The notes below the pieces were generated by a model. It was not told the origin of the DNA. It did not search any database and saw nothing but the letters and a program-made list of their open reading frames with translations. A DNA stretch of 64,000 nucleotides from Arbacia lixula (lineage: Eukaryota > Echinodermata > Echinoidea > Arbacioida > Arbaciidae), in assembly GCA_963669155.1 (NCBI GenBank), contig OZ022576.1, forward strand, positions 38,813,307 to 38,877,306. The letters run 5' to 3'. Below, in pieces: positions 1-64,000 of the stretch (within the stretch, counting starts at the first letter, position 1; each line of letters opens with the position of its first letter). The position numbers and the translations under genes were made by a program.

Positions 1-1066
1 GATGTTTGTAATGATATTAACATAAATTTCAAATATTAAGTTCCTACATTCTAAAAAAGATGTTTACTGACAGTTTCTTGCTTTTCGGCTTTGCTATCAA
101 ATTGAGGGAAGTCATTATTCTACGGATGCGCATAAAACAATTATAGCAGAAGTATGATATTACGTGATTAAGATGTAAACATTCACTCATGACTGATAAT
201 AATGACAGGAGATGAACACTAAAATTGAAACAAATAAATGGAGTATCCAACTATCCATTTTGTACTTGTATACCCATTCAACAAAACACAACTAAAAAAT
301 AACACACGCAGAGGATTGAGTTTCAGATTAAACTGTGCAAAATAAAGACTTCATGGTTTTCTTCACAGTAAATACACATTCAAGGCCTCTAGAAGTGGGG
401 ATAAGGGCATTATAATAATCATTACATTTTTTTTTTGAATCTCTGTTTTGCGCATGCTCGATTCCTTACGTTGTTATTTTTATTTTGCGAGCGAGCAGCT
501 CTACATAAAGAAAACTTGATTGAGGAAGTGTGAAAAATCATATTGGCCTTTGTGTGTATAACAATGATTTCTAAATGATAAACGAAATAAATTTACACGT
601 AATTATATCATATCACTCGTATATCATCGAGGCACATAAGGTTCAAAACGTGGCAGACTCGGCAGTTCTAAAGGGACCTTGAGTGTTTTGGTGGAGCTCT
701 TAATCAGGCGGTATGTTAATAAAATTAAAGGGACATTTTGTCAGCATGAGGCGCATTTAAGAAAAAAAAAATCATTGTGCTGACAAAAATGTCTCTTATG
801 CCGTCAAAATGTGCATTTCAATGCCATTACCCCCCCCCCCCCAAAAAAAAAAAAAAAAGAAAACACACACACACACAAAAAAAAAAACGGTTACATAAGT
901 TAATATTGTCGCGTTTTGTAAAGTAAAATGTATAATGATATAAATTCTGAAAAAAATAACACGCAACAACAACAAAACACGGATTCTTAAACTGACACAT
1001 AGGTCAATGGATAGATTATAGGGTCCATGGAAAGACATCAAGAAAGTCGATACTACATAAGCCCTA
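1..1066. other. Non-coding left edge
   Basis: No convincing exon is visible. The stretch holds a short hairpin at 730-797 and a low-complexity block near 830-890 (a C run, an A run and a CA microsatellite). If the putative minus-strand exon at 1520-1655 is real, this would be part of its first intron. Confidence 0.5.
730..797. repeat. Short inverted repeat
   Basis: GGGACATTTTGTCAGCA on the left pairs with TGCTGACAAAAATGTCTC on the right around an A-rich loop. It is probably a miniature foldback element or the end of one. No target duplication could be resolved. Confidence 0.55.
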
Positions 1067-1295
1067 CTCTGACAAAAGGAAGCAAGTGACAAATCACTCA
1101 AATCTGATTGGTATTGTTAGACTGTACCCAGCGTTCCCTACATACAGCCAAAATCTGGACAAGATGTATTCATCTTGCTGCGAGATATTCAATCTAACAT
1201 GATGTGGTGTTGCACTGATGCCAATGCAAGAGTCAGACACATTTTGCTCATTTACAAGAAAATTCTCTTTTGTTAGTTGCTTCCTTTTGTCAGAG
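1067..1295. mobile_element. Foldback MITE, family B copy 1 (TA-flanked)
   Basis: The terminal inverted repeats read CTCTGACAAAAGGAAGCAA at the left and its complement at the right, and the element is flanked by TA on both sides. The same family recurs at 24049-24209 and 60247-60481. It has no coding capacity. TA flanks and short inverted termini fit non-autonomous Tc1/mariner-type elements; the superfamily is inferred from the target dinucleotide only. Confidence 0.75.
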
Positions 1296-1519
1296 TATAC
1301 CCTCCCCTCGGATGCAATTCTCTTTGATCCCATGTTTGTTGTGCTTGAATTAAAACATCAAACCAGAGAGGTTACATAGAAGGTTCTAAGGCAGAGATAA
1401 TAAAAATACAATATTGAAAATGTCTGTTATCGAGAAATTGGTCAAATTAGTGATACATCCTTAAAATACGTACATGTATTTTGTCTTGTGCCAGTCGAGT
1501 ACTGGCACTAAACACTCAC

Positions 1520-1655
1520 ATTCGACAGCGCCATCTCCGTTCAATTCCATAAGTATTATTTTACCATGACAAGCGACTTCGCATGTGGGTACCGGTACAG
1601 ATGAACCAAACACAAAGTTAAATTTTGCACCATCGTCTTTTCTGTTTTCAGCCAT
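1520..1655 (-). CDS. Putative first coding exon of an unrecognised divergent gene
   Basis: On the minus strand an ATG at 1655 opens a 45-codon frame beginning MAENRKDDGAKF and ending before a strong GTGAGT donor (complement of 1514-1519). The residues look protein-like, with no simple-sequence bias and mixed hydrophobic and charged content (FNFVFGSS, then CEVACHGKIILMELNGDG). A second in-frame ATG lies two codons upstream, at 1661. Further exons would lie at lower coordinates and probably beyond the window; none was found in 1-1519. I do not recognise the family. Its head-to-head position about 0.7 kb from SEM1 would be natural for a divergent gene pair. It could still be a chance ORF. Confidence 0.3.
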
Positions 1656-2339
1656 TCGCATCAAGTTAATATTCTATATTAACCTACTTTGTCATTGGAG
1701 TAAGTAGCTTATCATCGTTTCCTTCATAAATGTGGTGAAAATGAGTTGTGATTTTCCGAGTTTTCACAAGCTGACAGCGATACTCATTGCCGGTGCAGTA
1801 CCACGTCTGGACGGGACTTGGGGACGAGGCACGCCAGAGATACGGCGCGGTGATCGCTGTATGTAAGCCTGACCAGCGGTATGCTGTTGGAGCTGGAGTG
1901 CGGGGCTTGTTTCTGCATGAGATTGAAAACGACAACTCTTACTATAATGCTATCATTGTGTTCATATGCCCTTTTGGAAGTTGCGCTTGTTAAAGTATTA
2001 AGAATTTCTTGTTCAGTTATCAATGACCTCTTGTATATGGGATCATGTTTTTCAGGATGTTTCTTTGGATTGACAACTCATTTAGACAAAGGCTTGTAAA
2101 AGACTATTCTAGCAAAGTTTAGACACCGAGAAATTAGAATAATCAGACTAGTACATGTACTTGGTCATGATATTCTTTTACTTTAATTCACTCAAATTGT
2201 GACTTCAACTTTTATATATTTTTTTACAAATATCTTTTAAGTTGATTAGTTATGAATGATTATTAGGTAGAGAACTTTCTGTAATAATTTCTCATTCATG
2301 TCTTTTATAACTCTGTGCAGGTATACCAAGCCCTGCAAA
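1656..2339. promoter_or_regulatory. Likely SEM1 promoter and 5' UTR, possibly bidirectional
   Basis: This interval separates the SEM1 ATG (2340) from the putative minus-strand exon. A CpG-richer patch at about 1790-1915 stands out from AT-rich surroundings and contains donor-like sites (GTATGT near 1859, GTAAGC near 1863). A good acceptor, CTCTGTGCAG, ends at 2320, only 19 nt before the SEM1 ATG. A spliced non-coding first exon of SEM1 joining to 2321 is therefore plausible. No TATA box or mapped start site can be claimed. Confidence 0.4.
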
Positions 2340-5261
2340 ATGACCGATAAGGGGGAGAAAGACAAGAAGGTTGACCTGGGTCTTCTGGAAGAGGACGATG
2401 AATTCGAAGAGTTTCCTGCTGAAGGTGAACATTCGTTTCCTCACTAATGATAAGTTGAATTGAATAGAAGCAGAGCAATCAACAAAAGAGATTGGCAAAC
2501 AAGGGAAGTTGCAGATTTTTCAAAATCATGATTACTAGAATTTAATTCTTATAAGTTACCTTCATTGGAAACTCCATTGGTCTGAAATGATGTATTGTAT
2601 GGAATTCACATTGTTCTTGTGCACCTTGCGTAAACAAGGCAATACCTAGACCATTGCTATTTTTATAGAGCAAGATTGTCAGACTAATGATTACGCTTGA
2701 AAACACAAATACATTTCTTGCAATTTGTCTTTTTTTGTTTGAACATTTACCAATCTGTAAAAAAATGAATAAAAAAAAAAGACAATACTCTGGGAGAGTA
2801 TTCTTCAGTTTTGGCACAACTTCAATTGTAATACAGGATGTAAATGGATTATGTTGTAAACATGAATAGCGAAATTGTTTTTGGTTATATGAATGTAGTG
2901 AAAATATTTGATATTGGTTACATGAAAGTAGCAAATATAGTTAATGCTGGTTACATGAATACTGCAAAAAGGCTTGAGTAATGATTATGCTTCATATTGC
3001 TTTATAATTCTAGTTTATGAATACAGAGAAAATGGTTTGATATTGGTTATATGATTAATAAACATGTAGCTCTTGGCATAGTGTAATTTTGCATGTATTG
3101 TGATGCTGCAATGCTGCATATTGCGGTTCTTCAGGGCAACAGTTCACAGGTAAAATGCGAATGTGTGGTCAGTCTGGCTACCATTATATTGAATAATACA
3201 AAGGTACTTGTACATACATGTACATGTACACTCCAGCTCAAAGGAATTGGCATAGGGAAAGGGAAAGGGAAGAAAGGGAAGGAGCCGCAGTTGAAAACCG
3301 CGGTTTATTTTGTCCTGCTCAGCATGAAACACAATGCTTTTTAGGCTAAAGCATCATGTTTCATGCTGAACTAGAAAAAATATACCGCGGTTTAAAACTG
3401 GTGCCTTCCCTTTCTTCCCTTTTCCTTTCCCTATGCCAATTCCTTTGAGCTGTAATGTATGTACTGGGTGAGTCAGAAACAATATTACACTATCTTTCAT
3501 GCTCATATTACAAATACAAGAATAAATCATAATTCTTGTACCAGTGTCAGATAGAGCAACTCTTCCAGTCTAATTTGATTCCACATGTGTGGGGAATCAG
3601 CAATGAATTTATTGGGAAGGAACAAAATAATTGTTCTGGGTGAAAATCCATTTGCGCCAATTTCAACAATGCCTTGCGTGATTTGGATTCCACTACACAA
3701 TAAGCTTGGCGCAAATGGGTTTAGACACTTTTTTCAAACAATGGCTATTGTGCACTCAACCATAACAACAGCACTCTATCCACACATGCTAGAAATTCTC
3801 TTTGAATCCCAAATTTTCTTTAAAAAATACTTAATTTGAAAAGTGTAACATTTTTTCTTTTTAGGCTAAAGCATCATGTTTCATGCTGAACTGGACAAAA
3901 TATACCGCGGTTTAAAACTGTGGCTCCTTCCCTTTCTTCCCTTTTCCTTTCCCTTTGCCAATTCCTTTAAGCTGTAATGTATGTACTGGGTGAGTCAGAA
4001 ACAACCTGTATATTACATGCCACATCGACTGAACAGCTATGAGCTGTGATACTCCATATCTCTTTTAGATAAGTAGATAAGAAGTGTTCTTACAAGTATT
4101 TGCCATGACGCGAAGTACAATGTTGTTTTGTTTCTGTGGTCATCTTTTGTTCAGTGGAGTTCGTCAGAACAACTGTGTTGTACTTGTGCAGTTGTCCACA
4201 TGCCAACATGTATTTGCACTAGTCAGTGTAACATATTGTATCCTAGATCTGATGCCAAATATCTCTCCTTATTTACATGTGTTTCTCTATCTCTCTCTTG
4301 CGTCTTCCTGCCTCTGTTCTTGCCATGGCCGTTTAATGGAACTTCTTGCTGGTGAACAGAATGGAAGCGTGATGAAGAGGACCCTTCAGACAGCAACGTC
4401 TGGGAAGATAACTGGGATGATGACAATGTAGAAGATGACTTCTCTGTGCAGTTGAGGTAAGTATTTTTCACCTTTTGGAATTAATGAATACAATAAGTAC
4501 CGTATCAACTGGTAGATTAGATGCACCGGTAGATAAGACGCACCCAGACTTTGAGCACGCAATATAAAAAAAACAAAAAAACATGTAAAGTATCATGTTA
4601 AATATTTACATGTTTTGGACAGATTCAGATGAAATGCACATGTTCATACACTTTTGTTATAGATTGTATGATTTATTTGTATACCATATTTCAACAGATA
4701 TCTACTGTCATTAGCTAGTGATGAGGTATAACTATTAAGTACCAATCATATTCTTTTTAGTTATCAATTTGCAATTGACAATGAGATTTCATTTTTGTGA
4801 TGCATGTGGAAGCATCTTGTCCTCCTTCTTTGGTTGTGTTTTCCATCAGTTGATATGTATTGCATTTTGGTTTACAGCCTTGTCATGAGCATTTCTTTGT
4901 GTAATTTTATTATGTATTGTGTTACTTATTTGGACATAGGGACTCTAGAGAGGACAGTGCAATCTCATTGATGGGGCTACCCTGTTTAAGAAACACTAAA
5001 GAAAAAATGAATAAATGAGGCGTAATGGAGATTTAAACTTCAGTCATGATTTTAGAAGAACAGCAGCATGATTATGAATGTGGTCATTTCTATTTTAAGT
5101 GAAGTAGTATAACATGACACATTCAGGTAATATGCTCATCAACTCAAATGAAGATTCAAAATATGATTATTTTATTGCATTATTTCCTTGCACATAGGGC
5201 GGAGCTGGAGAAACATGGGCACAAAGCGAGCAGTCAAGAACAGGAGCCCATGCGGTCATAG
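2340..5261 (+). CDS. SEM1: SEM1/DSS1, 26S proteasome lid subunit
   Basis: Three coding exons join in frame: 2340-2424, 4360-4456 and 5198-5261, giving 81 aa (the human protein is 70 aa). Residues 1-28 start [20 protein letters not shown] and continue into the hallmark acidic DEFEEFPAE segment. Exon 2 carries the second acidic and tryptophan motif, [15 protein letters not shown], and exon 3 the helical tail AELEKHG. All junctions are GT-AG (donors GTGAAC and GTAAGT). SEM1/DSS1 is an intrinsically disordered subunit of the proteasome lid, also found in TREX-2 and bound to BRCA2 in homologous recombination. The extra length lies in the N-terminal lysine-rich stretch and the C-terminal [10 protein letters not shown] tail. 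Foldback elements sit in intron 1 (2425-4359). A spliced 5' UTR is likely because a splice acceptor ends at 2320. Confidence 0.96.
3229..3457. mobile_element. Foldback MITE, family A copy 1 (TA-flanked)
   Basis: A nearly complete palindrome: CACTCCAGCTCAAAGGAATT at the left end and its complement at the right, with a GGGAAAGGGAA tract, a CCGCGGT motif and an AGCATGAAACA block mirrored about a central AAAGCATCATG. TA lies on each side. It sits in SEM1 intron 1. Other copies are at 3858 (half), 11548, 12151 and 41868. Confidence 0.85.
3858..4004. mobile_element. Right half of a family A element, locally duplicated with its flank
   Basis: Only the right arm is present, starting at the TTTTTAGGCTAAAGC centre. 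It is followed by GTATGTACTGGGTGAGTCAG, the same unique flank that follows the complete copy at 3229-3457. The shared flank shows that this is a duplication of the interval about 3338-3482, not an independent insertion. Confidence 0.8.
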
Positions 5262-7964
5262 CATCCTGGAGCTTCACCACCAAATGTACAAAGTGTATTA
5301 TAATTTTGTCAACGTCATACAGGATGTATTGATGTGTTGATGACATTGATGTTACAGCGCAGATGTACATGTACAGTTAATAAGGCACACTTCAAGAGGG
5401 GTTATGCAGAGTGAGGCCCCTCTTTGTGCATGTAGATTGTTGAAAAACTTAAGAATGTGCGTGAAGGTGATGATCTGCTAGCATCAACACTTTCAGTATC
5501 GAGAACACTGTGATGTGGTGGTGGGAGATCTCAGAGAGATTCTGGGTTCGACCCTGACCTGGGGCATTCTCATTGGACTTAAACATCTTGCTCATGTATG
5601 CCCCTCTCAAAATAGTAAATGGTTACCTGGCATGATTTATTCCTGATATAATTAGATCAACTAGTTTCTTTACAATCAAATACATTAGAGGGAAAGCATG
5701 TAAAACATGTACATGTACATGTAAGGAACCAGTTGTTAGCATATTGATGTATCGTAGTGTGCCACTGCTCATATGGGCAGTATTTATTCTAAAGGAATTG
5801 CTATACTATTGTGTACACTATTCTACTGCACTGGTATCAGTTGGTGTTACACTAGTTTTTCAGCATATCTCTGTAGCTATTGTCGAGAGGACGAGTTGTG
5901 CAGCTTAAAAGTGTGTCCTAAAGTAGATTTTAAAATTTGATGAGAATTGTAGAGAAAAACATAAAGCAGATAAGCTTTTGGGTGCGCTGGGACCATATCA
6001 CCAAGAAAAGGATTTGTGTCACTCAATTCTTTTTCAGTTCCTGGCCACTCGTTGCAGATTTGTTGGTGGGAAATATTTGTGAACATTAAACACAATCAAG
6101 GTTTCTATAGGATTTACTGTAATGTCAGAAGACTGTAAGTTGCCCATCTTTTCCTACTCGTAATGATGATACTTGACGATATTACAGAAGTATTATTACG
6201 GTAGTTATTACGATATTACGGTAGTGTGACATGGAAACGAACGGCACAAGATAGATCAAGATGGAAAAATGATGAGGAGCCCTTCCTTCAGCAGTGGAGA
6301 GAAATAGGCTAAATAGATCCTACTCCACATTTGTATTGTTCTTTATGAATATAAATCCTTAAAAAAAAACCCATTTTTGTCTGTGTCAAAATTTACATCA
6401 ACAATCAGATTTGCTGTGTTGTGCTTACCACAGTTGAATACTATGATTTACCACAGATGACTGAACTCCTATCAGATAGATGATTTAAGGTAGTCCATTT
6501 TTGACATCCCCGGTTTTCCTTCTTTTTTTTTGCACTTAATATCCTAATTCATTGCGATATTTGGAGAACGCAGTCCATGTATATTATAAATTATTCACTA
6601 ATGTTCTTTATTAATACATTAATGATATTTGATTGAGCAAGAGTATCACATGTTTGCACAAGTAGATATAATACTGGTTTGCAAGTCGATTGTCGGTGTG
6701 AAAGCTGTAAATCATTCACAGTATTTTTTTTAATTACTGGTGGTCTTTTCTGTGCCAGTAATAATTCTACATGTATGCATAAAGGGGAGAGAACTTGGTA
6801 CTCAGATGATGCATACTTTGTAATTTCTGGATGAAAGTGGTAAAATCAGGGAGTTTCCGTCTTTACACATTGGTTGTATCAGCTCATCTTTGAGAATATG
6901 TCTGAGCTCTGACAGAAATCGCAAGCCTTATCAACTTCATAAACAACTGTTTTTGTACTAGCAAGGCAAGCTTCATAATTTTGACTTTTGTTTTCCTAGG
7001 TCATGCTTTGTGCAGTTGAAAGGCACTGTGATGAAGAGTGTCTTTTGTCCTGTTATTTGTTTAGTGTTCGATTCCTTGGTATGGGGAATGTACACACATT
7101 GATTCCTACTACTTTCATGTGGGGTATTGCATAAATGATGATAAAGAATCATAAAATAATTTGGTCATTTTCTTTTTTTGGTTTCCTTTGTTTTTGCATT
7201 TGTGTAGAAATGTCATTAGATTTTAGGGGAAGTGTGGAATACGTGTGAAAGGAATTTGCTGATTTTAGCAAATGACATGGGTTTGAGAGTAAATGGTACA
7301 TACATCAGCAAAATACAAACAAAACAAAGCAAAACAACCTTTTGGAGCTTCTCTTTTTCTGAAAGGCCTTGAAATAGTTGAAGTAGGACATTTATATTGT
7401 GTTTTTATTTTTGTAACAAGCTGAAATGTAATATTTATGGCCAAACTTCTTCAGGTCTGGTTGAGAATGTTTGAATGAATGTTGATGGTGAGTCTCTTGG
7501 TTATGGATAGCATTGTGTATTGATATACATGTGTGTATGTGTGTGTGTGTGTGTGTGTGCAAGGATGTATGATGCATATACATCATTGGTGTATGTAGCT
7601 GTGTCTGTGATGTTATACTGTAGCTATATATTTTTTGTGTTGAGACAAAATATTTACATCTTGGGGCATTTTTAAAACAATATATCCTACATTTCTCATC
7701 TTCATGCCTACTGTTTTGGGTTGTTTTTATTTTTAAGACAACCTTTTCTTCTCCACTAGCATGGGCTCTGGGCAGTGGTTTCTTTGTTCCTGTCTGCACT
7801 AAGGTCTTATACCCTAGAATATATGTGGTAATAAATTGCTTCATAGTCTTGTGTCCAGACTTTCCTTTTAGGTTCTGCGAAAGGTAGAAATGACCTAGTC
7901 TGGCTTCCCGGCTTTTGGACACTGCTAATTTATACTTACAGGTAAAAGTCTAGCCTAGGTACAA

Positions 7965-8143
7965 GGCTGTGAGGTGCATGGAAACAACCAAGTCTGTTAA
8001 CAACTATGTCAGGTAACACAGACTATGCCCTAATGGCGTCATAGCTCATCCGGCTTCTTCCCCTCGAGGATGGGATGGGGCATAGTCTGTGCTAACAGAC
8101 ATAGTTGTTAACAGACTGGGTTGTGTCCATGCACCCGACAGCC
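7965..8143. mobile_element. Foldback element
   Basis: The arms GGCTGT..GTGCATGGA, CAACC and GTCTGTTAACAACTATGTC are mirrored at the right end, leaving a short loop around 8040-8070. It has no coding capacity. A miniature inverted-repeat transposon is the simplest reading; the target duplication is not resolved. Confidence 0.65.
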
Positions 8144-9169
8144 TAGTAGCTAGTAAATGTCTATTACTCACAGGACTAGTCATTCTTTCATTCTCTTTTC
8201 TCCCTCCATGCATCCTTTGGCGAGCCAGAGAAGGAATTGAGGATGATTTATAATCTAATGTTATAGTTTCAAATGAAAATGCCCAACAGGGAGCCAGGCT
8301 AGAAATGACCCACGACATAAATCCAAGCAATGGTTTTTCATTTTGAGATTTATACATGATATGATACAGTATATCAACACACGCCATGAAACTCTGCAGT
8401 AATTGAGTGAGGTTAAATGGTTAAGGACCAGAAACCTAACATAACGATGGATATGTGACGACACCACTTCAGTACTCCATCCTTCAGGGCACCGAAGTGG
8501 CGTCGTCATGTCTATTGTCTATAGTGGGCAAACAAAGGGAAAACCGAATGACCATGACATCCGTCCGTTCACCCACCCCCCACATACGTTCCAAAGCACC
8601 ATTCGCATTGTGAGTCAATGGTGCGATCCCAAGAAAGAGCTCCGGCGGCCACGCCCATTTTAGTTGATTTAAAGGGCGGCATTGAATACCGCCTACACCT
8701 GTTCAAGGGAGCATAAAGAGCAGTGCAGTGGCACACGTTTTGTACATGTATTGTGTTTGTACTCTTGTCTTCATCACATGAATATTCTAGGTTTCTTGAG
8801 ATTTAGAGTAGAAAAAAAGTCATTTCTAGTTTCAACTTTTTTTATTGATAATAAAACAAAAGTCAATGTACAAAGTACAACATGACGAGCATGACCGACT
8901 TTAATACTGAGTCATAACGCCATAATCACATGCGTGCCGACGACAACCCGGATTTTAGAATGGGGCTTTAGACACCCGACCCATGCTAAACTCACTCACC
9001 TGTACTCGTATACCTTGTGTGGGCGGGTGAATCCCGCTCAGCGTGGATTCCCCACTTACGGTCCAAATAAAATTCATGACGATATTGAAAGTTACTTCGT
9101 TCTTGGCATGTACAAGTGGGATTTAGTCGTGCCCGAGGGAAGTTTGTATGTGTGTGTGGGTGTGTGCAT

Positions 9170-9225
9170 AGGCGGGGTGGGGGAGGGGGGGGGGGGAGGG
9201 GGAGGGAGGGGGAGGGGGGAGGGTC
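9170..9225 (+). repeat. G-rich low-complexity tract
   Basis: Long runs of G are broken by single A or T. The tract could form G-quadruplexes in single strands and is also prone to sequencing error. It lies in the presumed CERS1 upstream region. Confidence 0.7.
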
Positions 9226-10613
9226 TAAAATCATCCTGACAAAAGATGAGCCTGTTCATGTTTTATATGTTTATATAGGCTATTATATATGTCCAAAAAT
9301 GTTGCAAATTTATACTCTCATTTTTGTTGTTCTGTGCAATGATTCTATTAATAGGTCTGTAAAATAAATCATAGGATCAAAACAGAAAAGAAATAGAGAA
9401 ATGGAATCAAGGATCACAGATATTAGTGCTGAAAAGAATCTCTATGATACCCCAGTATGTTGGGAACTGATATCTGACCCCCGCAATTGCGATTTTCATT
9501 TACCCCCACCCCCTTTGCCCCGACTCCGATAATTATTTAAGATTTAAGATTATTTAACAATTTTTCTTCGAAATAACGTAGAACTATGCCGCACAATGAT
9601 GTAGGCCTCATTCCTGTCGGGAAAAGTTACACTGAGTCAAACTTGTTTACTGTCATTTCATTGCTTAATACCACATAGTCCTCCCTCAACACCCCAGTTC
9701 TCTGGGTCGTTAAGTTCCGAAGTTACTAGTATATGCTGCAAGCGGGCTATGTCTCGGGGCTCCAGTGCTGTTGTAATACACTCTTATATTTTCAATAACA
9801 GTATTGTAACTTGCCATTCGTTGGTGACTATCATGGCAACATGTGCAATGTAATGAAAGCTCATTGGCCATTTTAAAAATTGCCATGGTAGTTATTATCG
9901 GACGGTACTTATTATTGAAAACCTAATAATGGCCAAGGATTGCACTATGAATTTCGAACACTTTGTTTTCTCAAATCCTAATGTTGTCCTTGACTTTCTT
10001 GATGTGAACTCTTGTGATGTTTTATTGTCATGTACTACCCCCTCCTCATCGTCACCATCACAATCATTGGCGCTCCGCTATATTGTTTTTCCATACCATA
10101 ATCAGATAATTTATACCCGGGTCAAAGGGCCCCCGTAGAACAGTGTTGAACCACTAAAGGGGTTTCCCCGTGTAAATAATACTAATAAATGAATAAACGA
10201 AATAAAAACGGTTATTTTCATGAATGCCTTTTTTTTCAAGGTCGGATTAATCATTACAAAACATAACAGTGCCATAGTTTGAGGGCATACTTCGCACGCA
10301 ATGACGATCGACCTTTTTGGTCATGATTTTGAACAACATTACCACGGCGGCCGAATTTAATCTGTGTCTTTCTTATTGGTTGAGTCGAGGGGGATCGGCA
10401 ATGGGGGGAAAGGGCATACCAGTGCACGATACGATTGTGCATGTGATAATATAACGCAGTGCAGTGCTAGTTACAGTACCGCACCACCCCTTTGTAGCAG
10501 CGGTGACGACCCAGCCCGATTAGGAGACGTCTCTGTTTTAATTCGTTGTTTTTGTGCTGGAAATAAAGAAACAACTACGAGGAGGGGAACCAGTCGAAGT
10601 AGACCCAATCAAA

Positions 10614-13600
10614 ATGTCGTTTTCAGAATATTTTCCGTTTCCTGATTATGTCGGGTTAATCAGGATGGTCCTCGTCGACCTCCCGGCGTATTACCGCGAC
10701 GAACCATCGGAAGGCACCATCAATGAACTGCGCCTGTATTCACATCTCACATGGGGTGAAATACAAATAGCTTTTGCGATGGCTGTACTATGGACACTAT
10801 TACGAACCCTTCTCACAATTTTCGTGTTCAAGGTGAGTATGCAGACTATAACATTACTAACATTTGACTTGTGAGATGAACTAAATAAACCGTAACTTAC
10901 TAAAAGTTCAGAACAGAAGTTGAGTTACACTAAAAAAGTCTAAATTACGGGAATGTTAAAACCGTCTCATTTGGGGCATTCTTTAAATTTAATCAAAAAT
11001 GAGATATTTCTTTTTTAATGAAAAAAACAATGTAGACTCTACTTTATGAAGAAAAACTTTAAATAACAAAAGTTGGGAGCATGTGCTCTAAATTATGCCT
11101 TTACTGGGACCAGCCCGATAATGCAGTGAGCGGGCTGCCAGGCCAAGCTTAGTGCAGAGCTTTGATTCTGAAGCAACAGAGTCGAGATTAGATTTTTTTT
11201 TTTTTAAATAAAACTCTACCTCTGATCAAACTAGTACTACACATAGATTTACGGCGGATACATCCTTGAATTCAACCGTTGTTCGCTAGAACTAAGATAA
11301 TTTTAATCCATTTTGTATTTTTTTTTATTGTTTACAAACTACTGAACTAAGGAGGTTCGGAATTGCACATCAGCAGCTGCGATGATGAAGATTAAAGTTC
11401 ATGCGCATGCACCAGTTCTCATTACAATTCGTGTTCAAAGTTTTGGGAACAGCCAAGATGACAGCCTTGACAGACCTTGTTTGTTAGAAGATATGTGAAG
11501 AGGAAATATGTAACGTTCAACATTTTTGAACATTTTTATAGTAAATACACTGCAGCTCAAAGGAATTGGCAAAGGGAAAGGGAAGAGAGGGAAGGAGCCT
11601 CAGTTTTAAACCACGGAATATTTTGTCCAGTTCAGCATGAAACGCGATGCTTTAGCCTAAAAAGCATCATGTTTCATGCTGAACTAGACAAAATGTGCTG
11701 CGGTTTAAAACTGAGGCCCCTTCCCTTTCTTCCCTTTCCCTTTTCCTATGCAAGTTCCTTTGAGCTGTAGTGTACATTCAATTAAGTAAGCCATTCATAT
11801 GTGATGAATGTACTTGAAATTAGTTAATGACATTAGTACTCGGACCCGTCGTGCAAGAAAAATGATGGCGAGCACTTGGGATGCTCCTGCTTCGTGGGAG
11901 CTGTCTCGGGGCTAAATTATGCCGTGCTTATAGCTTTGCTGTTGATGAAAAGTGTGCACATATTTTCCCCCTTGCAATTTTAACTCTTAAAAAATGTTCA
12001 ATAGTTATCAGCTATAGATATATTTCTGTCATTCATGTTACTTGAACATTTATTTGAAAAATTAAATGGGTAAAGATGGGTAAACAATAAGCACATATTA
12101 TCTCTAAAACATGACACGACCCTCGGCTTGAGTCAAAATCATTGTATGTACACTACAGCTCAAAGGAATTGGCATAGGGAAAGGGAAAGGGAAGAAAGGG
12201 AAGGAGCCGCAGTTTTGATTTAAACCACGGTATATTTTATCCAGTTCAGAATAAAACATGATGCTTTTTAGACTAAAGCATCATGTTTCATGCTGAACTG
12301 GACAAAATATACCACGGTTTAAAACTGCAGCGCCTTACCTTCCCTTTCCCTAGGCCAGTTCCTTTGAGCTGGAGTGTACATGTATGGTATTAAGCTGTGA
12401 TCACCCTCTGGGTATGATAGTGCTGACTTAATCATTTGGACTCGTTGAAATAAACATGTAAATTATGCACTTCGGAAATTGTGAGATTAGATGCTGGTAT
12501 GGTCATGCACTTTTCTTATCCTATGACATAGAGTCTACAGGCTAATGACATCTTGCCTCTGGTATAATTGTGTGTACCTTAAAGACAGGTTTTCACTTTT
12601 GCAGGTAACAAAAAATGGAAGAAGACACTGTATCAGAACTTCCCTATCAATAATAGAACTGGAAACTGACTTTGAGCAAAATTTACCTATAACCTAGAGA
12701 CTGGAGAGTGCTATGTGCTATTGTCTGCTATTGCCCAAATTTCTCTTCCCAATTATGGAAATGTGGGATCAATGCCCTCTGCACTCAGCAAGTTAGTGGT
12801 ACATGTTTAGATGCAATAAAGAGAGCTCTGTGTAGTAGTAAGCAAATAATCAACGTTGGTGAAGGTGATGGGACGAACTGGCACTTCCGAGGCGATCTAG
12901 ATGTAGCTATCTTTCCGAAGCGCAGCTGAAGAAAGATAGCGTATACATTCAGATTGCCCAGTAATTGTTTGTTTCGTTGCCTGAAACCAAAAGTTGATTA
13001 TTTGCTTCATATTCGACATCTGAACCCAACTATCTATACCAAAAATTACAATTTGACGTACAAAAGTAATGTTGACTTCTCTACCTAACCCAGAGCCGCT
13101 GCCATGGGGAACATGCGTTAGGACGCTCCTTAGGACGTGTCAGTAGGAGCTAATGTCAATTGATAGTCCCATTGTAATGCACTTTTATTTCACACGTACT
13201 CAAATAATGATCACTCGTTAGGACTGTGAGGAGTGAAGAGAAAAGTACTACCACCTAGAGTGTAATGAACTTTTCTTCTCAGGGGATCAGACGGGCAAAA
13301 CTACGCTTCATCACGTGATCAACTTTTGACCAATCATGTAGCAACATTCTTACTATGTGGAATATAAAGTAAAACATTAACATTGAATTGCAAGAGATCT
13401 ATATAAACACAACAAAAAAAGTAAGTCCCCCCTAAGCAAAACAGCATAACTTTTTATTGAAAAGGTTTTGGGCAAAATAATTTGGCAGGATTGTTTCTTA
13501 ACTTATTGACTAACTTCTGTGTGAAAATCACATTAATCCAATTAGTAAGACATGAGTGGGCATATTTTAAAAGCAAAAATGTCACTTTTCAAAAGTTACA

Positions 13601-16600
13601 AAGGTACTTGTTCATACCTTTTTTACAATACATGTACGTGTAGTTCTTGTGCATTTTTTTAAAGTGTTTTCACTCAACTATGACACGAAAATGACTTTTT
13701 ATGCTTGCATAACAGGTCATGTCACATCTTTGTCAAAAAAAGGGTTATTTTTTTCACCAAAATAAAGGTTTTTTAAAAGTTTCAAACTCAAAGAGGGATG
13801 AGTTTTTGTTAAACAGTGCTCACTCAACCAGAACAATGGTTTAGTGATGGGATAGGTGTTAGAGCATCGAGAGATGGATGATAAACATTGAAAGGGCATA
13901 AGTTATGCACAAGAAATGGAATTCATCAGAAATTTATATGACAGAATCCCCAAATTACCCTTGTGACTTTTGAAAAGTGACATTTTTACCTTTAAAATTT
14001 GCCCACCCATGCATGACTAATTGGATTACTGTGATTTTTACACACATAAGTTAGTTAGTATGTTAAGGAACAATCCCGTCAATTCTTTTCCCCAAAACCT
14101 CTTTGATAAAAAGTTATGTTATTTTGCTTAGGAAAGGGGGGGGGGGGACTTACTTTTTTGTTGTGTTTAGCTCACATAAAGATGTTTTTCTTGAAAAAAA
14201 TATGCACCACAGAAAGGCTGGTGTGCACATGATGTCTCTATCATGACACATAATACGTAATTATGTATTTAAAGGATTTTTATCTTGAATGTAAAATCAT
14301 TGAACTTTGAACAAAACCTTCTCCTAATTTTGTTTACATCTTCTGTGTCAATGAGAAGTACTTCAATTTCAGCTTGATTCGAGTTGCAACTTTTCTATTA
14401 TTATTATTTGTCAAAAGTGTCAAAATGTATCTTTTTAAAATACCTACATGTAGTACAAACATACCCAGGGAACTTCAGTACCTTGGTACATATATACATT
14501 GTATTTTGTGTAATGTCATCATTGCTATGTATATGCATATATGCGTTTAAACATAGCAATGATGGCATTACACAAGATACATGTACACACTACGTGAGTA
14601 TACACTACATGTATGTGTGGCCTAGTGGGTCACCTCAGGCTGTAAGATCTATAGCCGAACTTTGTGCATGAAGTTGCAATTGCTCATAACCTCTGTGGTA
14701 TTGTACATTGACCTAAAAGCATTTTCCCTCTGAACAAAGTGCACTAGAGCCTAGATGGACCCTTTGATATGCCAACAGAATGACCCTCACAGATTTCCTG
14801 AATTCAATGAGGGATTGAAGGATTAAAAAGCTTCAACAGGCTCTGATTGTGCTCTCCTTTCTGTGTGTGTTTTGGGAGTTAATCTGGAAACAGTCACTGG
14901 GGATTGACCATGAACATAAAAGAAGATTATAGAGGAGGTACAACTTGTTACAAACATACTTCTCAGTACTCTGGAGATAGGTGCACAGTGTCTATTCATC
15001 ACTACCAATTAAGATGATGATGATGTGTGTGTACTGGCATGCTTATATTAATGAGTATACTGTACATACCTTGTATTTTTCATGTACACATTAGTGTATG
15101 TGTATATACCCATTCTCATTGGGCTTACAAAAATCACAAAGTTAGAAAAATCGCAAAGTTAGGGGACAGGGACCATCTAGGACCATTTGGCTTTTGGTAC
15201 GGTTGCCAGGCAACTTTCACTGAACTTCACGATTATTCTAACTTTGTGATTTTTAAGCCCAATGAGAATGGCACTATTATAGCACTGTAAACATCTGTGA
15301 ATGATTTCATTGTATACAATGCATTATGTTCAATCGCAAATGTTACTCTTCGAGCTTTATCAACACTGGACAAAGGTGTGTGCGGTTAAGTTTATTACCA
15401 ATCTTGTATTTAATTAAAAAGAGTGTATAATTACGTGCACACTGTACATAATGCATTCCTATGCATTACCATGCATTGCCAGGAATTGAGTAAGTGAATT
15501 GTACATCACGGTACATGTACTTGCCAAGAAGGTTGTGCCATAAATATAAAGATGTGGGGTTACATTTACACGTTCAGTCATGTATACTCAATTTATGTAC
15601 ACAACTACATGTACCTACGTGGAAAAGAATGTATACTTGTACTACTGTAGGGAAAACACTACCAGCACATATTTTATATGACCAAGGTGTGCAAAAGGAA
15701 CTCAGAATCATGTACATGCAGTGTATACACCATATTTTGCGGGGGGGGGGGGGGGGGGGGCGTATTTTTCGGAATTTGTTAGTACTCTTTGCAAATTAAA
15801 CAACACGTGAAACTATGAATACGATGTGCACGAGCACATATATATACATGTAGTACAGTACTTCAAGATCGGGTATTTAATCGCTCACAAAATTTATGAG
15901 GAGTCCTGTTTCGCGAAAAGTTAGACTCACAAAATATATGGCGTATACAGTACTATAACATATTATGTGAGCTAGCTTCATGTAAATACTAGTCCCACTG
16001 ATCCAATTAGATTAGAGCTACTAGAACTTGAACTTGTACCCTTTTCATTTTGGGTTTTCTTAGCCCCGTACTATCTTCAGACCCGGACTATGTTTTGAAG
16101 CTTTTTTCACTGCCATTTCTTAGCACCGTACTATTTCTTAAACCCCACTAAGGAAATCCACGATGTTCCCACTCAAAATCGTTAGCCCCGGACTTTCTTG
16201 AAAGCTTATAAATATTTATGAGTGTACGTCTTGCAAATGTGCTCTACCACACCGCATCAAGGTCACTTGCCCGGGCATTATCTGACTGGTCATGGCGTCT
16301 CGGCCTTGCGAGCTGAGCACCGCATTTCCTTAGCCCGATATTATTTCTTGTTTCTGTTTACACTAGCGCTTTTAGCCCCGGACTATTTAGCTTAGCCCTG
16401 AAGTTGCGGGGTTAGCAGTTCAAGCTTAGCCCCTAAGCCCCCCCCCCCCCACCCCTTAGCCCCACCTGTAGTATGCTGCTAAGGAAATTTTTGCCAGTGT
16501 AATAAGCACATATTGGTTGCCAATTCTAGCATGGCCAGGATACACTTGTGCGTCTCTTCACAAGGGAAGGGGCTCCCATGTTCGTTTCCTTCCTGATTGT

Positions 16601-19600
16601 TTTTTAAAGGATGCGTCTTGTACGTGTAGATAATGTACCATTCCTTTTTACCGTTACTCTAAGTGCTGTACTACATGTATGTCAGCGTGTTTTTTTTTTT
16701 TCAGGCAAAATTCCTGTTTTGAAGGTGAACAACTTATTTCAATGCTATAGCATGTATATTCATAAGGTCCATGGTATATTCATGGAAATGTTTGTACTGC
16801 TACTGTATATGCACTGCACTGTTTGTACGATTGCTTAGAATACAGCTTTAATCCATTCAATATGTAATTTTAAAGTACATTGTACATACTGGGTGGTGTT
16901 TCACCAAGCTGTTTGTAAGTTACGAACGACTTTACGAACGACTGGTGATCCCTTCTTGTGCTAAATCAGAGTCTCAATGAACAAAGTGTGGTATCGCATT
17001 TAGCACAAGAAGGGATCACCAGTCGTTCGTAAAGTCGTTCGTAACTTACGAACAGCTTGGTGAAACACCCCCCTGCTCTACATGTAGGTTGATACTGATA
17101 CAGGTGTAGTATGGAAAAAAGTTATCCATAAAATATACCTGTGGTGCGCCGAATGTTAACATTTAGAGCTTTGAGTAAAATACACAGGGGCTCAGGACTA
17201 GGTTTAATACATAACAGGGTTCTGCGTGTTGACTTAATGACATCAGCCTTAAAAAGGATCCCCAATGATTGTCCCCTCCTCCTGCCCTAATTCTTCCAAT
17301 GATGTCACCTTGGAAGGAAAATACACTGGGTGAAGAAACCTCTCCAGCCTTTATTTACAGTAGGGTATGAGGTGTATTTTACTCCATGCCATGTATTGAT
17401 TTTGATTGACGTACTTTGTACATTGTACTTTGTAATACCCAAATTCTGCTTCCCTCTGAACACAATGGCTGTTCACCCTTTACCCGGTAGTCTTGAAGGC
17501 ACAGATGTGAGTGTGGCATTGTCTCAAATCATTTGTCCTGTAACTACATGTAGGTCAGACTACACTACAGTCTGGCCTACTTCTTTTGAGTGATACTTTG
17601 TACATACTGTACATGTATGATGCGGATGCCTCAAACAGGCCCCCTTGTTTTCATTTGAATAGCTTCGTATCAAGCTGGTCACGTAAAACTCTGGAATTTC
17701 ACTCACAGATTCAATATAATTATGCTCTTTAAAGAACTATTTTTTTGGATTGAAGAATAGCGAGAAACTCAGAGAACTTGCCCTTTGAATATTGCTTGGT
17801 AAAACATCGCACATTGACAACGCTGAACCTTGAAACTGGCCCCTATTGATAAGGTGTCTGTCAGTCAATGCGACGAGTTCAGAGCCAACATTTCACCAGT
17901 ATTGTTTCTCGATCATGTTCTTTCGAGTGGAATGATAAAATATGACAGGCAGGGATGCTAAGCAGGGTGCTAAGCATCTACCCTTCGATAACACGCATTG
18001 AGCAGAAATAAGGGGGGGGGGGGCGGGGAGTGGTTTCAAGGGTAGGGGCCGGTTTGTGGACTACTCAATATACATCCAGTGGTATTTACATTTATAGACA
18101 GAATGTTATCTGTTGGTTAACTAGATCTTCGTATGCCACACGCAGCACTTGCAGCTCATAAATCTGCCATTGGATACAGTACATTAAGGGAAGAAGAGTC
18201 AATCTGTAGAGCCGCACATCAGAACCAATCTATAGATGAGAATGGCTACGTTCTTTTTAACCATTGCTCCTACAGTGTACATACTACAGTATGTATATCG
18301 TAATTTCATGATCATGTTCTCATTACATAGTTTTTGTAGTAATACTTGTACTTAAATCTGACATAGTTTTGTACATTTGTAGAGCAGATGTTGGGATCAT
18401 TGGACTTTTTTGTCATCTAATGATCTAGTAGTGATGAATGACATGAATGATATGAAAAGAAAGAAATGTGCTTGGGTGTTTTTTCTTGCCTTGACCATGC
18501 TAATAGGCCAGACATCCCATTTTTATTCATCATTCAGTTAAGCAACAAAAAATCAATAAACACTCGCCCTGCAATGGTGGTCAATAATTGATCATCCAAG
18601 TGTTTGTGGACATATGGGTCAGATCTCTGGAGCTCATTACTGTTTAATACGGTGTTACGTACAAAGAACAAAAATCAGACAAAAACCTAGGCCTTCTAAA
18701 AACATCTGTCTCTAGAAAGAGTGCAGTCATTATGATTCAAACCAGATAAAGAGATATTGTGGGCTGTAGTTTGCAGTGTCAACCAGGGTGTAACTTTGTA
18801 GGGTTTTACGGCAGATGGGGAGGGGACGTAGGGTACTGTAGGTATTAGGATTGAGGGAATGGTGAGGAGAAGTGGGGTGGGGGTGGGGGTGGAGGGGGGG
18901 GGGGGCATCGGGGAGGGGATTGATGCATATTATGCTGTACACAACTAGACATGCTCATTAATGTTGGGGTTTTAGGCTCCCTGTAAAGGGCATATACTGT
19001 ACTGGGAAGGCAAAAGATCTTCAAAATGTAATTGATAGCAATCTTCTTGCCAATGGTCTTAAATTCATGTATTGTCTATTTTAGAAGCTTGCTGAATGTT
19101 ATTTGCCCTCAAATGATTTACATTTGTAGTGATTAGTGATTGAATCACAAATCCTCAAAGTGTTCGGCCCGAACATTTTGAGGATTTAATCATTAATCAT
19201 TAATTACTCCATGTGTGAATCATTTGAGGGCAAATAACTTTCAGCAAGCTTCTAAAATAGACAATACATGAATTTAAGACCATTGGCAAGAAGATTGCTA
19301 ACAATTACATTTTGAAGGCTTTTTTGCCTTCCCAGTACAGTATATGCCCTTTAAGATAGAGTGTGTGATCTCTTTTAAGGGATAGTCCACCCTAAAGTTA
19401 AGATGTTTTCAACTTTGTATTCTTTCATGTCTCTGCTTTTATTGAAACCAACTTAATTTCAGGGTGAACTATCCCTTGGATGAAATACTAAATAACAAAA
19501 ACAAAAATCCTTTGTCTTGTGACTTAAAAGTGGTATTTTACTGGGATCTGTTATAATTTTTTTTATCTCGTAATGTCTTATGGAACCCAAACTTGCTGTA

Positions 19601-21492
19601 ATTACAAGTGAAAAAAAAAAACGCTTTTGTAATCTATAATGTAATTTCATATTGTTTGGGGTGAATCTGACACATGTACTAAAGCAATTCTGTTGACTCT
19701 TTCACATACAAACCTGCAAATTTTATGCAAATTCGGATGCGGGGATGAGAGCTTTGAGCCAGTTAAAATCTGGTTCAGGGCCAGGACTGGTAGAGCTTTA
19801 TAACACATTTGTTCAGTATTGGAGGTCATTTGATGGTTTCATGATTCAGGGCTTCATTGCAGAATTATTGTACATGTACAAATCATGTAAAACAAAAACA
19901 TAAGGTTGACACTTTTGAATAGTAATGAATCAAGCTGGAAATTTAACAACATAAAGTCAAAGGATATCAATTATTTTAGAAGCGAGGTGAGTGACATTGC
20001 ATTAAATATTCTTCTTGTAATAGTCCTGTGAGTATTTGAATGAGATTCTCATTTTTTGACAAGTTTGGACGGACATGTACAGTGTAAATATCTGTGTGTA
20101 CCGGTATCAGATAATTCATTCAGAACACAGCAATGCCTAGTGTGCATCACACATGTCAACCCACAAGGTCTTTTCTGTCAGGAGCATCATGAATTATTAA
20201 TAATACTCAGTTATTTCAGTTGCTAGTGGATTGCCAGGTGGGATACAGACTTGGCATGGTTGTGTTCTGAATGAATCACCACAGACTTAGACACACAGAC
20301 TTTTAGACCAATTTGTCCTAACATAAATATGTCATTAAACATTCCAAGGATTATTACCAGAATGATGATTTATGAAATGTCACAAAACGCATTTCTAACA
20401 AATGTGACATCCTCTGACTTTGTGATGTGTAAATTTAGATATGACCGTGTAGACCTGTAGTCACTCTTAACCCAGACATGTACACATATAATGTACACTT
20501 ACAAGGGTTGATGAATATGATTGTTCAAGTCATAACTTACTATCTGAATGAGCCAGTTTTTAATAAAAACATGCTTAAAATGGCTACAATTTGAAGTCAT
20601 TTACCCACTCTAGTTGGCAATCCGACAAAGACTACATCACATCGCTTTACACGTGTACGTAAGCCGACATGCACGATATTGTTGTAAAGCAGTGTAATGA
20701 ATCATGTGGGATATTTCTTTGTGGGCCAGGCATGGTAAGGATCAAACTGCGTGTATTGTTTGGCAGCAATATGAACAAACTGTAAGCTGTATACTGTCTA
20801 AGTACAGTTTATGCATTGTGAATGAACAGCGCACACTGTATGCACAGTACATACATGTACATTTTTTGTAGAGGTACAGGTATGTGCATTGAAGTCATAT
20901 CTGTGAAAATTGTACTGCAAAACATGCTTCCTTTCTAGTTAAGAGCACTTACACGTGTGTGCAGATCAAATGACAAAAGGTATAATTTGCATGTGCATGT
21001 ATGTATACTCAAATGTACAGTACATATATGTTTGACCGTGTATTTGTAGTCAACAGCCATGCCCTTGCCTTATGATCAGGATGCTAGCACATGACTTCTA
21101 CAGACAATGGAGTTCATGGTACATGTATGTAAACATTACAATGGAAGAATGCTCTACGTGTATGAATCAATACAGATAAAGATACAAAAAATGAAAACAT
21201 GGTTTTGCCAAACATTGTGAGTTGCATACTTGCACGTACATGTATAAGTTCATGGAGAAAGCAATAAAATATCTTTAATAACTAATCAGATTTTCAAAGC
21301 CTGGTAATGTAACTAAGGGTTAAATGACAAATACTCTTTTTTTACTGTGCATGTATCCATGTCTCCCATATTCTTATGTAGTGGGAAAAGTTGTGAAGGA
21401 AATCTTCACAGTTGTGTTGTTGTGCCTATCCATGTACATGTTGTCTACATATTTCTATGATGCACGTTTACATGTTTATTTTAGTTTCACAT

Positions 21493-21540
<48 letters not shown>

Positions 21541-24500
21541 CCCCATTGCAGCCAGTGGGAAGGTATGTGGAATTGTCCAAAGTCAACCAGGCCAAGATGC
21601 CGGAGAGCGCCTGGCGATTCTTCTTCTATCTCACGTCTTGGTCGTTTGTAGCGTACGCCATGATCTACAACCACTCAGATATCCTGCGGGATCCACCCAA
21701 GAGTTTCATAGGTCGGTACAGTTTTAAACTTAAACCCTGTTTATAAACACCACTTATCTGCAAAATATGCACAACATTTGCTGCAATTTTGGTGATACCT
21801 CACCGATAGCTATATGAATAAGAGTCATGCATATATTGGCTTATTCGCTTCCTCCTTTTACGGCCTTTTCTGTGTGTATGAATGGTGTTTTAAAGGCATT
21901 GGTAATATTACAATATTATGGTATATGATTGGGACTATAGTTAACTCTTGTCATGATCAGTAATTTTACTGATTCATCGCATGATTGCAACTCAGAAAGC
22001 TTTTCTGTCAAACAAATGTAGTTGATGTTACAATAGTTTAGGGTCATGCATATATTGGCTTATTCGCTTCCTCCGTTTACGGCCTTTTCTGTGTGTATGA
22101 ATGGTATTTTTAAGGCATTGGTATTAACAATATTATGGTATATGATTGGGACTATAGTTTACTCTTGTCATGATCAGTAATTTTACTGATTCATCACATG
22201 CTTGCAACTCAGAAAGCTTTTCTGTCAAACAAATGTAGTTGATGTTACAATAGTTAAGGGTGAATGATTTCCCACGGTTTATTATTTTTATTGGAAATGC
22301 TTCAGGCAGTTCAACACACCACCTGAGAAAGTCAAATTTGCACAGTACACTAGTTTCAATGTGACAAAACATTTTGCAAGCTCTAATATGTGACTTAAAG
22401 GTAGCCCGTCCCTTTTGCAGACCTAATTCTGAAAGTTCCCTGGCTTTGTCATCATTTGAGAGAGAGTGGTTATATAATCTTTCCCTGGAATCGACAAAGC
22501 GTAATATTCAGTTTTGAGGAAATAATCTTCGATAATTGATTGAACTTTCTTTTTTTGTACCACAATAATTGTCGTAATTTCAAAAAGTCAACGGTCGGTA
22601 ATCAATTTGAATTGATTAGATGTTCATTTATTATAGTTATAGTATATAGTTATATAGTTATAGTACCTCTGACCTTCAAATTTCACAGTTGGTATCCCAA
22701 AGAAGGGTGCTAAATATGTGCAAACTTTCATGAAGTTTGCAGATGTTTGTAAAAGGGACTAACCATCTTTAAAGTTGGTTTGAGCCACAATATTCACTCA
22801 TAGTGCAATAACATGCCTGTGTGCAATCAATCACTGTCTGTGCCCAGTATGGTCGCATAAGGGTCTGTGTTGCACCAGTCTTTCCCTGTCAATGTCTCAC
22901 ATCTCTTCATCTTTGTCTTTCTCTCTCACTTTGTCACCCTCTCTCCCTCTTTTTCTCTCTTTTTCCCCCTCTCTTTTTCTCCTCCCCCTCTCTTTCTCTC
23001 CCTCTCCTCTCTCCTTCTCTCTCCATCTTCGTTCTTTCTGGATCTCTCACTATCTCCATCAATCTTGCTCTTTTCTTCTCTCTCGCTTCCTCTCACATTT
23101 GCTCTATCCCCCTGCTTTTCCCCTCATTCTCTTTCTACAGTGTCTCTCTCTCTTTTTCTCTTTCACCTTCTCTCTCACCTTCTCCCCCTCTTTCCTTCTC
23201 TTTCACCTTCTCTGTCTCTCTCTCTCTCTCTGTCTCTGTCTGTCTCTGTCTCTCTCTCTCTCGCTCTCTCTCCTTTTCATTCTCCGTCTCTCTCTCCTCT
23301 CTCTTCAGCCCTTTCACCCTCTCCATCTCCATCCATGCATCCCTTAAACACATGATTGTAATAATTGGTTTATTAGTGTACAGACATCACAAATGTAATT
23401 TCATGAATACACGCTTTCCACAGTGATTCCCTTGGCAATGAAAACCTCTATTGGTCCTACTGACAATCAAACACAGTGTGTGTGAGCAAGTGTTACACAC
23501 TCAATTAACTGGTGATGAGCTGATGATTAATGATCCACTGTAAAGTGTCAATAAAGTGGTTATTTGATTGGTTGGCTCTTGATGCAGCAAGATATGAAGT
23601 GTTCGATATGATGAGCATATTTTTGTTGCCACAACAAGCTGACCTGCAAAGAACCCTTTACTAACTTTTCCTATATTTCTCCTTCATTCTCTCTGTGCAG
23701 ACTGTGTCAATAACATGGTCATTTTAGCGTTGATTAGCTCGTGACATGGCATGACTTGGTTTGGTATTGATACAATGATTTCGTTCTCGCCGCTCGCAGG
23801 CTGGTCGGCTGACATGGAGATCCCATGGGACATCCGCACGGCCTACCTGATCCAGGGCAGCTACTACCTGCACGGCCTGGCCACGGTGCTGGTGCTGGAC
23901 GTGTGGCGGAGCGACTCCATGGTGCTGTGCATGCACCATGTCCTCACCCTCATGCTCATCTCCCTGTCGTATGCATGCAGGTACAGTACGGGGCATGTGT
24001 GGGTCATGGGCCGAGGGGGGGGGGGGGGGGTGGGGGTAGCCTGCCCTACTGCAGCAAAAGGAAGCAACTAATAAAGAGACATTTCTTGTGAATGAGCAAA
24101 ATATGTCTGTCGCTTGGCATTAATGCAACACCGCATCATGCTAGGTTGAATACATTGCAGCAAGATGGATATTTTGCGTGTATGTAGGGAGTGCTTCCTT
24201 TTATCATAGTAGAACAAAGGGGGGAGGGGGGAGGGGTGGGGTAGAGTGGGTCAGGAACACAGAGTCTCAAGGCTACTGCAGATGATGTGCACCTATCAGT
24301 CGAACGACTATATGACAGGCTGAATCAAAGGAGCCGGTCATTGGATCTGTGAAAGAAGGTGACGTCACATTTCAAGCGACTGCAAAATTGTGGCAAAATC
24401 GTGTCGTCTACGGTGGCCTTAAACTCTGTCGTATGTTGTGGCCAATTTCCAGCCTTGATGTGTATTTCAGTTCTTCAGATGTGACTTGTTGGCTTGTGGC

Positions 24501-27500
24501 CTATGGCTTATAGCCCACTTGATCGTCCAAGAAAAACATATTTCTGTTGTACATTTATTTTTGGACATTTAACTCTTTGTGCGCCATTGAGTCAATTTTG
24601 CTCTGGCAAATCACACCACTGCCATAGGGCAGGATGGAGTCAAGCAGAGAAGGAGCTCAAGTATATGAGAAACTGAATGTCTTATGACATCTTGCCTGAA
24701 TTTATGATTGACATGCATACACATATTTTGTCAAATGGTTGAGGGTTTATATCTTCGAAGGCTTCAGTTTTATTAAATAAAGAGGCAGAAGGCGGCACAA
24801 CAACATATAAATGGTGTTATAATGTGAAGTAATATTTGATAGATTGATGTATGCTTTGATGTGTGTCTATTGTACTTTTGTTTTCTCCTGCAGATATCAT
24901 TATATAGGCCTTATGGTGGTTCTGTACCATGACTTCAATGACATCTTTTTAGAGTTCTCCAAGTGCCAAATCTATTTCAAGGACCGCGGTGGCAAGAAGT
25001 ACATGATTCACGAATATCTGGCCAATGCAGGCTTTGCCGTCTTTACGATTTCATGGTGAGTTACATGAATGTATGTTAACCAATATTTTTTTCACAATAT
25101 TTGTGCTTCTGATGCAAACTTTCAAAAAAGTGCATTGATCCATATGAAACACACAAGCGCAAGATTTCTGGTGACCTCTTTACTATTACAACTGAATATG
25201 AATATCCTATGGTAATCTTTTGAATTTTTGCAGATCTTTAAATACCTACCTGTGTTACAGTGTACTATTTGACTTACATGTAAGAATGATAATAATTCTG
25301 GTATTGTGCATGTCACATTGGCATAAATGCATATCTCTACTGGCTTGATTCTTACCCTGGCTTCTGCCTATTACCCGTATCCAGCGCTAGGACCTAGATG
25401 ATCTGTTTAGATCAGGAATAAATGCTACCTGATACCCATTTTCTACCGGTACACCTGGATTGAGAGGTACAAACTCAAAAGAAAACACCTTTTCCAAGGG
25501 TGTACACACAGGGCTGGAGTTGAACCCAGCTCCCAGGATCTCTCTGCAAGAGTCAAGAGCTCTCTTCACCATAACACAGTGCCCTATTGCTACTAAAAAG
25601 GGAGATTCATATAGGAATAGTAATGATGTAACTGTTCTATGCTTGAAAATGCAAGCTTAGGAGTGAAACTGGGTAAGTGGTGGTGTAGAGGGTGGAGATA
25701 TCTAACCAGTACAATGTTAATATCTCTTTATGAATCTTTTGAGCATTTGTGGGATATGTACTTACGCTTGTCCTTTCATGTCATCTTTTTCGTGTACAGG
25801 TGTGTGATGAGGATGTACCTGTTCCCCATGAAGGTCCTGTACAACGTCCTTCCTGTGACGGCCAAGGTCTACTACGATGGCCACCTGCCCTTCGGCATCG
25901 AGTGTAACTCCATGATGTGGCTGCTCATGTGTCTGGACATCTACTGGTTTGTGGTGAGTGCATAAACAGGGCTCCACAATAGCTGATTGGTTGTGTCCAT
26001 GGTAGTTATAATGACATTGAGTGTAACTCCATGATGTGGCTGCTCATGTGTCTGGACATCTACTGGTTTGTGGTGAGTGAATTAATAGGGCTCTACAATA
26101 GCTGATTGGCGGTGTCCATGCTAGTTATAATGACATTGAGTGTCAGTCCATGATGTGGCTTCTCATGAGTGCACACATATATCTGTACTAATTTTTGGCA
26201 AGTATGTTTGACAGGTGTAGCAATTTAGATGCAAAGCCAGAATTAAGGGATTTGCACATGATATCTTGTTGCATACAGTTTTATTTGGTGTAAAGAAGTG
26301 ATCACCAGGCCCCGGAAATGCTGGTAGCATCGATGAAAAAGGGATATTTAAACCAGAAACAACTATATTATGATATTTAGTGCTTGAGTATAAAAACTTA
26401 ATTTGTGTTAAGTGATAATTGGAGTGTATGAAAAGAACTGTGCTCTGTCCCACATAGTCTGTGGACTACTTATGTCCATGTAGTGGTATGTAGGAATGAT
26501 ATCCAAGCAGAAAGTTGTGCTCATGTGTGGGTGTGTGTGTGTGTGTTTGTGTGTATGTATGTGTGTGTGCGTGCATGTGTATGTATTGGAGAAGCAATAC
26601 GTCTGATAGACGATATGATTTTTCATAGTATTAATAGTAATGAGGAGGATTTTTTCTTAATAGCAGTTGATTTTGAAAAGGCGTTTGACTCTATTTCTCA
26701 CAATTTCCTTTTCAAAGCTCTAGAATCATTTGGCTTTGGTCCGTCTTTTTGTTCATGGATTAAAACAATGCGCAATGGAATAAGTAGTTGTGTGATGAAT
26801 GGAGGTGTCTCGACAGGGTATTTTGATATTAAGCGAGGGGTAAGGCAAGGTGACCCACTTTCTCCTTATTTGTTCCTCCTAGTAATTGAGATATTAGCAC
26901 ATACAATAAGAAACGATAACGTAATCAAAGGTATAGAGTTTGGTAATTTTGAAATTCGACAAGTCTTGTACGCTGATGACATGACTTTATTTGTTAAAAA
27001 TATAAGTTCAATTTTGAGATTAAAGGATATTTTTCAGGCTTTTTTTAAATCAAGTGGGCTAAAAGTTAATATTGAAAAAACAAATGTCATGAGGTTAGGG
27101 GAAAGCATTGAGGGTTCGCAATCACTTCCCATGGGCAATAGAGTGACAGAAGTGAAAATTTTAGGAGTTTATTTTTCATTGGATATTAACATTAGGGAGG
27201 AACTTAATTATAAAGAGATACTTAGTAAAATAAAAAGGCTTCTGGGTTGGTGGAAGCAAAGGGATCTGACCATTATGGGGAAAATCCATTTACTTAAAAC
27301 TTTTGCTCTCTCCAAACTGAATTACGTCTCTTCGGCTTTAGTTGTGCCCAAATGGGTGGTAGCTGAAATTAAAAAGTTATGTTTTGAATTTATATGGAAT
27401 GGGAAAGATCGTATCAAAAGAGCGATCTGTTACCAAGATTATGGTGATGGAGGTTTAAGAATGATTGATTTTGATTTATTTGTGAAAACCCAAAGGCTTA

Positions 27501-30500
27501 TGTGGCTGAAGAGACTTCTGTATGGAGAAAGGAATATAGGATGGAAATTGTATTTTGACCATATCTTTAGGACGGTTGGGGGAAGATTTGTTTCCCTTTG
27601 CAATTATGATATGAAACTACTTACAGTCAAAGCACCAATATTTTATTTAGAAATGTTAAAAGCATGGCAGGATATGGAGAGCTGTAGGAATTTTCAAGAA
27701 GGGAAAACTAATCCAATAATTTTTAATAATAAAAACTACCTTCATAAAAACAAAATGATTTTTCATGAAGAATTGTATAAGAAAAATATTTATTTAGTTG
27801 ATCACATTCTCAATAAGAATCAAATCAGACCACTGGCATACTTTCAGAATTTAGGTCTATGTAGTGATAACATAGCTAAGATTTGGGAAATGTGCAATGT
27901 TATTTTAAAGAGCGGGAAATTTGATGGGGGGCCAGACAAATACTACTCAGTAGATGTACGAGATTTTAATATTACTTTAAAGATATCAGAAAATACGATC
28001 CTTTTGAGAGACCTAGTATCAAGAAAGGTCTACGATCATTTTATAACAGATTTGCAACGTTTATACACTTTAAAAATTCGGGATGGTCAAAATGATTTTG
28101 AATTCTCAAAAAAGGAAACTAAAGATATATTTATAAAACCCAGAATCACAACGCTTTTGTTAAAGATTAAGGAATTTCAGTACAAATTACTCCACGGAGC
28201 AATTTATACAAAAGAACATCTATTAAGATTTGGTTTTGTTGAAGACGACCAGTGTTCTTTCTGTAAACAAATGACGGAGTCATATTTGCATTTATTTTGG
28301 GACTGTGTATACAGTCAATCGGCAGCGCTCGCTCGTTCTATAGAAATCGTGAGCGTTTTATTTTTCGTCTCGCGAAATCTCACGCGCAGATTTTGCTGCA
28401 CCTAGATTATGAAGGAATTCGACATGCTCGCGAGATCTGTTGCTGGTGTCTTCTGTAAGCATACTGATCAGGATTTTTTTAGGCAGGGATTGAGATTATA
28501 TGTTTCTTAATAAATGTTTTCATTTTTTTCCGAAATCCGCAAAGGAGTTTTTATATCATGTGCTTTCAAAAACAGGCCTCAATTTTTTTTTAAAATATGT
28601 AAGCTCTCAGACCTTGCTGGATGCTGACCCTTCTATGGGTTGTACGGCAACGACAGTTACGGCTCTAAAAAGCCAATACTTCAGCGGAGATTTTGATTCC
28701 AATATTGTTTGGGCTCAAAAATAAAACATTTTTGCTATTCGTCTTCAAAGTGACGCGAGATTTCAGAAATCGTACGGACTTCGCAACCGATATAAATGTA
28801 AGCTCTCAGACTTTGCTGGATCCTGACCCTTCTACAAATTGGACGGCAACACCAGTTACAGCTTTGGAAAGCCAGCACTCTAGCAGAGAATTTGATTTCA
28901 GTTTTGTTTGGGCTCGAAAATAACACATTTATGCAATTCGTCTTCAAATTGACGCGAATTTTCAGAAATCATACGGACTTCGCAAACGATATTCGTCCGC
29001 AGGCAGCAGAAAACACGGGATTTTATTTTCAGCGAGGTAGTCGTGACCTTCATTTGTCCTCTAGAACCGCGGAAAACGTCTCCTTTTCAAACTGCGATAT
29101 CTCCATGAATTTATCATATTTTTGTACACTTTCTTTTGTAACTGTATGTTGGAGGTGGACATTTACCAAGGGTGAAAAAACATTTCATTAAAACAGGCAG
29201 AAAAATATTGCAAATTGGAGATAAATATGTGGTTCTAATAAAAAATAAAAAAAATAAAATCAACTCTTTATTTCAAATGTCAATCGCTTTTGAGCCCCTA
29301 ATATTTAGAGATCATCTGGAGGGGAATTTATTGTACTTTATGGAGATACCATTATTTTTCAACCTACCCCCATAGAAGGGTCAGGATCCAGCAAAACATC
29401 AACCATGTTCAAATCCAAAATAAGCGAGATATGACGAAGTTGTGAGCGATCCTAACCAGTCAATAATAGTCCGCGACTATGATTGGTTCACCCTTGGATC
29501 GCCGGTGGAATTTCGTTATTATTGTGGACTATGATTGGCTGGTTAGGATCGCTCACAACTTCGCCATATCTCGCTATTTTGGATTTGAACATGGTTGATG
29601 TTTTGCTGGATCCTGACCCTTCTATGGGGGAAGGTTGAAAAGTAATGGTATCTCCATAAAGTACAATAAATTCCGCTTCAGATGATCTCTAAATATTAGG
29701 GGCTCAAAAGCGATTGACATTGAAATAAAGAGTTTATTTTAATTTTTTTTAATTTTCATTAGAACCACATATTTATCTCGAATTTGCAATATTTTTCTGC
29801 CTGTTTTAATGAAATATTTTTTCACACTTGGTAAATTTCGACCTCCAACATACAGTTACAAAAGAAAGCGCACGAAAATATGGTATATTCATGAAGATAT
29901 CGCAGTTTGAAAAGGAGACGTTTTCCGCGGGTCCAGAGGTCAAGTGAAGGTCACGACTACCTCGCTGAAAATAAAATAAGCGTATTTTCCGCTGCCTGCC
30001 ATTTGGCTGTATATGTCAAGCCCCTATGGCAGGGAGTGATTGAAAGATTTGGGCTTGTAGAACTACAAAACGTAAAGTGGGAAAATGTTCATGTTGGAAT
30101 ACTAGGAAACTCATTTAGGATTAAGTGCTGCAATACATTAATTTTTACAATTAAGTATATCATATATCGGTCAAGGTCAGAGGGTGCAGTTCCTAACTTA
30201 GATAGATTGTTTAAAATAATATTGGAATATAAGGATGAGGAAAAAGAGTTGGCTATAAAAAGAAACAAACTATGTAAACATCTACAAAAATGGGAAAGTA
30301 TCAAATTACAACCAGTGTCAAGACTAGGCCTGAGTCGAATCGATTATTAAGCCGGTGTTCGATCGAAGAAGTCGAACTCCGATTTCGTTTTGATGAATTC
30401 GATGCATCGACGAAATTACCAAATTGACTGGAAAACACAAAATCTTTTGTTTGATAGTCCTGTTATACACAATTTATCTTCATATTTTCACAATTTTAAT

Positions 30501-33157
30501 TTGCTTACTTGATTCCTACTCTCTTTTGTGAGTTTTGCAGGTAACGCATCAAGAGAATGAACAGGTCGCTCGATGATCAAGCAGCTACTACATACTACTA
30601 GTACTTGGATTTGATTCGTTCACTATTATATACAGCGCAACGCGCACACAACGAACAATTGTCCATAGACTTTGTACAACGGATAGCATCGTGTGTTGTG
30701 AAAACCCGGAAATACAGTGGCAATCGTGCGTAAGGCTCATTTGCATACACGCTGCCGACGTACAGACTAATAGCGTCTCCGTACAGCGATTCGGAGACCA
30801 CTGATTGGAGCATCGCGTAGATCACGTCATAACCACGTGGTCGCCAAAATAGTGATAACGATATCCGGTCACGTTGTCTGAAACCCGGAAGCGATTTTTC
30901 GACGCATTAGGGTTACGGAAAAAAAAAATCGGAACCCGGAAGCTGATTGACTTTCTGCCCGTTGCAATAGCTCTCTACAGATTCCAACCTACATACATGT
31001 ATACGATGCCATATTGACGCTAATTTGTAAGATTTTGACGGAAAAACAAGAAGTAATCGAAATTCGCTTACATGTGCAGTATCGGTGAGAAAATAGATTC
31101 TCCGAGAATACCTTTCATAATTCATATAAAATATAGGAAAGTGAAATTCTAGGTCGATTTTGGTACGAGGTGATAGAGAATTGCACGCTTGTTTCGGTGG
31201 AATACTATGTGGGGAAATGGAAGGATTGCACTGCGTATGCTTACTATATTTTCATTCATAAATTGGCTCTTGGCAGTGGCTGGGTGACGTCATGTATCGA
31301 TGCATCGATGTTCGATCGGCGCAAAGCCATCGAACACCGGTTTCTGAAAAAATCGATATGACTCAGGCTTAGTCAAGACATTTATCTTCAGATTCAATTC
31401 ATCAAGACTGAAAGCAGTCGGTGGGTGCTGGTGTGTGTGGGTGTGTGTCGTGTTGTCGAGGGATGTGTGTGCAGATGTATTTTTTTTTTTTTTTTTTTTT
31501 TTTGGGGGGGGGGGGGTCGGGTCGGGGTGATAAAGGTTTATGTGTGCATGCATGTCTTCTTTTTTTGTTTGTTTTCTTTTTCATATATATGTGTATATAA
31601 GGGGTTTCATTCTTCCTTGTTTTGCTCATTAACTGATGTTTTATCAAAGAAAATTATGCTGTAGAAACAAAATGAAGACTTGTATTATATTATTTTGCTT
31701 ATATTGATTTATATACGGATGTATTGATGCTTATTTTGAATGAAATCCCCAATAAAAACATGAAAAAAAAAAAAAAAAGTATGTATGTGTGAGTGTGTGT
31801 GCATGTGTGTATATGTGTGTGGGTGTGTATCCCATGGTTGATTAATCATTTCCATATTTTTTGCCCTTGAGTCGTAATTGGATTTGTGGTTGCATAATGC
31901 TGATTCTGCGAACATACATTAAGTAATTAATTTGAGGCCTGTGCAATTAATTTGTGTGGATCATCGTATAGTGCTTTTATTTAAAGGTAGTTATCCACTA
32001 TGTCATATTTAAAAGCATGTGTTATGGTACAAAAGTTATGAAATATTGAAAAACTTATTTAACAATTCCTTATTTTAATCTTTCAGGTTTTTTTAGATAT
32101 ATTTGAAAAAAGAGACCTGTTTATGAATGTGCATTTTTGTCTTAAAGTAAAGTGAATGCATTAATCTCCCTCGTTGTGTAGATGTAGCTGGCACACGTAT
32201 ACATCAGTGCATATCTCTGTCATTTTCTTGCATCGCATTTGATCTCCCCTTGCAGTACATTGTGATCTTCCTGTACAAGATCTTCACCAAGGAGCTGTCA
32301 GAGTTTGAAGACATCCGTGAGGACAATGAGCAGGAGGAAGAAGGAGGCAAGAAGCCTCTGAAGGAGCAGAAGAACGGACCCAAGCATGAAGCTGGGGACA
32401 GCATATCCAATGGGTGAGTTTGACCTTGGCATTGCCATAGTAGAGCAAGCATCTACAACTTGCCTCCTTCACAGCGGAATGGTACCCTGGTGATAAGTGT
32501 AATTGAATAAAAGAAGAAAATTGAAAAACAGATTGGATTACAAGGTTTGAGAAATATCAGAGACATGACATTGAAGTTGTGAATATGGGAAAATCACTTT
32601 TACTAGTACCTAAAGACAGGGTGTCCCTTTTGAAGGAAAAGTGCCTTTCACATTGGGTTTAAAAAAATTGTGAAGTTAGAAAGATCGCGAAGTAAGAAAA
32701 ATCGCAAAGTTAGGGGACAGGGATGACAGGACCATTCGACTTTTGGTACGGTTGCTAGGCAACTTTCACCCTAACTTCACAATTTTCTAACTTTGCGATT
32801 TTTTAAGCCCAATGAGAATGGCACTATAGACTGCCAATATTACTGGCACACAAAGGGCTCATGATACCTTGTGTATGGGTCCACATGCCCTCGGGCAACA
32901 GTGAATGACTTCACTTTTGTGGACCCTGACCCACACGCTGTCCCTTTCTGTCATCTATATTATATCGTAATGTGTCCTTTGTTCTGTTATCTGTGTATCT
33001 TCTTTTTATGATGTTGTTATATGTAATGTTAGTATTATGGTGAAATAAATAATGATAATAATAATCACATACTTGTCTCCTTTACAGCATTGTGAAAGAT
33101 GCTCCAGCAATGAACGGCAATGGCCTGAAGAAAAGACACCCTGTAGAAACATCGTAG
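10614..33157 (+). CDS. CERS1: Ceramide synthase, CERS1 type (TLC/Lag1 domain)
   Basis: Seven coding exons join in frame: 10614-10832, 21552-21711, 23800-23980, 24894-25055, 25800-25953, 32256-32413 and 33088-33157 (367 aa; human CERS1 is 350). Ceramide synthases are ER membrane enzymes that N-acylate sphingoid bases with acyl-CoA. Exon 1 gives an N-terminal segment with a hydrophobic helix (about 48-72). Exon 2 carries KMPESAWRF, typical of CERS1. The Lag1 motif spans about 168-207, with the catalytic pair H172-H173 and the conserved aspartates D200 and D203 in LYHDFNDIFLE. There is no homeobox domain, unlike CERS2-6. The C-terminal tail is acidic, then lysine-rich. The start has A at -3 and an in-frame TAA 75 nt upstream. 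Intron 1 is 10.7 kb. Intron 5 (6.3 kb) holds a nested transposon cluster, and the end of exon 5 is tandemly duplicated. Confidence 0.95.
11548..11772. mobile_element. Foldback MITE, family A copy 3 (TA-flanked)
   Basis: Complete palindrome starting CACTGCAGCTCAAAGGAATT and ending with the complement, with TA on both sides. It lies in CERS1 intron 1, 0.4 kb from another complete copy. Confidence 0.85.
12151..12376. mobile_element. Foldback MITE, family A copy 4 (TA-flanked)
   Basis: Starts CACTACAGCTCAAAGGAATT and ends GAGCTGGAGTG, with TA on each side. The internal arms carry the family's AAACCACGGTATATTTT block. It lies in CERS1 intron 1. Confidence 0.85.
13406..14167. mobile_element. 762-bp foldback element (TA-flanked)
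   Basis: The termini are AACACAAC followed by a poly-A stretch and GTAAGTC, mirrored at the right end as GACTTAC, a T run and GTTGTGTT. Both ends abut TA. The arms extend for about 200 bp (for example CAAAATAATTT.. and TGACATTTTT around 13590 and 13975). A non-autonomous TA-targeting DNA transposon is the best reading. It has no ORF. Confidence 0.75.
14499..14581 (+). other. miRNA-like hairpin in CERS1 intron 1
   Basis: A 5' arm with TGTAATGTCATCATTGCTAT pairs with a 3' arm with ATAGCAATGATGGCATTACA over about 31 bp. Read on the + strand there are two G-U wobbles and no bulge, and the loop is about 20 nt. The size fits a pre-miRNA, and sense-strand intronic placement would allow processing from the CERS1 transcript. 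The near-perfect stem is equally typical of a very short foldback element. Confidence 0.35.
15111..15270. mobile_element. Foldback MITE, family C copy 1
   Basis: The termini CATTCTCATTGGGCTTA and its complement enclose mirrored AAAATCACAAAGTTAG arms and a loop containing GGTACGGTTGCCAGGCAACT. A second copy with the same loop lies at 32649-32820. Both are in CERS1 introns. Confidence 0.75.
16030..16500. repeat. Cluster of degenerate short repeats (TTAGCCCCGGACTATTTCTT type)
   Basis: The motif, in forms such as CTTAGCCCCGTACTATC, CTTAGCACCGTACTATTTC and TTTAGCCCCGGACTATTT, recurs about seven times at irregular spacing. The cluster ends in a C run and CTAAGGAAATTTTTGCC. It looks like the interior of a decayed repeat element. 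No clear termini were found. Confidence 0.55.
16891..17073. mobile_element. Foldback element with GGTGTTTCACC ends
   Basis: Two arms of about 75 bp (TGGTGTTTCACCAAGCTG, then GTAAGTTACGAACGACTTTA and GATCCCTTCTTGTGCTAAAT) are mirrored almost perfectly around a short loop near 16980. The near-identity of the arms suggests a recent origin or self-correction. It lies in CERS1 intron 1. Confidence 0.8.
18984..19354. mobile_element. 370-bp foldback element
   Basis: The outer ends TAAAGGGCATATACTGTACT and its complement start arms of about 160 bp, including ATTGATAGCAATCTTCTTGC and GAAGCTTGCTGAA, mirrored after a centre near 19170. The few mismatches are single substitutions. Confidence 0.8.
19379..19480. 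repeat. Short inverted repeat AAGGGATAGTCCACCCT
   Basis: AAGGGATAGTCCACCCTAAA at the left pairs with AGGGTGAACTATCCCTT at the right, with a loop of about 65 nt. It resembles the longer element at 34070-34487, so both are probably members of one foldback family. Confidence 0.6.
21492..21551 (+). promoter_or_regulatory. CT microsatellite forming the exon 2 splice acceptor tract of CERS1
   Basis: About 45 nt of uninterrupted CT dinucleotide runs to 21536 and is followed by TTGTTCCCCCATTGCAG and exon 2. The microsatellite supplies the polypyrimidine tract of the intron 1 acceptor. Confidence 0.8.
21822..22257 (+). repeat. Tandem duplication, 219-bp unit x2
   Basis: The block starting GTCATGCATATATTGGCTTA at 21824 is repeated at 22043, with a few substitutions and small indels. 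It covers TTCGCTTCCTCC, ATGATTGGGACTATAG and CTGTCAAACAAATGTAG. It lies in CERS1 intron 2 and shows no sign of coding. Confidence 0.85.
22910..23330 (+). repeat. Pyrimidine-rich low-complexity block
   Basis: About 420 bp of almost pure C and T (CTCTCT, TTTCTC and CCCTCT mixtures) in CERS1 intron 2. The long Ser/Leu/Pro-rich open frames through it are composition artefacts. Confidence 0.9.
24049..24209. mobile_element. Foldback MITE, family B copy 2 (TA-flanked, internally shortened)
   Basis: Starts CTGCAGCAAAAGGAAGCAA and ends GCTTCCTTTTATCATAG, with TA at both sides. At 161 bp it is shorter than the copies at 1067 and 60247, and the missing part is internal. It lies in CERS1 intron 3 directly after a G run. 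Confidence 0.65.
25901..26172 (+). repeat. Tandem duplication of the CERS1 exon 5 end with its splice donor
   Basis: The last 53 nt of exon 5 plus the GTGAGT donor and 60 nt of intron are repeated at a period of 119 bp: unit 1 at 25901, unit 2 at 26020, and a partial, more diverged unit 3 at 26139. The exonic part and donor of unit 2 are identical to unit 1 (donor at 26073). No acceptor precedes unit 2, so it is not a duplicated exon but an extra copy of the 5' splice site region. Confidence 0.93.
28312..30009. mobile_element. 1.7-kb foldback DNA transposon nested in the LINE
   Basis: The element starts CAGTCAATCGGCAG and ends with the complement of CAGCCAAATGGCAG. A TATA duplication lies at 28308-28311 and 30010-30013. 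Deleting the element and one TATA restores the LINE reading frame, which fixes the boundaries to the base. Inside are two direct 199-bp repeats, then a giant hairpin with arms 29003-29472 and 29526-29999. It has no transposase. A 4-bp duplication with CAG ends does not settle the superfamily. Confidence 0.88.
28597..28995 (+). repeat. Two 199-bp direct repeats inside the foldback element
   Basis: ATGTAAGCTCTCAGAC starts both units (about 28597 and 28796). The units share GCTGGAT.CTGACCCTTCTA, TTCGTCTTCAAA and CGGACTTCGCAA. The GGATCCTGACCCTTCTA segment also recurs in both hairpin arms, near 29380 and 29610. Confidence 0.85.
30325..31371. mobile_element. hAT-type non-autonomous transposon nested in the LINE
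   Basis: The terminal inverted repeats TAGGCCTGAGTC..ATCGAT (left) and TAAGCCTGAGTC..ATCGAT (complement of the right end) are bordered by a perfect 8-bp duplication, GTCAAGAC, at 30317-30324 and 31372-31379. TAGGCCTG-like ends with an 8-bp duplication are characteristic of hAT elements. The sub-terminal CCGGTGTTCGAT and GATGCATCGA motifs are also mirrored. The 1,047-bp interior has no transposase frame. Confidence 0.9.
32649..32820. mobile_element. Foldback MITE, family C copy 2
   Basis: Same arms and loop as 15111-15270 (TTTTGGTACGGTTGCTAGGC in the loop, AAGCCCAATGAGAATG at the right end). It lies in CERS1 intron 6. Confidence 0.75.
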
Positions 33158-34069
33158 AGCGCTTCTCATCCTCCAAAAGACTCCATCACACTGGAGAAAT
33201 GCTGCAAGTGGTCTAGCTGAAAGCTCTGTGAATATGTGTATATATGTTGGCATATATATATATGTACATGTTTCCCAGTGTTTAAAGAAGTTATCAGCTA
33301 ATGGCAGCGAAATCTAAATTTCCTTTAAACCTGTTGTGATATAGATTAACATGATTTTTTTTTTATTGGTAATTGTTCTCAGGACTGATTCAACCTCAGT
33401 TATAGTCAACTCCAGTGAGATGGAGTATGCTGTCTTTAAATTCCATACTAGCCAGCTCATTTTATATACACACAGTCATGTCTCTGAATGTTTTGGGTGT
33501 AATTTGCAGGTGGATGACAACAAGTCTTGATTGGTATTCATTTCAGACTTCTGTCAGCTCTCTTATGTCGGTGTACTGTACCCTGACACCAAAAACAAAC
33601 AAAGGCATATCCAGTGCCAAAGCTCTCGTAATCTCCTCTTTGATGGATTTCCCATTCCAGACAATTCATGTGAAATGTCTGATTGGACTATGTTAAGGCA
33701 TAGTAGTACATGTGATCAGTATCATAGAATGTTTTTACAATCTACAAATTTCTGGAACTACTATTACAACTTTTTGACCCAGACTCTTTTTAAGTAATCA
33801 TATGTGAGCCAGTTCTAATTAAGGACAGAATGAAATAGTCAATGTTGTGTTTAAATATTGATTTTGGTTTTGTTGCATGGGGTTATAAATATTTATGGAT
33901 TTGGGTGGTAAATACAGTCATGAACTTCTATCATAATGTATACATTTTGTCCTATTTGAGTGATTATGACATTTGGGGCTGTCCATTGAGTTCGCATTGC
34001 TTTAATTGCATGCCTCTTTTGTATATTGAATCATGCTTGATGTTTTGTGCCTACATTTGATATCTGCTT

Positions 34070-34487
34070 GAAGGGAAAGTTCATCCTGAAGTTCGATTGG
34101 TTTAAGTTGTAGCATAGAGTGGAGGTTTGACGAAAATCCGTCAAAGGATAAGAAAATCATGACTTTTGTAAAGTTTTGATTTTGTGACATCAGTTGTGAG
34201 CTGCTCTCCCATATGTTGGTGTTGTATGATTCCATGGATTGTCTTGTTCTGGCTTTTGATAAAGGAGCGAACCTTTTTCTAAACATGTGTCTAATGATAT
34301 CAAATGCATGGGTGAAATGGTATCCATATCCTTAAATAGAAAGTTTACACAACTTATACAACTACAACAAATACAACTTTTGTTTATCCTTTGACAGATT
34401 TTTGTCAAACCTTTACTGATTTGTTTCTTTCATATTTCTGCTTTTAATAGAACCAACTTAACTTCTGGGTGGCATTTCCCTTTAAAG
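34070..34487. repeat. Foldback-like element AAGGGAAAGTTCATCCTGAA
   Basis: The left end AAGGGAAAGTTCATCCTGAA pairs with AACTTCTGGGTGGCATTTCC near 34460-34482. Inner segments such as GGTTTGACGAAAATC and GACAGATTTTTGTCAAACC also pair. It appears related to the short repeat at 19379-19480. Confidence 0.6.
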
Positions 34488-37400
34488 ATGGATGTGTTAT
34501 AGCGACTCGCTAGTTTTGGCTTGGAAGTTGGAAGTGGGATATCATGAGGGGCGCATTTCTCTTGCACATAGAGTCCTCATGTTCTCTTTTTTTCTACAGT
34601 GCATGCATGGACTGAAGTGCATGTTGAAGTTGGTGGGCCCCGATGAGAGTGCCTGGTGTGTCAGTATCCATCCATCCAGGCTGGTTGTGAGTAGTAAGCT
34701 TGTAAACTTTTTACAAATGGTGCAGATATTTCTGTGACATTCAGTGATGCGGAGAGCAATATTTGTAATAGTTTTGGCAGTGAACGGTAGCATCTTGATT
34801 TTTTTCTGTATCTATGCAATGCACTATGGTCTAGTTTTTGATATTTCTCTCCTGTATTAATCTCACCTTCCACGCCTGTTAATGCATAGTGCAACGCAAG
34901 CATCGACACAGACACATGAATTATCTCTTTTGATACGAGTTAATCTTACTGATAGATGTCTTACATGCAGGGAGGTATAATTGGTTTGAAATATACATTG
35001 ATTTTATCATAATTCCTGAGCTTTGTGCTGTAAGCTTGGACTCCGTCCAATCTTTTGTCATGAGTCCTGCGACATATCTACCATAAAGCGCCTGCTGCAA
35101 TTGTAGTAACTATGATTATGGGCAGATATCCTTATATTCTATCAAATAAGAACTTACATGTAGGTATATGCACTTCCTTCAGCAGAACAATTGAAACTGT
35201 TTCCTCCTGGTAACTACTGGTTACCTCGTCTGTGTTCACAGATTGTTTTTTTTAAATATGTGAGCCACATTAATGTAATTGTAATTTTGTTGAAGCAAAC
35301 TTTTAATTTTAATGTGTGTTAATTTGATATCACTGTGAAATGCACAATATATTTTGTACCTACATATTTGAATAGTTTGCATTCATGTAGGAGCCACAAC
35401 TGATGAATTTTGGAGATTCCTTGTATAATGGGATTTATAAGATTAAAGTAGCTATTGTCTCATGGGTTTTGTGTATGGGTTTTGTAGTACATGTAGTACA
35501 AAGTATATAAGCATGGTCGTGTATATGTTGTGGTAGTCAGTGCGTTATTTTGTGCAATTGTTGATTTGTAATTTTTATAAAAAGCGAAAATAGCGTTTGA
35601 ATTTTGTTTGTTACAATGCTCTTTCAAACTATAACAGTATGCTTCATAACCATCAAGAAGAAGGGACAATGATCAACTCTAAGTGATAGTACCAAGATAT
35701 TAGATAAACACACATATTTCCTTAATTTCCTCCTGCAATCTTCTTTAAGTGACAAACAGTTTTGAGAGTCAAAATTAAGATTAAATTACAAGTGAACTGT
35801 TACCCTTTGTAACCTATGTACATGTACTTGATTTGTGTAATTGTGTAAACCGCAGACTTCTTATGTAAAGTGTGATATAATCAATTGTTTAAATAATCTG
35901 AAATATCATTGGAAGGGGGTGAGGGTAGATGGGATGGGGGAGGAATGGTGTATTACTCTGAAGGGGATACTTGTAAGTTACAATGGAATTCATCATACCG
36001 GATGTACACATTTCTTTGTGTGACTTTCCCATTGGTAATTTCTGTAACAATAGCTGCTGTAATATCAAACATGTTCCTTCAACCACAAGAATTTTATTCC
36101 AAGTTGGTGCTTGTTAGTTTCAGTAGTTATCACCATACCAAATAAACATTTAGGTTTTGTTTGAATTGTGCAGGTGTTCTATTTATAATATTAATATCTG
36201 TAACAGAAGTTATGGTAAAATCAAACATATTTCTGCAGTTCCATATAAGATTCAACTCTCTTTCTCAGAAGCTTTTTGGGCATCAGATCATTCAGAGTTT
36301 ATCAAAGTGTTTTAATGGTCAAGTGTTATAATCGCATTCTTCAATGTGTAACTCGTTTGCACTTCCTGTCTGATGTTTGGTCTGCCATCGTTTTGATGTG
36401 AACCTCTGTAAATTAGTTTGAGATAGTATCATTAGTAATACACAATGTACATAACATTTCATTTCAAGTATATAATCATATATGTAGTGTAGTATCTTCA
36501 TCTGGTACAACTCACAGTATTTCCTTGCCCAGCGGAAGACACATGAAAGTTGAGCACATGTCTGTGTCTCTGGTTTCGGTTTGCGTGGTTTGTGTGCAAC
36601 ATACGGACTCATTGTGGCAAGAGGAGAGGTTCATATTCAGATGTAGAATTGTATAGAATTATAGTGAATTGGAGATATGAAGCAGTCATTCTAAAAGTTA
36701 TTTGAAACACTTGCCCAAAGGAATCAGAATGCCTTCATATTTTTCAGTACATTTAGATATATTTTATCGTTTATTAATCCATTCATACTATTACATAACA
36801 TTTCTCCTTCCTTCCCCCTTATTGTGTACTTGTACTTGTTTATCCAATATCAGTGACAACTGATTTTTAAAAAGTGTTGTATTTTGCTTTTGTTTCGAAA
36901 AAAAAATAGAATATACATATCATTTATTGTGTATTGTAGTTCATAACATGAAGTGTTTTTTTACAATGCATTTTTTTTGGAAAGCGATATTTACTTGCTT
37001 TGCGTGTTTCATAATGAGACTCCTGGTATAGAGTGTTGTATGTACCTTAGTGGTGTCACACACATTCAGTACTTTGGGTTGATGCAGGGTGTATGATGGT
37101 CAAGTTATTTGACACCGGACTGTCCTATCCTTTCCATCATGGAATCGGATTAAGCCTTCAGGAATGGAGTTTTGTAAAGAGTTACAGGCATGATTGATCT
37201 GTTGATGTATTGTATTTATTGTGTTTTTTTTTTCTTAAAATGATATCAGGTATGATTGACATATTGATGTATGTATAAAATGAGTTGAAGGATACTAATT
37301 TATGTACTGATAATTTTTGCTCGTCATAGTCAGTAAAAACGGTGGGTTGAGAACTGTCAATGCACATGGTGATATGACTGTACTGTGCATTGATGTAAGT

Positions 37401-38136
37401 TGTCTACCAGATAATTCTGCTCCATGCAACTCTTGATATTCTGCCACAAGACTTATTTGATGATGCTTGAGTGTTTGGTTCCATTCCTCGATATGTCCTG
37501 TATTGCTTTTCTGATAATGTCCTGGGGATGACTAGACTTGATGGTAAAATAAAGTTACATATAGAAAGGTTTTCTTACATGATATGAGTACAATGTATCG
37601 GTTCATTTTAAACAAAGGCATCTTCCATGCATTTTGGGTTCGATATACAGTAGTACTTCTTGTTTTGGCGGACCCATATGCTTTACTTTATTTTATGGTC
37701 TTTCCCTAGACACTGGAAAGAAAAACAAAGTAAGGCCAGTATTGGAAATTTTGAAAGAATGCATGCATTCAATCTGTGGGAAAATCAGTCTGCGTGTTTA
37801 ACAAAGTGGGCATGTTGTCCTGCAACTAGTGTATTATTGTGGTGCAGATTTTATTAGCATTTCCCATATCTGGAAGACTGTCATAGAATAAACAACATAT
37901 TACTTTGATTTGTAATCATGTGGGAAATAATTGATTGATGGTATATTCTACGAATATGCCTATCGTTGACTCAAGGTTTGAATAAATAAAGGGGCGTCTC
38001 TTCAGCGGCTGTAAATATAAAAGTACATCTTTGTTGATTTAGGAAGTATTAAATACATGTATGAATGATTGCATTCATAACGTCACAAATTTGTTTGTGT
38101 TTGCTTTTGTTCCGATTCCGACAACTCCGACGACCA

Positions 38137-38305
38137 GGAGGGCGTTTCATGAACGATGTCAGCACTGACCAAATGGTCAGTGCTGACAACTTCAGTGAAA
38201 TCCTCGGTTTTGATTGGCTGAGAGGCACTAGCCTCTGACTGTTACTATGGTAACTGTCGGAGAACGACAGCTTGTCAGACAAAAAATGTTAATGAAACGC
38301 CCTCC
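38137..38305. mobile_element. Foldback MITE with GGAGGGCGTTTCATGAA ends
   Basis: GGAGGGCGTTTCATGAA at the left and TTAATGAAACGCCCTCC at the right enclose secondary hairpins (CACTGACCAAATGGTCAGTG; GTTACTATGGTAAC). Target duplication is not resolved. Confidence 0.75.
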
Positions 38306-38362
38306 AGGGCTTTCCTGGTTTTAATCCTATCAAGATATGAGCTAGAACATGGATTTTCACGC

Positions 38363-38476
38363 CATAGGTTTTCAATTATTGTAACTGATCATCACTGGTA
38401 ACTCCTATGGTAACAGCCAATGAGCTCTCATGTTGCCATGGAACATGATAGTAGTTACAATAAATGAAAACCTATT
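38363..38476. mobile_element. Foldback MITE with ATAGGTTTTCA ends
   Basis: ATAGGTTTTCAATTATTGTAACT at the left is mirrored by AGTTACAATAAATGAAAACCTAT at the right, with a GCCAATGAGCT loop. Weak relatives of the ends and loop are visible at about 9787-9925. Confidence 0.7.
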
Positions 38477-39453
38477 TGCCACATAGCCCTGTAGGTGTTC
38501 AAAAAACTGTTGACACTGTTGAAAAATTGTATAGCATTGTTGTGTTCTGATTTAACCAATTGTTACATACACATGTGGGGATCAAAATTTGTCCAAAAAT
38601 GAAAACCTTAATATTCAAAGGATCACTAAAAGAAAAATGATGAAATGTCACTAAATCTGCATGCTTCTAGAAAATGTGACATTATTTTATTGCATGATAA
38701 TACATTTCAGTTTGATTCGTGCTGTACCATTTTTGAAACTATGTTTCAGAAGTGTCATAAGTGTTTTTTTTGTAAGCACCTATAGTAATTTGAGACAAAA
38801 ACTGTTGATATTAACATCTCACGGTACGGTGGGGGGTACTAGTGGTATAAAAGTATAAAGACTACGGGATCCGTCATCAATAGAATGCTATTCTGCCATG
38901 ATCATGGGTTCCATTCCTGTTGCAATGTCTACCTGCAAGTGCTTATAATAGCATCACATAGCGAGCACATTTCTGACATTAGGAAACGATTATTCCCACA
39001 TGCAAGGTTGCTAGATGGTATTGTGTGAAGACATGTCATGCTCTTGTATGCAGGTGGAGGCAGTCATTGCAATGTTTAAAATGTGCATAAATTCTGGTTA
39101 TTATCCTGCTTATTTCTACCTTTGATGATGTCACAGGGGGAATCCTGAGTTGGAGGATTTTTTGGAGGCGGGGCTTATCAGTGCTGAGAAAAAATAAAGA
39201 AAAATTATTTTAAAATATAGGACACATATTTCCATTGAACAGTTAGTGATTTTGTTATGTATTTATTATGTTGCATCAACATAAGGCGACATACATTTTG
39301 ATGACAGGGGACCTTTAAAATTCCGAGCTCTCTCGGTTATAATATAGTGGCTAATGTGTGCATGTGATACTGTATACATCGTCAGTACATCACTGATGTA
39401 GGACTCAAATAAATGAAATAGAGCGCCATCTACAGAGCAAGGGTTAACAAAAC

Positions 39454-39510
39454 ATGGCAGCGCCCATGCACTCAATGAAAACTGTTGTCTGCTTGCCTTG
39501 GTCACCATGA
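39454..39510 (+). promoter_or_regulatory. Upstream ORF overlapping the HSPBAP1 start codon
   Basis: An ATG with A at -3 and G at +4 starts an 18-codon ORF (MAAPMHSMKTVVCLPWSP) whose TGA at 39508-39510 overlaps the HSPBAP1 ATG at 39507 in an ATGA arrangement. If transcription starts upstream of 39454, ribosomes would meet this good-context ATG first, so the main frame would need leaky scanning or reinitiation. Whether the mRNA includes it is unknown. Confidence 0.5.
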
Positions 39511-42500
39511 ACTTCACGGCTCCGACGGTTTTAAAGGGGCTTCTTGAATCCTGGTCTTGCTCAAGCTGGGGAATTCAGGAAATAGCTGATACACTTGGGG
39601 ACAAAGGTGTTCGTTTTCGCATTGGAGAGAAGACTTTTGATATTCGAGGAAAGCGAGGTAAGAATTAGGCCTAGGGGGAAACCGGAATGTCGACTGGCCA
39701 TGCAGCCGAGAGTTACCCGGGTGCCATCCGCCGGAGTACCGTTGACGTTGAATTATACGCGAGTATTCGCGATCCGGGTAGTTTACACTGCAAGCGATCA
39801 GTCAAGACTTGCCTTTCCCCAGTTTCAAGAACAACACTTGAAATCCTTACCATCTACATTTTGATGTGTTCAGATTATTCCAATAAATATGTGAAAAATA
39901 TATGTTGAACCGAGTTACCTGGCTACAGTTTCACAACAGACAGTCAGTAGTGCATAGTGAAGCCTGAAGGAAATGGAGCTGTCTAAATTTTATGGCACAA
40001 ATGCGGTGAAGTGTATTAATAGTATACACATGATCACGTCATTCTATATGGGAAGGTTCGTAATCCCAAATTTGATGTCCTGTGTAATGTTACCATAGCA
40101 CTGGCGCATCAGCTCAACTGGACAGGAATAACCGTCTCATTCGGGGCATTCTTTATTCGAAATGACATTTTTGGACATACCCCCCGAATAGAGAGGAGCC
40201 AGATGCAATCTCAGCGGATCCAACGTCCTACAGAGACTGATTTTTTGGTCTACAGCTCAACAAACTTCCACAATGTTAAAATAGATAGCATTTTGATTGA
40301 CAGGAATAACCGTCTCATTCAGGGCATTCTTACATCAAATTTTTTTGACATACCCCTGATTAGAGCTGCAGAGGAGCCAGATGCAATCTCGGCAGTCTGC
40401 GAATTCAATGTGAATTGAGAAGATCAATCAATGTTTATTGAGCTTCGTAACTTTCTGCATTAGAAAAGGATGAGGGTCTAGATCACTGCCTATTTTCATG
40501 AATATCTGTGCTTAATTTGTCTGCAATTGTTGATATAGATCTCTACTCAGGGGTATGTAAAAAAAAAATTAATTTAAGAATGCCCTGAATGAGACAGTTA
40601 TTCCTGTCAATCAAAATGCTTTCTATTTTGACATTGTGGAAGTTTGTTGAGCTGATGCGCCAATGCCATGGTAACATTACACAGGACATCAAATTTGGGA
40701 AAACACTAGAATTTTGATCAAAATCACTATCAAATCCAAAAAACTTGAATACATATGTTTGGAGAAAATGTAGATTTTCAAAATTTTAATCTTCAATTAT
40801 GTATTCATTGCTACTCTGAAATGCATCAATGTACTTTGTGGAAAGGAAACATTGACTGACTGCGACTACGTAACTGATTGGCAAAGGGATACATCACCAT
40901 ACTACAGTTTATAGAGTACTACCTGGTACTCAGTCCAAAAATATTGTTTTGTGACTGGATTGAATATAAGTACCAATATCGATATCCCAAGTATGCACAT
41001 GTTGGGGCTTAATTAAGTAAATCATATTTCTAACATCATACCTGTATGTACACAGAAATGATTATCAGAACAGCATTTCATCTGTTAACATTTCACAATC
41101 ATGCCAGAAGTTACCACTGGGCATAAAAGCCTTTCACACAAAATATATTTAACTCCCTAAACTGCATGATTTCTCCAGTATCATTATGTTAATACTGAAT
41201 GATAGGTAAAATCAAAGAATCTTCCTTGTACATGTACCAGGTGTGCAGTTTGAAGGTGACTGCAGATATGAGGAGGCGACTATGTCAGACTTTTGTGAGT
41301 GGTGCCAGCAGGAAGGCAGTCCAAAGACAGGTCAGTAGCAGCCTCTGACAGAGCAGTTTTTTTAAGACAAAGAAGCCATTTGCAAAATTCATGAAACACA
41401 GCAGGAATCGGAAATAAACCCTGACAAAAAAGTGTATGAAATTTCACAGTCATAGCTTCACCAACCTTTTCAGGAAAACGAAGCTTATCCATCATTACCT
41501 TTGAAATGTAATGATCATGGTCTACATTCATATGCTGTTTTGCAATGTATGCTCAGCTTGCAACGCTTGCCTCAATGCAGCACTGTGTATTGCAAAAACC
41601 CTTGATGTGTGGTGTTGCGTCTTGGGGTGTCCGGTCTCTAGCATATACAGTAAAGGTTTGGGGACGACACGTCAAAAGCCTGGACTAAATATTAATACAA
41701 TTCTGCTCACAGGTACTTTCCAGTTCTATGATTGCGAAGTAAGTTTTCATACATCATTTTCTTCCATTTTCTGTATTTTTTTGACCTGCAAATTTTTTTT
41801 TTTAAATGGAATGCTCTCCCAATTGCACTGAGTGCTTGTCCCATTCTTCCCCCATCCTTTGTGCCTACACAACAGCTCAAAGGAATTGGCATAGGGAAAG
41901 GGACGGAACCGCAGTTTTGAACCGCGGTATATTTTGTCCAGTTCAGCATGAAACACAATGCTTTTTAGGCTAAAGCATCATGTTTCATGCTGAACTGGAC
42001 AAAATATACCGCGGTTCAAAACTGCGGCTCCTTCTCTTTCTTCCCTTTCCCTTTCCCTATGCCAATTCCTTTGAGCTGTAGTGTATGTCAGTATATAAGA
42101 TGTGTAAGACAAGAAGTATGGTGCTGTATCTTCAATTTGATTTATTTATGTTTGTTTGTCTCAAATGCTGGTGTCGTTTTAAGAGTAGGATGTCAATTCA
42201 GAATCATAATATATTTTTTGAAGCCATACTACATTAGTCAGTGTCCCATCACCTATGTTCCATGTAGGCCTACCATGTGTACATACATGTGCTGTACATC
42301 CTTCTATGGAACAGTTTATATTAGTTTAAGATCATTTGAATGTCATGTGAGTTTCATTTCCTGTCATGCTCTCCACAAAATCCAACAGGCCATCATTCAA
42401 CGCCAGGCACAATATGTAAAAGGTGATCACGTTTTTATGCTTGAAGTATTTGATTAATTTCCCCTTCTGTTTTTATAGGAAATCATACAAATATGAAGCG

Positions 42501-45500
42501 ATATCCAGAAACCACAATCCTAGGATGTCACGCAAGTCCTGATAATATCGTTAGGGTTGCTATATCAAAAATTTTCTCTGAGCAGTTATTTCTATTCTAC
42601 GATCTACCTCACTAATCCCCTTACTAAAAACCAAACAATTTAAATGCAGTTGATGCACATATATGCCAGCACATTTTATGTGCTTTTTTAAAAATTTTTA
42701 ATGTGTTGCGAGTCACAGTGGAATGGCCAATGTGGAGAAAACTTTTAAGAAATGTAATTGTTTGCATTGTGTAGTGATCCATGTATGTTTTTATCATACA
42801 AAATGCCTGTAGCTCAAGGAGCTCCAAAGCAGTGTGCAGTCCGGGATTCTCTCGCCCAAGGAAGAGGGGCATCCAATCCCCTGATGGCGTATGATCGTGC
42901 CACCCACTGGTGCTACGCAGATTATAAATATATGGCACAACTCTTCAGTCATTGCCCTAGTCTGCTTGAGGTATGGCAGAAAGAACACTATATTTTTAGC
43001 ATTGATAGCATTTCATTGAATGATGAATATATCTCCTCACATTTTATTTGCAGCGTTATTTGCCAGGAGTATGGCAACAATCATCCATTGAGAAAAGGGA
43101 TGCAAAAATATTCTTCCTGGAAATAAGTACATTTTCTGTCTACAATTCCATATTTATTTTAATGCCAAAAGTATGATAACAGGATATGGGTTTTCCAGGT
43201 TATTGGCAATGCTTCTGTATCTAATGTCTTACAAAGTTGCCCAACTTTCCATAATCAACTAGTTTTTCCTAGAAATGAATACCTACTAGTGCAGTTCCTG
43301 TCTCTTTTTCTTTTGTTGCCAGGAAGTTAGATGGCAAGATGTGGGTTTCCCAGGTTACGATGGTCATGAGAGCACCATATGGATCGGGAGTGAAGGTGCC
43401 AACACCCCGTGTCACCAAGATTCATATGGGTTCAATCTGGTGGCTCAGATAAGAGGCAGGTATAAATCAAGAGATACATGTCTATCATGATGGATTCTAT
43501 AGTCTTTTAATTAATGTTATTTAGATGATCCAATTTTAGATTACTGGTTGCTTATCTTGTATGTTTATTTGTTATATTTTTGTTTTTAAATGAAATAAAA
43601 GTTATGGACCCCAAACCAGTGCCCCAAAACATAAAGGTTTGTGATCAATTGTAAATTTGAAAGACAAATTCTGATTGGTTACTGGTCAGTCTTTTGAACA
43701 AAGAGCGCATGTAACAATGGTGTTGATTGGTCATTGACATTTTTCGATTGAATGCAAACCTTTATGTTACGAGGCCTGATCAGGAAAGTAAACTCAGTCA
43801 CTTTCCTGCAAGAAGCTTCATTATCTTAATTATGTTAACACATTATATTATATCTTTAATCAAATCAAAACGATTTGTGCTATTGAAAGTTTGTATACAA
43901 TTTCAATGTGAAAAGTTTCATTATGTACCTTTGAGCTTATAGACCAAATCAATACAGGTTATTGTACAATATATAACACCAACACCACAGGAAGCATATT
44001 TCAAAGATTACTTGATTGTGCCACTGGCGGTATGGTCTTTCCATTTGTAATCTCGTACAGTGGGCTGGTGACTTTGCAAGAATATGTGATACCGGTAATA
44101 GGTGGACCAAGTGTATTACAGAATGGAGACCATGGTTGGGTTCAAGACACAGGACAGGCAGAAGCTAAGTTGGAGTGATGAGCTCATAAAGTTGATAGGC
44201 ATTAAATGGATAGCAACAGCACATGACAGATATCTTTGGCATCAACATGGAGAAGCCTTTGACCTACAGTGGGCCGATCAAGGCTGATGATGATGATGAC
44301 AGTTTACCTAAACAACCTTCTCTCTATTCCCATTGCTTTTCTGTCGCAGAAAGAAGTGGCACCTGTTTCCCCCGTCTCAATCGGCCCTGATGTATCCCAC
44401 CAGACTCCCCTATGAAGAATCCAGTGTCTTCAGTCAGGTGGACGTCAAGTCACCCGACCTGTCTCAACACCCAAAGTTTGGGCGAGCCACGCCCCATGTG
44501 GTAGTCTTGCATCCAGGAGATGTTCTCTTTGTCCCGAAGCACTGGTGGCACCATGTGGAGAGCCTGGATGTGTCCATCTCCATCAACTGCTGGATGGAGG
44601 CTGTGAGTACCTTGGCCCTGTTTCATAAAGAGGGAGTTGAAATAGATGGCAATCAATTGCAAAGTTCTATCAGTCACAATTCTCCATATATTGCAAAACC
44701 ATCCTTGCTTTTTACTGCAAATCTTAGCTCATAAATGTATAATTCATCAATCATATAGCACCATATGCTCCCACAAGATATGATCAATATCCATGATTAC
44801 CTACATTTTATGATTGTTATCTATGCCATTTTTTTTTGTGATAGAGATTTATGAATGATACCAATCGTATGTTGGATTTATCGATGGTACAATCTGTTGC
44901 AAATTTTTGTGGGCCCTATCCTGCAGAAACCCCTTGGCCCTCTTAGGTTGAGAAATATTCATTTTTTGTTCTCTATCTATGCATTGCAACTGTCTTTACA
45001 TCCATTTGAGTATTGTCAGTCTTTAGGAGAAATGGATAGATGAATACCCAAAATGTTGAGAGTACCGGTAGTCACTTTTAACCTGTCAATATCATGGTCA
45101 AACCCTACAATTTCACTGGTTGTGCCTTCATATTTGACTCAAAAGAGAATTTCATTTGACTTGATACAATATGTGGCGAGAAATGTCTTCATTAGATTTT
45201 TGGTCAGAGATGTTTCAGGTCATATCCGAAAATGTGACTCCTACTGTCATTTAATTTCAAATACTTGACAGAATTTCATCACATATGATAAGATAATGGA
45301 TGACACTAAGTGGACAATAACTGATTAGGTGTTCGTCAGACATGTCAAATGTCAAATGAAATAAAATTAAAATGTGTTCTAGCCCTAATTCAGAATCTTT
45401 TTGAGGCATGTGGCAAGCAAATTATAAGGGTGGCGATACTCCAGTGTTTGTGCTGGAAGGTGAAGGCATACCAGTAAACTGCTTACTGTCAATTCTATTC

Positions 45501-48500
45501 TAGTATGTTGATACCTCAGTACTGTTTGTCTAATGTTTCTAATACTATCAATAACCTTTATATTTCTGATATTTGTCACTGCTATTCAAATCAGCTTGAA
45601 GTTAGGTTATGGTTCCCCTTTAGTTTAAGATGAGCTATGACCTGTACAGGAAATGAAACATCCAAACCCACAGTGTGGGAAGAGCGGATGATAAATGATA
45701 GCAATTAGTAAATGAAGTCAACTTCATATCCTTCATTAAGTTGATGCATCCTGTTGTGTTTTTCCTTGCAGTTGACCTGGGGTGGTATTCTGATGAGACC
45801 GTTTTATCTCTGTTTTAAGTCTGTTGTAACTAATCGGTATTCTGAACACCATTTTATCTCTGTTGTAACTATTGTTTTAACTCTGTTTTAATGTTTGTTT
45901 TATCTCTCTCCCTTTGCCCGCGCATGCCATTGTCATAGTTTGTGCGCATGCGCGTAACTTTTGGCGCAAACAGTGCAACCATATCTGTAACATGGTATTC
46001 TGACGACCGTTTTATCTTCTGTTGTAACTCTGCCCATGTGCAAATGTATGCCTGTGAGATGAAATAGGGTGGATGGTGTTTTAACTTTGTATAGTTATTT
46101 TTGATGAGCTCTTCTCTCGCTACAACTTCAACAACTAATCACTCAACCTCTTCTGCGATTGTCTTGCAGTGTATGGTAAATGGAATTGAAAAAGATCATG
46201 ACGTTTCGTGCGCCGCTGCAACACTTTGTCAGGTGTGATACAAAATTGTAGTGAGTAGGGGTTTAAATATCCTATGGTCAGTGCAGCGTACTAACCGAAA
46301 CCTGCTCATAAATGGTCCAATACTAATTGCCGGTGTATCCGGGTACTTATCAACAATACTATCAACAAAATACTATCAACAAACTACCAACAATAGACTG
46401 CTGATGATGCTCGTATCGTCCGGTGGCAACAAGTTACCGACAAAGGACAAAAGGGACAAAGCCACTGGCTGGTAATTACAGGTGACCAACCAGTCCAAGG
46501 GCCGCTGTATAGGTGCGCATTGTTGGGCGGTAACAATGGCTAGCTTCAAACTAACAACGAGCTGCTATGGCGCATCGATACAAGGTGGTAGGGGAGTGTT
46601 GTGGCAGCGTATCGTACAAATCCAAAATTGAGGGATATCGATCCCGTTGTCTCAATTGAAATTGAGACGGATATTTATGGCTTCCTTTACCCTACCTGTG
46701 TACCAGTGCCATTCTTGGGAGATGTACTTCATTGCATGTTTTCTTTAAAGCTGTTATTTTTGTTCTGTGTTTGTTTCAGCCCCTCCCTAAGCGTAATGAA
46801 TATATAGTGAAGGCAAATTTGTAACCGTATTCACGAAACCTTACTTGCCTACTTAGTTTATAACAAAATGCATGTACCGGTAGCTCTATGCACTTCAGTA
46901 GCTAACTAGGCTTAGTAAGGTTTCATGACTATGGGCCCTCGGCCAGAATGTGCAAGATTTGGGCTGATTGTAAGTTCTATAAAAGTGTCTTTATAGAAGC
47001 AATTAGGTCAAAGCTTATTCATGTAAGTTTTCTTTAAATCCTAAGTCAGTCTGTAATGCTCTCATCAGTGTGATTGAGTGATTTATTTGTCTGCGCAAAC
47101 AATGTAGATACTACCACTGAAGACAAAAAAGAAAGATAGAAATATATTTTCCTTGAAAAGTTAAGTCCTGAGATTTGCTTTCAATCATTGAAACGTTTTT
47201 AGCATGAAATGGTTTATCTCTGTAGAGAAATTCTAGAAAAAGACTTTTGGATCATGGTAAAAAATACACACACACACACAAAAATGAAGAATTGAAGAAT
47301 ATTGAGGAATGTCTATGTCTTTGTTGTGTACACTTTGCATAAACATACATCACAAGCAATGTCAAATGCTCAACTCTGACCTGTACGAAAGAGTGCATGT
47401 CCTGATTTATGCCTGGTTATCATGTAGCTGCTGGGATTTCCATTGAAACAAAGTTTGCAATGTGGATGCTTTTGGCAATGAGGCATCAATTTCTTTTCCT
47501 CCCTAGCACAGATCAGTGATGATGATGATGGATTGCACTCAGCAAGGAGAAATTGCTTACATCTCTTTGTTGCTCACTGCCTCATTATGAGGACTCTGCA
47601 AGCTCACGTCAGATATGGCCAGTCATATTGATGGTGTTTAAAGGGCTATTGGATTAGAAAAACAAGTTCCCACTAATCTGTGTTAAATTATCCACTGAAA
47701 ACAAATTTCACATTTGTTTGCTGGATTCAAGTCTCATTTTGACGAAAATGTGAAAAAACGCACACCTCCAGTGATGTCGGAAAAGTCAAAATGCCATAAA
47801 TGCCAACGGCGTGTATGAAAATCAACAATAGACCATTTTCGTAATGTGTTATAGCATTCACCTGTATCTTGTTATTCATATTCAATGGATGGAATGCACT
47901 TTGAATCTATTAGTTGTTGCTTCTCGGACAAACCTCGGACAAGCTTTGAGGTTGCCATTGGTAACGTATTGTTTGAACGGCGTGAATAAAATATTTTATT
48001 CACGCCGTTGGCATTTATGGCATTTTGACTTTTCTTATGTCACTTGAAGGTGTGCGTTTTGCGAATGTGAAATTCGTTTTTAGTGGATAATTTTACATAG
48101 ATTAGTGGGAACTTAGTTTTCTAATTTAGTAACCCTTTAAATATGTCTTCAAAGCAATTTCACTGAGAGTATTGGTAGCTAATTGTCCCTCGTGTCTCTT
48201 TGGTTTGTTATTTGTAACAGGAGAGCGATCATATAAGTCGTGTTGATGAAGCCATCGTGAAGACTGTAGTGTGTGGGCTGATGTCATTGGCTGGCTCAGA
48301 CGAGGGCGCAGGTGGAAGCCCTCCTCCAGGATCTGAGGGTGGGGCATGGCTTAATCCCACCGAGGTATGTTGCTCATTAAATTAGAACAACCTTTAAAGA
48401 AAAAAGGGGGACCTTGTTATTTTCAACTTCGAACTCAGACTTTTGTCAAAAGAAAAGTCTCTTAAGTAATTTTATTAAAGAAGCCCCAAGCAAGAAGCTT

Positions 48501-50471
48501 TTTTTAGATTTAATTTGAACCACATAGAACAGTTTATAGAGAGAGGGGGTGCAGGAGAAATTGTCCAGAATTATGTGGGAAACCTGTCAGGTGCAGATGT
48601 GAGATTAAACTTTATTTTAAGAGTCCACATATGTCATTGAATTACACTCGCTGTCTAAAAAAAGAAAAACTCATTATTTCTTATTTTTGAACTGAGACTT
48701 TTGACTAGAAATGATGCCAATTTAGTCAAGATGCCCCAAGCGTGTACGTACAACTTTGTGCTATTGGATGCAAACTGCAAAGGGAGAGAGAGAGAGAGAG
48801 AGAGGGGTACAGGAAGAATGGACAGAAAGAGTCTAGCTAAAGAGGGACAGAGAGATAGCGAGTTAGACCGAAAGTGAGACAGAGAGAGAGAGAGAGGAGC
48901 CCTACGTTTGACTTTTAATTATGACTAACCAACATTAAAATTTGAATTGTAAAATTGTCATCTGATGAATTTGGCATGAAATAGGTTTTATGTATGATTA
49001 TATTAACTTGTTCTGGCTTTTGAGAGCCATTCAACATCTATACATAAATGAGTTAAAGTATGACATCAGTTTTTTATCCCTATCAACCATTGGGTATTCA
49101 TACCGCTCATGGCATAGAGGAAAAATATGCAAGATGTTTGGCTGTCAATGTGATGTAGCCTTTCCAATTTTGCTCTGGCAGTGGCGAAACATTCTTTTTA
49201 GGGCACCTAATTGTGTTGTTTCAAGCGCATCATTCAGAATGCCATTCCATTCATTAACAAATGTGACTCCGGGAATGAATGTCTGCATGCGAGTAGTTTG
49301 AAGCTCTCTGGCCAAGTTGTAAGTTAGCAAACTTGCTCATTAGCCAGCGCTGAGGTGTTAAAGTTCAATAACATGAGAGATAGAATGTTATTGGGGGTAT
49401 CGCTTTTGGTTGAAAACCAAACCATTCGTATGACCAAATTAAATACAGGAGACCTTTGCCAGCACTATCTACTCCACGCTTCCCATGTTTGTTCAGCTTT
49501 ATGAGAGACATTGTAGAAGTGTGGAACGAAAGTGCTCTTCCAATAATTTAGAAACGAGAAGAGAAATCTCTCTCACACAGTGCAGTCGTGAGGATATTTG
49601 GAATGCTCGACTCCCAAGCTCATGCTCCCGATCCCATACAGTTATGAACGTGTGCAAACCTTTTTGTATTTGCTCCATACAACAGGAATGTCCCAGCCCA
49701 AGCACCACCATGGACTTGCTAAATGCTGCCTTGAAAGCACAGTCCTGCATCGGATCAGAGAGGAGCCTCAGGGCGATGGCAGGGTGTAAGAGTGACCGTG
49801 ATCTCTGTGATGTGCAGCCAGAACCGTTAGTGATGAAGGAGGCATCTGATGTAGTAGGTTGTGCTGAAGAATCCCCGCCAGGTGGTACTCGTGGAAGTGC
49901 CGGAGAACACAGCGCCTCTCTGCCGGCACAGCTAGAACAGTCGGCCATGTTTGAGGGATGTCAGACGGTACCTCATGAAGGGAGACATCTTCCTCCCACC
50001 TCCTCAGAGCAAAGTGGTTCCAACTCCTGTCCTGCGCAGGGCGAGTTGGCGGACTCTGCAGATGGCTGGCTGGCAGCGGATCGCTCTAGCCATCAACGGA
50101 GGAAGAGGCATGAGGAGAACACAGAGCTCGAGGGAAGTGAGCGGAAATCCGCCAAACGGATCAAGTCGCCTGCCACCTTTCCAACGGACATCACACAAAC
50201 GTCCTTCACTGTTCCTTGCCTCGGGACAGTTGCCCAACTCATCGCCTCACAGGAAGGCACCTCTCCCTCATCCACGGCCTTGGAATGTCAAGATCGTTGT
50301 AGTCTACCTCCAACCCTTGGCCCCCGGGATGAAGGCTCCATTCCAAATGTTACCATGGAAACACTAGTGCAATGCCTGACTCAACCAAGCATAATTGCTC
50401 AGGTTAGGAATCATCTACTTGAAAGAGTTGGTGGTAGAAATCCAGACATGACATGTGACAATGACAGATAG
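39507..50471 (+). CDS. HSPBAP1: HSPBAP1-like JmjC dioxygenase-fold protein
   Basis: Seven exons join in frame: 39507-39657, 41241-41330, an exon starting at 42813, 42840 or 42861 and ending at 42970, then 43323-43459, 44350-44602, 48221-48364 and 49449-50471 (about 651 aa with the first acceptor, 635 with the last; human about 488). HSPBAP1 is known as an HSP27-associated JmjC protein. The JmjC core is well kept: YADYKY, GFPGYDGHEST, TPCHQDSYG, KWHLFPP, PTRLPYEESSVF and VPKHWWHHVES. The iron ligands H164, D166 and H246 are present (numbered on the long form), and the AWLNPTE segment lies in exon 6. The C-terminal exon 7 encodes 340 aa, mostly low-homology Ser/Pro-rich and basic sequence (RRKRHEE, KSAKRIKSP), ending in a conserved-looking ETLVQCLTQP helix. 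Human N-terminal residues ahead of the conserved part are missing, so an upstream exon is possible. Confidence 0.92.
40063..40700. mobile_element. Foldback element in HSPBAP1 intron 1 with internal duplication
   Basis: TCCCAAATTTGATGTCCTGT at the left is mirrored at the right end near 40680-40700. GCGCATCAGCTCAAC is mirrored too. Inside, a block with ACCGTCTCATTC.GGGCATTC and GAGGAGCCAGATGCAATCTC occurs twice (about 40130 and 40305) and once inverted near 40590. A stray piece of the same unit sits at about 10960-10995 in CERS1 intron 1. Confidence 0.75.
41868..42083. mobile_element. Foldback MITE, family A copy 5 (TA-flanked)
   Basis: Starts CACAACAGCTCAAAGGAATT and ends GAGCTGTAGTG, with TA on both sides. 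The arms are almost identical apart from a shortened purine tract on the left. It lies in HSPBAP1 intron 2. Confidence 0.85.
44102..44300 (+). pseudogene. 3' tail of a LINE (C-terminal RT fragment)
   Basis: A short open frame ends LSWSDELIKLIG, then HDRYLWHQHGEAFDLQWADQ and a stop. It matches the usual C-terminus of several LINE ORF2 proteins (RW.DEL, DR..W, EAF..QW). Directly after the stop comes a TGATGATGATGA run, the typical microsatellite tail of such elements. Everything upstream of the tail is missing or decayed. It lies in HSPBAP1 intron 4. Confidence 0.65.
45780..46080 (+). repeat. Degenerate repeats of GGTATTCTGA..CCGTTTTATCTCTG
   Basis: The motif GGTATTCTGA followed by CCGTTTTATC or CCATTTTATC and GTTGTAACT occurs three times (about 45790, 45838 and 45995) at irregular spacing. 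GCGCATGCGCG and GTGCGCATGCGC motifs lie between. It is probably part of a dispersed element in HSPBAP1 intron 5. Confidence 0.45.
47638..48142. mobile_element. 500-bp foldback element (family D), complete
   Basis: The outer ends TTAAAGGGCTATTGGATTAG and CTAATTTAGTAACCCTTTAA are mirrored. The arms carry CACTAATCTGTGTTAAATTA and TCAAAATGCCATAAATGCCA. Near 47978-48006 lies a perfect palindrome, GGCGTGAATAAAA with its complement. Relatives occur at 54380-54620 and at the right window edge. It lies in HSPBAP1 intron 5. Confidence 0.75.
48782..48897 (+). repeat. GA microsatellite tracts
   Basis: Runs of GA at 48782-48807 and near 48880-48897 in HSPBAP1 intron 6, with further AGAGAGA patches between them. 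Confidence 0.85.
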
Positions 50472-53039
50472 CTGCTTGGTGACTAATATAAGTTGTCAAT
50501 AACCTGTGGAGTTTTATCTTGTGGTGTAGAATAGATGCCACACAGTCATTGTGTACATCCAGTGCTTAACGGATTGTGTGATATCATGCTTCAAAGGAAT
50601 ATAAGCATTAGGTAAAACTTGTCTTATGATGTACCTTGTAGCCACATTCACAGTTAATTTGCAGCTATATCCACTTCCAGGTTTTGTGCACTAACTGTTC
50701 AAGACTGGAAGCAGACATGACTGCAGTGCACAATGGGACGACTTTCCCCTGTATGCGTTTCTGGAGAATTGAACGAATACGTTCAGATCCCAGAACAAAT
50801 AAGACAAAGTCACAGCTTTGGTATCTTTTGTTTCAATTTAAGTCTGTGGTGCAGCATACCAACACTGCCAATCGTAGTAAACCAATAGGTGTTTCCAAGA
50901 CAACATGCCATATTGATCTATGTGATTAGGTTTTATAGGACAGGTTGAAGAATGTGACCAATAGGAATCCCGTATGCGAGTCACATGATTATGTGCTAAT
51001 TTTACTAATTATTCCAGCCGTGCATTTCTCGTGCAGCAATGTACAATTTTCGCGCAGCATTTCCCGTTTGTGTACAACTCAATGCAAGCTAGGTTGCTAG
51101 AGCTCTGGGCCGATTGATCCAGCGTGCGGTGTATGCGGGCAAGCTAGCAGCATGCCTTTGCGCTTGATCATTGAGCATGTTTTTTACACGGGGAAAAAAA
51201 AATGCCTGCCTTCATGGACGATCCGCAATTCCAGCTTCTCTCGGACCAAGATATTGAGGAATTAACCAATGGAAGCACTTCCAAAAGTTATGATGGCATG
51301 TCGAATCTACATAAACTGTAAATGTGTTCACATCAAAATTCAGGACTTCTAGGCCTAAGCGTTACACTATTCATGTTGAAGTGTCGCATCATAGAAACTA
51401 GTGTTTTTCTGTTGCTGTTGGTGTTTGGATTAGCCATCCGTGGAAGCAGCCATTTGATTTCTTTGAAGTGTAAACTATGGGAGATGCACCAAAATCTTGA
51501 CGGTACCGGTAGACCTAAGTGTAATAACCTTTAAATTCCGACCTGTCTTTTAAAAAAAATAATGCACAGTTTTAACGTTCGTGATGGTGAGTGCAGTGCA
51601 TGGTAAGCACCCTCCTGTCATGCGCTGCACAGCCCCAACGCACTCACAACTGCATTTTTTGTATAATATGGAAGAGTAAGTTGAGGAGTTTTACTGTAGC
51701 TTAGTGCATTGAATCATAAATGAATATCAGCTTCATGATCAAAAGGGGTGTGAGACTCATTGTATTCAACATAACTCGGGTATGCCAGGCATATACAGGA
51801 CATTACAGGTATTACAGAACTGGATATTTTAAAGAACAGGAGGTAAATAATTCTAAAGAGGTTATGCTAGAAACCATAATATGAGTTTGATCAGTTGGAA
51901 TGGTTGTGCTGGAGCTTATTTAATGATTAAAATAGGTATCCTCCATGGTCATCATAGAAGGACTAAATTCTTTAAACCTTGTATTAAGATGTTTTCTGCC
52001 AGAATTTTTTTTTTCTTCTGTGTATGATGTTTGCTCTAATGAATAGATCATAGGGATTTATTATGATATTGAGTTGCCATGGTAACCAGCAACGTAGCTC
52101 CAGGTAAGTTAGTAAATGTTATTTGAACTACCGAAACAGCTATTCACTTAAATGATATGAATAGAGCATTTGTTATATTTCATTACAAGTGATAGTTTAA
52201 ATGAAAAGTTCATGAATGTGTGGACCTACGTCCATCTCGGACATCACGTTGAATCATTCAGTATTTCATTGTTACAAATTACGTAAGAAGCAATACAAAA
52301 TTTTCTCTTGATATTGTCTTGCATGTTACAACTCTTTTACAAGCGTAATCAAAGCCATATTGCTGGTAACATGGCAACCGAACACCGAAAACCTTTGTAA
52401 ACCTTCCAAAGGAATAACATGGACAAAAACAAATGTTTCTTGAATAAAACATTATTTATTTATGAGAGGCATAAATATAGTCTAAATTCAGGGTTTTAGT
52501 TCTCTGCAATGGTCATCTTTGATGTCATTTTGAATAAATAAAGTTGACTAAGGTTGACTTTCCATGCACTCTACACACACAACTCAGAAAACAGATGACA
52601 TATGACAATTTTCAATGCATTAGAAGATTAAATTTTACTAAATATTCGAGATTTTGGCAATACTTCAGTGTCTGCTCGGTAAGGCGGAGGCAGACCATTG
52701 ACTGTCTGCCAGGCAATTTAGCTGAAGAATGATATTGAAAAATAGCTACCGTGTGTTCAATACTAATTGCAATCACAGTGTATGTTTCAGAACATTCGAT
52801 GTGGTGCGAGATATGTAGAAAATGGAACCTACTGTGGCATCGAAATGCTACATGTATATGAAGAGTAACAGCAATCAGATTGATCCATTAGCTGAGTAAA
52901 GTTACTTTTCAAAAAGTTACTTGGTGCTAAATAATCCTACTTTCTGCCCAATGATCTCTATGTATAGGCCTGTGTCGTTATTAACTTTAAAGTTTGTAGT
53001 ACCGTACTTCACAGTCTTTCTCAGTTTTTCCCATTTTCG
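50472..53039. other. HSPBAP1 3' flank, no clear gene
   Basis: Presumably includes HSPBAP1 3' UTR proximally. A CpG-richer patch around 51010-51240 leads into a short ORF at 51202. No conserved exon and no strong repeat structure were seen in the remainder. Confidence 0.45.
51202..51321 (+). CDS. Short ORF of 39 aa after a CpG-rich patch, uncertain
   Basis: ATG at 51202 opens MPAFMDDPQFQLLSDQDIEE, followed by LTNGSTSKSYDGM and a stop at 51319-51321. The LSDQDIEELTNGSTSKS stretch loosely recalls the start of Crypton-type tyrosine-recombinase or KIAA1958-like proteins, which often begin with a similar acidic helix. That is a weak impression. It could be a first exon, an isolated relic or chance. 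No continuation was found downstream. Confidence 0.2.
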   Translation: MPAFMDDPQFQLLSDQDIEELTNGSTSKSYDGMSNLHKL

Positions 53040-53841
53040 TTTATATCATGGACCTATCATGGATGGACTGCGCTCGGATAGACTTCCTTTGATCCATGAT
53101 GACCACCGCCTCATAAAAATTCAAGACATTCAGGTGTTTTAAACAATACGCTGTATTTCTAATGAGGCAGTGCCTTCCTCTGAATAACAAAAGAAAATCT
53201 GTTTTGAGAAATATGTCAACCGTTCAGCCTTCGCTGGGAGTTCATAGCTGATCTTATTACACACACTGGGAATTAGTTTGGAGGTGAGCGAAGGGAAATT
53301 TTGATAAAATTGTAGAAAGAATTTGGTCCGTAACGTTTTCGGACATCTCCGGACACGAAATCGACGTTGTTTCCATGGAAGGTGAAACACTCAATAAACG
53401 ATTTACAAGATATTTGTAAGGAAATATGATTGCCCAATGTGCGATATTGAGGCATTTTTCTGACATGTTTTCTACAGTATTCTTGATTTATCACAAAAAC
53501 GACGCAACAATATAATCTGAAATTCACAGATTCGTATCATTATAAGATGTACTACTACTGCACATGTACTTCAGTACATGAAGTGGTTCTGAAATCTTCT
53601 GCGCATGCAGATTGTATATTCCTCTAAATGCATCCAATATTTGTCTTGCATATTTGGCGGCGGTCATCACTGGATCAAAGAACCAAACGCGTAAAATATT
53701 CTATTGTGGTATCAATGATCGCGACTGGTATATGAATAAATTACTCTTCGTTCCGACTCCAGTTCTAACACCTTCCTGTTTATATCAACCATGTGCGTTA
53801 TTTACCACCCGGTACTTAAAGCCCCGGCATCTACCGGCTAA

Positions 53842-54361
53842 TGCTATGGTCACAACTCAGAGCGGCGACCGACCGATTTGTCGCCTGCTCGGTCGCTGCT
53901 GGAATTTAGGCATCGCCCAGCGTCTCGTAGGCGTACCTGCGGCGGCCCACCGGGCTCCGCCGGGAATTTATCATGGGCAACCTAGGTATACATATGTGGC
54001 TTCCCGAGGCTGTTCATTAACAACGCCGACCGATTTTGAATTCGCCGCCCAGTGAACGGCATATACCCCAGCGGCGACCGGCCAGCAATCGGGCGGCGAA
54101 CGCTCGTCAGCCTTTGACCTAGCGGATTCGATTTTTGACCTAAATCGCTCGACGGCTAACGCTCGGTGCCCGGGCGGCGAGTAAAAAGTGAGCAGGCGCC
54201 GCCCAAATTTTAACTCCGCGCTAAAACTTCAGCGGCGACCGAGCGATGCCCTTAAAACAAGCGGTGCCCGGGCGGACGCCGCTCGGTGCCCGGCCGTAAT
54301 TGGCTAAAAACTCGCCGACCGGCCGCCGAGCAGGCTACTTTTGGGGGTTGTGACCATAGCT
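53842..54361. mobile_element. GC-rich foldback element, TAA-flanked
   Basis: TGCTATGGTCACAAC at the left and GTTGTGACCATAGCT at the right are inverted termini, each abutting TAA (53839-53841 and 54362-54364). The 520-bp interior is far richer in G+C than its surroundings and is built from permutations of GCGGCGACCG, GCTCGGTGCCCGG and CGCCGACCG. A 3-bp TAA duplication suits PIF/Harbinger-type targeting; this is inference. Confidence 0.75.
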
Positions 54362-54379
54362 TAACATTAAAATATGTTA

Positions 54380-54620
54380 GAATATACCCATTTTTGTTAC
54401 GTATGCATGTTTTGCACGTCGCTTGAACAATACGTTACTAATGGTGACCCCAAAGCTTGACCTAGGTTTGTTTGAGTAGCAACAACTACACTGTAATAGA
54501 TTGTGTGGCATTCCATCAATTTAAACTGAATCACTAGATACAGGTGAATGTGATAACTCGTTACTACGCAGGTAGGGAGAAAATTGTGAATACATAACGA
54601 AAACGGCTTGTTGCGCAATT
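54380..54620 (-). repeat. Fragment related to foldback family D
   Basis: The block CTTGAACAATACGTTACTAATGG, then ACCCCAAAG.TTG.CC and GAGTAGCAACAACT, matches the interior of the elements at 47638 and 63682. The outer arms are not evident here. Confidence 0.55.
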
Positions 54621-56009
54621 CATGTTTATTTCATACGTATTTGAACATTGTAATTATATTCCATGAATTATGAGGTTTTTGTATCAGCGGCATGTCGGGA
54701 CTATGCCAAAAATATATTCAAACATTGTACAATAATATGAAACGTAATTGTGAAGTGTTGTGCCTTTAAGAGATGACATTGAAATGTGAAGAAACTCAAT
54801 TACAACTTAATGACACTTATTGACACTGTGATGGTAGTTGCTAGTGGAATAACAGGTGTGATACACAATGGTCATTGTTGTGTTCTGAATTAATTATTAC
54901 AAGAATAATGGTGAATTAAATGTCACGAAACCTGCTTTGAAAAAATTGACTTGTTTCGTCTTAATGGTGTGTCAATTTTAGCTTGATTTGGGTTATTGTA
55001 ATACTTTTAAAGAGTGAAAAGTTTTTTTAACACCTAGTATAACATATACCATAACATCATTACAGCTGTATATATTACTAAATGACTCTTAACGTAGAAT
55101 TATTTTCTACTGTTTTTCCAGACCTGAATAGGCGTGATAAAGAAACACAATTTACTTGGAATGTTCTACGTTATACCAAGGACGCTTCACCAATGGATAT
55201 CCAGCTGTCGTTAAATTAATGCAGATTCATTGTACTCTCCTTCTAATTACAAAAGTTAAAGAGCGCTTTACAAAGATTTCTCTTTTATTCCCCATGTTCG
55301 AAACCGCCGATTCTCTGGATGATTTTTGCCTGGATTTGACATATAAACAAAATTGGATGCGCAGAAGAATTTGGTGAAATATCCTCACTCCCTATGCTTG
55401 CGTAAGTGTGACATGTAATACACATGATATCCCTGACATGCTTACCATGGTGTTGGCCTTCATTGTCAGAAATATCATGAAAGTCCTTGCTCACAATAAT
55501 GACGATTTTAACCTTCATTTGTTTTATATTTGTCTGTTCTGTAACTTAAACTGAAATGTTTTTCTAAAGATATCCAGCCTGGAAGGTCACGTAGATGGAA
55601 ATACGTCAAGACCTCGTGTTAGATTAGTACATCTTTTTTTGTAAATAGTTTTTTTTAATTGATTTCTGTTGGCATTGCATTTTCTTCTGCGTTTCTGCGT
55701 TTTGAGAGTTGATAATAAACACGGTTATATAAACCTCATGTCAAGAATCTTATCATCTGATTGGTCGAAAGTTTTAGTATAATCACCTTCAGTGAAAATA
55801 CGAATGAACCATGCGCTATAGAATAGCTAGTCCTTGCTATGCCCTCGGCTATTTTTCAATACTTCTTTTTTTCAGTTCTTTCAGAAGTTGAGATCAGTGC
55901 CGCGACATTATATAACTACCATGCCTTATTGCTTAGTTTATTCAGATATCTACAGGAGTGTTGGTTACAACTGTGTCCTCATTTTTAGATTACAAGAGTC
56001 GTTAAATGA

Positions 56010-56450
56010 GGTACATGAAGACACATGTGGTATCACCCAAGGATCATTTACACCAAGTGTGATCACAATTGATGCAGAAATAAATAAATGAAAGCAAGTC
56101 AAACGAAAACTTATAGAAAAATGATGCACATGGCCTCATATCACTCGACTTTTTGAACCCTAGATGACCTTTGACCCCATCAGCCTCATGAAGACACATG
56201 TGGTTTTACCCAAGGATCATTTGTACCAAGTGTGATCACAATTGATGCAGAAATAAAGAAATGAGAGCAAGTCAAACAAATACTTTGAGAAAAATGATGC
56301 ACATGGCCTTATATCATTTGACCTTTTGACCCCTAGATGACCTTTGACCACATCATCCTCATGACGACACACGTGGTATTACCCAAGGATCATTTGTACC
56401 AAGTTTGATCACGATTGATGCAGAAATAAAGAAATGCGAGCAAGTTAAAG
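56010..56450 (+). repeat. 173-bp tandem repeat, about 2.6 units
   Basis: GACACATGTGGT..ACCCAAGGATCATTT recurs at about 56018, 56191 and 56364, followed each time by GTGTGATCACAATTGATGCA and by TGATGCACATGGCC where complete. The TAGATGACCTTTGACC segment is part of each unit. It lies inside the large inverted-repeat structure. Confidence 0.85.
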
Positions 56451-57729
56451 AAAAACATTAACATTTTTGTTACAGACCAACAGGCTAACAGGAAAAGTGA
56501 TCACTAGGTCTCTACCGTACTTCGTTCAGGCGAGACAAAAAGAACAATTCACTGTCTGTATGTCGGTACACTGTATAATGGAAGAGTCAACGGCACAATT
56601 AACAATTACAGACTCTTAACTAATAGCGTCTGTATATTTTGTAAAATAGAGCAAAGAGCCTTTTTATTAAAACATTTTGAGAAATTATTACACATTTTGT
56701 GAAAATCTTTTACGGGCATTGCATGTGCTTTGGAAGCACGGCATGGAGTTGTATGACATCTATTTTTATGTGGCAAAAGGGATATTTCAATGATGTAAAT
56801 CCAAAATGACACGCAGATCGTCCAATACATTTTGTTGTAAAAGTTGTAGAACATGGATTTAATTTATTATTTTACTTTTAGGTCAAGAAAGGCCCAAAAG
56901 ACACGAACAAATCTTCATTGATAAATCCCCCTGCCACTGCTAAACGAGCTGTCATTAAGCTAATACCTTCAGTATAATCGGTGAGCTGTAAGGAATGGAG
57001 TCAGCACGAAGTGTAATTTATTCCTCCAGCAGTCGCGTGCATTGATATCACAATGGAATATTTTACGCGTTTGGCTCTTTGATCGAGGGAGATCCGCCGC
57101 CAAATAAGTAAGAAAAATGTAGGATGCATTATGAGGAATATATATTCTGTATGCGCAGAAGATTTCAGAACCACTTCATGTACCGAAGTGCATGTGCAAT
57201 AGTAGAACATCGTATAACGATACGATTCTGTGAATTTCAAATTTTATTTATGCTTCGGTTTTTTTTTTATAAATCGAGAATACTGTCGAAAACATGTCAG
57301 AGAAATGCCTCCATATCGCACATTGGGGAATCATATTTTCTTACAAATATCTTGTAAATCGTTTAATGAGTTTTTCATCTTCCATGGAAACAACCTCGAT
57401 TTCATGTGCGGAGATGTCCGAAAAAGTTACGGACCAAATTCTTTCTATAATTTTATCAAGATTTCCCTTCGCTCACCCCTAATCTAATTTCCAGTGTGTG
57501 TAATAGGATCAGCTATGAACTCCCAGCGAAGGCTGAACGGTTGATATTTTTCTCAAAACCAGATTTTCTTTTGTTATTCAGAGGAAGGCACTGCCTAGTT
57601 AGAAATACAGCGTATTGTTTGAAACACCTGTATGTCTTGAATTTTTATGAGGCGGCGGTCATCATAGATCAAAGGAAGTCTATCCGAGCGCAGTCCATCC
57701 ATGATAGGTCCATGGTATATTTGTGTATG

Positions 57730-58240
57730 TATAAGCCCCCGTCACACTTATTGGGAATGCAGGAATCAAGCAGAACCAGCCGGAATGAGAATTGTTCAAA
57801 ATTCGAGCCACATTCAGGAGGGAATTTTGAATTGAGCTAAATATGTCAAAATGCTGTTCGAATACTTAGAATGTCCGTCGAACCCATCTCGAAAGATTTT
57901 TGCGCATTCCGGGTTTATTGGCTCTCGAATGGAGCTCGATTGTAGTTGGAACACAGTAGGAATATTTAGTATCCAGTTAGAATGCAGTCAGAATATTTGG
58001 AATGCAGTCAGAGTGCTGTTGGACTGCACTTCGAATGCCGTTCGATATTTTTCCAGTTCGAATGCACCTCGAAAGTTTTGAGCATGAGCAAAACATTCGA
58101 GCCGGACACAAGAATGGACCCGAATATTCGGAATGCACCCAGAATGCAGTCAGAATGCACTTCGAATATCCAGGAATGTGCCAATGTGCCATTCCGACGG
58201 TATTCCGGCTTATTCCTCCTCTAGTCTGACTAGGGTATAA
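57730..58240. mobile_element. Probable foldback element with GAATGCAGTCAGAAT subrepeats
   Basis: TATAAGCCCCCGTCACACTT at the left has a degenerate inverse near 58220-58240 (AGTCTGACTAGGGTATA). The interior repeats GAATGC, GAATATT and CTCGAA words in both orientations, for example GGAATGCAGTCAGAATATTT. The open frames through it are artefacts of these repeats. Confidence 0.5.
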
Positions 58241-58302
58241 GTGTCATCGAGTCGTTCCCGACTCCTGATGACCCTATGGTCATCAGGGGTCATCATCTTC
58301 AT

Positions 58303-58492
58303 GCTGTTGTATCCTGTGCAAGCATGCTCAGTTCCCTCCTACCTCTGCCTTGTACTTTCCCAAGCATGATGTCCTACTCCATACCTTTTGATCTGACAAT
58401 GTGTCCAAAGTGGCTTAGTCTCTGTTTTACAACCATTATAGCCTCAAGGGAGTTGCTTGGTTTAATCTCTTCAACTATTGATGCGTTTGCTC
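58303..58492 (-). pseudogene. Antisense LINE tail fragment with an in-frame stop
   Basis: On the minus strand a frame reads EEIKPSNSLEAIMVVKQRLS, then HFGHIVRSKGME, a stop codon, and DIMLGKVQGRGRR. The order E.IKP..SLE, then FGH..R, then DIMLGK..G.RR is the standard C-terminal region of many LINE reverse transcriptases. The stop and the absence of an RT core show that it is dead. Confidence 0.75.
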
Positions 58493-59635
58493 TCTTGCCA
58501 GTCTATGAAATCCTCAACATCGTATAAGACTTGCGCAGCCGAGGACACAATGCAACTACAAATGAAGGTGTACGCAAACCGGAACCAGATAGTCAACCTC
58601 TGCCAAATCACATGCTTGCGGTCACAACAATCACAGGGACGCACCATCACGTTGTTCACATCTACATGACACAAGTCAGGCAAGCTGATGGTATAGTGAG
58701 GTCCACTTTAACTACCTTAGGAGTAGTAATGAACACTTCAGTTGGCCTACCAAAATCCATGAATCTTGGCGTCCAGCAGATTACATAATGGTGTTCAATC
58801 CACAAACCTAACTTCTATAATCAAAGAAAAAACGTTACATAATTTGTTATCGAAGCTTTAGAATCAGAACAGTTAAAAGTGCTTAACAAGCCAGAATTTT
58901 CATTAGTCTTCAGGAAAAAAAGATTGATTGGAATTGTGTAGACATGCATGTTAATCTATAAGTCATGGTAGCATATCAGTTTGTCTAAATTGCTGATGTT
59001 TTTAAGGATATGATAACATGTTTTTCGATACAGAATCAAAGAGATCTATTAAAAAGCCATACAATATTAGTTATTGTCCTCTCACTCGTGTGTCATCTGT
59101 TGCGTACGTCCCCCTATATATCAGTTTGTAAAGGTTATGTTGTTTATTTTTGAAGAGTTGTAATGAAACAAACACAACATTTAGTTTTAAACGAAATCAT
59201 ACAAGTATGAAGTGATGCCACGAAACCTATTTTCTAAGCGTGTCACACGAGTCACGCTGATAAAATCACGTTTTTAACCATTCTTTCTTCACCGTGGGTT
59301 TGTGTTTAAGATCATCTTCACCAATGCCATCACTAATTGCTATAAATGTGTAGTGAACATGCAGTAATATGTAGTTAATATAGATATGCCAGAACATTTG
59401 AAAAATCTATTTATCTTCAAATGTAACGACAGTCATAATGGAATGGCTGAAATATATTTGACCGAAAACAAATGACAACAACTAGACTGATTATGTTTTG
59501 CATATAAACTTTCCAGAAAATTATCAAAATGGAAACGATGTTAAAAATTACCTTAACAAAATCCTATGCAGGTATCCGTTTTGTCGCGAAGATGGAAAGG
59601 TTTAAACGGCTTTTACAAATCGGGACAAATTTTAT

Positions 59636-60238
59636 GGAATTGGATAGATACTTTTTTCACAACAGAGAATGAGACAGAAACTTAATAGAGAAGAAAAATG
59701 CGAGGGAGGAAGGGGTGGTGGTGGTGAAGGTGGAGGTGGAGGTGGTGGTGGTGGAGGTGGTGGTGGTGGTGGTGGTGGAGGGATGCCATCCCATAGCATA
59801 ACAACATGATTGGTTTTATCCTGCTTAGTAACTGACCAATAACATAGCTATTATGCATTCAAAACATATGGAATTGGATAGATACTTTTTCACAACAGAG
59901 AATGAGACAGAAACGTAATAGAGAAGAAAGATAGGAGGGAGGAAGGGGTGGTGGTGGTGGTGGTGGTGGTGGAGGGATGCCATCCCATAACATAAGAACA
60001 TGATTGGTTTTATCCTGCTTAGTAACTGACCGATAACAGGTATTATGCATTCTTAACGTATGGAATTGGATATATACTTTTTTTCACAACAAAGAATTAA
60101 ACAGAAACATAATAGAGAAGAAAAATGGGAGGGAGGGAAGGGTGGTGGTGGTGGTGGAGGGATGCCATCCCATAGCATAACAATATGATTGGTTTTATCC
60201 TGCTTAGTAATTGGCCAATAACATATTTTTTATGCATT
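59636..60238 (+). repeat. Three tandem units of about 180-230 bp with GGT tracts
   Basis: GGAATTGGATAGATAC starts units at about 59638, 59870 and 60061. Each continues through ACAACAGAGAATGAGACAG, a GGTGGTGGT tract, GGGATGCCATCCCATA and ATGATTGGTTTTATCCTGC. Unit length differs mainly by the GGT tract. It is directly followed by a family B MITE. Confidence 0.85.
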
Positions 60239-60246
60239 CTTCCCTA

Positions 60247-60481
60247 CTTTGACAAAAGGAGGCAAGTGACAAATCCCTCCAATTGTGATTATTGGTACTC
60301 TTGGCTTGTACCCAACTTTCCCAACATACAGATACAATCTGGAGAAGAAATTCATCTTGTTAAGATTCATCTTACCGTCTAACATGATGCGGTGTTGTAC
60401 TGATTGCAATGCAAGTGACAAGTACATTTTGTTCACTTTTAAGAAAAGTTTCTTTTGTTAGCTGTTTCCTCTTTGTCAAAG
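60247..60481. mobile_element. Foldback MITE, family B copy 3 (TA-flanked)
   Basis: Starts CTTTGACAAAAGGAGGCAA and ends CTTTGTCAAAG, with TA on both sides. The interior matches copy 1 (AATCTGGA.AAGA and TAACATGATG.GGTGTTG). Confidence 0.8.
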
Positions 60482-60644
60482 TAGGGCAACATTGCTCGTA
60501 TATAGAGATATGGGCAGCAAGGGAAAATAAACTCTTCAATGGGTATTTTACTCGCTCGTTTAACTCTACTCCCAAACTCGCTTCTCTAGCTCTGCCTGAT
60601 TTGTTCCACATTTTTCCGAACCTGTCGATCGCTAGCTGCCTGTG

Positions 60645-60735
60645 TTATACACACGCGCGCGCGCGCTCACCCACTTCCCACATACCCACACACACACGCA
60701 CATACATTATACACACATACAGACACACACGCACT
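60645..60735 (+). repeat. CA/CG-type microsatellite
   Basis: ACACACGCGCGCGCGCGCTC followed by ACACACACACGCACATAC-type repeats. The alternating purine-pyrimidine sequence is Z-DNA prone. Confidence 0.8.
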
Positions 60736-60779
60736 GTTAAACGGGTGATGAAAATAGTCTCCCCCACATCTTCTGGTAG

Positions 60780-61275
60780 CCCAGCTGAGTCGCTCATAAT
60801 ACCCCCTTTCCTCTCCTCCCAGTTTTGTCCGCCAGTAATGACCATCCCGCGGGAGCGAGGACGCATGCACTCGTGCTTTCCAGTGCTTTGTCTTATTTCT
60901 ACGCACGCATAAGATTGCACCCAGACTCCGTTGACGCGGGTCACATGCGAAGCTAAAGCCACTGAGCACGAAGCCAGAAACCAAGGCAAGGTTTGAAGAC
61001 TGGGCAGGCTCGACTGGCTTGGCTTGTATGAAAAGGGGAGTGGTGTGCGTGTTCGCGTAGTGAAATCGTCGGAACTTAGCTTTTCCGACGAGCAAAGGAT
61101 GTCCGTGAAGAGGATCGATTGTCTAGGCTACCTCTGCCTGTGTGGTCGGCTAGGGACCCGTGACTCGAGGGATGCTAACCCGCCTCGACGCCGGCTGCTC
61201 TTTATGCTGGGTCACACGCACCCTCATCCCCTTTTTTTTGTATGTCTGCTGGTCGCGCGCTCTGCGAAATGAATG
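60780..61275. other. CpG-rich patch, candidate promoter or first exon
   Basis: This roughly 500-bp stretch is clearly richer in G+C and CpG than anything nearby (CCCGCGGGAGCGAGG, GTTGACGCGGGTCAC, CGCCTCGACGCCGG). Open frames exist on both strands, but none resembles a known protein. It could mark the start of a gene leaving the window on the right, or an unmethylated repeat. Confidence 0.3.
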
Positions 61276-63681
61276 TCTCAACGAAATATGCACGATACAA
61301 CAACTTACCAAGACAGACAACCACTTCATTTACACTGTAGATATTCGCTCGGCCCATGGTTTTGGTGGAAGATAGCACATGAGATTAAAATTATAGTTAA
61401 TTGTTGGAATGGCGTTAGTGTCTAGATCTTGCGTCTTTGAAAGGTAGTGTAGGCTATTCCATTTTTGCAAACAAAAACACACAAATAGCATATCAATGTA
61501 AATATATTTTGTGAAATATTAAGCTTAACAGAGAGGTTGAATTCAATTAATGCATGAACAAACAAACTACATCTACATAAACTGTATTTGGATTAATTCC
61601 TCTTAGGCTCAGCTTCTGTTTCAAAAGGCAAAATAAAAGTTGAAATTAAGTTAACGTAGTCTTACAATGATACCTTCCATTCATAATGATATCTTATAGC
61701 AAACGTGATAATAATCATCCCTGGAATTGTTTTATCAAGTTTGAAAGGGCATTGAAGCGTCTTTTCGCAGCGAAATTTGCCGTGAATCAATCTAGTTGGA
61801 TGTATATTGATGCATTCACATATATGGCAAAGAATCGTCCAATAACCCTCCTCCCTGCCAGAGATTCTTCAACCCTCATATGACCAAGCCTTGACAACCC
61901 CATTGACTTACTATTCGTTTTCATGTCAGTGGTAATGAGAGAGTTAAATCGCTCTGCAAAGCGATTTTACCAGGCGAAAGACGTCCTCTGACCATTCACA
62001 AGCCACGAAATAGTCGCTTAATGTGTTCGGAGTCAGTGCTGAATATGAAAAAAATCAAAGTAAAATAATCTACCCCTGTTGGTACAAAAATTTAATCATG
62101 ACTACGCTATTAGGAAAACCAGGCTTATTGGAATACAATATTGACATTATTAATCAAATCAAATTTGATTTTCCAACCTCTCAAAGTTTTATTTCACTTT
62201 AATCACCAAAGGCCTGTACAATAGTCGATGTGTTTTATCGAACTTACATACACAAAGACAGTGGGAACACCACGTCACAGCAGTCAGTGGTAGATACTAC
62301 ATTTGGGCCTCTGATTTCGCCGGCGATGCAGGCCTGAAGGATAGTAAATGTAGTTTGCGCCCGGTATACCAGGAATGATTGTATAACGGAACATTATTAT
62401 TCCCTGAAGAAAAGGAATGTGGCGACTTTCGGGTTGAAAGTTACAATTGGAACCTACCTTAAGCTGTCACGATATTTTTCACAGCTCGTTAGAAATAAGT
62501 GTGTATCGTAAAGATAATTGAAATTACTACAAGTTCTTCAAAAACTAGTGGACTTAAAGTTAAAATGGAGAGAAAATGAACTCGGTCGAAATGGGATATA
62601 ACACTTACGACAAAATTGCACTCATCGCCATTATTTCATTATTCATGGTTAAACGAAACATTGTATCCGCACGTCCAGATTTCATTAAAAAAATAGATAT
62701 AGGCCGTACACGAGATTAAATATATTCATCCCTTCTAGTCTCACAAGACGTTTTCTCCTCGATCGGTATTGCTGCTTTGTTTTATCCATCGACCTTTGAA
62801 TAATCACATGGAGACCGAATCAGAAATTCGAAGAAAAAAAATGGAAAAGCGTTGTTTTCGATTTCGTTCTCTATTCATGTTGTTTGCTACTTGACACGGA
62901 TATATTTGCACATAAATTTAGATGTTTCAATGATAAAAATGGAGGATTGATCCCTTTATATCATTTTCTGACGTTGTTTAGTGATGACCAAGATCAGACG
63001 TTGACGTAGTTAGAATGGTATGTATGGATTCTTTGCATGGCTTTTTAACCTAGTAAGTGGGGATGGGGTTTTCATTAGTAGGCCTATCCATGTTTATTAG
63101 AACCAGTTTAACCAAGGACGTAGATATTTATCGATCCATCCTTCCCTGGTATCAATTATCCCAATTTTGTCTATACAGTCTAGGATAGGTGTGGATAAGT
63201 TTCAAAACAAGGACACTACAAGCGTTGTTTTCAGTTGAGTGGTATATTTTTTCACGTCTACAATTATCATCAGACAGGAATATCTTTATCCTAGTTGTCC
63301 TAGTTTGGTTAACTTGTATAATTCATCTCGGGTAAAAACAATTTTGTGGTGTTCTTAACAACAAGAAAGCGTACTTTTGACCTGATTTACAGATCCATTT
63401 TATAAACAGGGTATTACCGGCAAAGTGGGTACAGGAGTGTACAATCTGTACGCCAGGTCCCGTGGTAAATTTCCGTTCGCATGAGAAAATCCCAAGAGGT
63501 TTCGTTGTCAGAGCTCGCCTTGGCCTTGTCTGATGAAGCTTCGCAAGTGCAGCACTTATTTTGTCCTCTTGTGTGGAATATTTGCCATTGCCTCCTTTTT
63601 CAAAATAATGCATTGCCCTCACACATATACAATCATCCGCGTCAAATCGTTGTTTTATAACGTTACGTGTGTGAGTTTGCA
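61276..63681. other. Non-coding stretch, nothing recognised
   Basis: AT-rich sequence without convincing repeats or exons. A 119-codon minus-strand frame at 63323-63682 was examined and matches nothing I recognise. Confidence 0.45.
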
Positions 63682-64000
63682 TAAAGGGTCACTAAATTAG
63701 AAAAATAAGTTCCTTCTAATCTATGTTAAAGTATCCACTAAAAACTACTTTCACATTTGTTCGCCGCAATAAAGTCTCATTTTGACGAAAATTGAAACCC
63801 GCACATCTCCAAGTGATGTCAGAGGAGTCAAATGACATAAAAGACTGTACGGAAGTCAACAATAATTTCTAATAGACCGTTTTGGTTATGTATGCAAATT
63901 TTATTCACGCCGCTCAAACAATACGTTGCCAATGGGAACCCCAAAGTTTGTCCGAGGTTTGCCGAGTAGCAACAACTTATAGATTCAAAGTGCATTCCAT
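63682..64000. mobile_element. Foldback family D element, cut by the window edge
   Basis: TAAAGGGTCACTAAATTAG at the start matches the outer end of 47638-48142. The order TCATTTTGACGAAAAT, ATTCACGCCG and CAATACGTTGCCAATGG, then GAGTAGCAACAACT, follows the interior of that element. Confidence 0.65.

Follow-up and report, generated by a model that had tools for sequence, protein, structure and literature searches.

Which of two sequence-identical 5′ splice sites would end exon 5 of a ceramide synthase gene of Arbacia lixula, and what would become of the message if the second were chosen? The question is raised by a 119-bp tandem array at the exon 5/intron 5 boundary, in a window of 64,000 nucleotides (the whole stretch of DNA analysed, from contig OZ022576.1, to which all coordinates refer). 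The answer reached here, which is held to be probable, is that an ordinary duplication left a spare donor behind, with the original site (donor 1) dominating and its copy (donor 2) rarely used or unused.

Regarding the gene, seven coding exons were joined, with consensus splice sites at the six introns, into an intact reading frame of 367 residues that passes through donor 1:

10614..10832, + strand, ceramide synthase coding exon 1, from the ATG (joined reading frame); donor AAG/GTGAGT
21552..21711, + strand, ceramide synthase coding exon 2 (joined reading frame)
23800..23980, + strand, ceramide synthase coding exon 3, with the Lag1p-type HH region (joined frame; TLC domain by Pfam)
24894..25055, + strand, ceramide synthase coding exon 4 (joined reading frame)
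25800..25953, + strand, ceramide synthase coding exon 5, 154 nt, with donor 1 at 25953/25954 (GTG/GTGAGT)
32256..32413, + strand, ceramide synthase coding exon 6 (joined reading frame)
33088..33157, + strand, ceramide synthase coding exon 7, 70 nt, with the stop codon (joined reading frame)

Exon 6 is not the final one; coding exon 7, at 33088-33157, comes after it. Exon 5 is flanked by introns of 744 nt (intron 4) and 6302 nt (intron 5), and its GC content is 0.53, versus 0.38 and 0.37 in these introns.

As for the identity of the product, a TLC domain (PF03798) was found by Pfam at residues 88-295 of the 367-residue protein (E 2e-32), and it was the only match up to an E value of 0.001, with no homeobox; the six distinct matches of a PDB sequence search were to yeast Lac1 and Lag1 and to human CerS6, while NCBIfam gave no family match for this protein. 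Judged by these matches, the gene product is a ceramide synthase of the Lag1/TLC family. The label CERS1 is a tentative one, given because the homeobox match is absent and because the protein is presumed to be closer to CERS1 than to CERS2-6.

The array at the end of exon 5 was placed by TRF at 25896-26167, with a period of 119, 2.3 copies and a score of 467; alignment carries its end to 26170, and repeat finding and direct comparison agree with TRF. It consists of the following units:

25896..26014, + strand, repeat unit 1: 58 nt from the end of exon 5, followed by 61 nt of intron, the first 6 of which belong to donor 1
26015..26133, + strand, repeat unit 2: the copy of the exon end, donor 2 at 26072/26073 and the adjoining intron copy
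26134..26170, + strand, unit 3: a partial copy of 37 nt, without a donor

This is a real tandem repeat and chance is excluded: the match score at an offset of 119 was 120, whereas five Markov-1 shuffles of the window reached at most 12-13 over offsets of 60-400. The period and copy number given in an earlier note on this DNA, over the exon end and its donor, were thus borne out by TRF and by direct comparison; the repeated part of the exon is its last 58 nt, of which the final 54 are identical, and not the 53 nt proposed there. Units 1 and 2, described as identical, are so over their longest shared run of 61 nt (25900-25960), and have diverged in the remainder. In all, 8 of the 119 sites differ between them (93% identity), one among the 58 exonic positions, none in the six of the donor and seven in the further 55 of the intron, and unit 3 departs from unit 2 at 4 of 37 sites. 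Over the 37 nt common to the three units, the specific changes number one in unit 1, none in unit 2 and four in unit 3. The sole exonic difference is synonymous in unit 1 (ATC/ATT), and units 2 and 3 agree there against unit 1; therefore, it may date from a change in unit 1.

These figures bear on whether the second copy could be false, produced during assembly from two haplotypes or from a mis-joined read. Haplotypes of a very diverse species could conceivably diverge by the overall 6.7% seen here; however, three units with graded divergence (8/119 and 4/37), sharp ends and a short period, in a window that has other tandem arrays of similar period, speak against an artefact, which is considered very unlikely.

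The possibility that the unit is a dispersed element was rejected, since its matches are confined to the array itself: when unit 2, its exon part and its intron part were searched for in the window, only the array was recovered, apart from three matches of 13-16 nt to the intron part (E 0.09). Among the seven coding exons, exon 5 is the only one with extra copies in the window at an E value of 1e-3. A continuation of unit 3 beyond 26170 as a decayed copy whose donor had been deleted, considered on account of a match to TGAGTGCA, was also discarded, the alignment having a P value of 0.39 against shuffles; the other three queries gave P values of 0.44-0.68. Rfam, at its gathering thresholds, and ARAGORN found no RNA gene or tRNA in the whole window, and a distant search with 25801-26172 had no match among phage sequences, the only ones covered, which says little.

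Tandem duplications of this sort are common in this DNA. With a period of at least 100, TRF listed five arrays in the window (2022 bases in total), three of them within the span of the ceramide synthase gene, and an ungapped scan added further, weaker arrays near 40.1 and 59.7 kb. Placed at random within the gene, a 119-bp unit would include one of the six donors in about 3% of cases; given this figure and the frequency of the arrays, duplications of a splice boundary are to be expected now and then genome-wide.

Other features of the window were recorded along the way. A 217-bp tandem duplication in intron 2 (21819-22261) begins about 108 nt past the exon 2 donor and is wholly intronic, and a 199-bp one lies in intron 5 (28597-28992, 84% matches); within the window, repeats are most densely clustered at 59653-60223, where GGT-rich and 185-233-bp tandem repeats overlap. 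A perfect (CT)21 at 21494-21535 ends 16 nt upstream of the start of exon 2 (21552), adjoining the polypyrimidine tract, and a change in its length might alter the splicing of exon 2. Intron 5 also holds, about 260 bp past the exon 5 array, a stop-to-stop frame of 657 residues (26432-28405, + strand) that matches zf-RVT (E 1.6e-7) and the reverse transcriptase family RVT_1 (E 4.8e-28); it is a non-LTR retrotransposon whose 5′ end is probably truncated. Finally, 44312-44734 (+ strand) matches Cupin_8 (E 7.5e-27) and JmjC, as an exon of a JmjC-type gene located downstream on the same strand, which we presume to be HSPBAP1-like.

As for its age, the duplication had been thought recent and perhaps polymorphic. 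This is doubtful, because the units differ at 7 of the 55 positions derived from the intron, a divergence of about 0.14 substitutions per site (Jukes-Cantor); the figure argues against a very recent event, unless gene conversion has blurred the divergence.

Regarding its strength, donor 2 is equal to donor 1, and the same donor sequence occurs twice at the exon end, as in a tandem-duplicated pair of competing 5′ splice sites:

26070..26078, + strand, donor 2 9-mer GTG/GTGAGT, the same as at donor 1 (direct comparison)

The 9-mer GTGGTGAGT is found at 25951-25959 (donor 1) and at 26070-26078 (donor 2), preceded in both cases by the same 54 exonic nt, in agreement with the earlier note, which had placed the second donor in the sequence context of the real one. 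On an approximate matrix, both donors score 9.83, while those of exons 1, 4 and 6 reach 12.0, 10.0 and 8.9; lower values, 5.0 and 5.7, belong to exons 2 and 3. In the 6302 nt of intron 5, donor 2 is the only site that scores at least as high as donor 1; there are two such sites in intron 1 and none in introns 2, 3, 4 and 6. On the whole + strand of the window they number 14, four of which are the donors of exons 1, 4 and 5 and the copy of the latter. Being the lone site of equal score in intron 5, donor 2 is, by this scoring, not one among many chance donors. In a fold of 25800-26300, computed in this single context, the mean unpaired value was 0.56 at donor 1 versus 0.24 at donor 2, a difference in predicted accessibility that favours donor 1.

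If donor 2 were used, exon 5 would measure 273 nt rather than 154 nt, and the frame would read WFV-VSA-stop, with a predicted product of 295 residues:

25963..25965, + strand, TAA in frame upon use of donor 2 (…WFV-VSA-stop; joined frame)

The reading of VSA followed by a stop, already proposed in the earlier note, holds in the joined frame and would make the message non-productive. The stop ends 107 nt upstream of the exon junction. In vertebrates, a stop exposes the message to NMD when over 50-55 nt separate it from a downstream junction, and the distance here exceeds that limit, as a poison-exon-type (AS-NMD) switch would require; hence the donor-2 message would be an NMD target, if this animal obeys the vertebrate rule. 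The product would share its first 292 residues with the normal protein and keep nearly the whole TLC domain. It was expected to be deprived of the last membrane segment and the tail: the tail would indeed be lost, whereas the segment would not be removed as a whole but split after WFV, so that only the second half of this last hydrophobic stretch would disappear (maximum 19-residue hydropathy 1.37, versus 2.16 in the normal protein).

The choice between the two donors depends on how the exon is recognized. Exon definition is favoured by the long introns, the short exon (154 versus 273 nt) and the higher GC content of the exon, and by exon definition the donor nearer to the 3′ splice site of exon 5, that is donor 1, should dominate. 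The proposed sequence of events is that a local 119-bp tandem duplication, of an ordinary kind, happened to cover the junction of exon 5 with intron 5 in a functional gene, so that a spare 5′ splice site of the same sequence came to lie 119 nt downstream of the first; exon 5, short and placed between long introns, would be recognized across the exon, with donor 1 winning and donor 2 used rarely or never. Any donor-2 messages would be cleared by NMD, if the 50-55-nt rule applies here, and with their removal the duplication would be nearly neutral, which would let the array persist. Donor 2 would then be noise, probably a largely ignored leftover.

The closest experimental precedent points in the same direction. 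In PMC9225289, five minigenes assayed in HeLa cells under exon definition carried identical donors 52 nt apart and introns of 365 nt, and splicing took place at the upstream donor only; among human events with near-equal donors the upstream one was preferred in 60%, the long-long intron class included, to which the introns of exon 5 (744 and 6302 nt) belong, while about 60% of all 4,171 human events favour the downstream donor. The same source, on Reed and Maniatis, states that intron-defined substrates choose the downstream of two donors. The minigene precedent and the long-long class of exon 5 tell against the role of decoy or switch that had been suggested for donor 2.

A regulated use of donor 2 was weighed against this reading. 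In that case, SR proteins and factors of the hnRNP A1 type would decide the balance between the two competing donors, and the degradation of donor-2 messages by NMD would tune the amount of ceramide synthase. Such tuning would draw on the shared 9-mer and 54 nt of exonic context, on the standing of donor 2 as the only equal of donor 1 in intron 5, and on the early stop 107 nt ahead of the junction; in addition, SRSF1 and hnRNP A1 are described, in the part of PMC5585400 at hand, as shifting donor choice to intron-proximal and intron-distal sites, respectively. It would also be in line with the distribution of differences between units 1 and 2, at 1 of 64 sites in the exon-plus-donor part versus 7 of 55 in the intron-derived part (Fisher, two-sided P 0.024), boundaries that were picked after the data had been seen; the longest identical run of 61 nt has a P value of 0.022. 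However, unit 1 is a coding exon, for which reason a null with unit 1 constrained is the fair one, and there the signal is gone (P 0.14; 0.026-0.040 if the lone difference is charged to unit 1). What is left of the preservation is a weak hint, which may equally reflect constraint, gene conversion between units 1 and 2, or chance. With this, and with the exclusive use of the upstream donor in the nearest published test (PMC9225289, as far as its available text goes), a regulated switch is judged unlikely. It is very improbable indeed that selection has kept the exon copy and donor of unit 2, while the rest decays, because a timed use of donor 2 as an NMD switch is useful; if true, a single tandem duplication of the 3′ end of an exon would have sufficed to create a regulatory splice switch.

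The duplication could also have been turned into new coding sequence, with donor 1 joined to an AG in unit 2 (26020-26021), a 68-nt intron removed and unit 2 retained as a 51-nt cassette ending at donor 2. The outcome would be in frame and stop-free, with 384 residues, 17 of which (CNSMMWLLMCLDIYWFV) would be added to the last membrane segment, and a tandem duplication over a splice boundary, at its 3′ side, is reported to have made an intron in a potato RdRp (PMC4974935, in the part seen). Against it, the three AGs have only 7, 9 and 7 pyrimidines among the 16 upstream positions, versus 12-14 of 16 at the six real acceptors; the introns would measure just 68 nt, or 29 and 52 nt for the other AGs, and an acceptor at 26005 would lead to a stop at 293 residues. 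The duplicate thus offers no usable 3′ splice site with a polypyrimidine tract, such as intron gain calls for, and a cassette exon or new intron was set aside as extremely improbable, there being no acceptable acceptor within reach. In this context, the accessible text of PMC2809761 proposes, from work in Drosophila, that NMD shelters weak new introns.

In conclusion, an ordinary duplication with a dominant donor 1 remains the preferred explanation, and the array would be a further instance of a duplicated, competing 5′ splice site, a kind already known; among the papers listed by the literature search, none was seen to describe this duplication or any doubling of a donor in a CERS gene of an animal. 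If donor 1 alone is used, the locus is a natural minigene test, in which the donors are identical, at least 54 nt of exonic context are shared and position is the essential difference, and it can test the cross-exon proximity rule in an animal beyond vertebrate cell lines. Use of donor 2, on the other hand, would show how an unproductive splice form can arise from a duplication at once.

Among known systems, the minigenes of Carranza, Shenasa and Hertel 2022 (PMC9225289) are similar in that identical donors compete for one 3′ splice site on an exon flanked by long introns; they differ, from what the available text describes, in being engineered, with donors 52 nt apart, and assayed in human cells, whereas the present case is natural, with a spacing of 119 nt and at least 54 exonic nt copied too. 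The potato RdRp (PMC4974935, same part) likewise has a short tandem duplication across an exon-intron boundary, with copies differing at some sites; there the 3′ side is duplicated and the new intron was seen by RNA-seq, while here the 5′ side was copied and, for want of an acceptable acceptor, a new intron is not expected. The AGGT-duplication model (Rogers 1989; ATP2A1, Hellsten et al. 2011; both as cited in the available text of PMC4974935) also obtains an extra splice signal by tandem duplication, but from a copied exonic AGGT, while here an existing donor was copied, without a convincing 3′ splice site. Finally, CERS2 is another ceramide synthase with non-productive splice forms, according to the accessible text of PMC7876150, namely the early-stop AS2, which includes intron sequence and for which the authors infer probable NMD, and the skipping of exon 8; that case concerns another paralogue, in human tumours, and has no duplicated donor in the text at hand.
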